A stretch of DNA of 64,000 nt from Phycisphaera sp. (GCA_016125285.1 WGMA01000018.1:1-64000), one strand, 5' to 3'; numbered from the stretch's first letter, positions 1 through 64,000 are shown. The notes: generated by a model from the letters alone, not told the origin. Program-made: numbers and translations.

Positions 1-93
1 CTGCCCGGCTGGGTCCGAACCCTCGATCGCGTGCGACGCTGGATTCACGCCAAGATCCTCATCGCCTTGACCATCAAACAAGGCACCACTTAA
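1..93 (+). CDS. C-terminal end of a truncated gene, function unknown
   Basis: Frame 1 is open from the window edge to a TAA at 91-93 and gives about 30 residues rich in Arg, Lys, Ile and Trp, ending in IKQGTT. The body of the gene lies outside the window, so nothing can be said about its function. A palindromic repeat begins about 25 bases after the stop, which is where such elements usually sit relative to genes in this window. The call rests only on the open frame and that position, and it may be wrong. Confidence 0.35.
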   Translation: MPGWVRTLDRVRRWIHAKILIALTIKQGTT

Positions 94-115
94 GGCAACT
101 ATGCAATATCCTGCT

Positions 116-236
116 TTCAGGGAGAGGGCTGGGGTGAGGGTCGACCTCTCGAACACGCTTCACGTTCGCGTCACCGACGCCGCGTTCGCCGATCCATCCC
201 CCTCACCCAACCTCTCCCCCACTTGGGGGAGAGGAG
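116..236. repeat. Two-armed palindromic intergenic repeat, copy 1
   Basis: The left arm at 118-140 reads GAGAGGGCTGGGGTGAGGG. The right arm at 198-234 carries CCCTCACCCAACCTCTCC followed by a hairpin of the CCCCCACTTGGGGG type. The arms are in opposite orientation around a core of about 57 bases. The same two arms recur at 17551-17682, 39578-39705 and 44790-44922. The copy lies just past the stop codon of the minus-strand gene that ends at 240. The layout is that of a REP/BIME-like element. Confidence 0.8.
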
Positions 237-239
237 TTC

Positions 240-1616
240 TTACGCCTCGACTTCGGACAGGCTGCGGTTGCTGTCGCTGAACGACTCGACGTTGACGTCC
301 ATGCGGTGCAGCATCGTCAGCAGCAGGTTGCTGAGGTGCGCACCGTCGTCGACGGGCCGCGAGCAGATGCCGTAGTGCTTCTTCGCGTCGGACATGTCGT
401 ACTGGCCGATCTTCGGCAGGTTGTAGTCGATGTGCTGGCCGTGCTTGAGGCCGAGCTTCCTGCCGCCGGCGAGCACCATCGGCAGGTTCGCGTTGCCGTG
501 GCTGTGGCCGTACGCCATGCCGCTGCCGAACAGGACCATCGTGCTGTCGAGCAGCGGCTCGCCCGCCTCGTTGAACCGCTTGAGCTCGTCGAGGAAGTAC
601 GTGAACTGCTGGACGAGGAACTCGTCGGTCTGGCTGAGGCGGCGCATCTGCTCGGGGTCGCCGTTGTGGTGCGACAGCTCGTGACGCGTCTGCGGCACGC
701 CGATCTCCGGGATCGCCAGCCCGTTCGACTCGCTGCCCGACATGCACGTGACCACGCGCGTCATGTCCGTCCGCAGCGACAGCACCATCAGGTCGTACAT
801 CGCACGGTAGTACTCACCGGCCTCGGTCTGCGGGATGTTCCGCGTGAGCTTCGCCTTCGTCGCCGCGTCGACCTGCGGCTTGGGGATGTCGAGCCAGCGG
901 TCGGCGCGCTCCACGCGCGTCTCCACGTCACGCACCGAGTGCAGGTACTCGTCGAGCTTGATGCGGTCCTCGGCGCCGATCGCGCTGCGCAGCTCGTTGG
1001 CGTCGTCCAGCACCGTGTCCAGCACGCTGCCGCGCCGGTTCAGCCGGCGACGCGCCGCGTCCACGCCGCCCGGCTCCTCGCCGAACAGACGATTGAACAC
1101 CGTGCTCGGCTTCCGCTCGGCCGGCAGCGGGATGCCGTCGCGCGACCACGCCAGCGTCCCGCCCGTCACCGCCAGCTCCAGCGACGGGAACCGCGTGTAC
1201 TTTGACGTGACCTCCGCCATCAGCTGGTCCGCCGACACCGTGTTGCGGAACGCGCCGCCTTCCTGGCTGATCTTCGCGCCGGTCAGCCAGATCTTCTCGC
1301 ACTCGTGCGCCTGCCCGATGCCGTTGGGGTTGTACAGGCCGCTGATCGGCGTGATCTCGCCGCGGTGCTTCTCCAGCGACTTCATCGGCTCGCTGAATTC
1401 GTAGCCCTTGCCCGCCTTCTGGATCTGCCACGTCAGCGTGTTCACGCCGTTGGGCACGTAGATGAACACGCTGCGTCGCGGCTTGATCATCCCGTCCGCC
1501 GCGCTCGCGCGGTTCGGGATCATGCAGTTCAGCAGCGGCAGGGCGAGCGTCGTGCCCAGCCCACGCAGCACGTGCCGGCGGTCCAGGAGCCATTTCTGCG
1601 AGTTCACGTTGCTCAT
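240..1616 (-). CDS. DUF1552 family Tat-exported protein
   Basis: This 458-residue protein belongs to the DUF1552 family of planctomycete secreted proteins, whose biochemical role is not established. The N-terminus carries a twin-arginine-like leader (DRRHVLRG at residues 12-19, then a hydrophobic stretch), so export through Tat is likely. The body has family features such as the VFIYVPNGV start of the mature domain and a late [16 protein letters not shown] region. The ATG at 1616 is chosen because it puts the leader at the N-terminus and lies four bases after the stop of the upstream DUF1592 gene. An earlier in-frame ATG would overlap that gene. The pair forms one transcription unit and is one of three such pairs in the window. 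Confidence 0.9.
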
Positions 1617-1620
1617 GAGG

Positions 1621-4140
1621 TCATCGCTTTCGAAAGAGGTCCGACAGAACGAATGCTTCGATGGTGTCACGCAGGCGGTAGTCGGCCGCCTTGCTCTTTT
1701 CCGTGATCGCGACCAGGTCGGCGCGGTCGTCGAACGTCATCGTCCGACGCAGCCCGAACGTCGCCAGGTTCTTCACGAACGTCGCGTCGAACGTGTCGAG
1801 GTCCGCCAGCAGCAGACGCTTGAATGCCTCGGCGTCGGCGAACTTCCGCCCGTCGGGCAGCTCGCCGCTCGGGTCGACCTTCGGGTCCTCGCCCTTGCCC
1901 GCCTGCACGTGCTCGACCGTGCGCCACTCGCCGATCGCGTTGTAGTTGTCGAACGCCAGGCCCAGCGGATCGATCTTGCGGTGACACGCGGCGCAATTCG
2001 GGTCCACCTTGTGCGCCTCGAGCTTCATGCGGATCGTCGCCTTCGCCGCGTCGATCGGGTTCGGCTCGATCGGAGGCACGTTCGCCGGCGGCGGCGGCGG
2101 CGACTTGCCGAAGATCGACTCCATCACCCACTTGCCGCGGTGCACCGGACGCTGACGCGTGCCGTCCGACGTCAGCGAAAGCACCGACGCCTGCGTCAGC
2201 ATCCCGCCGCGGTGATCCTCCGGCTTGAGCTGCACACGCTGGAAGCAGTCCTTCGTGACCCCGCCGATGCCGTAGTGCATCGCCAGCCGCGGGTTCAGCA
2301 TCGTCCAGTCCGACACCAGGAACTCACGCAGCGTCAGGTTCTTGTCCAGCACCTCGCGGAAGTACTCGGTCGTCTCCTTGATCATGCTCTTCTCGAGGTA
2401 CTTGTCGTACTGGGGGTACAGCTTGGAGTCCGGCGTGAACATGCCGACCTTGTGCAGCTGCAGCCACTGGTACGGAAACTCCTCGCTGAACCGCGCCGCG
2501 TAAGGGTGCTTGAGCATGCGCGTGAGCTGCGCCTTGAGCACGGCCGGCTCGTGCAGCTTGTTCTGCTTCGCCAGGTCGAGCAGCTCGTCGTCGGGCATCG
2601 TGCTCCACACGAAGTAAGACAGCCGCGTCGCCAGCTCGTAATCGTTCAGCGTGTCGGCCTGCTTCTTCGCGTCGCCCTCGACGATGTACACGAAGTCCTT
2701 CGAGCACATGATCGCGAGCATCACGGTCTTGATCGCCGACGGCGCGTCTGCACCCGCCGCGACCTCGCTCTCGTAGAGCTTGATATACCGGTCGATCTCG
2801 CCCGGACGCAGCGCCCGGCGGAACGCACGCTCGGCGAACTTCGTGAGCCCCGCACGCGCCTGCTCAACGCCGCTCACGCCCGCCGGCATGTACTCGCCGC
2901 GCAGCTTCTTCTCGGCGTCGGTCACGATCGGGCCTTCCCACTCGATCCAGTCGAGGATCAGGAACGGGTACAGCGGCAGCCCCTCCTCGTCGGTCAGCTT
3001 CATCTGCCACGGGATGCGCCCGTCGGCGATGCTGATGAACGGCTTGCGTCCGCTGCGTCCCGACCGCGGCAGGTTCGACGGGCCCGGCACGTCGTTGGTC
3101 ACGTCGAACGATCGGCTGCCCGCGGGCAGGTGCGCGGTGAACTCGACGATCGTCGGCTTGTCCTCCGGCGCGACGATGTCCTGCTCGAACAGCATGCGGT
3201 CGAGCTTGTCGGCGTAGAACGACAGGTGCGGGGCGCGGCCGTCCGCGGGCTTCAGTCCGCTGAGCTGCAGCCGCACCTTGAACACGCCGGGCTCGCGGAA
3301 CGCCTTGTCGTTGCCCGGGCCGGGCCGGCCGCCGGCGATGCGGTGACCGGGCCACATGTCCACGCGGACCTTGTCCGTCAGGCCGCGCGCCTCGAGGTCT
3401 TCGAGCTGGCTCTTGCTCGCGCCGCCGCGCAGGTCCATCGCGTTCTTGCGTGACACCGCGGGCTCGACCGGCTTGGCGGGGTACGCCTCGTCGAGCACCG
3501 CCTCGGCCGCGGCGAAGTACTTCTCCACGTGCGACGCCGACAGCGTCAGCACCGAGCCGATGCGGTCGAAGCCGTGCCAGTCGGGGTCCTCGCTGAGCCC
3601 GCCGGGGTCGGCCACGTCGTAGTGCACGCCGAGCAGGTCGTAGATCGTGTTGGCGTACTCCGCGCGGGAAAGACGGTGGAACGACACGCGTTCGCGCTTC
3701 GCCAGCCGCGCCGCCTCGCCGTCCTTGATCCGCGCCGCGAGCCACTCGATGATCCCGGCGCTCTCGTCGGCGGTGGGGCGGTTCTTCACGTCGTCCGGCG
3801 GCATCTCGTCGTTGCTGATGCGCTCCATCACGTCGGCCCAGCGCTTGGCTGCCGGCCCGCCGACGTCGCGCGACAGCTCGTCGAGGCGGAAGTGGCCCTT
3901 CTGCTTCTTCTCGCCGTGGCAGCCGACGCAGTTGGCCTTGAAGTACGGCCAGACGTCGCGCTCGAAGTCCGGCTGCTGGACGGCCTTCGCCGGTTCGGCC
4001 GCACGCGCCGCGCCGAGCGCGCACAGCGTGATCGCCGTGACGACCGCCGCCCGCGCGAACCGCGAGCGGTGGATGTACGTGAAGCGTCCGATGCCTGTGG
4101 AGACTCTGCGGAGTGTGCCCATCGTGCCCATCAACTGCAT
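1621..4140 (-). CDS. DUF1592-type planctomycete cytochrome c protein
   Basis: An 839-residue secreted protein with the multi-domain order of the planctomycete PSCyt3 family: an N-terminal hydrophobic segment (about residues 28-48), a cytochrome-like domain with CVGCH at residues 71-75, DUF1587 ([16 protein letters not shown]), DUF1592, DUF1595, DUF1588 and a C-terminal DUF1585. A second haem motif, CAACH, lies at 716-720. The two motifs predict covalent haem c and a periplasmic or surface location. Electron partner and substrate are unknown for the family. It is immediately followed by a DUF1552 gene, the usual neighbour. The ATG at 4140 is the first of several in-frame starts and the N-terminus could be up to a dozen residues shorter. 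Confidence 0.92.
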
Positions 4141-4535
4141 GGCGGAATCCGATCCTCAACGACGCCGACAGGGCGGATTCGACGGCGGCGCGCCGCCTGT
4201 GCCCTAAGCCGTTACATCCCCTTGATCTCCGCACGCCATGGGTTACGCAGATCAACGGAGTATATGAACGGTTTCGCAGCCGGACCACGCCGCGGCGGAC
4301 GATTCTTCGCGTGCGCCGAATCGTTGTTAAGACCGACATTTACACGCCCGCTGGATTCGTGACGCCGGGGACTTACACTAGTGGACTTGCGCGGGTGGCA
4401 TGTTCACCCCTTGTGTATGGGTGCCACTGGCGGCTTGTCCGCCAGTGATCAACAGGGCCTCCCCGGCACTGGCGGACAAGCCGCCAGTGGCACACGCCGA
4501 AACGCGATGCGAACCCGACCGAAAGCAGTCCAACG
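4141..4535. other. Divergent intergenic region with a large inverted repeat
   Basis: About 395 bases separate the divergent DUF1592 gene and ettA. No plausible gene is seen. The ettA-proximal part is filled by the inverted repeat at 4421-4493. The remaining sequence, more AT-rich around 4250-4380, probably carries both promoters, but no convincing -35/-10 pair was identified. Confidence 0.6.
4421..4493. repeat. Perfect 27-bp inverted repeat with palindromic arms
   Basis: Positions 4421-4447 and 4467-4493 are exact reverse complements, separated by 19 bases. Each arm is itself a near-palindrome made of CACTGGCGG, a five-base loop and CCGCCAGTG. The transcript could therefore fold either as one long hairpin or as two small ones. 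It lies 43 bases before the ettA start codon, so it could act on ettA expression, or it may simply be a dispersed repeat. Confidence 0.9.
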
Positions 4536-6209
<1,674 letters not shown>

Positions 6210-6335
6210 GTCACGCCGCTCGCGCCTTCGCACGTCACATGCGCCCGCCGTGCGCGCCGCGCGCATCTGACGTGTCATTCCGTGCGCGCGATCTCCGCGG
6301 CGCGCGCTCCGCGACTTCGCCGCCACGGTCAAACC

Positions 6336-6378
6336 ACGACTTACAACGCGCCGACCGCGTCTGGTCGATGTAAGTCGT
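6336..6378. repeat. Nested hairpin downstream of ettA
   Basis: ACGACTTAC at 6336-6344 pairs perfectly with GTAAGTCGT at 6370-6378. Inside it CGACC (6352-6356) pairs with GGTCG (6363-6367). There is no U-tract after the stem, so this is not a classical intrinsic terminator. It could be an RNA structure at the 3' end of the ettA message or an operator for a dimeric protein. Confidence 0.55.
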
Positions 6379-6440
6379 TGATCCACGTCGCCGGCGACCC
6401 CGAGTTCGCCGATTTCGATGGTGCGCCAACGGGACAAAAA

Positions 6441-6475
6441 GGGGCGCAAAGGGGCGCAAAGGGGCGCGAAAGGAG
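6441..6475. repeat. 10-bp tandem repeat, about three units
   Basis: The unit GGGGCGCAAA occurs exactly at 6441-6450 and 6451-6460. A variant GGGGCGCGAA follows at 6461-6470 and then a decayed partial unit. The array lies in a gene-free stretch. No function is apparent. Confidence 0.85.
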
Positions 6476-6665
6476 CGCCGAACGGTCAAGAACCCACCCG
6501 ATCGGAGCGCGAAACGCACTTCAAAACGTCGAAAAGGGCCCTGTTTTTCGTGTCCTAACCGTGCGCACAAGCGCGACGCGTCACGCGGTCGTTTGCACCG
6601 GCGGGCGACGGCGATGGCGTATGATCAATGGTGGAGGCGACGATCTCTACGATCGGAGGCGCGCG

Positions 6666-6908
6666 ATGGACACGGCGACGCTCACTCAATTCTTCATGTG
6701 GTGCACGATCATCAACGGCGGGCTGCTGGTGTTCTGGTCGGCGTGGCTGATGCTCGCGCCGGGCTTGGTGTACCGGACGCAGAGCGTGTTCTTCCCGATG
6801 CCGCGCGAGACGTTCAACGTGGTGAGCTATGCGTTCGTGGCGGTGTACAAGATGGTGTGGGTCGTGCTCAATCTCGTGCCGTGGCTGGCGCTGGAGATTG
6901 TGGGGTGA
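6666..6908 (+). CDS. Small inner-membrane protein, DUF6868-like
   Basis: An 80-residue protein with two hydrophobic segments, roughly residues 8-30 and 53-78, joined by a short loop containing YRTQSVFFPMPRETF. The pattern (an N-terminal FFMWCTIINGG, the YR..S..F loop, and a C-terminal NLVPWLALEIVG) matches my memory of the DUF6868 family of small bacterial membrane proteins, which has no known function. The start is supported by GGAGG six bases upstream. The stop codon runs directly into a GC-rich palindrome, so the gene is probably a single transcription unit. The family name comes from recall only. Confidence 0.75.
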   Translation: MDTATLTQFFMWCTIINGGLLVFWSAWLMLAPGLVYRTQSVFFPMPRETFNVVSYAFVAVYKMVWVVLNLVPWLALEIVG

Positions 6909-6910
6909 AG

Positions 6911-6938
6911 GCCCGGGGCAGGCCTGCCCCGGGCTTTA
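6911..6938 (+). terminator. GC-rich palindrome, probable terminator, copy 1
   Basis: A perfect 24-base palindrome at 6911-6934 is centred on AGGCCT with arms of GCCCGGGGC. It is followed by TTT and preceded by AA, which extends the stem by A-U pairs. It starts two bases after the stop codon of the small membrane protein. Position and stem strength suggest transcription termination, but the U-tract is short. An almost identical copy follows the next gene (8197-8226). Confidence 0.55.
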
Positions 6939-7009
6939 GGTGTGCGCGGGGGAGATGGGCGGGGTGTGGGGGGCGGCCTGATGTCGCGAACATTGTGCCT
7001 GACATCGCG

Positions 7010-7015
7010 TATAAT
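7010..7015 (+). promoter_or_regulatory. Consensus -10 hexamer upstream of the esterase gene
   Basis: TATAAT matches the sigma-70 -10 consensus exactly and lies 64 bases before the ATG of the SASA-family gene. No good -35 is present at the expected spacing, and the nearest candidate, TTGTGC at 6993-6998, is too close. The call therefore rests on the -10 alone. Confidence 0.35.
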
Positions 7016-7078
7016 GAGGGATACGGTATAGGGACGTTCGTATGCCTTCCACGAGTCTCACAGAGAGCCAGACACACG

Positions 7079-8152
7079 ATGAAAAGCACACAAAAGTATA
7101 TGTTGTCGATCTTTGCCGCGGTCCTGATGGCGGTTGTTCCCGTTTTCGCCGGTGGCGGGGACAAGCCGGCGGACATGTCCAAGCCGGTGCAGGTGTTCAT
7201 CCTGCTGGGGCAGTCGAACATGGTGGGCATGGGGCATGTCGAGGCGGCGAAGGGGCACGCGGAGGGGTCGCTGGTGAACGCGGTCAAGGAGGAGAAGAAG
7301 TACCCGTACCTGGTGGACGCCTCGGGGAACTGGGTGGAGCGCAAGGACGTGCGTTACGTGCGCGTGATGGCCAGCGGCACGGGCGCGATGAAGCGCATCA
7401 ATGACGAGTGGATGATCGTGACGGGCAAGACGATCGGCCCGGAGTACGGCATCGCGCACTTCGTGGGCGACGCGGTCGACGCGCCGGTGATGATCCTCAA
7501 GAGCTGCATCGGCAACCGCAGCCTCGGCTGGGACCTGCTGCCGCCGGGCAGCAAGGGCTACGAGTTCGAGGGCGTCGACAAGAAGACGAAGGAGAAGAAG
7601 ACGTACGTGTACGCGGGGTACAAGGAATCGCCGATGAAGTGGGAGAAGGGCACGGAGCCGGAGAAGATCGGCTGGTACGCGGGGATGCAGTACGACGGCG
7701 ACATCGCCAACGCGAAGACGATCCTGTCGGAGCTGGACCAGCACTACCCGGGCGCGAAGGGTTACGAGGTCGCGGGCTTCTTCTTCTGGCAGGGCGACAA
7801 GGACCGCTACGACGAGGGTCTGGCCAGTCACTACGAGCAGAACCTCGTGCACCTGATCGAGCAGCTGCGTGCGGACTTCAACGCGCCGAACACTAAGTTC
7901 GTGTGCGCGACGCTGGGGCAGACCGAGAAGGGCGCCGAGGGCAACGAGGGGCTCATCCTCAACGCGCAGCTCGCGGTGGACGGCAACTCGGGCAAGTATC
8001 CGCAGTTCAAGGGCAACGTCGCGACGGTGTACAGCCATCCGCTGTCGCTGGGCGGCGCGTCCAACAGCCACTACGGCGGCAACGCCGAGACGTACATGAA
8101 CATCGGCGAGGCGATGGGCAAGGCGATGGTGGAGCTGCTGAACGCGAAGTGA
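7079..8152 (+). CDS. Secreted SASA-family (sialate O-acetylesterase-like) carbohydrate esterase
   Basis: A 357-residue protein with a signal peptide over about residues 1-24 (hydrophobic core SIFAAVLMAVVPVFAG). The family block FILLGQSNMVGMG near residue 42 holds the nucleophile serine of SGNH-type esterases. A WQGDKDRYDEG segment follows near residue 235, as in SASA (DUF303) proteins, which remove acetyl groups from sugars. The C-terminal SHYGGNAETYMNIG segment probably carries the catalytic histidine. The ATG at 7079 is preferred over earlier in-frame starts because it begins the signal peptide. The protein likely acts outside the cytoplasm on acetylated polysaccharide, and its substrate cannot be read from sequence. 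Confidence 0.85.
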   Translation: MKSTQKYMLSIFAAVLMAVVPVFAGGGDKPADMSKPVQVFILLGQSNMVGMGHVEAAKGHAEGSLVNAVKEEKKYPYLVDASGNWVERKDVRYVRVMASGTGAMKRINDEWMIVTGKTIGPEYGIAHFVGDAVDAPVMILKSCIGNRSLGWDLLPPGSKGYEFEGVDKKTKEKKTYVYAGYKESPMKWEKGTEPEKIGWYAGMQYDGDIANAKTILSELDQHYPGAKGYEVAGFFFWQGDKDRYDEGLASHYEQNLVHLIEQLRADFNAPNTKFVCATLGQTEKGAEGNEGLILNAQLAVDGNSGKYPQFKGNVATVYSHPLSLGGASNSHYGGNAETYMNIGEAMGKAMVELLNAK

Positions 8153-8196
8153 CGACGCGCGCGGTCGGTCGGATGAACAGTTGATCAACGAAGATC

Positions 8197-8226
8197 AAGC
8201 CCCGGGGCAGGCCTGCCCCGGGCTTT
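8197..8226 (+). terminator. GC-rich palindrome, probable terminator, copy 2
   Basis: The stem at 8201-8222, centred on AGGCCT, is the same as the one at 6911-6934. It is again flanked by AAG on the left and CTTT on the right. It lies about 45 bases after the esterase stop codon. Two copies of one palindrome behind consecutive genes suggest either a shared terminator sequence or a dispersed repeat used as one. Confidence 0.55.
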
Positions 8227-8332
8227 ATGCTGCGCGTGGGGTGTGGGTCGAGGGTAATGGGGGAATTGGGTATAGAATGGCGGCGCGGCGTCTCGGGGAG
8301 TTGTTGAGTCGAGGGTCGCGGAGCGTGTGTTT

Positions 8333-9415
8333 ATGGTGATCGATCTGCGCAGCGATACGGTGACGAAGCCGACGCCGGGCATGCGGAAGGCGATGGCGGA
8401 GGCGGAGGTCGGCGACGACATGCTCGGGGAGGACCCGACGGTCAACGCGCTGGAGGCGCGGGTCGCGGCGATGCTCGGCAAGGAGGCGGCGGTGTACGCG
8501 TGCTCGGGCACGCAGGGCAATCAGCTGGCGATCTGGGCGCACTGCCGGGCGGGCGACGAGTTGCTGATCCACCACGACGGACACATCACGTGGTACGAGG
8601 GCGGGGCGGCGGCGGTGGTGCACGGCGTGACGTGCCGTCATCTCAGCGGGCCCGGCGGGATGTTCGACGTCGCGGATCTCGACGCGGCGATCCTGCCGGT
8701 CGATCAGCACTACTGCCGCACGCGGCTGGTCTGCCTGGAGAACACGACGAACCGCGGCGGGGGGCGGGTGTGGTCGGTGGAGCAGGCGATGCGCGTGGCG
8801 GATCGCGCGCACGCGCTGGGGCTGCGGACGCACATGGACGGCGCGCGGCTGATGAACGCGTGCGTCGCCGGCGGGTACAGCCCGGCAGAGGTCACGGCGG
8901 GGATGGACACGGTGTCGATCTGCTTCTCGAAGGGGCTGGGCTGCCCGATGGGTTCGATGCTTGTTGGCACGCGCGCGGACATCGCGCAGGCGCGGCGGGG
9001 GCGGAAGGTGATGGGCGGCGCGCTGCGGCAGGCGGGGATCGTCGCGGCGTCGGCGCTGTACGCGCTGGATCACCACGTCGAGCGGCTCGCGGAGGATCAC
9101 GCGAACGCCAAGCGGCTGGCGGAGTGCCTGACGGGGGTGGACGGCGTGACGGTCGACGCGGGGGGTGTGCAGACGAACATCGTGCACTTCGACGTCGATC
9201 CGGCTCGGGGCACGGGCGCGCAGCTGGCCGCGGCGCTGGCCCGGCGTGGGGTGAAGATGTACAGCACGGGGCCGCAGCGTCTGCGCGCGGTGACGCACCT
9301 GGACGTGGGGCGGGCGGACGTCGAGCGTGCGGCGGAGATCGTCGGGGAGGTTGTGGGTGAGGGGTTCGCGGACACCGCGGCGGGCGGGTCGGCCAATCCG
9401 TATTCGTCGCGATGA
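8333..9415 (+). CDS. ltaE: Low-specificity L-threonine aldolase
   Basis: A 360-residue PLP-dependent enzyme of fold type I that cleaves L-threonine and L-allo-threonine to glycine and acetaldehyde in the cytosol. The N-terminal [16 protein letters not shown] is diagnostic. [11 protein letters not shown] near residue 166 supplies the aspartate that contacts the pyridine nitrogen, and [14 protein letters not shown] carries the Schiff-base lysine at K200. Length is normal for the family. The ATG at 8333 is preferred; a GTG two codons earlier is possible. A TATAGAAT sequence near 8270 may be its -10. The gene stands alone between the palindrome at 8197 and the convergent zinc-ribbon gene. Confidence 0.93.
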
Positions 9416-9443
9416 CGCGGAGCGGCGGATCGGGCGGCGGGGG

Positions 9444-9794
9444 TCAGTCGTCTTCGGGCACGTCGAAGATGTCGGTGGCGGAGAGGCGGACCTTGAAGTC
9501 GATCGTGTCGTCCTGCGACTGCTGCTTGGCGATGTCGCGGAGGTCGTCCTCGGTCAGGTCGACCTCGCTGGCGTCCATGCCGAGCGACCGGGTGTCGACG
9601 ATGTGGCTCGCGCCGAGGTCGTATTCGTTGTGCTGCTCGGCCTGCTGAAAAGTGATCGGCTCTTCGTGCGGCTCGTTGACGCGGAACCGCTTGCCGCACG
9701 GCTGGCACAGCACGACCTTCCCGATGTAGGTCGTCGGGATCGCGTGCTTCTTGCTGCACTGGGGGCAAACCACCTTGACGTAGATCTCAGACAT
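9444..9794 (-). CDS. Small zinc-ribbon protein, function unknown
   Basis: A 116-residue protein with one zinc ribbon: CPQC at residues 10-13 and CQPC at 30-33, the latter followed by GKRFRV. The ribbon resembles the N-terminal zinc-ribbon modules common in planctomycete and myxobacterial proteins. The remaining 80 residues are acidic and low in hydrophobics (for example DASEVDLTEDDLRDIA) and look partly disordered. No membrane segment or signal is visible, so it is probably cytosolic. It converges on the threonine aldolase gene, with 28 bases between the stops. Function is unknown. Confidence 0.75.
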   Translation of the reverse strand: MSEIYVKVVCPQCSKKHAIPTTYIGKVVLCQPCGKRFRVNEPHEEPITFQQAEQHNEYDLGASHIVDTRSLGMDASEVDLTEDDLRDIAKQQSQDDTIDFKVRLSATDIFDVPEDD

Positions 9795-9979
9795 TTACTT
9801 CACCGTCGATTTGGGAGAATCCATCCTGCCGCCGACTCCAGAGAGTATAGCAGCAAAACGTGGGAGAATTGCGTGGCGTGTCGAGTTCACGGTAAAGGAC
9901 GCGCGGAGGCCGCGGGTGGCCAGGTCGTTGCGGGTGGCCTGGGCCCGGGGGAGGCCGACGCCGGGCGTTCGGAGGGACG

Positions 9980-9988
9980 TGCTATCAT
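9980..9988 (+). promoter_or_regulatory. Extended -10 promoter candidate for the oxidoreductase gene
   Basis: TGCTATCAT gives a TG-N extended -10 with TATCAT at 9983-9988, about 60 bases before the ATG at 10049. There is no clear -35, as can be tolerated with extended -10 promoters. The same nonamer precedes the RRM gene at 29774-29782. Confidence 0.4.
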
Positions 9989-10048
9989 CGAAGGTTGCGG
10001 CGTGCGGTGTGTGCGTCGCGTGAAGACGGCGTCAAGGAGTGAGCGGGT

Positions 10049-11113
10049 ATGACGATTCGCTGGGGCATCGTGGGGTGCGGAGACGTGTGCGAGGTCAAGA
10101 GCGGGCCGGGCTTCGCGAAGGCGCCGGGCAGCGCGCTGGTGGCGGTGATGCGTCGCGACGGGGCGAAGGCGGCGGACTTCGCGAAGCGTCACGGCGTGCC
10201 GCGGTGGTACGACGACGCGGAGGCGCTGATCGACGACGACGGGGTGGACGCGGTGTACATCGCCACGCCGCCGGGCTCGCACGTGGAGGTGGCGGAGCGC
10301 GTGGCGGCGGCGGGCAAGCCGGCGTACGTGGAGAAGCCGATGGCGCGGAGCGCGGCGGAGTGTCGGCGGATGATCGAGGCGTTCGACGCGGCGGGCGTGC
10401 CGCTGTTCGTGGCGTACTACCGGCGGCGCGTGCCGAGGTTCGAGAAGGTGCGCGAGCTGATCGAGGGCGGCGCGCTGGGTGCGGTGAAGCGTGTGAGCTA
10501 CACGTACCGCGAGCACCCCGGCGAGTCTTACGCGGTGCAGTCGACGCTGAGCGACGCGGACCCGTCGCTGCCGTGGCGGCTGCAGGTCGAGCACTCCGGC
10601 GGCGGGCTGATCATGGACATGGGCTGCCACGCGCTGGACCTGCTGGACCACTGGCTCGGGCCGATGCGCGACGTGACCGGAACGGCGCGGCGACGCGGCG
10701 GGCCTTACGTGGTGGAGGACGAGGTCGAGATGACGTGGCGGACGGACGGCGGCGTCGAGGGCGCGGCGAGCCTGTCGTTCTTCAGCGACGAGCCGGCGAC
10801 GGATCTGTTTCGCATCGAGGGGGACAACGCGACGCTGACCGTGCCGTGCTTCGCGCCGGGGGCGATCGAGCTGCGGCGCGCCGGGCAGGCGGACACGGCC
10901 GCGCCGTTCGAGCGGTTCGAGGTCGCCCACCCGCCGCACATCCAGCAGCCGCTGATCGAGTCGATCGTCACGGAGCTGCGCGGCGAGGGCGCGTGCCCGA
11001 GCACGGGGCGCACGGCGCTGCGCACGAACGAGGTGATGGACGCGGTGCTGAGCGATTACTACGGCGGGCGCGACGACGCGTTCTGGTCGCGCGCCGAGAC
11101 GTGGGGCGGTTAA
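10049..11113 (+). CDS. Gfo/Idh/MocA family oxidoreductase
   Basis: A 354-residue NAD(P)-dependent oxidoreductase. The Rossmann fold starts at residue 5 with GIVGCGDV. The family signature EKP is at 95-97 within YVEKPMA, and the C-terminal domain carries GGGLIMDMGCHALDLLDHWLG, which holds the conserved histidine region. Such enzymes oxidise or reduce sugars, inositols or related compounds, and the specific substrate is not evident. No export signal is seen, so it should be cytosolic. The TAA stop shares bases with the TAA of the converging DUF6288 gene. Confidence 0.92.
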   Translation: MTIRWGIVGCGDVCEVKSGPGFAKAPGSALVAVMRRDGAKAADFAKRHGVPRWYDDAEALIDDDGVDAVYIATPPGSHVEVAERVAAAGKPAYVEKPMARSAAECRRMIEAFDAAGVPLFVAYYRRRVPRFEKVRELIEGGALGAVKRVSYTYREHPGESYAVQSTLSDADPSLPWRLQVEHSGGGLIMDMGCHALDLLDHWLGPMRDVTGTARRRGGPYVVEDEVEMTWRTDGGVEGAASLSFFSDEPATDLFRIEGDNATLTVPCFAPGAIELRRAGQADTAAPFERFEVAHPPHIQQPLIESIVTELRGEGACPSTGRTALRTNEVMDAVLSDYYGGRDDAFWSRAETWGG

Positions 11114-13383
11114 CCGGGCGGTTTCGACAGCGCGTTCATGGCTTCGATCAGCTCGGCCTGGGCGGCGGCGACACGCGGGTCGTCGTCGAGGATCTGCTCG
11201 GCGATCCTGTTGAGCTTCGCGCCGGCGTCGAGCACGGCCTGGCGTTCGAGGTCGCCGGCGGTCGGCTTGGAGGCGTTCTGACGCAGGCCCTCGTACACCG
11301 ACTTCGCGCGGCCGTACGCCGGGTCGTCGCACTGATCGAGGATTTCCTTCTTGACGTCGGCGAGGTTGCGCTTGGCGTCGATGATGCGCTTGACGATCAT
11401 CTTCCGCGCCTCGGCGGAGGGGCCGGAGTTCGTCGGCGCGGGTCGCCTGACGACGGGCGCGGCCGTCGCGGCGGGCGTGCTCGGTCGGGCGACGGGCGTG
11501 GCGTGGCGCGGCGTCGACGGGGTGGAAGGCACGGCGCCCGTGTGCGACGAGTCGGCGCCGGTGATGCGCAGCTGCCGGCGGCTGACGCTGAGGATCAGCG
11601 CCGCGGTCGCCGTGGGCAGGGCGCGGCCGCCGTAGACGTTGTCGGTCGACGCGTAGTCGCGCCCGGGCATCACGACGAACCCGCCGTCGTACGTCTCGGC
11701 CATGATGAACCACCACTTGATGCCCTGCATGTACTGCTGGAACCGCTTCTCGTCGGCGCGGGCGGCGCCGAGCGATCCCCACAGCGTGCCCATCAGCGTC
11801 GAGGCGTGACCCTCGAGCAGGGCGTTGGGGCTGTTGGCGCACGCGACGGCGTAGTACTGGCCGAGCCAGCGCCACGACTGGTTCGACGTGTTGCCGATCA
11901 GGTGGGCCAGCGCGCCCTGTCCGGCGCGGCCGTAGTGGCTGATCGGCTGGTCGTTCATCGGCAGCGGGCCGGTCGGCTCGGGGCGGTACATCGAGCGGAT
12001 CACCAGACGCTTGGCCCCACCGAACTCGTACACGCGGCAGCCGTCGGCCTCCTTGACCATCCACGTCAGATCGTGATTCACGCCGCTGCGTGTCTCTTCG
12101 GCGGTGGGCCACAGCACCTTGAATCGGCCGATGTTTTTCATCCCGGTCGGGCAGGGATAGCCGACGCCGTGCGCCGCTTTCGCCGGCGACTTCTCGGGCG
12201 TCTCGAGCTCGATCAACGCGTGGTCCCAGACCGGGAAGCCGTAGTCGACGTAGCCGTTCTTGCCGACGCTGTCGAGGTAGCTCTGGTGGAGCCGCTCGTA
12301 GCACTGCTTGGAGTAATCGAGGCCGGCCTCCTTGAACAGGCTTTGCGCGACCATCGACAGCCCGCCGGGCTGCGACATCGCGCCGTAACCCTTCGGTCCG
12401 CCGGCCGCGATCCGCACCGCGATGGCCGGGTAGGGCTTGTGCGAGTAGCCGCCGTTCTGCCAGTCCTGGCCATCCTCGAACGCCTTGGCCAGCGACGCCA
12501 TCGCGGGGACGAGCGACTGGTCGTGGCTCAGCAGGTAGTACTCGCCCATCACGATGCCGTCGTAGCCCCAGCCCCACGTCGGAAACCCGCCGCCGTTGTT
12601 GGGGTCGTAACGGTTGTCGCGGTAACCGGCCATGATCTGCTTGATCAGCGGCTCGTACTTCTTGTCGCCGCTGGCCATCAGCGCCAGCACGCACGCCGAG
12701 CTGGTGTGCACCCGGCCCTTGAAGCCCTTGTCGTACTCGTACTCGCCGACGAGGAAGTCGCACAGGCGGGTGATCGTCCGGTCGGTCCGCTCGCAGTTGA
12801 ACGGGAACGTCGGCGCGAAGCGGCCGAGCGGCTCGATCTGCAGCGCGACGACCTTCTGCTTGTGCTGGTCGCCGCCGGGCCAGACGATCATGTCGAGCTT
12901 GCCGTCCTTGCCCTGGCTGTCCTCGATGAGCTTGGCCATCTCGGTCATCGGGCCGACCATGCCGGTCACCGTCCGCCGGCCAAACTCATGCGGGACGTTC
13001 ATGATGTGGCCGTTGGCGCCGACGACGATGTCCCCTGGCTGGATCTTGCCGGCGGCGGGTGAGTTGTCGAACACGAACTTGATGGTGAAGTAGCACGGGT
13101 TCTCGTGCGTGATGCGGGCGCGCAGGCCCGTCGGGCCGACGTTCATGAAGAACCCGCCGCCGAGCTTGTCCATGATCGGCTGGTCGTGACGCCCGTAGTA
13201 GGGCAGCTTCCACGGGTAGTCGCCGTCGCTCTTTTCGTACACCGCGACCGCCGTCGGCGGAACGAAGCAGCCGATCAGCGAAAGCACGATCACGAGCATC
13301 CACGGGATGTTGACTCGGATGCGGCGCGCCGCTCGCTCACGCCCGCGTGCGTGATGCTTGTACCTTCGGTACACGAAAAGCAT
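11110..13383 (-). CDS. PDZ and DUF6288 domain exported or membrane-anchored protein
   Basis: A 757-residue protein. After a basic N-terminus it has one hydrophobic segment (about residues 26-46, WMLVIVLSLIGCFVPP), serving as signal or anchor. A PDZ-like domain follows at roughly 80-165 (FDNSPAAGKIQPGDIVVGANG). The central and C-terminal part resembles DUF6288, an alpha/alpha-toroid-like region with repeated Gly- and Trp-rich segments such as GGGFPTWGWGYDG. A Thr/Pro/Ala-rich linker near 575-620 leads to a charged helical tail. The ATG at 13383 is chosen because GGAG precedes it by seven bases; a TTG seven codons upstream is the alternative. The next upstream gene is a paralogue. Function is unknown. 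Confidence 0.8.
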   Translation of the reverse strand: MLFVYRRYKHHARGRERAARRIRVNIPWMLVIVLSLIGCFVPPTAVAVYEKSDGDYPWKLPYYGRHDQPIMDKLGGGFFMNVGPTGLRARITHENPCYFTIKFVFDNSPAAGKIQPGDIVVGANGHIMNVPHEFGRRTVTGMVGPMTEMAKLIEDSQGKDGKLDMIVWPGGDQHKQKVVALQIEPLGRFAPTFPFNCERTDRTITRLCDFLVGEYEYDKGFKGRVHTSSACVLALMASGDKKYEPLIKQIMAGYRDNRYDPNNGGGFPTWGWGYDGIVMGEYYLLSHDQSLVPAMASLAKAFEDGQDWQNGGYSHKPYPAIAVRIAAGGPKGYGAMSQPGGLSMVAQSLFKEAGLDYSKQCYERLHQSYLDSVGKNGYVDYGFPVWDHALIELETPEKSPAKAAHGVGYPCPTGMKNIGRFKVLWPTAEETRSGVNHDLTWMVKEADGCRVYEFGGAKRLVIRSMYRPEPTGPLPMNDQPISHYGRAGQGALAHLIGNTSNQSWRWLGQYYAVACANSPNALLEGHASTLMGTLWGSLGAARADEKRFQQYMQGIKWWFIMAETYDGGFVVMPGRDYASTDNVYGGRALPTATAALILSVSRRQLRITGADSSHTGAVPSTPSTPRHATPVARPSTPAATAAPVVRRPAPTNSGPSAEARKMIVKRIIDAKRNLADVKKEILDQCDDPAYGRAKSVYEGLRQNASKPTAGDLERQAVLDAGAKLNRIAEQILDDDPRVAAAQAELIEAMNALSKPPG

Positions 13384-13619
13384 GTCGATACTCCGGGTTG
13401 TCAAGCTTCCACTTCAGACCATCGGCCGCGTCGGCCACGACAGGGCCTGCGCCGCGGATGGTGCGTGCCTGTAACCCTCCAAAGTACCGGATATGACAAG
13501 CGGCTCAGGGCAACATGTTCGCGGAATCAGGTATGCAAGACGGGGCGGCGCGCGGCGACAACCGCGGCGGGTTCACCGGGCGGTCGCGGCGGCGTAGGGG
13601 ATTTCGGGGCGTGCGCCGC

Positions 13620-16118
13620 TTAGAGCGCCGGCAGTTCGCGACGCGCCTTCCTGGCGTAGTCGGATTCGGGGTACAGCTCGATGAGCATCTTCAGCTGCTT
13701 GTTGGCGACGTCGGGGTGCCCGGCCTGCTTGAGCGACTCGGCCAGGTCGTACAGACGCTTGGCTTCCTTCTTCCGCTCGGCCTCGGTGAACACCTTCATG
13801 AACGGCTCGTTGGTCTCGTAGCCGATGACCCACTGCCTGGCGATCTCCGCGACGGGCGTGTCGTCGTAACGCGTGGCGACCATGCCGTAGGTGCGATACG
13901 CGTCGAAGTGCTTGCCCTCGGTCCGGAGGCGGTCGGCGGTGTCCATCTGACGCAGCGCGAGCTTGGCGCGCGTGTCGGCGAGCGCGGTGGTGTCGGACTC
14001 GTCGGGCACTTCCAGCGGCGCGACCTGCGGGCGGAGCGTCGCGGCCAGCGACTTGATCGCGTCGCTGCGCGCCGCCACGCGGTTCAGCCGCGCCGCCGCC
14101 TTCGCGTCGTCACCCTCCGGCGCGACCAGCGACGCGAGCCGCGCCACGCTGTCCGCCGGCGTCGAGCCACCCATCCGCGCCTTGATCCACCCGACGTACG
14201 GCTCGTTCTCGCCGTACTTCTCGAGGAACTCGCCGTACACCTTGTCCGCCGCGCCCGGCGTCCGCTGCAGATACGCCAGGCGCAGGTGATACGTGCGGCC
14301 GGCCTCGACCTGCTGCTTGTTGGCCGGGTCGTTGAACACGGCGTTCAGCTCACCGGTCTTGCCGCGGAACTCGGGCAGGTCGCCGTAGAGATCGACGAAG
14401 TTACGCAGTTCCAGGTTGCCCTCGTACAGCTCACGCCGGTCGAACGCCGCGACGATCTCGGCGAAGCGCGTGCGCGCCGGGCCGACGATGAACTCGTACA
14501 GCAGCTTCGCCTTCTCGGCGTCGTCGCCGGTCCCGTCCAACAGCGGCGCGGTGGCGTTGAGCGCGGCGCGGACCTGCTTGTCGCGGATCATCGAGTAGAT
14601 CGTCCGAAGCTTGGGTGACAGGTCGCCGAACCGCACGCCGGGGATGCGCGGGAACCCGCCGTAGACGTAGAGCCGCTTGCGCGCCGCGCACAGCACGTAG
14701 CCGAGCACCGCGTTGGAGATGAACGGCTGCTTGAGGTAGACGTCGCCGCCGCTGTTCTCCTTGCCGGGGATGTAGTCCGCGGCGAAGTCGGGCTGGCGGT
14801 TGAGCGTGAAGTACCACCGCCACTCGTCCATGTACGCGCGGAACCCGTCGGGGTCGGTCGCGGCGAGCGCGGCGAAGGCCGGGCCCATGCCGGGCAGCGT
14901 GAACGCGTGGTTCTCGCGCGCCGATTTGCTGTTGTTCTTCAGCCACCCGGCCCACCGCTTGCGCAGGTCGGGCTCGACGTCGGCGACGTACGCCGCGAGC
15001 AGCGTCTGGCTCGTGCGGCCGTGGCCCTGGTGATCGTCGGACGCCCACGAGTAGCCGACGCCGCCGCCGCGCCCGGTGCACGCCTTGAGCCAGTTCATCG
15101 AGCGGTCCCACGCCTCCTGCGGGACCTCGACGCCGCACTGCCGCGCCATCGCCCAGAACCACATCACGCCGCTGGTCACGATGTTCAGCCCGCCGCCGTC
15201 GTACGTGATCGTCGCGCCGCCGTGGCCGAACCGACCGGCCTCCTTGCCTTCCTTGCCCTGGTTCTCCACGAGCTTGTCGACGCGCATCTTGATCAGCGGG
15301 ATCACCGACTCGTCCTGCGTCGCCAGGTAGTATTCGCAGAGGAACACGCCCGTGTAGAACTTCGCCCAGTTGCTGCCGTTCATGCCGCCCTTGCGGAGGT
15401 ACTCGACGACCTGCTTGACGTTCTCGTCGTACTTCGAGTCGCCGCTGCCGAGCAGCGTGAGCCCGGCCCACGCGGTGGTGGTGTAGTCGGCGCCGCCGCC
15501 GTAGCCCGTGCGCCAGTGCCCGCCGTTCTGCGTCGCGGCGAGGTAGCGGCAGATGCCGTCGAGGTACGCCTCGGACTTGGCGCAGTCGTAGGGCCAGGTC
15601 GCGCTCAGCGCCGGCTGACGCGGGAGCTTCACCGCGACCTTCGTCTCCGTGCCGCCGCGCTTGACGGTCAGCTCGATGGCGTTGTTGCCGTCGGAGCGCG
15701 ACTCGCTGATCTCGATCTGATCGCCGAGGACGCGCGGCGGGCCGTCGCCGCCGGCGCCGACGTTCTGGTTGTGCGGCGGAAACTTCACGCCGTTCGCCGC
15801 GACGATCACGTCGCCGATCTTCAACCCGCACGCCGCGCCGGGCGCGCTGGCGTTGAGCTGCGTGACGGTCATCTCGGTCGCGCCGTACGGCACGAACCCG
15901 TGCCCGCCGATCGCGCCCATCGGGAACGTGAGCCCGGCCTTCTGCGCATCGGCCTTCGCGGACTCTTTCGACGCGCTGGACAGGTCGGAGTCGGATTTGT
16001 CCGACGACGCGGAATTGGCCGTCGCTCCCCGTGTGAGGGGCGTGGCGAAGAGGGTTAAAGCGAGCAGCACGACCAGGGCGGTCGCGCCTCGCAAACGGAG
16101 ACGCCCATAAGCTCCCAC
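13620..16118 (-). CDS. PDZ and DUF6288 domain secreted protein
   Basis: An 832-residue paralogue of the preceding gene. A signal peptide (TALVVLLALTLFATP, about residues 13-30) is followed by a Ser/Asp/Lys-rich linker. A PDZ domain (LNASAPGAACGLKIGDVIVAANG) lies near 88-110, followed by a DUF6288 region with WRTGYGGGADYTTTAWAGL and GRGGGVGYSWASDDHQGHG, which look like turns of an alpha/alpha toroid. A helical C-terminal part (about 560-830) has TPR-like spacing. The GTG start at 16118 is supported by AAAGGTGA four bases upstream; no in-frame ATG exists nearby. It is divergent from the XylR-type regulator, which makes it a likely target of that regulator. Confidence 0.8.
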   Translation of the reverse strand: MGAYGRLRLRGATALVVLLALTLFATPLTRGATANSASSDKSDSDLSSASKESAKADAQKAGLTFPMGAIGGHGFVPYGATEMTVTQLNASAPGAACGLKIGDVIVAANGVKFPPHNQNVGAGGDGPPRVLGDQIEISESRSDGNNAIELTVKRGGTETKVAVKLPRQPALSATWPYDCAKSEAYLDGICRYLAATQNGGHWRTGYGGGADYTTTAWAGLTLLGSGDSKYDENVKQVVEYLRKGGMNGSNWAKFYTGVFLCEYYLATQDESVIPLIKMRVDKLVENQGKEGKEAGRFGHGGATITYDGGGLNIVTSGVMWFWAMARQCGVEVPQEAWDRSMNWLKACTGRGGGVGYSWASDDHQGHGRTSQTLLAAYVADVEPDLRKRWAGWLKNNSKSARENHAFTLPGMGPAFAALAATDPDGFRAYMDEWRWYFTLNRQPDFAADYIPGKENSGGDVYLKQPFISNAVLGYVLCAARKRLYVYGGFPRIPGVRFGDLSPKLRTIYSMIRDKQVRAALNATAPLLDGTGDDAEKAKLLYEFIVGPARTRFAEIVAAFDRRELYEGNLELRNFVDLYGDLPEFRGKTGELNAVFNDPANKQQVEAGRTYHLRLAYLQRTPGAADKVYGEFLEKYGENEPYVGWIKARMGGSTPADSVARLASLVAPEGDDAKAAARLNRVAARSDAIKSLAATLRPQVAPLEVPDESDTTALADTRAKLALRQMDTADRLRTEGKHFDAYRTYGMVATRYDDTPVAEIARQWVIGYETNEPFMKVFTEAERKKEAKRLYDLAESLKQAGHPDVANKQLKMLIELYPESDYARKARRELPAL

Positions 16119-16355
16119 GGGGTCACCTTTCGCTAGCGGTGTACGAAGAGGCCGGGATGGCCGACACGCATATTCTTACACGGCGGCGGCCTTTGTTGTT
16201 TCGATATTGCAAAATGGGCTTCTGTGATCTAAAAACAGGTCTGTGACGTCTATTTGACGGCAGAGAGAGTAAATGGATGCATAGGGAGCGTCCGGTCAAC
16301 TGGCGCGACACATCGCGCCGGGCGACGCAGACGTTTAGCTTGGGGCAAACAACCG
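16119..16355. promoter_or_regulatory. Divergent control region between DUF6288 gene and regulator
   Basis: This 237-base stretch is AT-richer than its surroundings around 16170-16260. It holds two copies of TCTGTGA (16221-16227 and 16240-16246) 19 bases apart, nearly two helical turns. Such spacing suits a dimeric AraC-type DNA-binding protein. An operator is plausible but unproven, and no promoter hexamers are convincing. Confidence 0.35.
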
Positions 16356-17537
16356 ATGGGCGCGCACACGCAGAGCTGGACCATCGCGATCTACGCGGCG
16401 AGCTGGTCGGACCACTCGAACCGGCTGACCGACGGCGTGCTTCAATACGCGTCGGAGCAGCCGGACATCGAGCTGGCGGATCTGCGCTTCTTCGAGTCGA
16501 GCTACGACAAGCCCAGCGAGCCGCCGCCGTGGGTCGGCAAGCCGATCGACGCGGTCGTGTCGTCGATCGGGTTCACGTCGTGGGAGCCGGAGTGGCTGAT
16601 GAGCGGCGGGGTGCCGCTGGTCAACGTCTCGGCGGACCTGGTCGGCTCGGCGATCCCCAACGTGCACACGAGCTTTTCGTCCGTCGCCAAGCTCGCCGCG
16701 GATCACCTGATCGACACCGGCTTCGAGCGGTTCGCCTACGTCGGGTACGACCGCGGCGGCTCGCCGCGGCGGCGCGAGGCCTTCGGCGACGAGCTGCGCG
16801 AACGCGGGCACGACCTGATCCGCTTCGACCTGCCGCTGCCCTCGGAGACCACCGGCGAGTCGCCCGACGCGATCGACGGCAAGCTGCTGCGTCAGATCAA
16901 ACGCTGGCCCAAGCCGATCGGCGTGCTGGCGCTGAACGACCGCGTGGCGCGCCTCGTGTGCCGCGCGTGCGACGAACTCGGGCTGTCGATCCCCGAAGAG
17001 ATCGGCGTGCTCGGCGTCGACGACTCGAAGGTCGCCCGCCTTGGCAACCCCACGCTGTCGAGTATCCGCGTGCCGAGCGAGGCGCTGGGCTACCGCGCCG
17101 TGAAGATGCTGCACCAGCTGCTCCGCGGCAAACGCCTGTCGAACCGCAACGTCGTGCTGCCGGCCAAGGAAGTCGTCGTGCGGCAATCCACCGCGCGCCA
17201 CCGCGCCGACACCGACGACATCGAACGCGCGATCCGCCTGATCCGCGACAACGCGTGCCTCGGCATCCGCGTCGACGACGTCATGGAGACGCTGCCGATC
17301 TCGCGGCCGACGTTCGAGAAGCGGTTCAGCGAACGCGTTGGCCACACGCCCGGCCAGGAGATCCAGCGTGTCCGCCTCGAGCGGGCGAAGGAACTGCTGT
17401 CGACGACGGGGCTGTCGATCACGCAGATCGCGTCGATGGTGGGGTACGGCCGCGTGTCGGTGTTCAGCGACTTCTTCCGCAGGCAGACGGGCGACTCACC
17501 CAAACACTTCCGCGACGAGCACCGCATCCGCGCGTAG
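16356..17537 (+). CDS. XylR-type transcription regulator (LacI-like sensor plus AraC HTH)
   Basis: A 393-residue regulator. Residues 5-280 form a periplasmic-binding-protein-like sugar sensor of the LacI/XylR type, seen in VDDSKVARLGNPTLSSIRVP and in effector-pocket segments such as YVGYDRGGSPRRREAF. Residues 285-390 are an AraC-type double helix-turn-helix (ISRPTFEKRFSERVGHTPGQ, then ITQIASMVGYGRVSVFSDFF). E. coli XylR has this architecture and activates xylose genes, and such regulators are common in planctomycetes and Verrucomicrobia. The ligand is probably a sugar but is not identifiable. The ATG at 16356 starts the sensor domain; an in-frame TTG 34 codons upstream is less likely. The divergent DUF6288 genes are the probable targets. 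Confidence 0.9.
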   Translation: MGAHTQSWTIAIYAASWSDHSNRLTDGVLQYASEQPDIELADLRFFESSYDKPSEPPPWVGKPIDAVVSSIGFTSWEPEWLMSGGVPLVNVSADLVGSAIPNVHTSFSSVAKLAADHLIDTGFERFAYVGYDRGGSPRRREAFGDELRERGHDLIRFDLPLPSETTGESPDAIDGKLLRQIKRWPKPIGVLALNDRVARLVCRACDELGLSIPEEIGVLGVDDSKVARLGNPTLSSIRVPSEALGYRAVKMLHQLLRGKRLSNRNVVLPAKEVVVRQSTARHRADTDDIERAIRLIRDNACLGIRVDDVMETLPISRPTFEKRFSERVGHTPGQEIQRVRLERAKELLSTTGLSITQIASMVGYGRVSVFSDFFRRQTGDSPKHFRDEHRIRA

Positions 17538-17550
17538 CGCGGCGACGGCT

Positions 17551-17682
17551 CCCTCTCCCTGCCAGGGAGAGGGCTGGGGTGAGGGTGAGGCCTACGGATA
17601 GTTGATCCGCCGCCCCGGCGCACGCGATGTTTGGTGATCCATCCCCCTCACCCAGCCACTCCCCCACTTGCGGGAGAGGGGT
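17551..17682. repeat. Two-armed palindromic intergenic repeat, copy 2
   Basis: The left arm at 17551-17585 has the CCCTCTCCCTGCCAGGGAGA hairpin followed by GGGCTGGGGTGAGGG. The right arm at 17643-17682 has CCCTCACCCAGCCACTCC followed by a CCCCCACTTGCGGG hairpin. Orientation matches copy 1. It fills the space between two convergent genes, so its hairpins could end transcription on both strands. Confidence 0.85.
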
Positions 17683-17685
17683 TGG

Positions 17686-19374
17686 TCAACGCGATTGCGC
17701 GTCGCCGATCGGCAGGCCGGTCACGGCGTCGAAGCGCATCGTTTGTCCCGCACGCAGCGTGACGACGGGGACGTTGGCGTCGTTGGTCACGACCGGTGCG
17801 CCGCCCGGGGCCTCGTCGAAGTATGACTTGCCCAGCGTGACGTTCGCGTGGTGCGCGGCGACCTCGTCGGGCGTCAGCGCGTAGTCGTAGAACGCGACCT
17901 CGTCGATCGTGCCGTGGAACGGCTCGTAGCCGCCGGCCGTGCTGCCGATGAACGCGTGGGTCGGCCCGCCGCAGACGATCGGCGCGCCCGCGGCGAACTC
18001 GTAGCGCTGCACGAGCGCGCCGTCGATATACAGCGCCTTGACGCCGGACTGCGCGTCGTAGGTCGCCGCGACGTGGTGCGGCTTGCCGTCGGTGAGCTGC
18101 GCGACGGTGGGGCGTCCGGCGACGCCGTCGAGCGGCGCCTCGAGCTCGCTGTAGCCGACGCCGTCGAGGAACAGCCCGAAGCTGAGCGAGGGGCCCTTGT
18201 CGCGCGGTTCGCCGGGGTGCATCGGCTGGCCCGCGCCGGTGTCGTGCTGGAAGCTGAGCAGGATGCGGTGCTGGCCGTCGTCCTTGCGGAAGATCTCGTC
18301 GTAGTCCATCTTCTGCGCGGTCCACTGCGGCGCGATCACCGCTTCGATGGTGATGCCGGTGGTCACGGCGAACCCGCCGGTGCCGGGGCTGGTGCCGCTG
18401 CCGTTGCCGACGTTCACGCCGCTGCCGTTGCGGTTGTCGAACGCGACGGCGCCGTCGCCGACGAGCCCCGCGACACGTCGCGCCCCGCCCTGCAGCGTGC
18501 CGGGCGCTTTGCGGATCTCGTCGGTCACGACCCGCGCATCGCCGGGCGCGACGCTGTCGAACCGCCACCAGAACCGCGGCAGGCGGTATCGCGGTCGCAG
18601 CACGACCACGCCCTCGTTGACGGTCACGATCGTGTGCCCTTCGTCGTCGACACGCACGTCGAAGTCCGTGCCGAGATCGACGACGTTGACCGACGGCGTG
18701 GTTACGGTGAAGCCGATCGCCTGCTGCGGCACGCGTGCGGAGATCGATCCGCTGACGAGCGTCGTGGCGCGGTCGGAGTCGAGGCGGACGAGCGTCGGGC
18801 CGTTCATGTTGAGCCGCGCGCCGTTGTGGAACTGCAGCCTGGCCTGGCCCTGTCGCAGGCGGAAGGTGCCGCGCTGGACGACGTCGCCGGGCGCGACCGA
18901 CGCGCCGGTCTCACTGAGCTCCAGGTCCTGCCCGTCGGCGACGGTTGCGACGGTCGCCTGCATCGCGCCGCGTCGCCACTCCATCGCGACAGTCAGCCAC
19001 GCGATCCCGCCGGCGATGATCACCATCGCCGCGGCGAGGCCCGCGCCCATCGCCCACCACGATCGCCGCCGCCGCACGATCGGCCGCGTGTCGCCGCCAT
19101 CGTCACCAACAACCTCGCCGATTTCGCGCTCGGCGTTGATCACGCCGTCGAGCCGGTCGCGCCAGCCCGACACGTGCATCGCCTCGTCGCCCGTCGCCAG
19201 CTCCGCGTGCAGGTGCACGTAGCGCAGGTAGACGCGCTGCGCGTCGGTGTCGCCGGTGAGCAGCGCCTCCAGCCGCGCCGCGCCCTCCGCGTCGAGCTCG
19301 CCGTTGACCTGCGCGTCGGCCAGGTCGATCAGCTCGGCGTAGTCGTCGGCCGGGTTGTGCGTGTCGCCCGTCAT
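17686..19374 (-). CDS. Membrane-bound FecR-domain protein with C-terminal LamG domain
   Basis: A 562-residue protein. The cytosolic N-terminal 80 residues are helical and anti-sigma-like. One transmembrane segment lies at about 85-108 (WWAMGAGLAAAMVIIAGGIAW), followed by a FecR domain (about 125-255, with VTTPSVNVVDLGTDFDVRV) and a concanavalin-like LamG domain (about 300-530, ending in HGTIDEVAFYDYALTPDEV). FecR proteins hold sigma factors inactive until an outside signal arrives, and LamG domains often bind carbohydrate. I infer a sensor of extracellular glycan. The ATG overlaps the stop of the sigma factor gene as ATGA, so the two are translationally coupled. An earlier in-frame start would lie inside the sigma gene and is rejected. 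Confidence 0.88.
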   Translation of the reverse strand: MTGDTHNPADDYAELIDLADAQVNGELDAEGAARLEALLTGDTDAQRVYLRYVHLHAELATGDEAMHVSGWRDRLDGVINAEREIGEVVGDDGGDTRPIVRRRRSWWAMGAGLAAAMVIIAGGIAWLTVAMEWRRGAMQATVATVADGQDLELSETGASVAPGDVVQRGTFRLRQGQARLQFHNGARLNMNGPTLVRLDSDRATTLVSGSISARVPQQAIGFTVTTPSVNVVDLGTDFDVRVDDEGHTIVTVNEGVVVLRPRYRLPRFWWRFDSVAPGDARVVTDEIRKAPGTLQGGARRVAGLVGDGAVAFDNRNGSGVNVGNGSGTSPGTGGFAVTTGITIEAVIAPQWTAQKMDYDEIFRKDDGQHRILLSFQHDTGAGQPMHPGEPRDKGPSLSFGLFLDGVGYSELEAPLDGVAGRPTVAQLTDGKPHHVAATYDAQSGVKALYIDGALVQRYEFAAGAPIVCGGPTHAFIGSTAGGYEPFHGTIDEVAFYDYALTPDEVAAHHANVTLGKSYFDEAPGGAPVVTNDANVPVVTLRAGQTMRFDAVTGLPIGDAQSR

Positions 19375-19958
19375 GTCGTCTCTCCGCCCGCGGGCATGTG
19401 CCGGTCGATGCAGTCGAACAGCGACCGCCGGATACGCTTGATCGCCTTGTACACCGCGTGCACGGATCGGCCGACGCGCTCGGCGACCCACGTCGCGGGG
19501 TTCGTCGTGCCGTAGTACGTCTCGAGCAGCTCGCGGTCCTGCTGCCGCAGCTTCTCGACGCAGCCGACCATCACGCGCTGACGGTGGCTGAGCTCGTCGT
19601 GCATCTCACGCTCCACGGTCGCCAGCTCGTCGAGCAACGCCTCGCTGAGCCAGTGACGGTCGCGCGCCTTACGGCGGCGGAAGCTGCGCACCTGGTTGAA
19701 CGCGATGGCCTTCGCCCACGGCACGAAGTCGCGCTGCGTGTCGAACTCGTCGAACTTCCGCCACAGCACGACGCTGGTCTCCTGAAAGATCTCGTCGGCG
19801 TCGGCGCGGTGGTGCACGAACGCCAGGATGTACGCCAGGATCCGCGTGTGGTGCTGCGCGAACAGAACCACGAACCGGTCGGCGTCGACGCCCACGGGCG
19901 CGCCGTCGGCCGCGTCCGCCTGCCCCTCGTCGCCGGGATGTGCCGAGTCGTCGTTCAT
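19371..19958 (-). CDS. Sigma-70 family (ECF-like) RNA polymerase sigma factor
   Basis: A 195-residue two-domain sigma factor. Region 2 spans about residues 25-100 (AQHHTRILAYILAFVHHRADADEIFQETSVVLWRKF broken into its parts: ILAYILAFVHHR, then DADEIFQETSVVLW). Region 4 lies at about 130-185 and ends in the helix-turn-helix ATWVAERVGRSVHAVYKAI. It resembles the Rhodopirellula/Verrucomicrobium sigma subfamily. The ATG at 19958 removes an unlikely 50-residue extension running into the divergent promoter region. It overlaps the FecR-LamG gene by four bases, so the pair is a signalling unit. The adjacent divergent module beginning at 20107 is the probable target. Confidence 0.92.
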   Translation of the reverse strand: MNDDSAHPGDEGQADAADGAPVGVDADRFVVLFAQHHTRILAYILAFVHHRADADEIFQETSVVLWRKFDEFDTQRDFVPWAKAIAFNQVRSFRRRKARDRHWLSEALLDELATVEREMHDELSHRQRVMVGCVEKLRQQDRELLETYYGTTNPATWVAERVGRSVHAVYKAIKRIRRSLFDCIDRHMPAGGETT

Positions 19959-20106
19959 GCGTGCGTCTCGCCGCGATCGCGGTCCTCTAAGCATATATGG
20001 TCCGCGCCCCGCGTGTTCTGGTACCCCGGCGGCAGCGAACTGAAATAAATCCTTCGCGGGGGTCCCAAAACGATCCGCCCCGAGCCATACTCCTGTGAGG
20101 ACACGC

Positions 20107-23100
20107 ATGAATCAGATCGCACTCCAGGGCAGCCGTATCCGGATCACGTGGGCCACGATCGCGATGCTGGCGACGCTGGCGACCGCCGCATCGGTGGGCG
20201 TCGCCGCGACGCCGGCCGACGAGGCGTTCTTCCGCGCGAAGGTCGCGCCGATCTTCGAGCTGCACTGCGTGCGGTGTCACGGCGAGGCGATGCAGAAGGG
20301 CAAGCTCGCCCTCAACACGCCCGCGGGACTGGCGCACGGCGCCGACGGCGACGCGGTCGTCACGCCCGGCAAGCCCGATGCGAGTCGGCTTATCGAGGTG
20401 GTCACCGGCCCGAACCCCGAGATGCCGAAGAAGGGCGATCCGCTCAAGCCCGAGCAGGTCGAGGCGCTGCGGCAGTGGATCTCCGCGGGCGCGGTGATGC
20501 CGGCCGACACGCGACTGGTCGATCGGCACGTGTCGGGCTCGATGGACTGGTGGTCGCTGCGGAAGGTCATCAAGCCGGAGCTGCCGACGCTCAGCGACGC
20601 CGACCGCGGGTGGGTGCGCACGCCGATCGACGCGTTCGTGATCGCCAAGCTGCGCGAGCAGGGCCTGTCGCCGTCGCCCGAGGCGGATCGCCGCACGCAC
20701 ATCCGCCGGCTGTACTTCGATCTGATCGGCCTGCCGCCGACGCCGGAGGAGGTCGACGCGTACGTCCGCGACGACGATCCCCACGCGTATGAGCGCCTCG
20801 TCGATCGCCTGCTGGCGTCGCCGCGCTACGGCGAGCGGTGGGCGCGACACTGGCTCGACGCGGTGCACTACGGCGACACGCACGGCTACGACAAGGACAA
20901 GGTCCGCCCGAACGCCTGGCCGTACCGCGACTACGTCATCCGCGCGTTCAACGAAGACAAGGCGTACGACCGCTTCGTCCGCGAGCAGCTGGCCGGCGAC
21001 GTGCTCTGGCCGGACACGGCCGACGGCGTGATCGGCACGGGGTTCATCGCGTCCGGGCCGTTCGACTTCGTCGGGCAGATCGAGGTGCGCAACGGCACGA
21101 TGGAGAAGGACCGCGTGCGCAACCTCGACCGCGACGACATGGTCACCGTGGCGATGAACACATTCGTGAGCACGACGGTGCAGTGCTCGCGCTGCCACAA
21201 CCACAAGTTCGACCCGATCACGCAGGCGGACTACTACGGCCTGCAGGCGGTGTTCGCCGCGGTGGATCGCGCCGATCGCGAATACGTGACGGACCCCGAC
21301 GTCGCCCGGCGTCGGCACGAGCTCGACACGCGTATCGAGACGCTGGCCGCGCGGCACGACGCGATCACCACGCAGATCGCCGCACGTGTGGCCGACGCGC
21401 TGCGCACGATCGATACGCGCCTCGCGTCGCTCAACGAGAAGCACGGCGACGAGAAGAAGCGGCCGGAGTACGGCTATCACAGCGGCATCGTCGACTCGCC
21501 GGAGATCGTCAAGTGGGTGCAGGTCGACCTCGGCAAGGCGACTGCCCTCGGACAGGTCGTGCTCAACCCGTGCCACGACGAGTTCGCGGGGATCGGCGCG
21601 GGGTTCGGCTTCCCGGTGAGCTTCAAGGTCGAGCTGTCGGATGACCCGACGTTCGCGAAGGGCGTGACGGTCATCGCGGATCGCACGACGGCGGACGTGC
21701 CGAACCCGAAGCTCACGCCGGTCGTGTTCGACGCGGGCGGCGCGACGGGGCGGTACCTGCGGGTGACGGCGACGAAGCTGGCGACGCGTCAGAACGACTA
21801 CATCTTCGCGCTCGCCGAGCTGCAGGCGATCGCGGCGGCGAGCGGCGAGAACGTCGCACGCGGCAGGGCGGTCACGTCGCTCGACAGCATCGAGGCGCCG
21901 GTGCGCTGGCGTCGCAGCAACCTGACCGATGGCATCTACTTCACCGGCGGGGCGGACCCGCAGCAGCAGGTCGAGGCGGCGATGCTGCGTCAGGAGCGCC
22001 AGCGACTGCTCGATACGGCGCTGACCGATGCCGAGCGCGACGAGCTGAAGCGGATCGACGCGGAGCTCGGCACGCTGCGCGGTCGGCTCGGCGACCTGCC
22101 GAACGCGACGGGCACGGTGTACGCCGCGGCGACGGACTTCAAGCCGCAGGGCAACTTCGTGCCGACGCGGGGCAAGCCGCGCGTCATCCACGTGCTGCGG
22201 CGCGGCGCCGAGAACGCGCCGGACCTCGACCGCGGGCCCGTCGCGCCAGGCGCGATCGCCTCGGTCACCAACGCGTTCGGCCTGTCGCATCACTTCGACC
22301 TGCCCGCCGGTCACAGCGAGGGCGACGCACGCGTGGCGCTGGCCGAGTGGATCGTCGACGCCGACAACCCGCTGACGTGGCGGTCGATCGTCAATCGTGT
22401 GTGGCAGTACCACTTCGGCCACGGCATGGTCGACACGCCCAACGACTTCGGTCGCATGGGCGCCAAGCCGTCGCACCCGCTGCTGCTCGACTGGCTGGCG
22501 ACGTGGTTCCGCGACGACGCGAAGGGCTCGATCAAGTCGCTGCACCGCATGATCGTGATGTCGGCGACGTACCGGCAGAGCTCCGGCGGCGACGAGGCGA
22601 AGGAACGCGTCGACGGGTCGAACATGTACCTGTGGCGGATGAACCGGCGGAAGCTCGAGGCCGAGCCGCTGCGCGACGCGACGCTGATGATCGCCGGGCA
22701 GCTCGACCTGAAGATGGGCGGGCCGGGGTTCCGCGCGTTCGGCTTCAAGGACGATCACTCGCCGCACTACAAGTACGCCGAGTTCGACCCGGACGATCCC
22801 GCGTCGCACCGCCGGACCATCTACCGGTTCATCGTCCGCAGCGTGCCCGACCCGTTCATGGCGTCGCTGGACTGCGCCGATCCCTCGCTGATCGTCGAGC
22901 GGCGCGTGCAGACGCTGACCGCGACGCAGGCGCTGGCGCTGCTGAACAACAAGTTCATGGTGCGGATGGCCGAGCACTTCGCCGACCGCTTGTCGGTGCT
23001 CGCGAACGACCCCCGCGGACGCATCGACGCGGCGTGCCGCCTGGCGTTCGGCCGCGAAGCGAGCCAGGCGGAGATCGACACGCTGCTGCCGATCGCCGAG

Positions 23101-23166
23101 AAACACGGGATGGCCAACGTCTGCCGCATTTTGCTGAACACCAACGAATTCATCTTCGTGGATTGA
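20107..23166 (+). CDS. DUF1549/DUF1553 planctomycete cytochrome protein with discoidin-like insert
   Basis: A 1019-residue secreted protein. A signal peptide covers about residues 15-35 and is followed by a PSCyt1-type cytochrome domain with CVRCH at 54-58. A DUF1549 domain starts near 175 and contains a second haem motif, CSRCH, at 360-364 within CSRCHNHKFDPIT. An insert at about 455-590 (VQVDLGKATALGQVVLNP, later YLRVTATKL) looks like an F5/8-type discoidin domain, often sugar-binding. DUF1553 fills about 700-1010. The catalytic role of the family is not established. The ATG at 20107 is preferred over the GTG four codons earlier. A DUF1501 gene follows 66 bases later, and the sigma/FecR pair is divergent 148 bases upstream. 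Confidence 0.92.
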   Translation: MNQIALQGSRIRITWATIAMLATLATAASVGVAATPADEAFFRAKVAPIFELHCVRCHGEAMQKGKLALNTPAGLAHGADGDAVVTPGKPDASRLIEVVTGPNPEMPKKGDPLKPEQVEALRQWISAGAVMPADTRLVDRHVSGSMDWWSLRKVIKPELPTLSDADRGWVRTPIDAFVIAKLREQGLSPSPEADRRTHIRRLYFDLIGLPPTPEEVDAYVRDDDPHAYERLVDRLLASPRYGERWARHWLDAVHYGDTHGYDKDKVRPNAWPYRDYVIRAFNEDKAYDRFVREQLAGDVLWPDTADGVIGTGFIASGPFDFVGQIEVRNGTMEKDRVRNLDRDDMVTVAMNTFVSTTVQCSRCHNHKFDPITQADYYGLQAVFAAVDRADREYVTDPDVARRRHELDTRIETLAARHDAITTQIAARVADALRTIDTRLASLNEKHGDEKKRPEYGYHSGIVDSPEIVKWVQVDLGKATALGQVVLNPCHDEFAGIGAGFGFPVSFKVELSDDPTFAKGVTVIADRTTADVPNPKLTPVVFDAGGATGRYLRVTATKLATRQNDYIFALAELQAIAAASGENVARGRAVTSLDSIEAPVRWRRSNLTDGIYFTGGADPQQQVEAAMLRQERQRLLDTALTDAERDELKRIDAELGTLRGRLGDLPNATGTVYAAATDFKPQGNFVPTRGKPRVIHVLRRGAENAPDLDRGPVAPGAIASVTNAFGLSHHFDLPAGHSEGDARVALAEWIVDADNPLTWRSIVNRVWQYHFGHGMVDTPNDFGRMGAKPSHPLLLDWLATWFRDDAKGSIKSLHRMIVMSATYRQSSGGDEAKERVDGSNMYLWRMNRRKLEAEPLRDATLMIAGQLDLKMGGPGFRAFGFKDDHSPHYKYAEFDPDDPASHRRTIYRFIVRSVPDPFMASLDCADPSLIVERRVQTLTATQALALLNNKFMVRMAEHFADRLSVLANDPRGRIDAACRLAFGREASQAEIDTLLPIAEKHGMANVCRILLNTNEFIFVD

Positions 23167-23170
23167 AACG

Positions 23171-23330
23171 ATCTCGGATTTCGGATCTCGGATTTGCTGA
23201 CGCTTGTCGCGGACACAGTGAGGTAGGGCCACATGAAACGACGTCCTGAACAGAACGCACATTCGAATGCCGGCGGCGCGCCCGATTCGCGGAGCCCAAT
23301 CCGCAATTCGAAATCTGCAATCCCAAATCG
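23171..23330. repeat. Paired 7-bp-period repeat arrays around a gene start
   Basis: The left array at 23171-23197 consists of heptamers of the type GATTTCG/GATCTCG. The right array at 23296-23330 consists of heptamers in the opposite orientation (CCGCAAT, TCGAAAT, CTGCAAT, CCCAAAT). The core between them is 98 bases. The left array lies between the two genes of the module. The right one lies inside the DUF1501 gene and encodes residues of its N-terminal region just before the Tat motif. Confidence 0.8.
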
Positions 23331-24804
23331 CCGCGCGTTTCTGTCTCAGCTCGGCGGCGGATTCGGCGGCATCGCGCTGGCCAGCCTGCTCGGCCGCGAC
23401 CGACTGCTTGCGGCCGACGCGCCTTCGCATCACATCGGCAACGGCGTGCTGTTCAAGCAGGGCGGCACGCACTTCCCGGCGCGGGCGAAGCGCGTCGTGC
23501 AGCTGTACATGTCCGGCGCGGCGAGCCAGTGCGACACGTTCGATTACAAGCCGCGCCTCGTGCGCGACGATGGCCAGAAGTGGGACCCGGGGCAGAAGGT
23601 CGAGCTGTTTCAGTCGTCGCCGGGCAACGCGATGGCGTCGCCGTGGCCCTGGCGTCGGTATGGCGAGTGCGGCAAGCACATCAACGACTGCGTCGCGCCG
23701 CTGGGCGACTGCGTGGACGACATGGCGTTCATCCACAACATGGTCAGCAAGTCGAACGTGCACGGGCCGGCGACGTTCATGCAGGCGACGGGGTTCATCC
23801 TGCCGGGCTTCCCGTCGGCGGGCGCGTGGGTCAGCTACGGGCTGGGCTCGATGAACGACAACCTGCCGACGTTCGTGGTGCTGCCGGACCCGCGCGGGTT
23901 CGCGCCGAACGGGCCGAAGAACTGGGCCAGCGCGTTTCTCCCCGCTGAGCACCAGGGCACGATGATCCGCCCGGGCTCGGCGAACCCGATCGCGGACCTG
24001 TACCCGCCGAAGGACGCGGGCTACATCACCGACGCGTCGGAGGACGCGACGCTCGCGGCGCTGCACCGGCTCAACGCCGCGCACGCCGAGACGCGTGTCG
24101 GCGACAGCCGGCTCGACGCGCGCATCCGCTCGTACGAGATGGCCGCGCGCATGCAGCTGACCGCGCCGCACGTGCTGGACATCTCGAAGGAGCCGCAGCA
24201 CATCCTCGACATGTACGGCATCAACGCGAAGGACACGAAGTACGACGGGCCGATGGACCCCGGCGAGGAGGCGCGGCACTTCGGTCGCAACTGCCTGGTC
24301 GCGCGGCGGCTGCTCGAGCAGGGCGTGCGCTTCATCCAGATCTGGTCCGGCGCGGACAACGGGTTCCCACGCCGCAACTGGGACAGCCACGAAGACATCA
24401 AACGCGACCACTGGCCGCTGGGCATGGGCATGGCGACCGGCGCCGCGGCGCTGATCAAGGACCTCAAGCAGCGCGGCATGCTGGAGGACACGATCGTGCT
24501 GTGGACCACGGAGTTCGGCCGCATGCCGTGCTCGCAGGGATCGAAGGGGCGCGACCACAACCCGTTCGGCTTCACGAACTGGCTGGCGGGCGGCGGCATC
24601 AAGGGCGGCACGACGTACGGCCCGTCGGACGAGTGGTCGTGGCGACCGGCCGACCCGGCGAACCCGACTTACTGCTACGACGTGCACGCGACGATCATGC
24701 GCCTGCTCGGCATCGACCACGAGCGGCTGACGTATCGCCACAACGGCATCGACCGCCGCCTGACCGACGTGCACGGACACGTGATCCACGACATCGTGGC
24801 GTAA
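23233..24804 (+). CDS. DUF1501 family Tat-exported protein
   Basis: A 523-residue member of DUF1501, a planctomycete family related to the alkaline phosphatase/sulfatase superfamily. Its reaction is unknown. The Tat leader NRRAFLSQLGGGFGG begins at about residue 32, unusually late. The preceding 30 residues are hydrophilic and partly encoded by a heptamer repeat (residues 22-32). Mature-domain features include RVVQLYMSGAASQCDTFDYKP and the later TEFGRMP...GRDHNP region typical of the family. It forms a two-gene unit with the upstream cytochrome gene. Because the repeat lies in frame before the leader, the real start could be later, but no better start codon is evident. Confidence 0.9.
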   Translation: MKRRPEQNAHSNAGGAPDSRSPIRNSKSAIPNRRAFLSQLGGGFGGIALASLLGRDRLLAADAPSHHIGNGVLFKQGGTHFPARAKRVVQLYMSGAASQCDTFDYKPRLVRDDGQKWDPGQKVELFQSSPGNAMASPWPWRRYGECGKHINDCVAPLGDCVDDMAFIHNMVSKSNVHGPATFMQATGFILPGFPSAGAWVSYGLGSMNDNLPTFVVLPDPRGFAPNGPKNWASAFLPAEHQGTMIRPGSANPIADLYPPKDAGYITDASEDATLAALHRLNAAHAETRVGDSRLDARIRSYEMAARMQLTAPHVLDISKEPQHILDMYGINAKDTKYDGPMDPGEEARHFGRNCLVARRLLEQGVRFIQIWSGADNGFPRRNWDSHEDIKRDHWPLGMGMATGAAALIKDLKQRGMLEDTIVLWTTEFGRMPCSQGSKGRDHNPFGFTNWLAGGGIKGGTTYGPSDEWSWRPADPANPTYCYDVHATIMRLLGIDHERLTYRHNGIDRRLTDVHGHVIHDIVA

Positions 24805-25000
24805 TCGGGGAAAACTTTTTCATCAATTTGCCGTCGCGGTGTTACAAATACGCCGCGCCGGTCTATTTCATTGGTAGGAGGACGCGGTATGCGCGTCCGA
24901 CGCCGTATTGGCGGCCTTAGAGGAAATCGTGCGAACCGAAGAGTATTATCCTGCGGGCGCAAATCGGAGGCCCCTCACGTTGACTTATCGAGAGCACTCC

Positions 25001-28000
25001 ATGAAGCATCGCTATCTCCGCAGACTGGCGGCGTCGGCCGTCACCGCATCCGTCATCGCCACGCTGCTGGTCGCCGTGTCGGCGCAAGGCGCAACCCCCG
25101 CGGGCGCCGTCCGCTTCGACCGCGACATCCGTCCGCTGCTGTCCGACAAATGCTTCCACTGTCACGGGCCGTCGGAGAAGGACCGCAAGGCGAAGCTCCG
25201 GCTCGACCTCCGCGAAGAGGCGACGGCGGATCACAAGGGCATCACGGCGATCGTGCCGGGCGACCTGGAGAACAGCGAGGCGTGGCAGCGGATCACCGCG
25301 AAGGACAGCGACGACCTGATGCCGCCGCCGAAGTCGAACAAGACGCTCAGCGCCGAAGAGAAGGACCTGATCAAGCGTTGGATCGAGCAGGGCGCGAAGT
25401 GGTCGAAGCACTGGTCGTTCGTCGCGCCGGAGCGGCCCGAGCTGCCGAAGGTGTCGAACGAGCAGTGGGTGAAGAATGCGATTGATCGCTTCGTGATGGC
25501 GCGGCTCGACGCCGAGGGGCTCAAGCCGTCGCCCGAGGCGGACCGCCGCACGCTGATCCGCCGCGTGACGCTGGACATGACGGGCCTGCCGCCGACGGTG
25601 GAGGACGTGGAGGCGTTCGTGGCGGACAAGTCGCCGAACGCTTACGAAAAGATGGTGGACCGCGTGCTGGCGTCGCCGCGCTACGGTCAGCGGATGGCGT
25701 CGATGTGGCTGGACGCGGCGCGTTACGGCGACACGAGCGTGCACCACGCCGACGGCCCGCGCCAGATGTGGGCGTGGCGTGACCACATCGTCAACGCCTA
25801 CAACCAGAACCAGCCGTTCGACCAGTTCAGCACCGAGCAGCTCGCCGGTGACCTGCTGCCGGACGCGACGGTCGTGCAGAAGCTCGCCTCGGGATTCAAC
25901 CGCAACAACGCCACGACGGACGAGGGCGGCGCGATCGCCGAGGAGTACCGCGTGGAGTACGCGGTCGACCGCGTCAAGACGACGTCGACGGTATGGCTGG
26001 GTCTGACGATGGAGTGCGGGCAGTGCCACGAGCACAAGTACGACCCGATCACGCACGACGAGTACTACCAGTTCTACGCGTTCTTCAACATCAGCGCCGA
26101 CGGCGGCATGCAGACACGCAAGGGCAATGCGGCGCCGATGGTCAGCGTGCCCGACGAGAAGAGCCTGACGTTGCTGCCGGACGTGCGTGCGAAGATCGCC
26201 GACGAGGAAGAGAAGCTCAAGGCGCGCGAGCAGGCGATGGGGCCGGAGTTCGAGGCGTGGCTGAAGAAGACCGAGGCCGACTTCGTGCTGGACAACAAGG
26301 CGGTGAACCTCGTGCCGACCGACGCGCTGGCGTACTACCCGCTGGACGAGGAGAAGGGCAACAAGGTTGTCAACGATACCGATGAGAAGTCGGAGGGCGA
26401 GGTCAAGGGCGGCGATCCGCAGTGGGTGGAGGCGAAGAACGGCCGCGGCCTGAAGCTCGACGGCAAGGCGTACGTGGACCTCGGCAACGTGGGCGACTTC
26501 GAGCGCACCGACGGGTTCAGCTACGGCGGGTGGATCTACACCGACGGCCCGGCGAACGGCGCGCCGATCGCCCGCATGGACGGCGGCAACGACTATCGCG
26601 GGTACGACATGCTGCTGCAGAACGGCATGGTCACGGCGCACATCATCAACAAGTGGCCGACCAACGCGATCAAGATCAAGACCAAGAAGAAGCTGACGCC
26701 GAAGGAATGGCATCACGTGATGGTCACGTACGACGGTTCGTCGAAGGCGGCGGGCGTGACGGTGTACGTCGACGGCGCGTCGTGGGAATGGGACATCGAG
26801 CAGGACCGGCTCAGCGCGACGATCCGCACGCCGAAGAACCTGCTGATCGGCACCCGTCACGGCGGGTCGCGATTTACCGGCATCGTCGATGACATGCGTG
26901 TGTTCGGCCGAACGCTCACGGCGTCGGAGGTGCAGGCGCTGGCGGGTTCCGATCCGCTCGGGCCGATCTTCGCCACGCCCGCCGCGCAGCGCACCGACGA
27001 GCAGGTCGCGGCCTTACGGAATCACTATCTCTACAACGTCGACAAGGACTACAAGACGATCGCGGCGCGGCGTGACGAGCTGAAGGCGAAGGAAGCGGAG
27101 CTGCAGAAGCCGCTGACGACGGTGATGGTGATGGCGGACATGGCCAAGCCGCGCGACACGTTCGTGCTCAACCGCGGCCAGTACGACCAGCCGACGAAGG
27201 TGAAGGTCGAGCCCGGCACGCCCGCGGTGCTGCCGCCGATGCCGGAGGGCGCGCCGCGTAACCGGCTCGGCCTGGCGCAGTGGCTGTTCAGCAAGGAACA
27301 CCCGCTCACGTCGCGCGTCGCGGTCAACCGCTACTGGCTGATGCTGTTCGGCAACGGCATCGTCAACACCCCGGGCGACTTCGGCTCGCAGGGCGAGTTC
27401 CCGTCGCACCCCGAGCTGCTCGACTGGCTGGCGGTCGACTTCCGCGAGTCCGGCTGGGACGTGAAGCGCATGATCAAACAGATCATGATGTCGGCCACCT
27501 ATCGCCAGTCGTCGAAGATGAGGCCGGACCTGATGGAACGCGACCCCCAGAACCGGCTGCTGGCGCGCGGCGCGCGTTACCGGCTCCAGGGCGAGTTCAT
27601 CCGCGACACGGCGCTGTACCTCAGCGGGCTGCTGGTCGACGAGATGGGCGGCCCGGGCGTCAAGCCCTATCAGCCGCCGGGCCTGTGGGCGGAGGTCGGC
27701 CTCGGCGGCAACCCGAAGTTCACCCAGGATCACGGCGACGCGCTGTATCGGCGCAGCCTCTACACGTACTGGAAGCGGTCGGCGCCGCCGCCAAGCATGA
27801 TCATCTTCGACGCGCCCACCCGCGAGAAGTGCGAGATCGGACGGGCGCGGACCAACACGCCGCTGCAGGCGCTGGTGACGCTCAACGACGTGCAGTTCGT
27901 GGAGACGGCGCGGGCGCTGGCGCAGCGGATGATCAAGCAGGGCGGGGCGACGCCGCAGCAGCGCGTCGACTTCGCGTTCGCGTTGGCCACGGCGCGTCAG

Positions 28001-28204
28001 CCCAGCGCGTCGGAGCGCGACGTGCTGCTCGACGTGTTCAACGCCGCGAAGAAGAAGTACGCCGCCGACAAGGACGCCGCGACGCAGCTCGTGACCTTTG
28101 GCGAATCCAAGCGCGACGGGTCCATCGACGTGTCGGAGCACGCGGCGTGGACGATCGTGGCGAGCACGATCCTCAACCTCGACGAGACGCTGACCAGGGA
28201 GTGA
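25001..28204 (+). CDS. DUF1549/DUF1553 planctomycete cytochrome protein with LamG insert
   Basis: A 1067-residue secreted protein: signal peptide over about residues 8-31, PSCyt1-type cytochrome domain with CFHCH at 51-55, DUF1549 with CGQCH at 339-343 (followed by EHKYDPIT), a LamG domain at about 440-650 ([13 protein letters not shown] to [19 protein letters not shown]), then DUF1553 to the end. LamG replaces the discoidin-like insert of the upstream paralogue, so the haem scaffold seems to carry exchangeable binding domains. The ATG at 25001 begins the signal peptide; the in-frame codon at 24908 would add an unlikely extension. The DUF1501 partner starts five bases after the stop. Confidence 0.93.
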
Positions 28205-28209
28205 CGCAC

Positions 28210-29700
28210 ATGGACCCGATCACCGAATACCACCGCAACATGACACGCCGGCAGCTGCTGTCGGCGACGCGCGGCTGCCTCGGCGCCGCGGCGCTGGCGA
28301 CGCTGCTGGGCGACACGCCGATGCTCAACGCCGCGACGGCGCAGAAGGCCAGCAAGCCGATGCTCGGCTCGGCGGCCAACGGCGGTCTGCCCGAGCTGCC
28401 GCACTTCGCGCCCAAGGCGAAGCGCGTGATCTACCTGTTCATGGCCGGCGGCCCGAGCCATATCGACATGTTCGATTACAAGCCGGCGCTGCGCGACATC
28501 CACGGCAAGGAGCTGCCGGACTCGATCCGCAACGGTCAGCGCATCACCGGCATGACCAGCGGGCAGAAGTCGTTCCCGTGCGTCGCGCCGATGTTCAACT
28601 TCGAGCAGGTCGGCCAGCGGGGCACGTGGGTCAACACCGACATCCTCCCGCACACCGCGCGCATCGTCGACGACATCGCCATCATCCGCACGATGCACAC
28701 CGAGGCGATCAACCACGACCCGGCGATCACCTACATCAACACCGGCACGCAGCAGCTCGGCCGGCCCAGCTTCGGGTCGTGGGTCAGCTACGGGCTGGGG
28801 TCGCCCAACCACGACCTGCCGGCGTATGTGACGTTCATCTCCGTCGGCGCCAAGCCCGGCCAGGCGCTGTTCGCGCGGCTGTGGGGCAGCGGCTTCCTGC
28901 CGTCGAAGCACCAGGGCGTGCAGTTCCGCAGCGGCGCCGACCCGGTGCTGTACCTGTCCAACCCGCCCGGCGTTGACCGCGACATGCGGCGCAAGATGCT
29001 CGACGGCATCGCGCAGCTCAACGGCGAGCGCTTCGACGCGGTCGGCGACCCCGAGATCGACGCACGCGTGTCGCAGTACGAGATGGCGTATCGCATGCAG
29101 ACCTCCGTGCCGGAACTGATGAGCATCGACGACGAGCCGGAGTCGACGTTCGAGATGTACGGGCCCGACTCGAAGAAGAAGGGCACGTTCGCGGCGAACT
29201 GCGTGCTGGCGCGGCGGCTGGCGGAGCGCGGCGTGCCGTTCGTGCAGCTGTTCCACCGCGGGTGGGACCAGCACGGCAACCTGCCCAACGAGATCCGCAA
29301 GAACGCCGCGGGCACCGATCAGCCCGCCGCGGCGCTCGTGCAGGACCTCAAGCAGCGCGGCCTGCTCGAGGACACCGTCGTGATCTTCGGCGGCGAGTTC
29401 GGCCGGACGATCTACAGCCAGGGCAAGCTGACCGCCAACAACCACGGCCGCGACCACCACGGCCGGTGCTTCTCGACGTGGGTCGCCGGCGGCGGATTCC
29501 AGCCGGGCATCGACTACGGCACGACCGACGACTACTGCTACAACATCGTCGAGAACCCCGTGCACATCAGCGACCTGAACGCCACGGTGCTCCGCACGCT
29601 GGGCATCGACCACCAGCGGTTTACCGTCAAGTACCAGGGCCTGGACTGGCGTCTGACGGGCGTGAACGGGGCGAAGGTGGTGCCGGGGCTGCTGGCGTGA
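28210..29700 (+). CDS. DUF1501 family Tat-exported protein
   Basis: A 496-residue DUF1501 protein. The leader has a twin arginine in [12 protein letters not shown] at about residues 11-22, followed by a short hydrophobic stretch. Family landmarks include [20 protein letters not shown] near residue 74 and [11 protein letters not shown] with [10 protein letters not shown] in the last third, where the superfamily keeps metal ligands. It follows the LamG-bearing cytochrome gene by five bases and is clearly co-transcribed with it. The partner proteins probably meet in the periplasm after export by different routes (Tat here, Sec for the haem protein). Substrate unknown. Confidence 0.93.
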
Positions 29701-29773
29701 CCGCCCGGCCTCGCTAACTTCGCCGTGAGCCCGAGAATAGCGAAGCAAATCTGATTGCCTTGACGGGGTCCGG

Positions 29774-29782
29774 TGCTATCAT
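29774..29782 (+). promoter_or_regulatory. Extended -10 promoter for the RRM gene
   Basis: TGCTATCAT supplies a TG-N extended -10, with TATCAT at 29777-29782. TTGCCT at 29755-29760 lies 16 bases upstream as a possible -35. Transcription would start about 80 bases before the ATG and produce the leader that carries the hairpin at 29826-29863. Confidence 0.45.
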
Positions 29783-29825
29783 ATTTGCTGAAGCGCACTG
29801 TGTTCCCGATTGATTGGTGGCCTCG

Positions 29826-29863
29826 TTGGACTCCAAGCTCGTCGGCGAAACGGATGCTTGGAG
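29826..29863 (+). promoter_or_regulatory. Leader hairpin covering the RRM gene ribosome-binding site
   Basis: CTCCAAGC at 29831-29838 pairs perfectly with GCTTGGAG at 29856-29863. The last four bases, GGAG, are the Shine-Dalgarno of the gene, nine bases before its ATG, so the stem would hide it. The same CCAA can instead pair with TTGG at 29826-29829 in a small competing hairpin. Two exclusive folds around a ribosome-binding site suggest control of translation, for example by temperature or by the protein itself. Confidence 0.5.
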
Positions 29864-29872
29864 ATACCGGTC

Positions 29873-30268
29873 ATGCGACTCTATGTTGGCAATCTTTCGT
29901 ACAACACCACTGCGGACGCCCTTAGCGCGGAGTTCGGCCGATTCGGACAGGTCGAAGACGTGCACATCGTGACGGACCGCGAGACGGGCCGTCCGCGCGG
30001 CTTCGCGTTCGTGACGATGGGCGACGCCGAGGCGGGCAATCAGGTCATCGAAAACTTCAACGGCGTCGAACTCGACGGCCGCACACTGACGGTCAACGAG
30101 GCGCGTCCGCGTCAGGACCGCGGCGGCGGCGGCGGTGGTGGTGGCGGCTACGGCGGCGGTGGCGGCGGTGGTCGTCGCGGCGGCGGCGGTGGTGGCTACG
30201 GCGGCGGCGGTGGCGGTGGTCATCGCGGCGGCGGTGGTGGCGGCGGCCGCGATCGCGATCGCTGGTAA
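29873..30268 (+). CDS. Glycine-rich RRM RNA-binding protein
   Basis: A 131-residue protein with a single RNA recognition motif (residues 2-78) and an intact RNP2 (LYVGNL, 3-8) and RNP1 (RGFAFVTM, 42-49). It ends in a Gly/Arg/Tyr-rich tail of about 45 residues, then RDRDRW. Bacterial proteins of this build, well known in cyanobacteria, bind RNA and often rise after cold shock. The tail resembles those of glycine-rich RNA-binding proteins and may promote condensation. The ATG at 29873 is chosen because the RRM starts at residue 2 and GGAG lies nine bases upstream. The gene has its own promoter candidate and a strong terminator. Confidence 0.93.
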   Translation: MRLYVGNLSYNTTADALSAEFGRFGQVEDVHIVTDRETGRPRGFAFVTMGDAEAGNQVIENFNGVELDGRTLTVNEARPRQDRGGGGGGGGGYGGGGGGGRRGGGGGGYGGGGGGGHRGGGGGGGRDRDRW

Positions 30269-30294
30269 TCCCTCACCGGGCAACAAACAATCAG

Positions 30295-30328
30295 ACCCCA
30301 ATCCGACTCGCGCGGGTTGGGGTTTTTA
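30295..30328 (+). terminator. Intrinsic terminator of the RRM gene
   Basis: CCCCAA at 30296-30301 pairs with TTGGGG at 30317-30322, with further pairing inside, and is followed at once by five T residues (30323-30327). Stem and U-tract are both good. It closes the RRM transcription unit 27 bases after the stop. Confidence 0.88.
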
Positions 30329-30485
30329 GTTGCGCCGACCACCGCGGGCTCGACGCGATCGTGGCCACGGGGATTCCCTTAAGCACACTGCGGATCGCCC
30401 CTGATGACGCGGATCGCGCCCGCGTGCTTGAATACAGGTGGAGGCAACGGGCTGACAGGCCCCGATTCAACGGAAGGAGTTGACC

Positions 30486-30830
30486 ATGAAGGCCCCACTC
30501 GAGATCGCGTTCAGCAACGTGGAGCGCAGCGCCGCGGTCGAGGACAACGTGCGCGAGCACGCGTCGAAGCTTGAGGAGTTGTACGACCGCATCACCAGCG
30601 TGCGTGTCATGGTGGCCGAGCCTCACAAGAGCGGTCACAAGGGCAAGCTGTTCCACGTCAAGATCGAGGTCGGCGTGCCGGGCGAGAAGCTGATGGTCGA
30701 CCGCGATCACCACGACAACCACGCGCACGAGGACGTGTTCGTGGCGATCCGCGACGCGTTCCGCGCCGCCGAGCGCCAGCTGCGCGACTACGTCGACAAG
30801 CTGCACGAGCACGGTCGGCGTGCGGGCTGA
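30486..30830 (+). CDS. hpf: Ribosome hibernation promoting factor (HPF/RaiA family)
   Basis: A 114-residue protein of the HPF/YfiA family (formerly 'sigma-54 modulation protein'), the short type without the long C-terminal dimerisation domain. It begins with LEIAFSNVERSAAVEDNVREHASKLEE, the usual first strand and helix, shown here in parts (LEIAFSNVERSAAVEDN). It continues with HVKIEVGVPG and ends in a basic helix. Such proteins bind the 30S decoding region and silence ribosomes during starvation. The start is fixed by AAGGAG at 30474-30479, six bases before the ATG. The His-rich stretch HHDNHAHED is unusual. It lies beside the RRM gene, which suggests a small group of RNA and ribosome stress genes. 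Confidence 0.9.
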   Translation: MKAPLEIAFSNVERSAAVEDNVREHASKLEELYDRITSVRVMVAEPHKSGHKGKLFHVKIEVGVPGEKLMVDRDHHDNHAHEDVFVAIRDAFRAAERQLRDYVDKLHEHGRRAG

Positions 30831-30867
30831 CGCGTGAACGATTGAACGAGGCGCGCAACGAGGCGCG

Positions 30868-33120
30868 CTATCGCGGCAGGGACTCGATCCAGCGACGCAG
30901 CAGGGCGATGCCCTCGTCGTCGACACGCAGCGAGCCGAGCAGCGGCATCTGCCCGGCGCCGCGCACCGACACGCGGCGGAACAGTTCGGAATGATCCGGG
31001 TCGCCGGGCGCGACGAGCATGCCGTCGGCGCCGGTCAGCATCGGCACCTTCGGCTTCACGCCGACGAGCCGCATCTCTTCGAGCGAACGCCAGTATCGCG
31101 TGGTGAACTCGGCGCGTCCGCCGACGCCGCCCTCGCGGTGGCAGTGGGTGCAGTTGACGTAGAGGTACGCGCGGGCGCGCTGCTCGAGGCCGGCCTTCGC
31201 GTCGTACGGGTTCGTCATCGGCGTCGGCTCGGACTTCCACTTCGACACCGGCTGCGCGAACACGCCGAGCTTCTCGAGCGTGTGCAGTTGGCCCCCGACG
31301 CGCCCGCCGATCTCCGTGTAGTCGACGTTGCGGTGCAGCTGTTCGGGCGACAGGCCGAGCACGAAGTTGGTGCGCTGCGTGTGGCAGGTGGCGCACTCGC
31401 TGCGACCGGCGAACCGCCACGGCTGCGTGCGGCGCCCGCTGGTCGCGGCGGTGTCGGCGACCTCGAACGTCGCGTTGTCGCCCGCCTCGGCCACGAGCAC
31501 CGCGTCGGACTGATCGTCGAGCCAGCGGTACGTGTAGTACCGCCACACGCCGTCGTAGACGTGGATCACCTGCGTCTCGATGCGCCGCAACTTCGGCGGC
31601 GTGCCGGCCTTCGCGGCGTCGCCCGGCGTCGGCAGCATCAACGTCTGCATGAACGCGCTGCCGTCGGGGAACTGAAGGCTGCGGTGCAGCTGCGGCTTGG
31701 CTTCGCCCATCTTGGACAGCGCCATGTATCGCCGCCGCACGGCGCCGTCCGCCCACGCCGGGGCGTTGATGTCGAACGGGATCACGCCCGGCGCGACGCG
31801 GTGCTCGGCGGTCGACGCGAACAGGCCCGTCTCGCTGAGCCGCTCGGGGAACGGCCCGGCGGACTTGGTCGGCGCGGCCGGTTCGAGGCGGAGCAGCTTG
31901 CCGGTGAGCTGTCCGATGTACAGGTCGCCGTGGTGCCCGGAGCCGAACGCGACGATCGGCACACCCGTCGTGGCGATGCGCTCGTGCCGCGTGACCGCCT
32001 TGCCGTCCCACGCGAACGCCCACACCTGGCCCGTGACGTAGTCGCCGTAGACCTGACGACCGTTGAGCCCCGCGAGCTTGTCGCCGAGGTACGTCGGCCC
32101 GCCGATCGCCGACCGCGCCACGCTGTGCGGCTGCTCGATGATAGGCGGCGTCAGCGTCGGCACGGGCCCGCCGAGCGCGTTGCTCGACCGATACGGATGG
32201 CTGCCCTCGAACGCGCTCCACCCGTGATTCGTCCCGCGGCGGACCACGCGCACCAGCTCCCACGACTCGTCGCCGTTGTCGCCCACGATCAGGTCGCCGG
32301 TCGGCGTGTGAAACGCGCTGCGCCACGGGTTGCGCAGGCCGTACGCCCACACCTCCGGCCGGATGCCCGCGACGCCGACAAACGGGTTGTCGGCCGGCAC
32401 GCCGTACGCCTTACCGGGATCGGGGTGATCGACATCGATGCGGATGATCGACCCGAGCAGGTTGTCGGTGGTCTGGCCGATGTTGCCCGGGTCGCCGGGG
32501 TCTTCGCCGTCACCGCTCGTGGCGTAGAGCATGCCGTCGGTCGGCCCGAAGTGAAGGTCGCAGCCGTTGTGCCCGTTCGACTCCCACCGCAGAAGATCGA
32601 CGCGCGACTTGGGGTCGACGCGCGGCGGATCGACCGATGTGACGGTGAAACGCGAGATGATGTTCGCGGCCGGCTTGGGCTTGTTCAGGTTCCACGCGAC
32701 GAAGATCTGCGGGACCTGCGGGAATTTCGGGTGCAGCTCGACGCTGTACAGCTGCAGGCCCTGATCACCGCGCGTGTCGGGGCCGTCGGGCAGCTCGAGC
32801 AGCAACTCGCGTGTCGCGACGCCGTCGGTTTCGTCGAACGTCCACACGCGTCCGCTCAGCTCGCTGACCATCAGCCGATTGGTGTTCGGCCAGGGCTCGA
32901 TGTTGACCGCGGCGGTGTCGAAGTTCAGCTTCTCAAACGCCACGAGCGCGGTGTACGGCGCGGGCGTCGTGCCGCGCCCGTCGAGCCTGCTGTGATCCCA
33001 CGCGGGGATCGCGTCGAGGCCGACGGGTGCGTCGTCGTAGCCGGCGCTGCACGCGAACGGTGACGAGATGACCAGCGCCACGATGAGGACGCCGACGATA
33101 GTGCGGAGGTGGTGTGCCAT
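30868..33120 (-). CDS. Secreted GSDH-type beta-propeller fused to a cytochrome-like domain
   Basis: A 750-residue protein with a signal peptide (about residues 8-27, VGVLIVALVISSPFACSAG). Residues 60-410 form a six-bladed propeller of the PQQ-dependent glucose/sorbosone dehydrogenase (GSDH) type, with landmarks SNGHNGCDLHFGPTDGMLY and EVWAYGLRNPWRSAFH. The C-terminal part has two haem c motifs, CATCH at 576-580 and CTHCH near 656. This build suggests oxidation of a sugar-like substrate in the periplasm, with electrons passed to the attached haem. PQQ use cannot be confirmed by eye. It is divergent from the GntR regulator, which may control it. Confidence 0.88.
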   Translation of the reverse strand: MAHHLRTIVGVLIVALVISSPFACSAGYDDAPVGLDAIPAWDHSRLDGRGTTPAPYTALVAFEKLNFDTAAVNIEPWPNTNRLMVSELSGRVWTFDETDGVATRELLLELPDGPDTRGDQGLQLYSVELHPKFPQVPQIFVAWNLNKPKPAANIISRFTVTSVDPPRVDPKSRVDLLRWESNGHNGCDLHFGPTDGMLYATSGDGEDPGDPGNIGQTTDNLLGSIIRIDVDHPDPGKAYGVPADNPFVGVAGIRPEVWAYGLRNPWRSAFHTPTGDLIVGDNGDESWELVRVVRRGTNHGWSAFEGSHPYRSSNALGGPVPTLTPPIIEQPHSVARSAIGGPTYLGDKLAGLNGRQVYGDYVTGQVWAFAWDGKAVTRHERIATTGVPIVAFGSGHHGDLYIGQLTGKLLRLEPAAPTKSAGPFPERLSETGLFASTAEHRVAPGVIPFDINAPAWADGAVRRRYMALSKMGEAKPQLHRSLQFPDGSAFMQTLMLPTPGDAAKAGTPPKLRRIETQVIHVYDGVWRYYTYRWLDDQSDAVLVAEAGDNATFEVADTAATSGRRTQPWRFAGRSECATCHTQRTNFVLGLSPEQLHRNVDYTEIGGRVGGQLHTLEKLGVFAQPVSKWKSEPTPMTNPYDAKAGLEQRARAYLYVNCTHCHREGGVGGRAEFTTRYWRSLEEMRLVGVKPKVPMLTGADGMLVAPGDPDHSELFRRVSVRGAGQMPLLGSLRVDDEGIALLRRWIESLPR

Positions 33121-33260
33121 GAGTTGATTAGTCTATTGCCGGCCGACGATCCGCAACAGAGGCTGCGCGACCCATTCATTCTGTATCGCCTGACGATGTT
33201 GTCTGCCCACAGCGAATGATCTACGATGCCCCGCGAGTCGTTAGGGAGTGGGCACGCTCC

Positions 33261-33941
33261 ATGTGTGAGTTGATATTGCAGAAAACCGCGGATGGTCGGC
33301 TGTCGGACCGCGTTTACGTGACGTTGCTGGAGGCGATCATCGCCGGCCGGCTGTCGCCCGGTGACGTCGTGAGCGAGGTGTCGCTTGCGCGCGACCTGAA
33401 CGTGAGCCGCACGCCGGTGCACGACGCGGTGCGCAAGCTGATCGAGGACGGGCTGGTGACGCAGGCGGCGAACCATCGCCCGGTGATCGCCGCGTTCAAG
33501 AGCGACGATGTGTTCGAGATCTTCGAGATGCGCAAGCTGCTCGAAGGCGAGGCCGCGGCCCGGGCGGCGCCGCGGATCGACCGCTCGACGCTGGCGAAGC
33601 TTCGCGAGATCGCCGACGGGTTGGCCGGCCCGGCGGACGTCAATGGCGAGTGGCTGGGCCGCTGGGCCGACTTCGATGAGGTGTTTCACGCGGCGATCGC
33701 CCAGGCGAGCGGCAGCAAGCGCCTCGACGCCGACATCGCACGTTACCGCCTGCTGCATCGGGGTTTCAATAAACTCGCGACCGCCGATCCGCTGCGTCAG
33801 GCCCTCGACGAACACCTCACGATCCTCGACGCGCTGGATCAGCGGAACGCCGCCGACGCGCGGCACGCCATGGTGATGCACATCGGCGAGTGGCAGGCTT
33901 ACTTCGTCAACTACGCCGAGCGCACCGGCAAGCGGGCCTGA
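33261..33941 (+). CDS. GntR-family transcription regulator, FCD subgroup
   Basis: A 226-residue regulator. A winged helix-turn-helix occupies about residues 12-75 (SEVSLARDLNVSRTPVHDAV, then LIEDGLV). It is followed by a helical FCD effector domain typical of FadR-like regulators, which usually bind sugar acids or other small organic acids. The ATG at 33261 is preferred because AGGGAG lies 12 bases upstream and the wHTH begins soon after. An in-frame ATG at 33216 would add 15 residues and cannot be excluded. Divergent from the propeller/cytochrome gene, it may regulate that gene or itself. Confidence 0.9.
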   Translation: MCELILQKTADGRLSDRVYVTLLEAIIAGRLSPGDVVSEVSLARDLNVSRTPVHDAVRKLIEDGLVTQAANHRPVIAAFKSDDVFEIFEMRKLLEGEAAARAAPRIDRSTLAKLREIADGLAGPADVNGEWLGRWADFDEVFHAAIAQASGSKRLDADIARYRLLHRGFNKLATADPLRQALDEHLTILDALDQRNAADARHAMVMHIGEWQAYFVNYAERTGKRA

Positions 33942-34094
33942 CCCGAACGGCGTGTCGGACGCCTCCCGCGGTCGCGGCGAGCGACGATTTCTGGCTGAAG
34001 GCGCGGCAGATTGAGCGCCGGCAGGCAGATATGATGGCGAGGTGGCCGAAGACGCTGCCTCGCGGCGCGTCGGGCCGGCCACGGAGGTTTGTTG

Positions 34095-36569
34095 ATGAAG
34101 TCTCACGGCACGTTGATGCTTATCGCGGCTCTGCTGGCCGGCACGACGCCGCTCGTTGCCTCCGCCGCGTCGCCCGCAACACCCGGCACGTCCAAGTCCG
34201 CCACGCCGTTCGCCCCCGCGGTCAGCGAATTCCTCGACCTGAACTGCTACGACTGCCACGCCGGCAAGATCACCAAGGGCAAGCTCGACCTCAAGGCGTT
34301 GTCGACGGACCTGACCAACGACAAGACCCGCGCGGTGTGGGAAGCGGTCTACACGCGCGTCGCCAACGACGAGATGCCGCCGAAAAAAGAGAAGGTCCGG
34401 CCGACCGCCGCCGAGCGTCGCACGCTGACCGACTGGCTCGAGCCGCGCATCATCGCCGCGGAGGACGCGGACGGCGCGCACGAGATGGTCGCCCGCCGCC
34501 TCAACCGCGTCGAGTACGAGAACACCGTGCGCGACCTGCTCGGCGTCGACACGCACCTCAAAGACATGCTGCCGGAAGACGGTCAGCGGCACGGCTTCGA
34601 CAACGTCGCCGGCGGATTGAGCATCTCGTCGGTGCTGATGGAGCGTTACCTCGACGCCGCCGACCACGCGCTCGACGACGCGATCTTCCACGGCTTCCGG
34701 ACGCAGGTGCACTCCGACCAGACGCTGCTCAAGGATCTCGACAAGATCAAGGATCAGACCAAGAAGGGCGCGTACTTCGAGGCGAACGACGCGCTGGTGT
34801 GGCACAACACCGGCTACCCGCAGGTGACGGCGCACGGCTTCAACGCGCCGGAGGACGGTCGCTACCGCTTCCGCATCGAGTGCTGGCCGCACAATCCCGA
34901 CGGCAGGTCGCTGGCGATGGCGGTGTACGCGGGCGAGTTCTACCGCGGCGACAGCTTCTTCGTCGATTACTTCGACGTGAAGGGCTCCGCCGACGAGCCG
35001 ACGTGGCTCGAGTTCGAGGTGGTGCTCAAGGCGCGCGACACGATCCGCCTGATCCCGTACAACGTCAAGTCGTGGGAGGTCAGCACGAACGGCGGCAAAG
35101 GGAAGTCGAAGCCCGCCGACTACCAGGGCATGGGCCTGGCGGTGCGAACGATCCAACGCGAAGGGCCGCTGGGCGACTGGCCCCCGGCGTCGCACGCGAA
35201 GCTGTTCGGCGACCTGCCGCTGGAGAAGGTCGCCGAGGCGCGCCCGCGCGGCAAGCGTGAGAACGCGCCGATCTTCGGCGTCGTCAGCAAAGCCCCGAAG
35301 GAGGACGCCAAGCGGCTGCTGCGCGACTTCGCCCGACGCGCGTTCCGGCGGCCGGTCACCGACGCCGACGTCGCGCCGTTCGTCAAGCTCGTCGACGACC
35401 GGCTCGACAACGGTTACGAGTTCGAGGCGGCGATGCGTGTCGGGTTCCAGGCGGTGCTGTGCAGCCCGCAGTTCCTCGTCATCAACAAGGCGACGAAGCC
35501 CGGCGACGACCACGCGCTCGCGTCGCGGCTCAGCTACTTCCTCTGGTCGACGATGCCCGACGAGACGCTGACGAAGCTCGCCGACGACGGTCGCCTGCAC
35601 GAGCGCAGCGTGCTCGATCAGCAGGTCGAACGCATGCTCAACGACCCGCGCGCCGCGGCGTTCACCGAGAACTTTCTTGGCCAGTGGCTCGACCTGCGCA
35701 AGATCGCCGAGACGTCGCCCGACGAAAAGCTCTACCCCGAGTTCGATCACATGCTCGAGGTGTCGATGGTCAAGGAGACGCACGCGTTCTTTGACGAGCT
35801 GCTTCACAAGGACCTCAGCGTGCTGAATGTGATCGACTCGGACTTCGCGATGCTCAACGAGCGGATGGCCGAGCTGTACGGCATCGACGGCGTGCGTGGG
35901 TTCGATCGGTTCCGCCGCGTGCCGCTGCCGAAGGGCTGCCCGCGCGGCGGCGTCGTGACGCAGGCCAGCGTGCTGAAGGTCACCGCCAACGGCACGAACA
36001 CGTCGCCCGTGCTGCGCGGCGTGTGGATGCTCGAGAACATCCTCGGCCAGGCCGTGCCGCCGCCGCCGGAGTCCGTGCCCGCCGTCGAGCCCGACATCCG
36101 CGGCGCGACCACCATCCGCGAGCAACTCGCCAAGCACCGCCAGAACGAGTCGTGCAACGAGTGCCACCACGTCATCGACCCGCCGGGCTTCGCGCTCGAG
36201 AGCTTCGACGTCATCGGCGCCTACCGCGATCACTACCGTTCGGTCGGCGAGGGCGAGCGCGTGAAGTCGCAGGTGCGCGGGCGCGGCGTGCAGTACCGCA
36301 TCGGCCCCGCCGTGGATCCGTCCGCGGTGATGCCCGACGGGCGCCCGTTCGCCGACATCGAGCAGTTCCGCGCCCGCGTGCTCGAGGACGAGCGGCAGGT
36401 CGTGCGGTGTGTGGCCGAGAAGCTGCTGCTGTACGGGCGCGGCTCCGAGCTGTCGTTTGCCGATCGCGTCGAGATCGACCGCATCGTCGACCGCCTGCGT
36501 GACAAGCATTACGGGCTGCGCTCGCTGATCCACGAGCTGGTGGCGTCCGACGCCTTCCTGAAACGCTGA
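34095..36569 (+). CDS. DUF1592-type planctomycete cytochrome c protein
   Basis: An 824-residue secreted protein with the same order as the DUF1592 protein at 1621-4140: signal peptide (about residues 5-25), cytochrome domain with CYDCH at 51-55, DUF1587 (RLNRVEYENTVRDLLG), DUF1592, DUF1595, DUF1588 (MLNERMAELYG region) and DUF1585, with CNECH at 687-691. The start is firm: GGAGG at 34083-34087 lies seven bases before the ATG, and two in-frame TTG codons just upstream are not needed. A DUF1552 partner follows 54 bases later. Haem attachment is expected, and the electron partner is unknown. Confidence 0.93.
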   Translation: MKSHGTLMLIAALLAGTTPLVASAASPATPGTSKSATPFAPAVSEFLDLNCYDCHAGKITKGKLDLKALSTDLTNDKTRAVWEAVYTRVANDEMPPKKEKVRPTAAERRTLTDWLEPRIIAAEDADGAHEMVARRLNRVEYENTVRDLLGVDTHLKDMLPEDGQRHGFDNVAGGLSISSVLMERYLDAADHALDDAIFHGFRTQVHSDQTLLKDLDKIKDQTKKGAYFEANDALVWHNTGYPQVTAHGFNAPEDGRYRFRIECWPHNPDGRSLAMAVYAGEFYRGDSFFVDYFDVKGSADEPTWLEFEVVLKARDTIRLIPYNVKSWEVSTNGGKGKSKPADYQGMGLAVRTIQREGPLGDWPPASHAKLFGDLPLEKVAEARPRGKRENAPIFGVVSKAPKEDAKRLLRDFARRAFRRPVTDADVAPFVKLVDDRLDNGYEFEAAMRVGFQAVLCSPQFLVINKATKPGDDHALASRLSYFLWSTMPDETLTKLADDGRLHERSVLDQQVERMLNDPRAAAFTENFLGQWLDLRKIAETSPDEKLYPEFDHMLEVSMVKETHAFFDELLHKDLSVLNVIDSDFAMLNERMAELYGIDGVRGFDRFRRVPLPKGCPRGGVVTQASVLKVTANGTNTSPVLRGVWMLENILGQAVPPPPESVPAVEPDIRGATTIREQLAKHRQNESCNECHHVIDPPGFALESFDVIGAYRDHYRSVGEGERVKSQVRGRGVQYRIGPAVDPSAVMPDGRPFADIEQFRARVLEDERQVVRCVAEKLLLYGRGSELSFADRVEIDRIVDRLRDKHYGLRSLIHELVASDAFLKR

Positions 36570-36623
36570 CCGCAAGCCGCGACGAATCGCAACGTCGTCG
36601 CGGGTAGAATGAAGGACACGACC

Positions 36624-37916
36624 ATGGGCACATTCATTGACAGGCGAACGTTCCTCCGCGGGGCCGGTGTGGCGATGGCGCTGCCGGCGCTGTACCAGAC
36701 GACCACCCGCGCCGCCGGCGCGAAGAAGCTCGACGACGTGATCAACGCCGCGAAGCAGCGCATGGTGATGATCAACACGGGCCTGGGCGTGCACACGCCG
36801 TTCCTGTTCCCGCAGAAGGCCGGCCGCGACTACGACGTGACGCCGTACCTCGAGCCGCTGCAGAAGGTGCGCGAGGACTTCACGGTGATGTCGGGCCTGT
36901 CGCACCCGGGCGTCGACGGCGGGCACTCGGCCGAAAAGTCGTACCTCACCGCCGCGCTGCACCCCGGGCGGTCGAGCTTCAAGAACTCGATCTCCGTCGA
37001 CCAGTACGCCGCGGAGCAGATCGGTCACCTCACGCGCTTCGCCTCGTTGCAGCTGGGCACGTCGAGCAGCCGGAGCCTGTCGTGGACGCGTGGCGGCGTC
37101 GAGATCCCCGCCGACGACAGCCCCTCGCGCGTGTTCGCACGCCTGTTCCTCGACGGCACGCCCGACCAGATCAGGCAGCAGGTCGCCAAGCTGCGCGACG
37201 GCCAGTCCATCATGGACACCGTCGGCGTGCAGGCGACCGACATGCAGCGCCAGCTCGGCAAGGAAGACCGCCAGACGCTCGACCAGTACTTCACCTCCGT
37301 GCGCGAGCTGGAGCGGCGGCTGGTCAAGGGTGAGGAGTGGGCGAAGAAACCGAAGCCGAAGGTCGAGATGAAGCAGCCTAAGGACATCAAGGACAGCGCC
37401 GACTTCCTCGGCCGCACGCAGCTGCTGTTCGACCTGGTGCACCTGGCCGTGCAGACCGACTCGACGCGGCTGATCACGGTGTTCATCGGCGGGACGAACG
37501 CGCCGCCGCCGGGGCTCGAGGGTGTCGAGGAAGGCTGGCACAACCTCTCGCACCACGGCCGCGACGAGAAGAAGATCGAACAGCTGAAGATCATCGAGCA
37601 CGCGGAGATCTCCGTCGTCGCCGACCTGCTCGCGAAGCTCAAGGACGCGCGCGAGGGCGATCACACGCTGCTGGATAAGACGATGGTGATGTACGGCTCG
37701 AACCTCGGCAACGCGTCGAGCCACTCGAACAAGGACATGCCGATGGTCCTCGCCGGCGGCGGTTTCAACCACGGCCAGCACCTGGCGTTCGACCCCAAGG
37801 CCAATCCCCCGCTGGCCAACATGTTCGTGTCCATGCTGCAGCGCATGGGCCTCGAGACCGACAGCTTCGCCACCGGCGCCGGCACGCTCGACGGCCTGAC
37901 GCCGAAGCACGGGTGA
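36624..37916 (+). CDS. DUF1552 family Tat-exported protein
   Basis: A 430-residue DUF1552 protein with a clear Tat leader, IDRRTFLRGAGVAMALP, at residues 5-21. The mature part has MVMINTGLGVHTPFLFP and a late MVMYGSNLGNASSHSNKDMP region matching the other two DUF1552 proteins here. Two starts are possible. ATG 36624 is chosen because AAGGA lies seven bases upstream and the leader then begins at once; ATG 36609 would add five residues. It pairs with the upstream DUF1592 gene and converges on the sulfatase gene, 13 bases away. Confidence 0.92.
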   Translation: MGTFIDRRTFLRGAGVAMALPALYQTTTRAAGAKKLDDVINAAKQRMVMINTGLGVHTPFLFPQKAGRDYDVTPYLEPLQKVREDFTVMSGLSHPGVDGGHSAEKSYLTAALHPGRSSFKNSISVDQYAAEQIGHLTRFASLQLGTSSSRSLSWTRGGVEIPADDSPSRVFARLFLDGTPDQIRQQVAKLRDGQSIMDTVGVQATDMQRQLGKEDRQTLDQYFTSVRELERRLVKGEEWAKKPKPKVEMKQPKDIKDSADFLGRTQLLFDLVHLAVQTDSTRLITVFIGGTNAPPPGLEGVEEGWHNLSHHGRDEKKIEQLKIIEHAEISVVADLLAKLKDAREGDHTLLDKTMVMYGSNLGNASSHSNKDMPMVLAGGGFNHGQHLAFDPKANPPLANMFVSMLQRMGLETDSFATGAGTLDGLTPKHG

Positions 37917-37929
37917 ACGTCACGCCGCG

Positions 37930-39387
37930 TCATTTACCCGGCTTGTAGTTCGGATTGGGCTTGGGCATCTTCGCGCCGACGGATTGTTGCCAGGCGTGGA
38001 GTTTGGCGAGCATCTCGCGGGTCTTGTCGGGGTTCTTCTTCGACAGGTCGTACTGCTCGCCGAGGTCTTCGGCGAGGTTGTACAGCTCGACGGTCTCGTA
38101 CTCGTACAGCTCGACGATCTTCCAGTCGCCTTCGCGGAGGGCGGCGCCGGGGCGCCAGGTTGAGCCGTGGTAGTGCGGGTAGTGCCACGCGATGGGTCGA
38201 TCGGTGACGAGCGGCTGGCCCTTGAGCAGCGGGACGAGCGAGACACCGTCGACGTGCTTGTCGGGCATGAGGGGCAGGCCGGCGAGTTCGAGCATGGTGG
38301 GGAAGAAGTCCATGGAGATGACGGGCGTGTCGCAGACGGCGCCGGGTTTGGTGACGCCGGGGGCGCGCACGATCATGGGTTCGCGGACGCCGCCCTCGTA
38401 GACCCATCCCTTGCCGGAGCGCAGCGGCAGGTTGCACGTCGAGCCGTTCTTGGCTCCGAGCGTGCACAGGCCGCCGTTGTCGGAGAAGAAGATGACGACG
38501 GTGTTGCCGGTGAGCTTGAGTGCGTCGAGCTGGTCGAGCAGTCGGCCGACGGACTTGTCGACGGCGGCGACCATCGAGGCGTAGTCCGGGCGGTCCTGAC
38601 GCATGCGGCTGACGCCGTCGTGCTCGTCGGCGAACGGCGTGGCGCCCTTGAACATCTTCGCTGCCTTGTCCTTGAAGTGCTGGACGAACTCCTTGCATTC
38701 CTGCACGGGCGTGTGGACGTTGTAGTACGCGAGGTAGAGCAGGAACGGCCTGGCGGGGTCGCGCTTGCGGAGGAAGTCGATGGACGCGTCGGTGAGTCGG
38801 TCGGTGAGGTACTCGCCGGGCTTGCCGGGCTCGGGGATCTGCGGGTTCTGCCACGGTGCGTAGTAGCCGCCGCGGGGCGAGCCGGTGTGGTTGCCGCCGT
38901 AGTTGATGTCGAAGCCCTGATCGGTGGGCAGGAATCCCTCGCCGCCGAGGTGCCACTTGCCGGCGAAGAAGGTCTGGTAGCCGTGCGGCTTGAGGGCCTC
39001 GGCGATGGTGGTCTCTTCGAGGGCGAGGTTATCGCGATCTTCGGGCGCGATGAGCTTGGGGTTCTTGCCGCCGGACGCGCCGGGGATCCAGTCGGTGATG
39101 TCGACACGGACGGGGTGCCGGCCGGTCATGATGCTGGCGCGGGTCGGCGAGCAGACGGGGCACGCGGCGTAGGCCTGCGTGAAGCGGACGCCGGACGCGG
39201 CGAGGCGGTCGATGTTGGGCGTCTCGTGGAAGGTGCTGCCGTTGCAGCCCACGTCGGCCCAGCCGAGATCGTCGACGAGCAGGAAGACGAAGTTGGTGTT
39301 CGGGTTGGCGGCGCGGGAGGGCGCGACCGCGATGAAGGATGTGATCGAAACGATGACGGCGGCGATCAACGTGCGGCTGAACGTCAT
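37930..39387 (-). CDS. Secreted type I sulfatase
   Basis: A 485-residue arylsulfatase-family enzyme with a signal peptide (about residues 5-27). The active-site motif C79-S-P-T-R83 is of the cysteine type that must be converted to formylglycine. Metal ligands are visible as D39-D40 ([12 protein letters not shown]) and in FFSDNGG near residue 310. GKWHLGG near 143 completes the pocket. It should hydrolyse sulfate esters, most likely on polysaccharides, outside the cytoplasm. A dedicated maturase is needed, and the only FGE-like gene in the window (56534-57571) lacks one expected cysteine. The gene converges on a DUF1592/DUF1552 module and is divergent from the DUF1080 gene. Confidence 0.94.
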
Positions 39388-39750
39388 GGAAGGGGTCTCC
39401 GCGTGCCGGTGTGCGATTCGGGGGTTCCTAAGCTCCGGGTGCAGTGTAGCACGCTCAACGCCTTCGGCCCGGCCGGTATTGCCGGGTGTAACTTTCGGCG
39501 GGGTTGGGGCAACGTTGGATGTCGCCGCGCTCGGCGACGCGGATCAAGATATCCTGTGCGGGTTTGAATCAAGACTTCTCTCCACCAGGTGGGGGAGAGG
39601 TTGGGTGAGGGTGAATCCTTCGGGCACAGCGCGTGCTGCGGGAAGCAAGCGACTCGTTCGAAGGATTCACCCTCACCCCGGCCCTCTCCCTCAAGGGAGT
39701 GGGAGATCCAGAACACCGTCCCCGAGCGGGACACGACCGAAAGGGCACGC
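39388..39750. other. Divergent intergenic region occupied by a palindromic repeat
   Basis: The 363 bases between the divergent sulfatase and DUF1080 genes hold no visible gene. Positions 39578-39705 are copy 3 of the palindromic element. The sulfatase-proximal 190 bases must contain its promoter. The DUF1080 gene has only about 45 bases between the repeat and its ATG, so its transcript may start inside the element. Confidence 0.6.
39578..39705. repeat. Two-armed palindromic intergenic repeat, copy 3
   Basis: Reverse orientation relative to copies 1 and 2. The left arm at 39578-39611 has CTCTCCACCAGGTGGGGGAG followed by AGGTTGGGTGAGGG. The right arm at 39670-39705 has CCCTCACCCCGGCCCTCTCC followed by CTCAAGGGAG. 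In this copy the inverted pairing continues inward: GAGGGTGAATCCTTCG is matched by CGAAGGATTCACCCTC. That makes a long near-perfect hairpin. Confidence 0.85.
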
Positions 39751-40833
39751 ATGAAGACTGGGCACGTCAACATCGTTCGTGGTGGAATCGGGTCGCTGGT
39801 GATGGTCGCGGCGGTGGCGTCGATGGCGTCTGTGGCGTGGGCCGGTCCGTTTACCGACCCGCAGGACCCGAAGCTGCCGGCGGACTTCAAGTTCCAGGGC
39901 GAGTACGCCACGGGGCGCGGCACGCAGAAACTCGGCTGCCAGGTGATCGCGCTGGATCACGGCAAGTTCCAGGCGGTGATCCTGCCGGGCGGGCTGCCGG
40001 GCGCCGGGTGGGACGGGCAGAACAAGTCGCTGATGCAGGGCAGCCTCGAGGGCGACAAGGTGGTGTTCGTGCCGGCGACGGGCAGCCGCAAGTACCTGGC
40101 GGACTCGCCCGACGAGTTCAGCGCGACGCGGAAGTTCCCGCCGGTGGGCCAGAAGGAGATCATCGGCGTGATCGAGGGCGGCGTGCTGACGCTGGGCGCG
40201 GACGGCGCGAAGATCGAGCTGAACCGCGTCGAGCGTAAGAGCCCGACGATGGGCGCGACGCCGCCGGCCGGCGCGACCGTGTTGTTCAGCGGCAAGGCCG
40301 ACGATTTGAAGAACTTCAATGGCGGCCGCTTCGACGAGAAGACCGGGTTCCTGAACACCGACGGGCAGGACATCCGCACGAAGGAGAAGTACATGAACTA
40401 CACGATGCATGTGGAGTTCATGGAGCCGTACAAGCCGGAGGGGCGCGGGCAGGGTCGCGGCAACAGCGGGTTCTACCAGGTCGATCACTACGAGGTGCAG
40501 ATCCTCGACTCGTTCGGTCTCGATGGCGTGGACAACGAGTGCGGCGGGATCTATCACAAGGTGACGCCGAAGGTGAACATGTGCCTGCCGCCGCTGCAGT
40601 GGCAGACGTACGACGTGGACTTCACCAACGCCGTGCAGAAGGACGGGCAGAAGGTCGCCAAGGCGCGGATCACCGTGAAGCTCAACGGCGTGGTCATCCA
40701 CGACAACGTCGAGATCGACGGCCCGACCGGTGGCCACCGCGGCGACCCCGAAGGCACGCCCGGCCCGATCAAACTCCAGGGCCACGGCAATCCGCTGCAG
40801 TTCCGCAACGTGTGGATCGTGCCCAAGGACTGA
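39751..40833 (+). CDS. Secreted DUF1080 protein (3-keto-disaccharide hydrolase-like)
   Basis: A 360-residue protein with a signal peptide (about residues 13-32). An N-terminal region of about 130 residues of unknown fold is followed by a DUF1080 domain from about 168 (ATVLFSGKADDLKNF) to the end (LQFRNVWIVPKD). DUF1080 is a concanavalin-like lectin/glucanase fold. Some members hydrolyse 3-keto-disaccharides, so a role in sugar breakdown outside the cytoplasm is likely but not proven here. It is divergent from the sulfatase, and the two may act on the same sulfated glycan. Confidence 0.88.
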   Translation: MKTGHVNIVRGGIGSLVMVAAVASMASVAWAGPFTDPQDPKLPADFKFQGEYATGRGTQKLGCQVIALDHGKFQAVILPGGLPGAGWDGQNKSLMQGSLEGDKVVFVPATGSRKYLADSPDEFSATRKFPPVGQKEIIGVIEGGVLTLGADGAKIELNRVERKSPTMGATPPAGATVLFSGKADDLKNFNGGRFDEKTGFLNTDGQDIRTKEKYMNYTMHVEFMEPYKPEGRGQGRGNSGFYQVDHYEVQILDSFGLDGVDNECGGIYHKVTPKVNMCLPPLQWQTYDVDFTNAVQKDGQKVAKARITVKLNGVVIHDNVEIDGPTGGHRGDPEGTPGPIKLQGHGNPLQFRNVWIVPKD

Positions 40834-40980
40834 CCGCGACTCTAAACAAATCCGTAAACCTCGCGAACGTGTAGCCTTTGCGCGATTTCCCGCAATAGTA
40901 TTCCAGCGACCCGACGTGGTGGTGGCGGACGGAGCCGTCACGTTTGGCAAGTCGGGTCATTGGGCAAGGGCACGTAATCG

Positions 40981-43359
40981 ATGGCTAAATTTGGGTTTAT
41001 GCTGCTGGCGGGAGCCGTGTGCGCGGCCGCTGCGCCGGTGTTCGGGCAGGCGGGTGGCGAGAAGCCGGCCCCGTCGTTCCGGCACGAGGTGGTGCCGCTG
41101 CTGACGCGATACGGGTGCAGCCAGGGGGCATGTCACGGCAAGCTGGCGGGGCAGAACGGGTTCAAACTGTCGCTGCGTGGGTACGCGCCGGAGGAGGATT
41201 ACGAGCACCTGGTGCTGGAGGGGCGCGGCCGACGGATCAACCACGCGGCGCCGGGCGCGAGCATGATCCTGCTGAAGCCGACCAACACGCTGCCGCACAA
41301 GGGCGGTCGGCTGTTCGACGAAAAGTCGCGGGCATACGACCTGCTGACGCGCTGGATCGCCGCGGGCACGCCGGGCCTGATCGGTGACGAGCCTTCGCTG
41401 AGCCACATCGAGGTGCTCGGCGGCGGGCAGACGATGAAGGTCGGACAGGACGCGCCGCTGCAGGTGATGGCGCACTTCGCCGACGGCGCGGTCCGCGACG
41501 TGACCTGGCTGAGCAAGTACTTCACCAACGACCGCGCGGTGCTCGGCGTGAGCGACGAGGGCGTCGTGCACGCCCAGCGCGAGGGCGCGACGGTCGTGCG
41601 CGTGCACTTCGAGGACCGCGTCGAGATCGTATCGTTCACCGTGCCGCACACCGACCCGGTCGATCCCGCGGCGTACGCGCAGCGTTACAACGAGGTCGAC
41701 AGCCACGTGTACGCGATGCTCAAGGACCTGCGCATCCCGCCCGCGCCGCTGTGCGACGACGCGACGTTCATCCGCCGGGCGAGCCTCGACGTGATCGGCC
41801 GCCTGCCCACGCCCGACGAGGTCAAGGCGTTCGTCGCCGACAGCGCGACGGACAAGCGGGTGAAGCTGGTCGACGCGCTGCTGGCCCGGCCGGAGTATGT
41901 CGACTACTGGTCGCTGCTGCTGGGCGACCTGCTGCAGAACCGCGTGGAACGCGACCACGACGTGCGCGGCGTCAAGGGCGTGCGCAACTTCTACTACTGG
42001 CTGCGCGGGCAGGTCGCGGCGAACCGGCCGTGGGATCAGCTCACGCGCGACATCCTCACGGCGACCGGCGACGTCAACGAGCACCCCGAGGTCGGGTACT
42101 ACATCGTGACCGTCGGTGAGAACCGCGAGGCGCAGAAGTCCGACGTCGTGAACTCCGTCGCGCAGGCGTTCCTCGGCACGCGCATCGGCTGCGCGAAGTG
42201 TCACAATCACCCCGACGAACGCTACACGCAGGACGATTACTACCATTTCTCCGCGTTTTTCAGCCGGATCTCGTTCGATCGCGAGAAACCGGAGACCGGC
42301 ACGACGAAGCTGGTGGTGATGTCGCAGGGCGAGCACGACCAGCACGAGCGGATCGAGAAGATCGAGAAGCAGATCGCCGAGCTGGAGGCGAAGGCGACGA
42401 CGCAGCAGGGCGAAGAGGCGGACAAGACACGCAAGCAGATCGAGCAGAAGCGTCACGAGATCGAGGACGCGCACAAGCGGATCGACGACGAGCAGAAGCG
42501 TCCGGTGGAGGCGCATCAGCCGCGGACGGGCCGCATGGTCGGCGCGCAGCCGTTGGACCGTCAGCCGATCGAGATCTCGCCGGGCGACGACCCGCGTGCG
42601 GCGCTGGCGAAGTGGATCACGGACCTGAAGAACGAGAACTTCAGCGGCTCGATGGTCAACCGCGTGTGGAAGCACTACATGGGCGTCGGGCTGGTCGAGC
42701 CGGTGGACGACCTGCGTCCGAGCAATCCGCCGACGAACGCGGGGCTGTGGCGATACCTCAACGACGAGTTCGTCCGCAGCGGGTTCGACATGAAGCACCT
42801 GATGCGTGTGATCCTCATGTCGCGCGCCTATCAGCACGACTCGACGACGATCGCGCAGAACGCCAACGATCGGCGGTTCTACTCGCACTACTACACGAAG
42901 CGGCTCGATGCGGAGGTGCTGATGGACGCGATCGGCGACGCGACGGGCGTGCCGGACCGCTTCGCCGGTTACCCGGTGGGGCTGCGTTCGATGCAGCTGC
43001 CGGGCCCGCAGGTCGACGCGTACTTCCTCGACACGTTCGGCCGGTCCGACCGCGTCACGGCGTGCGCGTGCGAGCGCGAGGTGACGCTGCCGCAGCTGCT
43101 GCACCTGCAGAACGGCGACGGCGTGGTCGGCAAGATCCGCAACGGCGACAGCCGGCTCGCGCAGCGGCTCAAGGCGTCGAACGACCACGACGCGACGATC
43201 CGCGAGCTGTTCCTCGCGACGCTCTCGCGTGAGCCGCGCGACAGCGAGCTGGCGACGATCCGGCAGATGCTGTCGGAGAAGGACGCGGACGCGGCGGCGG
43301 TGCTGCGTGACGTGTTCTGGGCGTTGATGAACTCGAAGGAGTTTGTGTTCAACCATTGA
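40981..43359 (+). CDS. DUF1549/DUF1553 protein with Ig-like domain and CX4CH motif
   Basis: A 792-residue secreted protein with a signal peptide over about residues 4-23. The first haem-like motif is not CxxCH but C46-S-Q-G-A-C51-H52. An Ig-like (BIG2-type) domain lies at about 140-225 (VLGGGQTMKVGQDAPLQV), then DUF1549 with CAKCH at 404-408, a charged coiled coil at about 448-505 (RIEKIEKQIAELEAK), and DUF1553 to the end. It differs from the other two DUF1549 proteins in its spacing motif and in the coiled coil. A DUF1501 gene follows after a hairpin. The ATG at 40981 starts the signal peptide directly. Confidence 0.9.
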   Translation: MAKFGFMLLAGAVCAAAAPVFGQAGGEKPAPSFRHEVVPLLTRYGCSQGACHGKLAGQNGFKLSLRGYAPEEDYEHLVLEGRGRRINHAAPGASMILLKPTNTLPHKGGRLFDEKSRAYDLLTRWIAAGTPGLIGDEPSLSHIEVLGGGQTMKVGQDAPLQVMAHFADGAVRDVTWLSKYFTNDRAVLGVSDEGVVHAQREGATVVRVHFEDRVEIVSFTVPHTDPVDPAAYAQRYNEVDSHVYAMLKDLRIPPAPLCDDATFIRRASLDVIGRLPTPDEVKAFVADSATDKRVKLVDALLARPEYVDYWSLLLGDLLQNRVERDHDVRGVKGVRNFYYWLRGQVAANRPWDQLTRDILTATGDVNEHPEVGYYIVTVGENREAQKSDVVNSVAQAFLGTRIGCAKCHNHPDERYTQDDYYHFSAFFSRISFDREKPETGTTKLVVMSQGEHDQHERIEKIEKQIAELEAKATTQQGEEADKTRKQIEQKRHEIEDAHKRIDDEQKRPVEAHQPRTGRMVGAQPLDRQPIEISPGDDPRAALAKWITDLKNENFSGSMVNRVWKHYMGVGLVEPVDDLRPSNPPTNAGLWRYLNDEFVRSGFDMKHLMRVILMSRAYQHDSTTIAQNANDRRFYSHYYTKRLDAEVLMDAIGDATGVPDRFAGYPVGLRSMQLPGPQVDAYFLDTFGRSDRVTACACEREVTLPQLLHLQNGDGVVGKIRNGDSRLAQRLKASNDHDATIRELFLATLSREPRDSELATIRQMLSEKDADAAAVLRDVFWALMNSKEFVFNH

Positions 43360-43360
43360 C

Positions 43361-43412
43361 GACGGGTCGGTCGGGCGACTCAGGGCACGACCGCCCGGCC
43401 GACCGTCATTTT
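43361..43412 (+). terminator. Hairpin with T-tract between the two genes of a module
   Basis: GACGGGTCGGTCGGGCG at 43361-43377 pairs with the CGCCCGGCCGACCGTC segment ending at 43407. ATTTTT follows. It starts two bases after the stop of the DUF1549/DUF1553 gene and ends before GGAG (43415-43418) of the DUF1501 gene. As a partial terminator it would reduce the second gene relative to the first. It could also be a processing signal. Confidence 0.55.
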
Positions 43413-43425
43413 TCGGAGACGTGAC

Positions 43426-44778
43426 ATGCTCGACATCTCCCTGCATCGCAAGCATCATCGCCGGTGTGACGGCCTGGCGCGGCGTGACTTCCTCCGCATC
43501 GGCGCGCTCGGGCCGCTGGGCCTGTCGCTGGGCGGGCTGCTGCGGGCGCAGTCGCTGATGGCGGCGAGCGGCGCGCCGTCGGCGCACGCGGGGCGTCGCG
43601 CCAAGGCGAAGTCCGTCATCCTCGTCTACCTCGGCGGCGGCATGTCGCACCACGACACGTTCGACCTCAAGCCCGACGCGCCCGACGACGTGCGCGGGCA
43701 GTACAACTCGATCAAGTCGAACGTGCCCGGCCTGCGCATCAGCGAGAAGCTGCCGATGATGGCGCAGGTGATGGACAAGGTCGCGCTCGTCCGCTCGGGG
43801 GCGCACAACAACGACCACCACGAGACGGCGACGAACTGGGTGCTCAGCGGCCGGTTCGGCTCGGCGTTCGGCGACTACCCGGCGATCGGCGCCGTTGTCG
43901 CGCACGAGACGGGCTTCGTTGGGCGCGTGCTGCCGCCGTACGTGGCGATCCCGAAGAACCCTTCGTTCTCGTGGGAGCTCGGCCGCAGCGCGTATCTCGG
44001 CGGGCGGTACGAATCGTTCCGCGCCGGCGACCCCAACGACGCGAACTACAAGGTGCAGGACCTCACGCCGGTCGAGCCGCTGACCGATCGCCAGACGGCG
44101 CGTCGCAAGACGCTGCTCGGCGCGATCGACACACTGTCGGCCCGCGTTCAGGGTGACGACCAGGTCGCGACCTACGACGAGTACCACCAGCGCGCCGCGA
44201 ACATGATCCTCTCGCCCGAGGCGCAGGCCGCGTTTGACATGGACCGCGAGAAGCCCGAGATGCGCGACCGCTACGGGCGCAGCACGTTCGGTCAGGCCGC
44301 GCTGCTCTCCCGCCGGCTCGTTGAGCGCGGCGTGAAGTTCGTGACGATCAACTACGGCGGGTGGGATCACCACGGCAAGATCTTCGAGGGGCTCGACAAG
44401 AAGCTGCCGGAGTTCGACCGCGGGTTCAGCGCGCTGATCCAGGATCTGCACGACACGGGCCTGTTGAACGACACGCTCGTCGTGGCGTTCGGCGAGTTCG
44501 GGCGCACGCCGAAGATCAACAAGGACGCCGGTCGCGATCACTGGGGCCGCGCCGCGTCGCTGCTGTTTGCCGGCGGCGGCGTCCGTTCAGGCTTCGTGCT
44601 CGGCGAGACCGATCGCACCGGCACCGACGTGACCGACAGGCCCGTCGCGCCCGGCGACGTCGCGGCGACGATCTACGACGCGCTCGGCATCGACCTCGGC
44701 ACGGAACTCCACACGCCCGACGGCCGACCCGTCGGCATCCTCGACACAGGGGCGCCCGTGAATGAACTGTTCGCCTGA
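43426..44778 (+). CDS. DUF1501 family Tat-exported protein
   Basis: A 450-residue DUF1501 protein. The Tat leader LARRDFLRIGALGPLGLSLGG starts near residue 17 (LARRDFLRIGALGP). The mature part shows VILVYLGGGMSHHDTFDLKP near residue 64 and FGEFGRTPKINKDAGRDHWG in the last third (FGEFGRTPKIN, then GRDHWG). GGAG seven bases before the ATG supports the start. It is the partner of the upstream DUF1549/DUF1553 gene. Copy 4 of the palindromic repeat begins 11 bases after its stop. Confidence 0.92.
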   Translation: MLDISLHRKHHRRCDGLARRDFLRIGALGPLGLSLGGLLRAQSLMAASGAPSAHAGRRAKAKSVILVYLGGGMSHHDTFDLKPDAPDDVRGQYNSIKSNVPGLRISEKLPMMAQVMDKVALVRSGAHNNDHHETATNWVLSGRFGSAFGDYPAIGAVVAHETGFVGRVLPPYVAIPKNPSFSWELGRSAYLGGRYESFRAGDPNDANYKVQDLTPVEPLTDRQTARRKTLLGAIDTLSARVQGDDQVATYDEYHQRAANMILSPEAQAAFDMDREKPEMRDRYGRSTFGQAALLSRRLVERGVKFVTINYGGWDHHGKIFEGLDKKLPEFDRGFSALIQDLHDTGLLNDTLVVAFGEFGRTPKINKDAGRDHWGRAASLLFAGGGVRSGFVLGETDRTGTDVTDRPVAPGDVAATIYDALGIDLGTELHTPDGRPVGILDTGAPVNELFA

Positions 44779-44789
44779 TCGCATAATGA

Positions 44790-44922
44790 CCCCTCTCCGC
44801 CAAGTGGGGGAGAGGTTGGGTGAGGGGGATGGATACGCGGACTCGGCGTACGCGGGTGAAACATGCGCCGTGCTCGTTGCGTCGCCCCTCACCCCGGCCC
44901 TCTCCCTGCCAGGGAAAGGGAG
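44790..44922. repeat. Two-armed palindromic intergenic repeat, copy 4
   Basis: Same orientation as copy 3. The left arm at 44790-44832 has CCCTCTCCGCCAAGTGGGGG followed by AGAGGTTGGGTGAGGG. The right arm at 44885-44922 has CCCTCACCCCGGCCCTCTCC followed by a CTGCCAGGG hairpin. It lies between a DUF1501 gene and the PPC-domain gene. It can be read in frame with the latter, giving a spurious peptide with LTPALSLPG, so it complicates the choice of start. Confidence 0.85.
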
Positions 44923-44953
44923 TGGTCGCGCCGCAGATGGTCGCTTAACGACA

Positions 44954-45727
44954 TTGTTGCTCGTGGGCGCGCTGATGTGGTCGTTCTGCCTCACCGCCGT
45001 CGCACGCGGTGAGGACAAGAAGGACGAGAAGAAGCCCGAGCCGCCGGTTCTGATGGTGATCAGCCCGTTGGCGGTGTCGCCGGACAAGAAGACGATGGTC
45101 ACGCTCCGCGGCCTGCGCCTCGACAAGGCGACGGAGGTCGTCGTCAAGGTGGGTGACACGGAGATCAAGCCGGAGATCAAGAACAAGGGCGGCGTGGGCG
45201 TGCCCAACAAGTTCGAGGCGAAGGAGGTCGGCGATCAGCACGTGCAGGTCGAGCTGACGCTGCCCGCCGAGCCGGAGGTCGATCACGTGTCGATCACCGT
45301 CACGACGCCGGACGGCGTAACCGAGCCGCGCGAGCTGCGTGTCATCGCCGCCGACGTGCTGGTCGACGAGAAGGAGGGCAACGACGGCTTCGGCGAGTCG
45401 CAGCCGCTGGAGCCCGGCAAGACGTTCCGCGGCGTGATCCAGCACGAACGTGATGTCGACGTGTTCCGCGTCGACGGCAAGGCGGGGCAGAAGTGGACGT
45501 TCACCATCGCCGCCAATGCGCTGGGGTCGCCGATGGACCCGGCGTTGACGCTGTATGACGCGTCCGGCCGGCTGGTCGCCCGCCGCGACGACGACTCGCT
45601 GGCCACGCGCGACTGCACACTGACCGTCACACTGCCGGCCGACGGCGTGTACCAACTCGGCGTCATCGACAGCCTCGACCACGGCGCCGACATCTTCTCG
45701 TACCTGCTGACCGCGAGCGTGGAGTGA
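44954..45727 (+). CDS. Secreted protein with Ig/TIG-like and pre-peptidase C-terminal domains
   Basis: About 257 residues. A signal peptide (LLLVGALMWSFCLTAVARG) is followed by a charged linker (EDKKDEKKPEPP) and a TIG/IPT-like beta domain. A C-terminal PPC domain contains DVDVFRVDGKAGQKWTFTI and DPALTLYDASGRLVARRDD. PPC domains are common on secreted planctomycete enzymes. No catalytic domain is present, so it may be a subunit or binding partner of the preceding module. The start is uncertain. The frame is open back to 44762 through the palindromic repeat, but that extension is repeat-derived. TTG 44954, TTG 44957 or GTG 44963 would place the signal peptide at the N-terminus. Confidence 0.7.
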   Translation: MLLVGALMWSFCLTAVARGEDKKDEKKPEPPVLMVISPLAVSPDKKTMVTLRGLRLDKATEVVVKVGDTEIKPEIKNKGGVGVPNKFEAKEVGDQHVQVELTLPAEPEVDHVSITVTTPDGVTEPRELRVIAADVLVDEKEGNDGFGESQPLEPGKTFRGVIQHERDVDVFRVDGKAGQKWTFTIAANALGSPMDPALTLYDASGRLVARRDDDSLATRDCTLTVTLPADGVYQLGVIDSLDHGADIFSYLLTASVE

Positions 45728-45777
45728 CCGGCCCGCCGTTCGGTCGCGTATCCCGCGGCAACGACACGTTTTTTGTC

Positions 45778-45805
45778 TTGCAGGGGTTATGCAAGTCTGT
45801 TAGAA
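45778..45805 (+). promoter_or_regulatory. Promoter candidate for the kinase/STAS/mla operon
   Basis: TTGCAG at 45778-45783 and TTAGAA at 45800-45805 are separated by 16 bases, just upstream of the first gene of the operon. A small hairpin (CTTGCA pairing with TGCAAG at 45790-45795) overlaps the spacer. The match to consensus is only moderate. Confidence 0.3.
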
Positions 45806-45815
45806 GTGCGCACCG

Positions 45816-46274
45816 ATGAGCACTCGACAGTTCTCAGTCATGGCGCCGGCCGAAGCGCAGTACCTCAAAGCGCTGCGGGGGTTCTTTCAGCCGATCCTCG
45901 AGGCCGAGTACCCCGAGAAGGGCAGCATGCTGGTGCTGGCGTTGGACGAGGCGTGCAGCAACGTCGTCAAGCACCGGCGCAACGCGCTGATGGAAGGCAT
46001 GGTGCACGTGCGGGCGACGATCGGCGGCGGGGCGATCCGCATCGAGATCGGCGACTTCTGCGGCACCGATGACATCCCGAACATCAAGCCGCGCGACCTG
46101 GCGGACGTCCGGCCCGGCGGGCTGGGCACGCACTTCATCGCCGAGATCATGGACAGCGTGTCGTTTCAGCCGGAACCGGGGTTCCCGGGACGCATGGCGC
46201 TGGTGTTGGAGAAGCGGACGGCCGGTACGGGCTCGCCCGCCAAGGACGAAGGGGCACAGGACGATGGCGATTAA
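45816..46274 (+). CDS. RsbW-like anti-sigma factor / serine protein kinase
   Basis: A 152-residue protein of the GHKL ATPase fold, as in RsbW and SpoIIAB. The N-box is seen in LALDEACSNVVKH at about residues 41-53, the G1 box in IEIGDFCG near 77 and the G2 loop in RPGGLGTHFI near 100. Such kinases bind a sigma factor or another target and phosphorylate a STAS-domain antagonist on serine. The STAS gene overlaps its 3' end by 11 bases, so the two are translated together. No sigma factor gene lies in this operon; instead mla genes follow. The target could therefore be the transporter or a distant sigma factor. Confidence 0.88.
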   Translation: MSTRQFSVMAPAEAQYLKALRGFFQPILEAEYPEKGSMLVLALDEACSNVVKHRRNALMEGMVHVRATIGGGAIRIEIGDFCGTDDIPNIKPRDLADVRPGGLGTHFIAEIMDSVSFQPEPGFPGRMALVLEKRTAGTGSPAKDEGAQDDGD

Positions 46275-46581
46275 AGTGGACACGCTCAACGAAGGCGGCG
46301 TGACGATCCTCAAGGTGACCGGCGAGGTCGACCTCGAGTCGTCGCCGGCGCTGCACGATCAGATCACGAAGCTGATCCGATCGGGTGTGCCGCTGAAGGT
46401 CGACCTGTCGGACGTGCCTTACATGGACTCCTCGGGCATTGCCGTGCTGACCCAGGGACTCAAGCTCTCGCAGCAGAAGGGCGTGGCGTACGCGCTGCTG
46501 AATCCCAGCACGCAGGTTCAGGCCGTGATTGACCTGGCCCTGCTGTCACAGCTGTTCACGATCGAACACACGGACGCGTGA
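46264..46581 (+). CDS. STAS-domain protein (anti-anti-sigma factor or MlaB-like)
   Basis: A 105-residue single-domain STAS protein. The phosphorylation loop reads VPYMDSSGIAVL at about residues 52-63 and keeps the serine that kinases of the SpoIIAB type modify. It overlaps the kinase gene upstream and ends one base before the mlaE start. In E. coli the STAS protein MlaB is a subunit of the MlaFEDB lipid transporter, so this protein could be MlaB-like, an RsbV-like antagonist, or both. The DSSG motif is closer to RsbV and SpoIIAA. Start ATG 46264 is the only sensible one for the domain. Confidence 0.9.
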   Translation: MAIKVDTLNEGGVTILKVTGEVDLESSPALHDQITKLIRSGVPLKVDLSDVPYMDSSGIAVLTQGLKLSQQKGVAYALLNPSTQVQAVIDLALLSQLFTIEHTDA

Positions 46582-46582
46582 C

Positions 46583-47437
46583 ATGGCCGGCGGCTCCATC
46601 AAATCCAGCCCGCTCAATCCGCTCGTGCTGTGTGGCAGCGTCGGTCGACGCGCGATCGGGTTTGCCGGTTCCCTCCGCGCAGGCCTCGAACACCTCGGCG
46701 GCATGTGGCGGATGTTCGTCTGGGCGATCTACTACTGCACCATCGGCCCGCTGACCGGCAAGTCCAAGCTGCGCGGCCAGCTGTTCCCGATGATGTCGAA
46801 CGTCGGCGTCAAGTCGTTTCCCATCGTCTTCCTCATCGCTGCGCTCATCGGGGCGATCCTTGTGCTGCAGACCGGCGACGTGCTCAAGAAGTACGGCCAG
46901 ATCAACGAAGCCCCGGGCGTCGTGGCGCTGTCGATGACGCTCGAGCTCGGTCCGCTGATGACCGCGGTGATCCTCGCGGCGCGCGTCGGCGCGTCCTTCA
47001 CCGCCGTGCTCGCGTCGATGAAGATCAATGACGAGCTGCTGGCGCTGGAGACGATGGCGATCCACCCCGTCGGCTACCTCGTCGCGCCGCGGTTCCTGAG
47101 CATGGTCATCATGGTGCCGTGCCTGACCGTCATGGCGTACCTCGTCGGCATGCTCGGTGGGTCGGTCGTGGCGTTCAGCAACTACGACATCCCCACGTCG
47201 ATCTACGTGCTCAAGACGACGTTCTACCTCGAGATGAAGCACATCCTCTCGGGCCTGATGAAGTCCGAGGTGTTCGGCGTCATCATCGCGATCGTCTGCT
47301 GCTACAACGGGTTCATCACGACGGGCGGCCCGATGGGCCTCGGCCGCAGCACGATGGTCGCGGTCGTGACCAGTCTCGTGCTGATCATCGTGGCGGACGC
47401 GATCCTCACCGCCGTCGTGATCAATTACATCCTCTAG
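46583..47437 (+). CDS. mlaE: MlaE family phospholipid ABC transporter permease
   Basis: A 284-residue integral membrane protein of the MlaE (DUF140) family, close to the usual 260. Five hydrophobic segments are visible from residue 75 on, including FPIVFLIAALIGAILVLQTG and TMVAVVTSLVLIIVADAIL. The family motif region LGPLMTAVILAARVGASFTA lies near 128 and is followed by ETMAIHPVGYLVAPRFLS. The first 50 residues hold the amphipathic interface helix. With MlaF and MlaD it moves phospholipids between the inner membrane and the periplasm. The ATG at 46583 follows the STAS stop by one base. Confidence 0.93.
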   Translation: MAGGSIKSSPLNPLVLCGSVGRRAIGFAGSLRAGLEHLGGMWRMFVWAIYYCTIGPLTGKSKLRGQLFPMMSNVGVKSFPIVFLIAALIGAILVLQTGDVLKKYGQINEAPGVVALSMTLELGPLMTAVILAARVGASFTAVLASMKINDELLALETMAIHPVGYLVAPRFLSMVIMVPCLTVMAYLVGMLGGSVVAFSNYDIPTSIYVLKTTFYLEMKHILSGLMKSEVFGVIIAIVCCYNGFITTGGPMGLGRSTMVAVVTSLVLIIVADAILTAVVINYIL

Positions 47438-47449
47438 CCGGAGCGCCGC

Positions 47450-48244
47450 GTGTCCGACATCATGATCGAGGTCGACAACGTCACCAAGAGCTTCGGCGAT
47501 TTCGTCGTGCTGCGCGGTGTGACGTGTCAGCTTCGGCGGGGCGAGACGATGTGCGTCCTGGGCGGGTCGGGCGGCGGCAAGTCCACGCTGCTGAAGATCA
47601 TGATCGGGGCGATCCGTCCGACGTCGGGGCGCGTGATCATCGACGGCGACGATATCAGCCGCATGCCCGAGGCGCAGCTCAACAAGGTGCGACGGAAGTT
47701 CGGCGTGATGTTCCAGGGCGGGGCGCTGCTGAACTCGATGACGGTCGGCGAGAACATCGCGCTGCCCCTGCACTACCACACGAAGCTCGACGCCGACACG
47801 ATCGGCACGATGGTGAAGATCAAGCTCCAGCAGGTCGACCTGCTGCACGCCGAACATCGACTGCCCGCGGAGCTGTCGGGCGGCATGCAGAAGCGCGCCG
47901 CGGTGGCGCGGGCGCTGGCGCTGGACCCGAAGATCCTGTTCTACGACGAGCCCTCGGCCGGCCTGGACCCGATCACCACCACCCGCGTCGACTTCCTGAT
48001 CAACAAGCTGCGCGACCGCATGCGGATGAGCAACGTCGTGGTCACGCACGTGATGGAGTCCGTGCAGCGGATCGCCGACCACATTGTTATGCTCGACAAG
48101 GGAAACGTGATCCTCGACGGCACGCTCGCGGACCTGATGGCCAGCGAGGACCCGCGGATCAGCACGTTCCGCACGGGCGAATACGCGGAGGGCGCCGAGG
48201 GCATCACGAGCACGGCGGACTATATGAAGGACCTGTTGATGTGA
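47450..48244 (+). CDS. mlaF: MlaF family ABC transporter ATPase
   Basis: A 264-residue ATPase. Walker A is GGSGGGKST at residues 38-46, the Q-loop lies in GVMFQGGALLNSMTVGEN, the signature is LSGGM at 142-146 and Walker B is FYDEP at 164-168, followed by SAGLDPIT. The LNSMTVGENIALPL segment and GLDPIT are typical of MlaF and distinguish it from other ATPases. It powers the MlaE permease from the cytosolic side. The start is GTG at 47450, 12 bases after the mlaE stop. A heptamer-repeat element overlaps its stop codon. Confidence 0.94.
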   Translation: MSDIMIEVDNVTKSFGDFVVLRGVTCQLRRGETMCVLGGSGGGKSTLLKIMIGAIRPTSGRVIIDGDDISRMPEAQLNKVRRKFGVMFQGGALLNSMTVGENIALPLHYHTKLDADTIGTMVKIKLQQVDLLHAEHRLPAELSGGMQKRAAVARALALDPKILFYDEPSAGLDPITTTRVDFLINKLRDRMRMSNVVVTHVMESVQRIADHIVMLDKGNVILDGTLADLMASEDPRISTFRTGEYAEGAEGITSTADYMKDLLM

Positions 48245-48350
48245 TTTTTGAATTTTGATTTTCGATTTTTGATTTCACGAGCACGCCGCGTCGCACGAGC
48301 CGCGATGCTCATATCAAAAATCAGAATTCTAAGATCAAAAATCGGAATAT
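48243..48350. repeat. Paired 7-bp-period repeat arrays between mlaF and mlaD
   Basis: The left array at 48243-48277 has five heptamers (GATTTTT, GAATTTT, GATTTTC, GATTTTT, GATTTCA) and begins at the mlaF stop codon. The right array at 48311-48350 has heptamers in the opposite orientation (for example AAATCAG, AGATCAA, AAATCGG). The core is 33 bases. The element fills the whole gap between the two genes and ends six bases before the mlaD ATG. Confidence 0.8.
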
Positions 48351-48355
48351 CGACC

Positions 48356-49609
48356 ATGACCGAATACCGAAAACACGAGATCGTGACCGGCCTGTTCATC
48401 CTCGCGGCGATCGGCGTCTTTGTGCTGTTCGCGTTCAAGGTCGGCAGCTTCGACCTGTCGCAGTACGTCGGCGGCGCCGGCGTGCACTGCGAGGCGTACT
48501 TCCGCAACATCCAGTCGCTCGAAGAGGGCACGCAGGTCGTGGTCGGCGGACGGCAGGTCGGGCGGGTCGCGTCGATCGAGCTGCTGCCCGCCGAGAAACT
48601 CGCCGAGCACGCCGACGAAGACGGCAAGATCCGCCCGATCGTCCGCGTGTCGTTCGACATCGACGATCCGCACGTCGTGATCAACCCCGCCAACGCCACC
48701 GTCATGCTCGCGCAGGACGGCCTGCTCGGCACGCACTACCTGTCGCTCGATCCGGGCTTCTGGGAGGGCGATTCGAAGCCGGTCGCGAACGTCGCGGGCA
48801 AGGAGCCGATGGTCATCCCCGTGACGACCGCGCCGGGTATGGACGCGCTGATGGCCGAGGCGACCGGCCTGCTGACCGACCTGCGCGGCACGCTTGCCGT
48901 GCTCTCCGAGCAACTCGAGAAGCCGAACCCCGATAACGCCACCGGCGCGATCGTCCTCAACGCGCGCGACACGCTGACCGAGTCGAAGAAGCTGCTCGCC
49001 CGCCTCAACGACCTGGCGAAGTCCGACAACCCCGAGGGCCTGCACGTCAAGATCATCAACCCGCTCGAAGAGCTGATCAAGACGACGGAGAAGGAACTCG
49101 TCGAGTTGTCGAAGCGCGTGCAGGAGAACACGCTGACCGAGGCCGAGAAGTTCCTCAAGGACGGGCAGGCGGCGCTGAAGGACGCGCAGGGCGCGGTGAC
49201 GGATGCGCGCAAGATGCTCGACGAGGGCAACCCGAAGATCCAGAAGATCCTCGCGAACCTCGAGAAGACGACCGGCGACCTCGACGGGTATCTCACGTCG
49301 ATGAAGGCGGACCTTACGAAGCTGCTCAACGACGCCGACACGCTGGTGACCAACACCGACGGGACGCTCGACGAGAACCGCACGGACATCCGCGAGACGA
49401 TCCGCCGGCTGCGTCGCACGATGTGGCAGGCGGAGATGGCGTTCCGCAAGGTGCGCGGCAACCCGGCGTACCTGCTGTTCGGCGACGACGAAACGGACCT
49501 CGAATCGCTGACGAGCGACGAGTCGGACTTCCGTTTCTCCGGCCGCGCCACGCCTTACCAGCAGCGCGACGAGGGCGACAAGGCCGCGGAAGGGGCGAAG
49601 AAGAAGTGA
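48356..49609 (+). CDS. mlaD: MlaD family (MCE domain) substrate-binding protein
   Basis: A 417-residue protein, much longer than E. coli MlaD (183 residues). An N-terminal membrane anchor (residues 9-30, GLFILAAIGVFVLFAFKVG) is followed by an MCE domain at about 35-130 (EGTQVVVGGRQVGRVASIEL, GLLGTHYLSLDPG). A long helical region at about 165-370 rich in Lys/Glu/Leu follows, then an acidic tail. The helical part may form a tunnel or tether across the periplasm, as in other long MCE proteins. The ATG at 48356 excludes 36 codons that would be read from a heptamer repeat. Its stop overlaps the next start. Confidence 0.92.
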   Translation: MTEYRKHEIVTGLFILAAIGVFVLFAFKVGSFDLSQYVGGAGVHCEAYFRNIQSLEEGTQVVVGGRQVGRVASIELLPAEKLAEHADEDGKIRPIVRVSFDIDDPHVVINPANATVMLAQDGLLGTHYLSLDPGFWEGDSKPVANVAGKEPMVIPVTTAPGMDALMAEATGLLTDLRGTLAVLSEQLEKPNPDNATGAIVLNARDTLTESKKLLARLNDLAKSDNPEGLHVKIINPLEELIKTTEKELVELSKRVQENTLTEAEKFLKDGQAALKDAQGAVTDARKMLDEGNPKIQKILANLEKTTGDLDGYLTSMKADLTKLLNDADTLVTNTDGTLDENRTDIRETIRRLRRTMWQAEMAFRKVRGNPAYLLFGDDETDLESLTSDESDFRFSGRATPYQQRDEGDKAAEGAKKK

Positions 49610-50553
49610 TGCGATTTCGGATTTCGGATTTCGGATTTCGGATCGTAGCCGTCGCCGCGGCGCTCGCGGTGACATTGCTTGCCGCGGGGTGTGCGCAGAA
49701 GACGATCACGCCGGTGGAGACGTCGTTCAACAAGGGCGTGTATCACCAGTCGAAGGGCAACTACGACGAGGCGATCGCGGAGTATCGTTCGGCGATTCAG
49801 GACGATCCGGCGGACTACCGGTCGCGATTCAACCTCGGCACGGCGCTGGAGGCGCGTGCGCTGGAGCACGCGGAGGCCGGTCGGCCGGACCAGGCGAAGG
49901 CGTTGCGGGCGCAGGCGGAGGCGGCTTACGCGTCGGTGTTGCAGCAGCAGCCGAGCAACGTGCGAGCGGCGGTGAACCTTGCGGCGCTGCGGTACGAGCG
50001 CGGCGACCGCGATGGGGCCAAGGCGCAGCTGCGCGAGATGATCGGCAAGCACGCCGACCTGGCGCTGCCGCGCAACGCGCTAGCGGCGTGGCTGCTGCGC
50101 GAGAGCGACACGTCGGGCGCGCTGTCGCTGCTCGAAGACGCGGCGCGGATCGAGCCGGCCAACCTGATGACGAACTACCTGCTCGGTGAGGCGCGGTGGA
50201 AGTCGGGCGACACGTCGGGCGCGCTCGCGGCGTTCGACAAGGCGCTGCTGCGTCAGCCCGACGACATCGCCACCCTGATGGCGCGCGGCAAGCTCAACGT
50301 TCAGATCAACGACCTCGTCGCCGCCCGCACGGACTTCCAGTCCGTGCTGTACGTCGACCCCGATCACCTCCAGGCCCACCACAATCTGGCGTCCGTGCTC
50401 GAAAAGCTCGGCGACCTCGAGGGCGCGGTCGGCCACACCTGGCGGGCGCGCGACCTGAGCGACGACCCGAAACAGGTCGCGGCGTACAACGCCAAGCTCG
50501 ATGAACTATACCGCCGCCTGCTCGACAAGCCGGCCGCGGCGTCGACCAAGTAA
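49609..50553 (+). CDS. TPR-repeat lipoprotein in the mla operon
   Basis: A 314-residue lipoprotein. The signal peptide ends in the lipobox LLAAGC (about residues 22-27). The mature part consists of TPR units from KGVYHQSKGNYDEAIAEYRS to AHHNLASVLEKLGDLEGAV. It is likely anchored in the inner or outer membrane and should bind protein partners. TGATG overlap with mlaD shows translational coupling, so it probably serves the lipid transporter. Oddity: residues 2-12 (RFRISDFGFRI) are encoded by a run of GATTTCG heptamers, so a repeat forms the n-region of the signal peptide. Confidence 0.85.
   Translation: MRFRISDFGFRIVAVAAALAVTLLAAGCAQKTITPVETSFNKGVYHQSKGNYDEAIAEYRSAIQDDPADYRSRFNLGTALEARALEHAEAGRPDQAKALRAQAEAAYASVLQQQPSNVRAAVNLAALRYERGDRDGAKAQLREMIGKHADLALPRNALAAWLLRESDTSGALSLLEDAARIEPANLMTNYLLGEARWKSGDTSGALAAFDKALLRQPDDIATLMARGKLNVQINDLVAARTDFQSVLYVDPDHLQAHHNLASVLEKLGDLEGAVGHTWRARDLSDDPKQVAAYNAKLDELYRRLLDKPAAASTK
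49613..49643. repeat. GATTTCG heptamer array inside a gene
   Basis: Four consecutive units of GATTTCG plus a fifth partial unit (GATCG). The array lies in frame at the 5' end of the TPR lipoprotein gene. Unlike the arrays at 23171 and 48243, no opposite arm is visible nearby. Confidence 0.88.
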
Positions 50554-50577
50554 ATCCAAGACTGAATCAAACGCGGA

Positions 50578-51882
50578 TCAATCGACGGTGACCGGCTGGC
50601 CGCACTCGATCAGCAGCAGGGTGATGTCGTCGTGCTGCTCGGCGGCGAGGGCGCTGATGGTCGAGACGATCGAGCGGAGCCGCTCCTTGGCGGGCAGGTG
50701 CGCTTTGTCCTTGACGACCTCGATGAGGCGTTCGACGGCGCGGTAGGGGTCGACGAGGTCGAGCGCCTCGGAGGCGCCGTCGGTGAACAGGTAGAGCGAG
50801 CCGCCGTCGGCGTTGACGCTGGTCTCGGGGAACACGAGGCCGGGCATGATGCCGATGGGTGGTGCGGCGGGAGGGACCTGTTCGAACGTGCCGTCGGGGC
50901 GGTGGATCAGCGCGGGCGGGTGTCCGGCGTTGGCCATGCGGACCTCGCCGGTGCGCGGATCGATGAATCCGGAGATGATCGTGATGAACATGCCCCGCGA
51001 CGTCGTGGCGTCGGCGATCTCGTCGTTGACGCGGCTGAGCAGCCGGCCGGGCGACGTCTCGCTCTTGGCTAGGTGGTGCAGGAGGCTGCACGCCTTGGCC
51101 ATCACCATCGCCGCGTTCATGCCCTTGCCCGACACGTCGGCGAGGTTGAAGTAGATGCGTCCGTCGGGCAGCGTGAAGTGGTCGTAGAAGTCGCCGGACA
51201 CCTCGCGCGCCGGGACGTTGATGCCGTGCACCATGCCGGGCTGCTCGCCGTCGGCTTCGGGGCGCGGGAGGAAGTCGAGCTGGATCTCGCGGGCGAGTTC
51301 GAGCTCCTTGCGGATGCGTTCCTTCTCGACGAGCTCGTCGGCCATCTGCGCGGTGCGGATCGCCAGCGCCGCCGCGGAGGCCAGCGCGGTGGTCAGGTGC
51401 TTGTCCTGATCGTCGAACATGCCGTCGGCGGTCTTCTTGTTGATGAGCTCGAGGGCGCCGATGCACTGGCTGCGCACGATCAGCGGGGCGCAGAGGACGG
51501 AGCGTGTGACGAAGCCGGTCTCGGAGTCGACGCCGCCGGTGAACGCCGCGTCGAGCTTGGCGTCGCGGACCATCTGCGTCTCGCGGGACTGCACGGTCTT
51601 GCCGACGATGCCCTCGGTGGCGCGGAGCTTGAGGCCGGTGATATCGACCGGGCCGGCGCACCCGTGGCACACCAGCAACGGCGTCTCGCCGGGCTCCAGC
51701 AGGAAGATCGACGCGGCCTCGGCGTCGAGGTACTCGAGAAACCGCTCCCCGGCCACCTGCAATGTTTCACGCACGTCGAGCGACTCGGCGAACGACTGCG
51801 TCAGCTCCGCCAGCAGTTCGAGCTGCTCGGAGAGGGGGCGCTGCGCCTTGTCGTCGAACATGTTGTCGAGGCTCGCGGTCAT
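50578..51882 (-). CDS. GAF-domain PP2C (RsbU/SpoIIE-type) serine phosphatase
   Basis: A 434-residue cytosolic protein. A GAF domain occupies about residues 20-185 (FLEYLDAEAASIFLLEPGE, SVLCAPLIVRSQCIGALELI). A helical linker contains KERIRKELELAREIQLDFLP. The PP2C domain runs from about 205 to the end, with metal-binding aspartates in SGDFYDHF, LADVSGKGMNAA, FTDGASEA and HDDITLLL. All expected motifs are present. Enzymes of this build dephosphorylate STAS proteins such as RsbV. It converges on the kinase/STAS/mla operon, its stop 25 bases from that of the TPR gene, so the STAS protein of that operon is the natural substrate. The ATG at 51882 is the only start consistent with the fold. Confidence 0.92.
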   Translation of the reverse strand: MTASLDNMFDDKAQRPLSEQLELLAELTQSFAESLDVRETLQVAGERFLEYLDAEAASIFLLEPGETPLLVCHGCAGPVDITGLKLRATEGIVGKTVQSRETQMVRDAKLDAAFTGGVDSETGFVTRSVLCAPLIVRSQCIGALELINKKTADGMFDDQDKHLTTALASAAALAIRTAQMADELVEKERIRKELELAREIQLDFLPRPEADGEQPGMVHGINVPAREVSGDFYDHFTLPDGRIYFNLADVSGKGMNAAMVMAKACSLLHHLAKSETSPGRLLSRVNDEIADATTSRGMFITIISGFIDPRTGEVRMANAGHPPALIHRPDGTFEQVPPAAPPIGIMPGLVFPETSVNADGGSLYLFTDGASEALDLVDPYRAVERLIEVVKDKAHLPAKERLRSIVSTISALAAEQHDDITLLLIECGQPVTVD

Positions 51883-52092
51883 CTGCCCGGCATTGTAAAC
51901 GCATCGTTGCAAAAGTGGGGATAAAAAAACGTGTGAGCCGAGGCAAATCCGACGCCAACCAGCAGATAGGTGGTGACGGGCGGGCCGCCGTCCGTCCGGC
52001 GAATCACGCAGAGTCGCTGCTACAATAAGCCATTGCCGCCGGACGCTGCGAGCACGACGCGCGTCCGTAAGTCTGGTTGAGGGCACGCACGC

Positions 52093-54702
52093 ATGAGTCA
52101 ACGGGCACGCATGATGTGGGGCGCCGCCGTGATCGGCGGGCTGTTGCTGTGGGCGATCGCGTGGAACGGCGCCGAACGCGCGACACCCATCGAGTCGATC
52201 GCCAGCGCCGCGCCGAAGCCCGCGCCGACCGCGACGACCGCGCCGTCCGACGCGCCTCCCGCACCAAAACTCGCCGACGCCGAAGCCTACGCCAAAACCA
52301 TCAAGCCGTTTTTCGCCAAGCACTGCACGGCGTGTCACGGCGAAGAGAAGCAGAAGGGCAAGCTGCGTCTCGACACCCTCGCCGTCGACTTCGTCACGCC
52401 GAAGATCGCCACCAAGTGGATCGAGGTGATGGACAACCTGAATCTCGGGGAGATGCCGCCGGAGGAAAAGCCCCGGCCGGACATCCACGCGCAGATGGCG
52501 GTGACGCATTGGATCGCCGCCGAGCTGCGCAACGCCGAGCGGCTCAGCCACGGGGCGGGCGGTCGCGTCGTGCTGCGACGCATGAACCGCACGGAGTACG
52601 CCAACACCATCCGCGACCTGATGGGCATGACGTTCCTGCCCGGTGACAGCCCGGTCGAGTTCCTCCCGCCGGACGGCACGGCCGAGGGCTTCGACAAGGT
52701 CTCCGCGGCGCTGATGCTCGACCCGTCGCTGCTGAACAACTACTTCGAGGTCGCGCAGATCATCGCCGACAAGGCGATCGCCGACGGCCCGCCGCCGTTC
52801 AAGACCGAGACGATGCGCCTCGAGATGGAGGACATCGCGAAGAACCGCGCCATCGACTACCTCTGCGCCACGCCCGGCATCGAGTGCGGCGAGAAGGACA
52901 TCGTGCTGATGCGCGGCTCGACGCGGTCGTACGGCGTGATGAAATACCCCGGCACGCACGACGAGATCCCCGTCAAGGGCATGTACCGCATCCGCGTCCG
53001 CGCGTGGGGCGAGCGATCGGCGGAGGGCGATGCCGTCATCATGCGCGTCCGCCAGAATCATCCGCAGGCCGACCAGGAGCTGCTGATGGAGACCGAGGTC
53101 ACCGACGAGCCGAAGGTGTATGAGATCGTCGTGCCGCGTGACCCGAAGTGCGGCGAGTACAACGTGTCGATCGTTAACGAGACGGGCTTCGAGACGACCA
53201 GCCAGGCGGGCGTGCAGATCCGCACCGGGCAGGACATGGCCGGCAAGGCGAAGGACTACGAGCGCGTGATCCGCCTGCAGTCGCGCCAGCAGATGGAGGC
53301 GCTGACGTGGGGCATGCCCGATCCGAAGGCGGCCGACACGTCGAAGCTCCGCAAGCTGCACGTCGACTGGATCGAGTGCACCGGCCCGCTGTACGACCAG
53401 TGGCCGCCGAAGAGCCACGAGATGTTGCTCGGCAAGGGCGAGGGGTCGCCGGACCCGGCGCGTCTGAACGTGATCTTCGAGCGGTTCATGACACGCGCGT
53501 TCCGTCGGCCGGTCGACGCGACGGAGATCGATCCGATCGTGGCGCTGTGCAGGTCGGAGCTTGAGGCGGGCGCGACGTTCAACGACGCGGTCCGCGCCGG
53601 CGTTGTCGCGGTGCTCTGCTCGCCGCGCTTTCTTTACATCGCCGAGCCGTCGAACACAAAAGAGCCGCGTCCGCTTGACGAATGGGAGATGGCGTCGCGG
53701 CTGAGCTATTTCCTGTGGTCGAGCATGCCGGACGATGCGTTGTTCGATCTGGCGCGGGCGGGCAAGCTGCGCGACCCCGCGACGCTGACGGCGCAGGTGG
53801 ACCGCATGCTCGCCGACGAGCGCGCCGACGGGTTCGTGCGCGGGTTCGGCGCGCAGTGGCTGCGCACGGACGAGTTCCGCAACTTCACTCCCGATACCAA
53901 GATCTATAAGCAGTACAACGACAAGCTCGGCGAGGCGATGGTGGGGCAGACGCTGGCGTTCTTCGGCGAGGTGCTGCGGCGCAACGAGCCGGCCACGTGT
54001 TTGTTCGACAGCGACTGGACGATGCTCAACGAGCCGCTGGCGAAGTTCTACGGGATCGACGGCGTGACCGGCGAGGAGTTCCGCCGCGTCAAGCTCCCGG
54101 CGGACTCGCACCGCGGCGGGCTGCTCGGCATGGCGGGCGTGGCGATGCGCGGGTCGGACGGCAACCGCACGAAGCCGGTCAACCGCGGCAAGTACGTGCG
54201 CGAGGTGCTGTTCAACGATCCGCCGGACCCGCCGCCGCCGAACGCCGGCGAGGTCGAGCCGAACATCAAGGGCAAGAACCTGACCGTGCGTGACCGGCTC
54301 ATCCAGCATCAGCAGATCGAGTCCTGCGCCGCGTGTCACAAGGGCATCGACGGCTACGGCCTGGCGCTGGAGAACTTCAACGCCATCGGCGCGTGGCGCG
54401 AGCGGCAGGACGGCGAGAACTTCCGCGGCAAGAACACGCCGCCGATCGATCCGTCCGGCACGCTGCCGAACGGCAAGAGCTACGAGACGTTCGAGCAGTA
54501 CAAGGCGCTGCTCGGCGAGCAGAAGGACCGCTTCGCGCGCGGCCTGTCCGAGAAGATGCTGACGTACGCGTTGGGGCGACCGATCGAGCCGTCCGACCGC
54601 GGGCTCGTCGATCGGCTCGCGACGCAGATGGCCGCGCACGGCTATACGCTGCGATCGCTGATCGATGGCGTGGTCACCAGCGAAGCGTTCATGACGAAGT
54701 GA
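52093..54702 (+). CDS. DUF1592-type planctomycete cytochrome c protein
   Basis: An 869-residue protein with an N-terminal hydrophobic segment (about residues 8-25), a Pro/Ala/Thr-rich linker, a cytochrome domain with CTACH at 78-82, DUF1587 (RMNRTEYANTIRDLMG), DUF1592, DUF1595, DUF1588 and DUF1585. A second haem motif, CAACH, lies at 745-749. A beta-rich insert of about 200 residues (from ETMRLEMEDIAKN to GVQIRTGQDMAG) lies between DUF1587 and DUF1592 and may bind a ligand. The likely divergent promoter region towards the phosphatase gene is about 210 bases. A DUF1552 partner follows 22 bases later. Confidence 0.93.
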   Translation: MSQRARMMWGAAVIGGLLLWAIAWNGAERATPIESIASAAPKPAPTATTAPSDAPPAPKLADAEAYAKTIKPFFAKHCTACHGEEKQKGKLRLDTLAVDFVTPKIATKWIEVMDNLNLGEMPPEEKPRPDIHAQMAVTHWIAAELRNAERLSHGAGGRVVLRRMNRTEYANTIRDLMGMTFLPGDSPVEFLPPDGTAEGFDKVSAALMLDPSLLNNYFEVAQIIADKAIADGPPPFKTETMRLEMEDIAKNRAIDYLCATPGIECGEKDIVLMRGSTRSYGVMKYPGTHDEIPVKGMYRIRVRAWGERSAEGDAVIMRVRQNHPQADQELLMETEVTDEPKVYEIVVPRDPKCGEYNVSIVNETGFETTSQAGVQIRTGQDMAGKAKDYERVIRLQSRQQMEALTWGMPDPKAADTSKLRKLHVDWIECTGPLYDQWPPKSHEMLLGKGEGSPDPARLNVIFERFMTRAFRRPVDATEIDPIVALCRSELEAGATFNDAVRAGVVAVLCSPRFLYIAEPSNTKEPRPLDEWEMASRLSYFLWSSMPDDALFDLARAGKLRDPATLTAQVDRMLADERADGFVRGFGAQWLRTDEFRNFTPDTKIYKQYNDKLGEAMVGQTLAFFGEVLRRNEPATCLFDSDWTMLNEPLAKFYGIDGVTGEEFRRVKLPADSHRGGLLGMAGVAMRGSDGNRTKPVNRGKYVREVLFNDPPDPPPPNAGEVEPNIKGKNLTVRDRLIQHQQIESCAACHKGIDGYGLALENFNAIGAWRERQDGENFRGKNTPPIDPSGTLPNGKSYETFEQYKALLGEQKDRFARGLSEKMLTYALGRPIEPSDRGLVDRLATQMAAHGYTLRSLIDGVVTSEAFMTK

Positions 54703-54724
54703 ACCAACGAACGGAGGCACGTGA

Positions 54725-56047
54725 ATGAACCTCGGCAAACGATTCCGACTCTCACGACGCACGTTCCTGCGCGGCTCGGGTGTGGCGGTGGCGCTGCCGT
54801 ACCTGCAGGCGATGATGCGATCGAGCGCGGTCGCCGAAGCCGCGGCCGAGGCGCCGTCGCGTATGGGCACGTTCTACTTCGGCACCGGCATGAACATGCG
54901 ACAGTTCACGCCCGCCGACGAAGGCCCGAACTACACCGCGACGCGCATCCTCAAGCCGCTCGACAAGCACCGTGGCAGCTACACCGTGCTGAGCAACATG
55001 TACCTGGCCGAAGGCGGCGGGCACGACGGGGCGTACCCGTTCGCGACCGCCGTGGCGAAGGGTGAGAAGCAACGCATCAGCCCCGACCAGATCGCGGCGA
55101 AGGCGATCGGTGGCGACACGCGGTTCGCGTCGCTGCAGATGTCGGTCGACCGCGGCACGAACTACGGCTCGCAGGCGCTGGCGACGAGCTCGTGGAACGA
55201 ACAGGGCGTGCCGCTCGCCGCGGAGAACGACCCGAAGCGCATCTTCGATCGCCTGTTCCGCCCCGACACGCCCGAGCAGAAGGCGCAGGAGAAGGGCGAG
55301 TTCCGCCGGCGTGGCTCCGTGCTCGACTACGTGCGCGCCGACGCGAAGCGACTCGACGGCAAGCTCGGCAAGGCCGACAGGCAGCAGCTCGAGCAGTACT
55401 TCAACAGCGTGCGCGAACTTGAGCAGCAGCTCGAGCGCCGCATCGACTGGGCCGACAAGCCCAAGCCGCAGCCGCAGCTCGACGGCCTGCACGATTACGC
55501 GAAGCCGATGCCCGGGCCGGAAGGCAACGGCGAGTACCTCTACGACGACTACGCGAAGATGATGTACGACCTGATCGTCCTCGCGTTCCAGACCGACTCG
55601 ACACGCGTGATCAGCTACGTGGTTCGCAAGGAGCTGGCCGGCGGCGTGTACCCGGAGTTTCACGTCTCCAAGGGCTACCACGCGCTGACGCATCACGGCA
55701 ACGATCCTCAGAACCTCGAGGAGCTTGCGAAGGTCGACACGATCTACATGACGCATTGGGCGTACCTGCTCAGCCGCTTGCAGTCGGTGAAGGAGGGCGA
55801 CGGCACGCTGCTCGACCGCACGGTGCTCGGCCTGTCCAGCGGCATGGGCTTCGAGCACAGCAAGGACAACCTGCCGACGATCCTCAGCGGCGGCGCCGGC
55901 CTCGGCGTCAAGCACCAGGGGCACCTGAAGCTCAAGGATCAAACGCCGATCTCGTCGATGTGGCACACGATGGTGGACCGCGTCGGCGTGAAGGTCGAAG
56001 GCGACTTCCAGGACTCCAAGGGCGTGATCAAGCCGCTGGTGACTTGA
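54725..56047 (+). CDS. DUF1552 family Tat-exported protein
   Basis: A 440-residue DUF1552 protein. The Tat leader LSRRTFLRGSGVAVALP lies at residues 8-24. The mature part has MGTFYFGTGMNMRQFTP and a late LGLSSGMGFEHSKDNLPTIL region. GGAGG seven bases before the ATG supports the start. It pairs with the DUF1592 gene upstream. Its stop codon overlaps the first heptamer of the repeat-flanked cassette that follows, so an insertion immediately behind or at the gene end is likely. Confidence 0.92.
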   Translation: MNLGKRFRLSRRTFLRGSGVAVALPYLQAMMRSSAVAEAAAEAPSRMGTFYFGTGMNMRQFTPADEGPNYTATRILKPLDKHRGSYTVLSNMYLAEGGGHDGAYPFATAVAKGEKQRISPDQIAAKAIGGDTRFASLQMSVDRGTNYGSQALATSSWNEQGVPLAAENDPKRIFDRLFRPDTPEQKAQEKGEFRRRGSVLDYVRADAKRLDGKLGKADRQQLEQYFNSVRELEQQLERRIDWADKPKPQPQLDGLHDYAKPMPGPEGNGEYLYDDYAKMMYDLIVLAFQTDSTRVISYVVRKELAGGVYPEFHVSKGYHALTHHGNDPQNLEELAKVDTIYMTHWAYLLSRLQSVKEGDGTLLDRTVLGLSSGMGFEHSKDNLPTILSGGAGLGVKHQGHLKLKDQTPISSMWHTMVDRVGVKVEGDFQDSKGVIKPLVT

Positions 56048-56532
56048 TGCTGGATGCTCGATGGCTCGCTGCGCTCGCGATGCTGGATCATGTTCGGTGT
56101 CCGCGTTCAACGCTCTGGATGAACAGCGTTAGCTTGCGACCGAGCATTTTGAGCCTTTTAGACAGTGCATCGTAGATTGTTTGGTCAGTCAGAGACTTGG
56201 TTTCGAACAACGTTTCGAGGTGATCGATGGTTTCATCGCAGGACGACGAGGCGAACACCAGAAATCGAATGAATTCCTGCTTGTACCGCCGCCGGCCGTA
56301 GCCTTCGACGATGTTGGCACGGATGGATTTGGCCGAACGGCGGATTTGCTGGCCAACCTCGTACATCTCGAATCTGGGAAGATCGCGCAATGACATCCGA
56401 TGGATATCGACCGACAGTTCGCGGGCAAGCGCCCACACTTCCAGTTTCCGGTAGCTCATCTGGTGTACCCCCGATGTCAAACCGCCTCGTCGGCGATCAT
56501 CCAGCATCCAGTATCCAGCATCCAGCATCGCA
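56045..56532. mobile_element. Putative heptamer-repeat cassette carrying a four-helix-bundle gene
   Basis: The left end (56046-56092) has GATGCTG/GATGCTC heptamers, interrupted in the middle. The right end (56498-56532) has five heptamers in the opposite orientation (CATCCAG, CATCCAG, TATCCAG, CATCCAG, CATCGCA). Between them is one gene on the minus strand. The cassette fits exactly between the stop codon of the DUF1552 gene and the ATG of the FGE-like gene (one base away). Its interior is visibly less GC-rich than both neighbours. No transposase is present. That it is or was mobile is inferred from the arms, composition and position. Confidence 0.5.
56088..56459 (-). CDS. Four-helix-bundle protein (S23 / rRNA intervening-sequence protein family)
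   Basis: A 123-residue protein of the family once called S23, found in intervening sequences of some 23S rRNA genes and widely scattered in bacteria. The start [20 protein letters not shown] and the core [20 protein letters not shown] are diagnostic. The fold is a four-helix bundle that forms pentamers in known cases and resembles the Avd protein of diversity-generating retroelements. Its cellular role is unknown. The ATG at 56459 is chosen because translation further upstream runs into the heptamer repeat. The stop lies inside the opposite repeat. The gene is less GC-rich than its surroundings, which suggests transfer. It is not in an rRNA gene here. Confidence 0.9.
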
Positions 56533-56533
56533 C

Positions 56534-57571
56534 ATGACATTTTGGTCTGCAATAGTCATCTTATTGATCGGCTTCGCCAGCGTGTCCCTTGCGGGCGAGA
56601 CCAAGAACTCGATCGGCATGAGGCTGGTAAGCATCGCGCCCGGTGAGTTCAACATGGGCATGCTCAACGAGCACCGGCTGAAGCTGCTGCACAAGTTCAG
56701 CGCGTATCAGCGCGAGATTCACGACTACGTCGAGACACCGCAGTTTCCGGTGAAGATCACGAAGGGTTTCGAGATGGGGGCGACGGAGGTGACGGTGGGG
56801 CAGTTCCGCGCGTTTGTGGAGGCGACGGGTTACAAGACGGACGCGGAGCGTGCGGGTGAAGCGTGGGTGTTCACACCGGACGCGAAGCGCGAGTCGGAGC
56901 GGTTCGCGCCGAAGAAGGGCGCGAGCTGGCGTGACCCGGGGTTTGAACAGACCGACGCGCACCCGGTGACGTGCGTGTCGTGGAAGGACGCGATGGCGTT
57001 CTGCAAGTGGCTCGGCGAGAAGGAAGGCGTGACGTACCGCCTGCCGACCGAGGCCGAGTGGGAGTACGCGTGTCGCGCGTCGACGTGGACGATCTACTGC
57101 AGCGGCGACGAGCCCGACAGCGTGTACGCCTACGGCAACGTCGCCGACGCGGCGCTCTACGCGGTGCACCCGCAGGACGTCATCCGGCAGCGGACGCACG
57201 CGTTGAAGCCGGGCGAGGGCGATGGGTTTGTGTACACCGCGCCGGTCGGGTCGCTGAAGCCCAACCTGTGGGGGCTGTACGACATGCACGGCAACGTGTG
57301 GGAATGGTGCAGCGACAAGTACTCCGACCGCATCTATAAGGACATGGCCGAGGAGGCCCGCAAGAAGGGCAGCCGCAGCAAGCCGGCGCCGATCGAGGAC
57401 CCTCAGGGGCCGGACGACACGCCGCAGCACAAGCACGGGGACTGGCGTTCGCTGCGGGGCGGGTCGTGGTACGTGGCGCCGATGCAGTGCCGATCGTCCG
57501 TGCGCGCCTTCGCGGAGGCGGCCGATGCGTTCAGTTACATCGGTTTCCGGGTGGTTCGCGAGGCCCGATGA
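56534..57571 (+). CDS. Secreted FGE-sulfatase (SUMF1) domain protein
   Basis: A 345-residue protein with a signal peptide (about residues 2-22, [18 protein letters not shown]) and one FGE-sulfatase domain from about 25 to the end. Landmarks are [61 protein letters not shown] and [19 protein letters not shown]. In true formylglycine-generating enzymes the last region holds two copper-binding cysteines; here only the second position is Cys and the first is Val. It is therefore probably not the sulfatase maturase but a relative with another role, such as ligand binding. The ATG at 56534 follows the repeat by one base, and no Shine-Dalgarno is visible. Confidence 0.88.
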
Positions 57572-57723
57572 CCGCCGTTTTTCGTTATTTTCCGCTGTCA
57601 CTCCGCCTGAATCGTGTCCAGCCCTTCACGGGGCGTCATTCTATGCTATTTATTTGCCGTATCGAATGTTATGTGAATTAACATAGCTCATATCCTGCTA
57701 ACAAATCCGCACTAATCGGACCA

Positions 57724-57763
57724 GTTAACCAAAAGCTAACAGTCCGCTAGTACAAGCCTAAAT
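57724..57763 (+). promoter_or_regulatory. Pho-box-like promoter upstream of pstS
   Basis: Two direct repeat units with an 11-base period, GTTAACCAAAA (57724-57734) and GCTAACAGTCC (57735-57745), resemble the repeats bound by PhoB/PhoP response regulators. A -10-like CTAAAT follows at 57758-57763, 12 bases after the second unit, and no -35 is present, as in Pho-activated promoters. Another GCTAACA lies at 57697-57703. The surroundings are unusually AT-rich for this genome. Confidence 0.55.
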
Positions 57764-57829
57764 GGCCCTACGTAGCATCACCGGCGTAACGGTTGTGAGG
57801 ATTCCCTACCTTTGAAGGAGAACATCAAA

Positions 57830-58825
57830 ATGATCCGCAAGCGCAACCTCATCGCGACGGCCCTGTTTGCCGTTGTGGCCGGTCTGTCGGTGCCGGCAAT
57901 GGCTCAGGTCCAGGTCGATTCGCGTCTTCCGAACTACACCCCGACGGGTGGCGTGTCGGGTGCGATCAAGAGTGTCGGTTCCGACACGATGAACAACCTG
58001 CAGACCCTGTGGGGCGAGAAGTACGTCTCGTTCTACCCCAACGTCCCGGTCGAGATCGAAGGCAAGGGTTCTTCGACGGCCCCGCCGGCGCTGATCGCCG
58101 GTTCGTCGAACTTCGGCCCGATGAGCCGCTCGATGAAGGACAAGGAGATCGACGAGTTCGAGAAGCGCTACGGCTACAAGCCCACCGCGCTGCGTACGTC
58201 GATCGACATGCTCGCCGTGTACGTCCATAAGGACAACCCGATCGCGAAGACCGGCCTGAGCCTCGAGCAGCTCGACGGCATCTTCTCCAAGACCCGCAAG
58301 AGCGGCGCCGCGGAGATCACCACGTGGGGCCAGCTCGGCCTGACCGGCGAGTGGGCCAGCAAGCCGATCTCCCTGTACGGTCGTAACTCCGCCTCCGGCA
58401 CCTACGGCTACTTCAAGGATCACGCGCTGTTCAAGGGTGACTACAAGGACAGCGTCAAGGAGCAGCCCGGCTCGGCTTCGGTCGTCCAGGGTGTCGCTTC
58501 CGACAAGTACGGCATCGGCTACTCCGGCATCGGCTACCGCACGGCTGACGTCGCCGTCGTCCCGCTGGCTCACAAGAGCGGCGAGAAGGCCGTCCCCGCC
58601 GAGCCGAACAACGTCTCGGAGTACCCCCTCGCCCGCTTCCTGTACCTGAACGTGAACTACAAGCCCGGCTCGAAGCTCGACCCGCTGCGTGCCGAGTACC
58701 TGAAGCTCGTGTTCTCGAAGCAGGGCCAGGAAGTCGTGATCAAGGACGGCTACCTGCCGGTGAGCTACAACATCGCCAAGCAGGACCTGTCGAACGTCGG
58801 TATCAACATCGACACCGACTATTGA
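57830..58825 (+). CDS. pstS: Phosphate ABC transporter substrate-binding protein PstS
   Basis: A 331-residue periplasmic phosphate-binding protein. The signal peptide covers residues 1-25 (IATALFAVVAGLSVPAMA). The phosphate-binding segments are IKSVGSDTMNNL, EGKGSSTAPPALIAGSSNFGPMSR and YGRNSASGTYGYFKD. The length is typical. AAGGAG at 57815-57820 lies nine bases before the ATG, and an in-frame TTG just upstream is rejected. The codon choice (more GGT, CGT and TCC than neighbours) suggests high expression. A Pho-box-like sequence lies upstream and a terminator separates it from pstC, which fits its need for excess over the permease. Confidence 0.96.
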   Translation: MIRKRNLIATALFAVVAGLSVPAMAQVQVDSRLPNYTPTGGVSGAIKSVGSDTMNNLQTLWGEKYVSFYPNVPVEIEGKGSSTAPPALIAGSSNFGPMSRSMKDKEIDEFEKRYGYKPTALRTSIDMLAVYVHKDNPIAKTGLSLEQLDGIFSKTRKSGAAEITTWGQLGLTGEWASKPISLYGRNSASGTYGYFKDHALFKGDYKDSVKEQPGSASVVQGVASDKYGIGYSGIGYRTADVAVVPLAHKSGEKAVPAEPNNVSEYPLARFLYLNVNYKPGSKLDPLRAEYLKLVFSKQGQEVVIKDGYLPVSYNIAKQDLSNVGINIDTDY

Positions 58826-58870
58826 TCGGGATCGCACAACCGATCAGTCAGTACGACTAGTGCACACATG

Positions 58871-58903
58871 CAGGTGGCAGCTTGATCGCTGTCACCTGTT
58901 TTT
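58871..58903 (+). terminator. Attenuating terminator between pstS and pstC
   Basis: CAGGTGGCAGC at 58871-58881 pairs with GCTGTCACCTG at 58888-58898 (one G-T wobble), with a six-base loop and then five T residues. It is a strong intrinsic terminator located 45 bases after pstS and 20 before pstC. Read-through of a fraction of transcripts would give more PstS than PstC/PstA. Confidence 0.85.
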
Positions 58904-58923
58904 CAAGACACGGACCCTCATCA

Positions 58924-61836
58924 ATGGCCGAGCCGACTCCCAGTGCGTTCACCGGTCGCAGCCGCCAGCGGGCGACCAAGCGGAGCGTGATCATCTCCGA
59001 TCTCGTCGCCCGCGTGCTGATCACCTTCGGCGGCATCGGCACGATCCTGGCGGTCATCGGGGTGTGCGGGTACCTGCTTCTGGAAGTGATGCCGCTGTTC
59101 GCCCCGGCCGAGGTCTCGGCGCCGCACGACGTCAAGGCCGCGTGGGAGGGCGACGTGCCCGTCATGGTCCGCATGGACGAGTACCGTGTGATGGGCTGGG
59201 CGCTGACCGCCGACGGCAAGCTCGAAACATTCCGCACCGATACCGGGGAGCGACTCGACCAGCAGCCGTTGTTCAGCGGGCACAAGGTCACCGCGGTGTC
59301 GTTCCCCATCGGCGGCGATCAGGGTGCGGTGGGCCTCGACGACGGCTCGGTGCACCTCATCAACGTCAAGTTTGCGACGACGTTTGTGCCGCCGGCGGAG
59401 ATCCCCGCGGAGGTGCGCGCCAAGCTCGAAGGCACGGAGGAATCCGCCGCCGCCGTCGCCTTTAACAAGGGCATGGTCCAGATGACGACGCAGGGGCAGT
59501 ATCGCCACCAGAAGCTGCTCGTCACGCCGGTGAAAGAGGTTAAGGTCGGCGACACGCCCGTCCGGGAACTGGCGTTCGGCTACCGGGCCGAAGACCCCAT
59601 GATCTGTGCGGTGAACGGGAAGGGCGAGACCGCCAAGCTCATCGCGATCGTGGGACATGAAGCCGACGACTTTCTGACCGGCGCCCGCACGCTGAAGTTC
59701 AGCGCACCGGTCGAGCTTCCGTACAAGCCGCTGTCGACCACGCCGATCAAGTTCGTCGGCATCTCGGGCCCCGGCTCGGAAATCTACGTCATCTGGGAAG
59801 ACGGGCAGATGCTCCGGATCGACGCACGCGATCTGGACGCGGTGCGGCTGGCCGAGACGGGGCGGCTGGTCGAGCAGGGCGTGACGATCACGCGCGCCGA
59901 CTTCGTGCTGGCCAACAACACGATCGTGTGGGGCGACTCCAAGGGCCGCATCAGCGGGGGCTTCCTCGTACGCCTGCCCACGAAGCTCGCCGACCCGGAT
60001 GAACACGCGTTCGTCGAACGCTACGCGATTCGCGACGCCGAGCGGGCGGAGGGCGAGACGAACACCTTCGTCGTGACCAAGCACCTGATGCGTTCGGGGC
60101 CCAAGCTCACGTCGATGGTCGCGTCGCAGCGTTCGCGTCTGATGCTGTGCGGGTTCGAGGACGGCTCGATGCGTCTGTACAACGTGACCAACGAGGGTCA
60201 GCTGGCGGAGGCCTTCACCCAGGCCCGCAAGCCGATCCACCTGCTCGTGATGGCGCCGAAGGAAGACGGGATTCTTGCGATCGGCGACGACGCGGTGAAC
60301 GCTTACGACTTCGACCCGATGTTCCACGAAGTGACGATGGCGGCGTTGTTCCTGCCGGTGTGGTACGAGGGTTACTCGAAGCCCGAGCACACGTGGCAGA
60401 GCTCCGCGGGGCACACCGGCGCCGAGCCGAAGTTCGGCATGATGCCGCTGATGTTCGGCACGATCAAGGCGACGGTCTACGCGATGCTGTTCGGCGCGCC
60501 GCTGGCGTTGCTGGCGGCGATCTACTCCAGCGAGTTCCTGCATCCGCGGATCAAGGCGGGCGTGAAGCCGACGATCGAGATGATGGCTTCGCTGCCGTCG
60601 GTCGTGCTCGGGTTCGTCGCGGCCCTGGTGTTCGCGCCGCTCGTCGAGGACATCGTCCCGACGATGCTGGCCGCGTTCCTCACGCTGCCGCTCGCGTTCC
60701 TGTTCGGCGCGTACGTGTGGCAGCTGCTGCCGCATCAGTGGACGCTTCGGTTGTCCCACGCGCGATTCGGCTTCTTCATCCTCCCCGTGCTGCTCGGCAT
60801 CGCCGGGGCGGTCGTGGTCGGCCCGGTGGTGCAGTCGACGATGTTCCACGGCGAACTCAAGGGCTGGCTGCAGTACAGCGCCAGGGACGCGCAGATCGCG
60901 TCCAACGAGCTGTCGCAGGCGGCGGCCGCGGCCGGCGAGACGCAGGCCGCGAGTGACGCGAGCCGGATGGCTGACCTCATCGGTGACTCAAAGATCGCGG
61001 AGGCTCGCTCGGTCGCCACGTCGCTGGCCGGCACGCTCAAGGACAAGGACCTGGCCGCCAAGGCCGCTGGCATGGCGCATCGCCTGCTTCATCACAATTC
61101 GACGTACGGCTGGATGATCCTGCTACTGCCGCTGGCCGGCATCTTCACCGCGCTGCTCTACGTCCGCACGGTCGGCGAGTGGCTGCGGCGACACGCGACG
61201 GACTGGAGCCGCACGAAGCTGGCGTGGGCCGACCTGGCGAAGTTCGTCTCCGGCCTGATCGTGGCGTGCCTCATCGCGCTGATCGCCGGCGCGCTGCTCA
61301 ACCAGATCGGCTTCGACCCGCGCGGCCCTTGGAAGATCTGGGGCCTCGACTTCAGCGTCATGGGCACCTACCAGCAACGCAACAGCCTGATCGTGGGCTT
61401 CTTCATGGGCTTCGCCGTCATCCCGATCATCTACACGATCGCCGACGACGCGCTGACCAGCGTGCCCGAGCACCTCCGCTCGGCGTCGCTCGGCGCCGGC
61501 GCCACGCCCTGGCAGACCTCCATCCGCATCGTCATCCCCACCGCGATGAGCGGGCTGTTCAGCGCGTTGATGATCGGCCTCGGCCGCGCCGTCGGCGAAA
61601 CCATGATCGTGCTCATGGCCACGGGCAACACGCCCGTGCTCCAGATGAACGTGTTCAACGGCCTGCGCACGCTGTCGGCCAACATCGCCGTCGAACTGCC
61701 CGAGGCCCCCAAAGGCGACGTCCACTTCCGCACGCTGTTCTTCGCGGCGCTGGTGTTGTTCGCGATGACGTTCATGGTGAACCTCGTGGCCGAGATGGTT
61801 CGGCTCCGGTTCCGCAAGAGGGCGGTGGCGCTATGA
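58924..61836 (+). CDS. pstC: Phosphate ABC transporter permease PstC, extra-long form
   Basis: A 970-residue permease, three times the 319 residues of E. coli PstC. The first transmembrane helix is at about residues 38-62. A periplasmic insert of about 435 residues (65-500) with beta-propeller-like repeats follows. The permease core starts near 507 (MFGTIKATVYAMLFGAPLAL). A second, helical insert (about 641-723, Ala/Ser/Glu-rich) lies between membrane helices. The ATPase-contacting EAA loop (SLGAGATPWQTSIRIVIP) is near 854, followed by GLGRAVGETMIVLMATGN. Long PstC forms with large periplasmic inserts are known in pseudomonads. ATG 58924 is preferred to the one at 58882, which overlaps the terminator. 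Confidence 0.93.
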   Translation: MAEPTPSAFTGRSRQRATKRSVIISDLVARVLITFGGIGTILAVIGVCGYLLLEVMPLFAPAEVSAPHDVKAAWEGDVPVMVRMDEYRVMGWALTADGKLETFRTDTGERLDQQPLFSGHKVTAVSFPIGGDQGAVGLDDGSVHLINVKFATTFVPPAEIPAEVRAKLEGTEESAAAVAFNKGMVQMTTQGQYRHQKLLVTPVKEVKVGDTPVRELAFGYRAEDPMICAVNGKGETAKLIAIVGHEADDFLTGARTLKFSAPVELPYKPLSTTPIKFVGISGPGSEIYVIWEDGQMLRIDARDLDAVRLAETGRLVEQGVTITRADFVLANNTIVWGDSKGRISGGFLVRLPTKLADPDEHAFVERYAIRDAERAEGETNTFVVTKHLMRSGPKLTSMVASQRSRLMLCGFEDGSMRLYNVTNEGQLAEAFTQARKPIHLLVMAPKEDGILAIGDDAVNAYDFDPMFHEVTMAALFLPVWYEGYSKPEHTWQSSAGHTGAEPKFGMMPLMFGTIKATVYAMLFGAPLALLAAIYSSEFLHPRIKAGVKPTIEMMASLPSVVLGFVAALVFAPLVEDIVPTMLAAFLTLPLAFLFGAYVWQLLPHQWTLRLSHARFGFFILPVLLGIAGAVVVGPVVQSTMFHGELKGWLQYSARDAQIASNELSQAAAAAGETQAASDASRMADLIGDSKIAEARSVATSLAGTLKDKDLAAKAAGMAHRLLHHNSTYGWMILLLPLAGIFTALLYVRTVGEWLRRHATDWSRTKLAWADLAKFVSGLIVACLIALIAGALLNQIGFDPRGPWKIWGLDFSVMGTYQQRNSLIVGFFMGFAVIPIIYTIADDALTSVPEHLRSASLGAGATPWQTSIRIVIPTAMSGLFSALMIGLGRAVGETMIVLMATGNTPVLQMNVFNGLRTLSANIAVELPEAPKGDVHFRTLFFAALVLFAMTFMVNLVAEMVRLRFRKRAVAL

Positions 61837-64000
61837 GTTCAGACAAGCCCGAACAGGTCGACGGCGCCGCCGCGCCCGCGAAGCCGAAGCGTATGCGTCG
61901 ACGCCGCGCCCGCTCGGCGTTGTTCTCCGTCGGCGAGCCGATGATCTGGCTGACCGGCGCCGGGCTGATGCTCTGCACGCTGATGGTGCTGGGGCTGCTC
62001 GTCCTGGTGTTCAACTTCGGCATGGGCACGTTCTGGCCCGGGCCGATCATCAAGGTGACCACGCACTCCGGCGAAGTCTACATGGGCGCGGTCACACGCG
62101 AGAACCGCTACGTGCCCGAACCGTCGATGCTGGAGAGCCTGCCCCCCGAAGAAGCGAAGCGAGCCAGGGCGGAGATGGCGCAGGACGCCGAAGGCCACAT
62201 CTATCGTCGCCTGTTCCGCACCGGCAACTTCCGCATCACGCAGAGCCACTTCTCGTGGGTCGACGAGTTCCAGGTCGCCGAGGAGACGCGACCGGAGTGG
62301 GCGATGCTCGTCGAACGCCGCGAGTGGGGCGTGTTCTTCGGGACCCCCGACGCGTACGTCTACGTCGACAACGTCATCGACATGGACACGGACAAGTCGA
62401 ACGACTTCGCGTTGAAAGAGAAGGCCAAGCAGATCGCCGCGAGCAAGCCCGACACGCAGTTCGTCGCGACCGTGTTCAGCAGCGGCCGCGAAACGCTCAA
62501 GGTGATTCCCGGCACGGAGATCGACGACGCGCTGCGCGTGCTGGGCACCGCGGAGATCCACAGCGGGGCGGAGGCGACGTGGGACGCGTTCAACCGGTAT
62601 CACGACGAGGTCGAGGCACGCTGGGAGAAGCGTCGCAACCTCGAGAAGTTCGATACCGGCCGCGTCAACGCGAAGCAGGAGTCGGCCCGGCTCGCGATGC
62701 GTGACGCGGAGCTCGAGCTGGAAGACGCGAAGCACATGTACGGCGACGACTCCGACGCCGCGGCCGACGCGCGGAAGCGTCTCGAAGCGGCCAAGGCCAA
62801 GTACGAGGAGGTCTCCAAGTGGGTGGACGCCGAGTTCGGCCGCATCCGCAAGGAGATCAACGCGATCAACACCGAGAACGCCCGCTACATGCTCGAGCTG
62901 ACCACGGCCGGCGAAGGGGCGATGAAGCCGGTCACGATGCTCCAGCCGCTGGACGGGATCGTGCGGATGTTCCCCGCGAACCAGCTGAGCTTCGGCCAGA
63001 AGATGGGTGTCTACGGGTCGCGCTGGTGGGAGTTCCTGTTCGACGAGCCGCGCGAAGCCAACAGCGAGGGCGGCGTGTGGCCGGCGATCTTCGGCACCGT
63101 CACGATGACGCTCATCATGTCGCTGGCGGTCGTGCCGTTCGGCGTGCTCGCGGCGTTGTACATCCGCGAGTACGCGAAGGCCGGCCCGATCATCTCGGTC
63201 CTGCGGATCGCGATCACGAACCTCGCGGGCGTGCCCTCGATCGTGTTCGGCGTGTTCGGACTCGGCTTCTTCTGCTACAAGGTCGGCGCGTTCATCGACG
63301 GCGGACCGACGGGCCTGGGCGTGGACCACATGGCGCCGCTGGGCTGGTGGATCCTGCTGGTGGTCGCGGCGGTCACGGGCAACGCGGCGTTCTTTTCCTG
63401 GCTCGTGTCGATGCGGAAGGCCAAGCAGTTCGATGAGTCCTCGCGGGCGCTTTCCCGCCTGTTGTCGTGGGCTTCGGTGGCGCTTTGGATCGGTTGCTTC
63501 ATCATGACGGCGGTGCTGATCGTGTTCGTGCCGTACTTCGACGGATTCTTCCGCGCGTCGCTGCCGAACCCGACCTACGGCAAGGGCGGCCTGATCTGGG
63601 CGTCGCTGACGCTGGCGCTGCTGACGCTGCCGGTGGTGATCGTCGCGACCGAAGAGGCGCTGTCCGCGGTGCCCGGCTCGATGCGCGAAGGCGCGTTCGC
63701 CTGCGGAGCCTCGAAGTGGCAGACGATCCGCACGATCGTCCTGCCGCGCGCGATGCCCGGCATCATGACCGGCGCCATCCTCGCGATGGCGCGCGGCGCC
63801 GGCGAGGTCGCGCCCCTCATGCTCGTCGGCGCCGTCAAGCTCGCCCCGCACCTGCCGATCGACAGCGTGTTCCCGTACGTGCACCCCGAGCGCAGCTTCA
63901 TGCACCTCGGCTTCCATATATACGACGTCGGATTCCAGAGCCAGAACTCCGAGGCCGCCAAGCCCATGGTGTACACCACCACGCTGCTGCTGATCCTGAT
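61833..64000 (+). CDS. pstA: Phosphate ABC transporter permease PstA, extra-long form (cut by window end)
   Basis: The gene overlaps the pstC stop as ATGA and runs off the window after 722 codons; E. coli PstA has 296 residues. A basic N-terminus and first helix (about 38-62) are followed by a periplasmic insert of about 350 residues. A long coiled coil lies at about 259-352 (ARLAMRDAELELEDAKHMY). The permease core begins near 419 (IFGTVTMTLIMSLAVVPFGV), and the EAA loop GAFACGASKWQTIRTIVLP lies near 623, followed by ARGAGEVAPLMLVGA. The C-terminus is missing here, and pstB is expected next. Confidence 0.92.
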   Translation, partial: MSSDKPEQVDGAAAPAKPKRMRRRRARSALFSVGEPMIWLTGAGLMLCTLMVLGLLVLVFNFGMGTFWPGPIIKVTTHSGEVYMGAVTRENRYVPEPSMLESLPPEEAKRARAEMAQDAEGHIYRRLFRTGNFRITQSHFSWVDEFQVAEETRPEWAMLVERREWGVFFGTPDAYVYVDNVIDMDTDKSNDFALKEKAKQIAASKPDTQFVATVFSSGRETLKVIPGTEIDDALRVLGTAEIHSGAEATWDAFNRYHDEVEARWEKRRNLEKFDTGRVNAKQESARLAMRDAELELEDAKHMYGDDSDAAADARKRLEAAKAKYEEVSKWVDAEFGRIRKEINAINTENARYMLELTTAGEGAMKPVTMLQPLDGIVRMFPANQLSFGQKMGVYGSRWWEFLFDEPREANSEGGVWPAIFGTVTMTLIMSLAVVPFGVLAALYIREYAKAGPIISVLRIAITNLAGVPSIVFGVFGLGFFCYKVGAFIDGGPTGLGVDHMAPLGWWILLVVAAVTGNAAFFSWLVSMRKAKQFDESSRALSRLLSWASVALWIGCFIMTAVLIVFVPYFDGFFRASLPNPTYGKGGLIWASLTLALLTLPVVIVATEEALSAVPGSMREGAFACGASKWQTIRTIVLPRAMPGIMTGAILAMARGAGEVAPLMLVGAVKLAPHLPIDSVFPYVHPERSFMHLGFHIYDVGFQSQNSEAAKPMVYTTTLLLIL

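Follow-up and report, generated by a model that had tools for sequence, protein, structure and literature searches.

The window analysed here, a stretch of 64,000 nucleotides from Phycisphaera sp., contains between positions 45816 and 51882 a compact block in which the components of a partner switch stand beside the genes of an Mla-type lipid transporter. The source genome comprises 6.1 Mb in 90 contigs, and the genes flanking the block belong to planctomycete-type families (PSCyt1/2/3, PSD1-5, DUF1501, DUF1552). Gene calls and Pfam searches located every element of the preliminary description where it had been placed, namely a kinase gene overlapping a STAS gene, then mlaE, mlaF, mlaD and a TPR lipoprotein gene, and a phosphatase gene converging on the end:

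45816-46274, plus strand: RsbW/SpoIIAB-type serine kinase, 152 aa (Pfam HATPase_c_2, 62.3 bits, cut-off 27.4)
46264-46581, plus strand: STAS gene, 105 aa (Pfam STAS, 66 bits), proposed MlaB-type subunit
46583-47437, plus strand: mlaE, lipid ABC permease (Pfam MlaE, 219 bits)
47450-48244, plus strand: mlaF, ATPase, GTG start; MlaF chains from MlaFEDB complexes are its nearest PDB matches
48356-49609, plus strand: MCE/mlaD gene (MlaD-type), 417 aa (Pfam MlaD, 42.9 bits, cut-off 25.1)
49609-50553, plus strand: TPR lipoprotein gene at the end of the run (TPR families; lipobox LAAGC)
51882-50578, minus strand: GAF-SpoIIE (PP2C) phosphatase (Pfam SpoIIE, 149.7 bits; GAF_2, 49.4 bits)

The kinase and STAS genes overlap by 11 nt and a gap of 1 nt separates the STAS stop from mlaE, while the phosphatase gene runs convergent to the kinase-STAS-mlaE-mlaF-mlaD-TPR series and lies outside the operon. 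Homologues of the TPR lipoprotein directly follow mlaD at ten other loci (L056-L059, L061, L063, L064, L071, L096, L097). The permease scores above the TIGR00056 cut-off (215.8 versus 212.2), and the E. coli-type NCBIfam equivalog cut-offs are missed throughout (MlaB 28.7/90, MlaD 61/135, MlaE 144/315 and MlaF 193/441 bits). Judged by these profiles, the Mla proteins of the window are related to E. coli MlaFEDB and belong to a different subfamily.

The STAS protein retains, as had been claimed for it, an intact DSSG loop (D55-S56-S57-G58), in which Ser56 (codon TCC, 46429-46431) is the candidate phospho-acceptor. Ser56 aligns with T52 of E. coli MlaB, and we take the phospho-acceptors S56 of RsbV and S58 of SpoIIAA to be its equivalents. 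A serine occupies this position in all 45 STAS proteins flanked by a kinase and mlaE. In 8/8 separate STAS proteins that have no kinase beside them, among them E. coli MlaB, the site holds Ser or Thr, and the strong proposition that the serine is kept only alongside a kinase was rejected on that ground. STAS domains fused to MlaE, which have no kinase, have lost the site in four of eight cases; loss of the phospho-site among mla-linked STAS is confined to such fused domains without a neighbouring kinase. Three mla loci (L096, L097, L131) carry a serine-bearing STAS with no adjoining kinase.

The overall character of this protein was assessed through structural modelling and family profiles. 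An AF2 model built from two sequences (pLDDT 91.1) places Ser56 at the N-terminal end of helix 2 and has as its last element a strand at residues 99-101 with no helix afterwards, which gives the MlaB-like short form without a C-terminal helix. MlaB also lacks the fifth strand (PMC7367683), whereas the window STAS retains a short one. In structure comparison the model lies nearest to RsbV (Z 18.7, rmsd 1.4, 101 residues), followed by the MlaB proteins of P. aeruginosa (Z 13.6, rmsd 1.9, 96 residues) and E. coli (Z 12.1, rmsd 2.1, 94 residues). RsbV-type chains likewise outrank MlaB when searched with a profile of kinase-linked STAS proteins from which E. coli MlaB was left out, its inclusion being circular for MlaB matches. 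Assignment to the RsbV/anti-sigma antagonist type agrees with the TIGR00377 score (76.6, cut-off 53.45) and the phosphorylatable S56. On the strength of sequence and model, the protein is best read as an RsbV-type protein in MlaB's place; an RsbV-like STAS doing the work of MlaB could be the form taken by a protein with two partners. The preliminary view of it as an MlaB-type subunit thus stands as regards its place, with an MlaF helix that tracks STAS (see below), and has to be amended as regards its kinship, which in sequence and fold is closer to RsbV. The question of a separate mlaB in the genome has a similarly divided answer: no second STAS stands beside either mlaE apart from one of SulP type, but an orphan STAS resembling RsbV, its DSSG loop intact, is encoded elsewhere (G000:C6:14691) and could be another target of the kinase or another partner of MlaF. 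Viral contigs scanned for relatives of STAS, MlaF and the kinase yielded nothing usable.

The kinase possesses the expected catalytic features (N-box E45/N49, D80 and R99-PGGLG), of which E45, N49, G101, G102 and G104 are present in all 45 mla-linked kinases and D80 in 40 of them. Its family profile matches RsbW (6m36_A) with an E value of 4.5e-21, and the HATPase_c_2 domain, N-box Glu/Asn and glycine-rich lid place it in the RsbW/SpoIIAB family; its score on the RsbW anti-sigma equivalog is 34.5 bits, short of the cut-off of 145. In a kinase tree with many unresolved forks, one side holds 44 of the 45 mla-linked kinases as well as 11 further rows, of which 8 are unlinked and 3 lie near mla genes. 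An AF2 model of a kinase-STAS read-through chimera, built to see whether the two proteins dock, has a mean pLDDT of 69.5 and a pTM of 0.45, values that speak neither for nor against docking.

The generality of the arrangement was addressed by searching for the kinase in 294 genomes of the phylum and comparing the gene neighbourhoods of its 40 best matches. In 34 of these, kinase, STAS and mlaE follow one another in order on the same strand, far above the figure of about 0.3% for each that random placement would give. With further loci added, the kinase/STAS pair stands beside mla genes in 40 sampled phylum genomes spanning 16 family-level groups. Because the 30 weaker kinase matches lie mostly in phosphatase-kinase-STAS triads without mla genes, the mla-linked kinases appear from their sequences to be a sub-group of the kinase family. 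The arrangement also occurs in a MAG labelled Legionellales (L025), where phosphatase, kinase, STAS, mlaE, mlaF, mlaD and an auxiliary lipoprotein gene run in one direction. In a second sample of 398 genomes from the phylum of that MAG (Pseudomonadota), the order phosphatase-kinase-STAS-mlaE-mlaF-mlaD recurs as in L025 at two loci (L149, L150), kinase-STAS-mlaE-mlaF-mlaD at another whose kinase lies at the contig end (L148), and kinase domain, STAS and mlaF adjoin without mlaE at L161. At L152 the series reads kinase-STAS-mlaF-mlaE-mlaD-mlaC-phosphatase, in which the switch genes bracket a canonical mlaFEDC operon. In each of the five Pseudomonadota genomes examined, one or more other mlaE genes lie elsewhere, and the switched copy is therefore an additional Mla system there. 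Linkage that survives gene rearrangement is strong evidence of joint function, and the survey confirms that the kinase-STAS-mla arrangement is general, extending to at least two phyla. The possibility that these genes keep company in this genome alone, which the preliminary description had left to be settled, is thereby set aside.

The phosphatase consists of a GAF domain at about residues 36-175 and a phosphatase domain at 239-426, and its metal-site motifs (GDFYD, DVSGKG, FTDG, HDD) identify it as a SpoIIE-type PP2C. It shares 54% identity across 410 aa with the L025 phosphatase, which is encoded directly upstream of kinase-STAS-mlaE, and 45, 44 and 42% with those of L149, L147 and L150; identity to anything in the 294 phylum genomes reaches 36% at most. 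The window, L025, L147, L149 and L150 phosphatases form one fully supported clade. In L025, L149 and L150 the gene lies directly upstream of kinase-STAS-mlaEFD, and L147 has the triad followed by a glutathione S-transferase-like gene. Because the relatives of the window phosphatase in this clade are mostly mla-linked, one phosphatase subtype adjoins one operon type in two arrangements. Its membership of the switch is likewise supported, as far as gene context and sequence can indicate, because its closest relatives stand in mla operons. In most phylum relatives the phosphatase is encoded away from the operon, with the exceptions of L063, L071 and L090, which have other phosphatase subtypes.

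A further trace of STAS-MlaF partnership was sought in MlaF itself, whose C-terminal 'handshake' helix touches MlaB in E. coli (PMC7367683). The window MlaF has the tail ADYMKDLLM (Y258, L262, L263), comparable to GDYHADLLPGS of E. coli. Scored as an aromatic residue, three of any kind and two hydrophobics, the motif is present in 27 of 34 MlaF proteins whose neighbour is a separate STAS, against 1 of 25 where the neighbouring STAS is missing or fused to MlaE, an association with a Fisher value of 4e-9 that corresponds to only 3-4 phylogenetically independent contrasts on the MlaF tree; the expectation from shuffling is about 0.1. In the lone positive without a separate STAS, the match falls in the core, not the tail. 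Among the seven MlaF proteins missing the motif are two broken or gapped sequences and several with leucine replacing the aromatic residue. Within the window's order, six mlaF genes distant from their kinase-STAS-mlaE loci still end in YAEDLL or WEQDIL. Across these sequences, the predicted C-terminal extension of MlaF goes hand in hand with a separately encoded STAS. At the locus L069, STAS, kinase and phosphatase adjoin mla genes, but the MlaF lacks the helix.

Taken together, these observations are explained best, and in our judgement quite probably, by a lipid transporter gated by a kinase/STAS/phosphatase switch in which STAS occupies the place of MlaB. In this proposal, a lipid ABC transporter of the Mla (MCE) type would have a phosphorylation switch of its own. 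When unphosphorylated, STAS would contact one MlaF at its helical subdomain and the adjacent MlaF at its C-terminal helix, and by stabilising the dimer on MlaE would allow lipids to be moved. The same face of STAS would be bound by the RsbW-type kinase, which would phosphorylate Ser56; kinase-bound or phosphorylated STAS would then be kept off MlaF, and transport would fall. On sensing its signal, the GAF domain would prompt the PP2C phosphatase to strip the phosphate and return STAS to MlaF, the output thus being the transporter in place of a sigma factor. Binding of STAS to MlaF, phosphorylation of Ser56, mutual exclusion, the sense in which the switch works and the signal for the GAF domain are all inferred, and competition of kinase and MlaF for one STAS face would be expected by analogy with known complexes. 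The direction is chosen because in E. coli MlaF requires MlaB to join the complex and because T52 of MlaB, at the centre of the MlaF interface, weakens MlaF binding when replaced as T52E (PMC7367683). The T52A variant still binds MlaF and leaves the transporter inactive (PMC7367683); the site therefore does more than simple on/off switching, and the sign of the switch may be subtler. The interpretation is well supported on genomic grounds. Somewhat more guardedly, we think it likely that there is a widespread class of Mla systems in which an RsbW-type kinase and a PP2C phosphatase, both dedicated to the transporter, gate it directly through its STAS subunit.

It may be asked whether the kinase and STAS instead control transcription elsewhere, with a sigma factor or some different regulator as their target, and share no more than expression with the transporter, possibly to report on the state of the envelope. 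Both proteins are indeed most similar to RsbV and RsbW, the phylum has many phosphatase-kinase-STAS triads that lack mla genes, and the genome encodes several sigma factors below the SigB/F/G cut-off. However, a search for SigB/F/G-type sigma factors returned no match at E 0.01 or better on the contig of the window and no gene reaching the family cut-off genome-wide, in keeping with the earlier statement that no sigma factor gene is present, and the gene search thus gives no support to a sigma-factor reading. That STAS remains beside mlaE or mlaF across several gene orders in two phyla, that the handshake helix of MlaF tracks its presence, and that the STAS of L152 sits within a canonical mlaFEDC operon all speak against mere co-expression, and control of transcription elsewhere seems distinctly unlikely.

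A slightly better, if still small, chance belongs to a scheme in which STAS is a transporter subunit and the switch is reversed, with phospho-STAS active, or operates without phosphate turnover, with the kinase as a plain sequesterer. RsbW-type proteins also work as binding partners, which would suit a sequesterer. The inactivity of the MlaF-bound T52A variant suggests, in turn, that the site may be needed for activity (PMC7367683). Against this scheme, conservation of the catalytic residues and the phospho-site is complete or almost complete, phosphatase genes recur alongside, and the T52E variant binds MlaF less well in E. coli (PMC7367683). An arrangement due to chance, or of purely local significance, is very improbable: the 34/40 linkage, the several gene orders in two phyla, and the overlapping and 1-nt-spaced genes refute it for kinase and STAS. 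It is conceivable for the phosphatase alone, which is convergent, outside the operon and, in most phylum relatives, not beside it, although its closest relatives are mostly mla-linked. The reading that we prefer remains that of a transporter gated through STAS by kinase and phosphatase.

The regulation of active MlaB levels was called an open question in 2020, with phosphorylation raised without experimental evidence (PMC7367683), and the operons described here supply a candidate kinase and phosphatase beside the transporter genes. Mla is absent from a review devoted to stand-alone STAS proteins, and the literature searched on Mla, STAS, RsbW and partner switching, a scope that excluded most subscription papers and all preprints, reports no coupling of kinase and mla genes, in agreement with the preliminary description. 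Within that literature, the coupling of a known Mla transporter with known partner-switch parts is new. The sequences suggest phosphorylation as the means by which lipid traffic to the outer membrane is turned on and off. If this is true, partner switching would reach beyond transcription to act directly on an ABC transporter, and the flux of outer-membrane lipids would be subject to fast, signal-driven control.

Like E. coli MlaFEDB (PMC7367683, PMC5016091), the window encodes MlaE, MlaF and MCE subunits with one small STAS gene, an MlaF C-terminal helix bearing an aromatic and two hydrophobic residues, and Ser/Thr at the matching STAS position. Unlike it, the window has a kinase gene overlapping the STAS gene, a GAF-PP2C phosphatase alongside, an RsbV-like STAS, and a TPR lipoprotein instead of mlaC, and E. 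coli has no known MlaB kinase. With the RsbV-RsbW-RsbU and SpoIIAA-SpoIIAB-SpoIIE systems it shares the kinase family, a phospho-serine STAS and a SpoIIE-type phosphatase with a sensor domain; it differs from them in having an ABC transporter as gene partner, no sigma factor and an MlaF with a STAS-contact helix. A further parallel is offered by non-sigma STAS/serine-kinase switches such as SypA/SypE of Vibrio fischeri, where the output served by a STAS protein and a serine kinase is not a classical sigma factor (PMC10120452). Outputs of the SypA/SypE type are regulatory (PMC10120452), whereas the output proposed for the window is the ATPase of a lipid transporter.

Two features of note lie within the window's operon itself. 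The gap between mlaF and mlaD (48242-48347) holds an AT-rich, imperfect palindrome with 49-nt arms of 71% complementarity, which folds strongly as RNA (z -4.9), has no match in Rfam, and looks like an inserted repeat element. Further downstream, at 49612-49640, the 7-nt unit GATTTCG is repeated in tandem and forms the opening codons of the TPR lipoprotein gene, encoding RISDFGFRI. The tandem GATTTCG occurs once more in the window (23176-23195), well in excess of chance, and the real start of the lipoprotein gene may lie within or downstream of the repeat.

Elsewhere in the same genome, an orphan RsbV-like STAS gene with an intact DSSG loop (G000:C6:14691-14978; L004 and L203) has a multi-pass membrane protein gene nearby, and neither a kinase gene nor mla genes within the stretch read around it; its product is possibly a second partner of the kinase or of MlaF. 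A second mlaE (G000:C63:213766-214392; L001 and L003) stands alone: its neighbours are two CBS-pair genes and one for an RNA methyltransferase-like protein, and the 12 kb covered there contain neither mlaF nor any MCE gene.

Among the comparison loci, L147 (559-3561) carries a phosphatase-kinase-STAS triad of the subtype linked to mla, after which a glutathione S-transferase-like gene takes the place of mlaE. At L161 (5766-9616), the kinase domain ends a far longer open frame of 887 aa, which suggests a sensor-kinase fusion; STAS and mlaF follow, and mlaE is absent. Locus L069 (4074-9696) presents a single run, mlaE-mlaD-mlaF-STAS-kinase-phosphatase, whose MlaF is devoid of the handshake helix, the C-terminal helix that touches MlaB in E. 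coli, and terminates in two CxxC motifs. A second mode of pairing the switch with Mla is the divergent layout of the family-level group f28 (L098, L099, L100, L101 and L104), where a phosphatase-kinase-STAS triad, its STAS loop reading SSAG, is transcribed away from (STAS)-mlaE-mlaF-mlaD-mlaD, ~2 kb apart.
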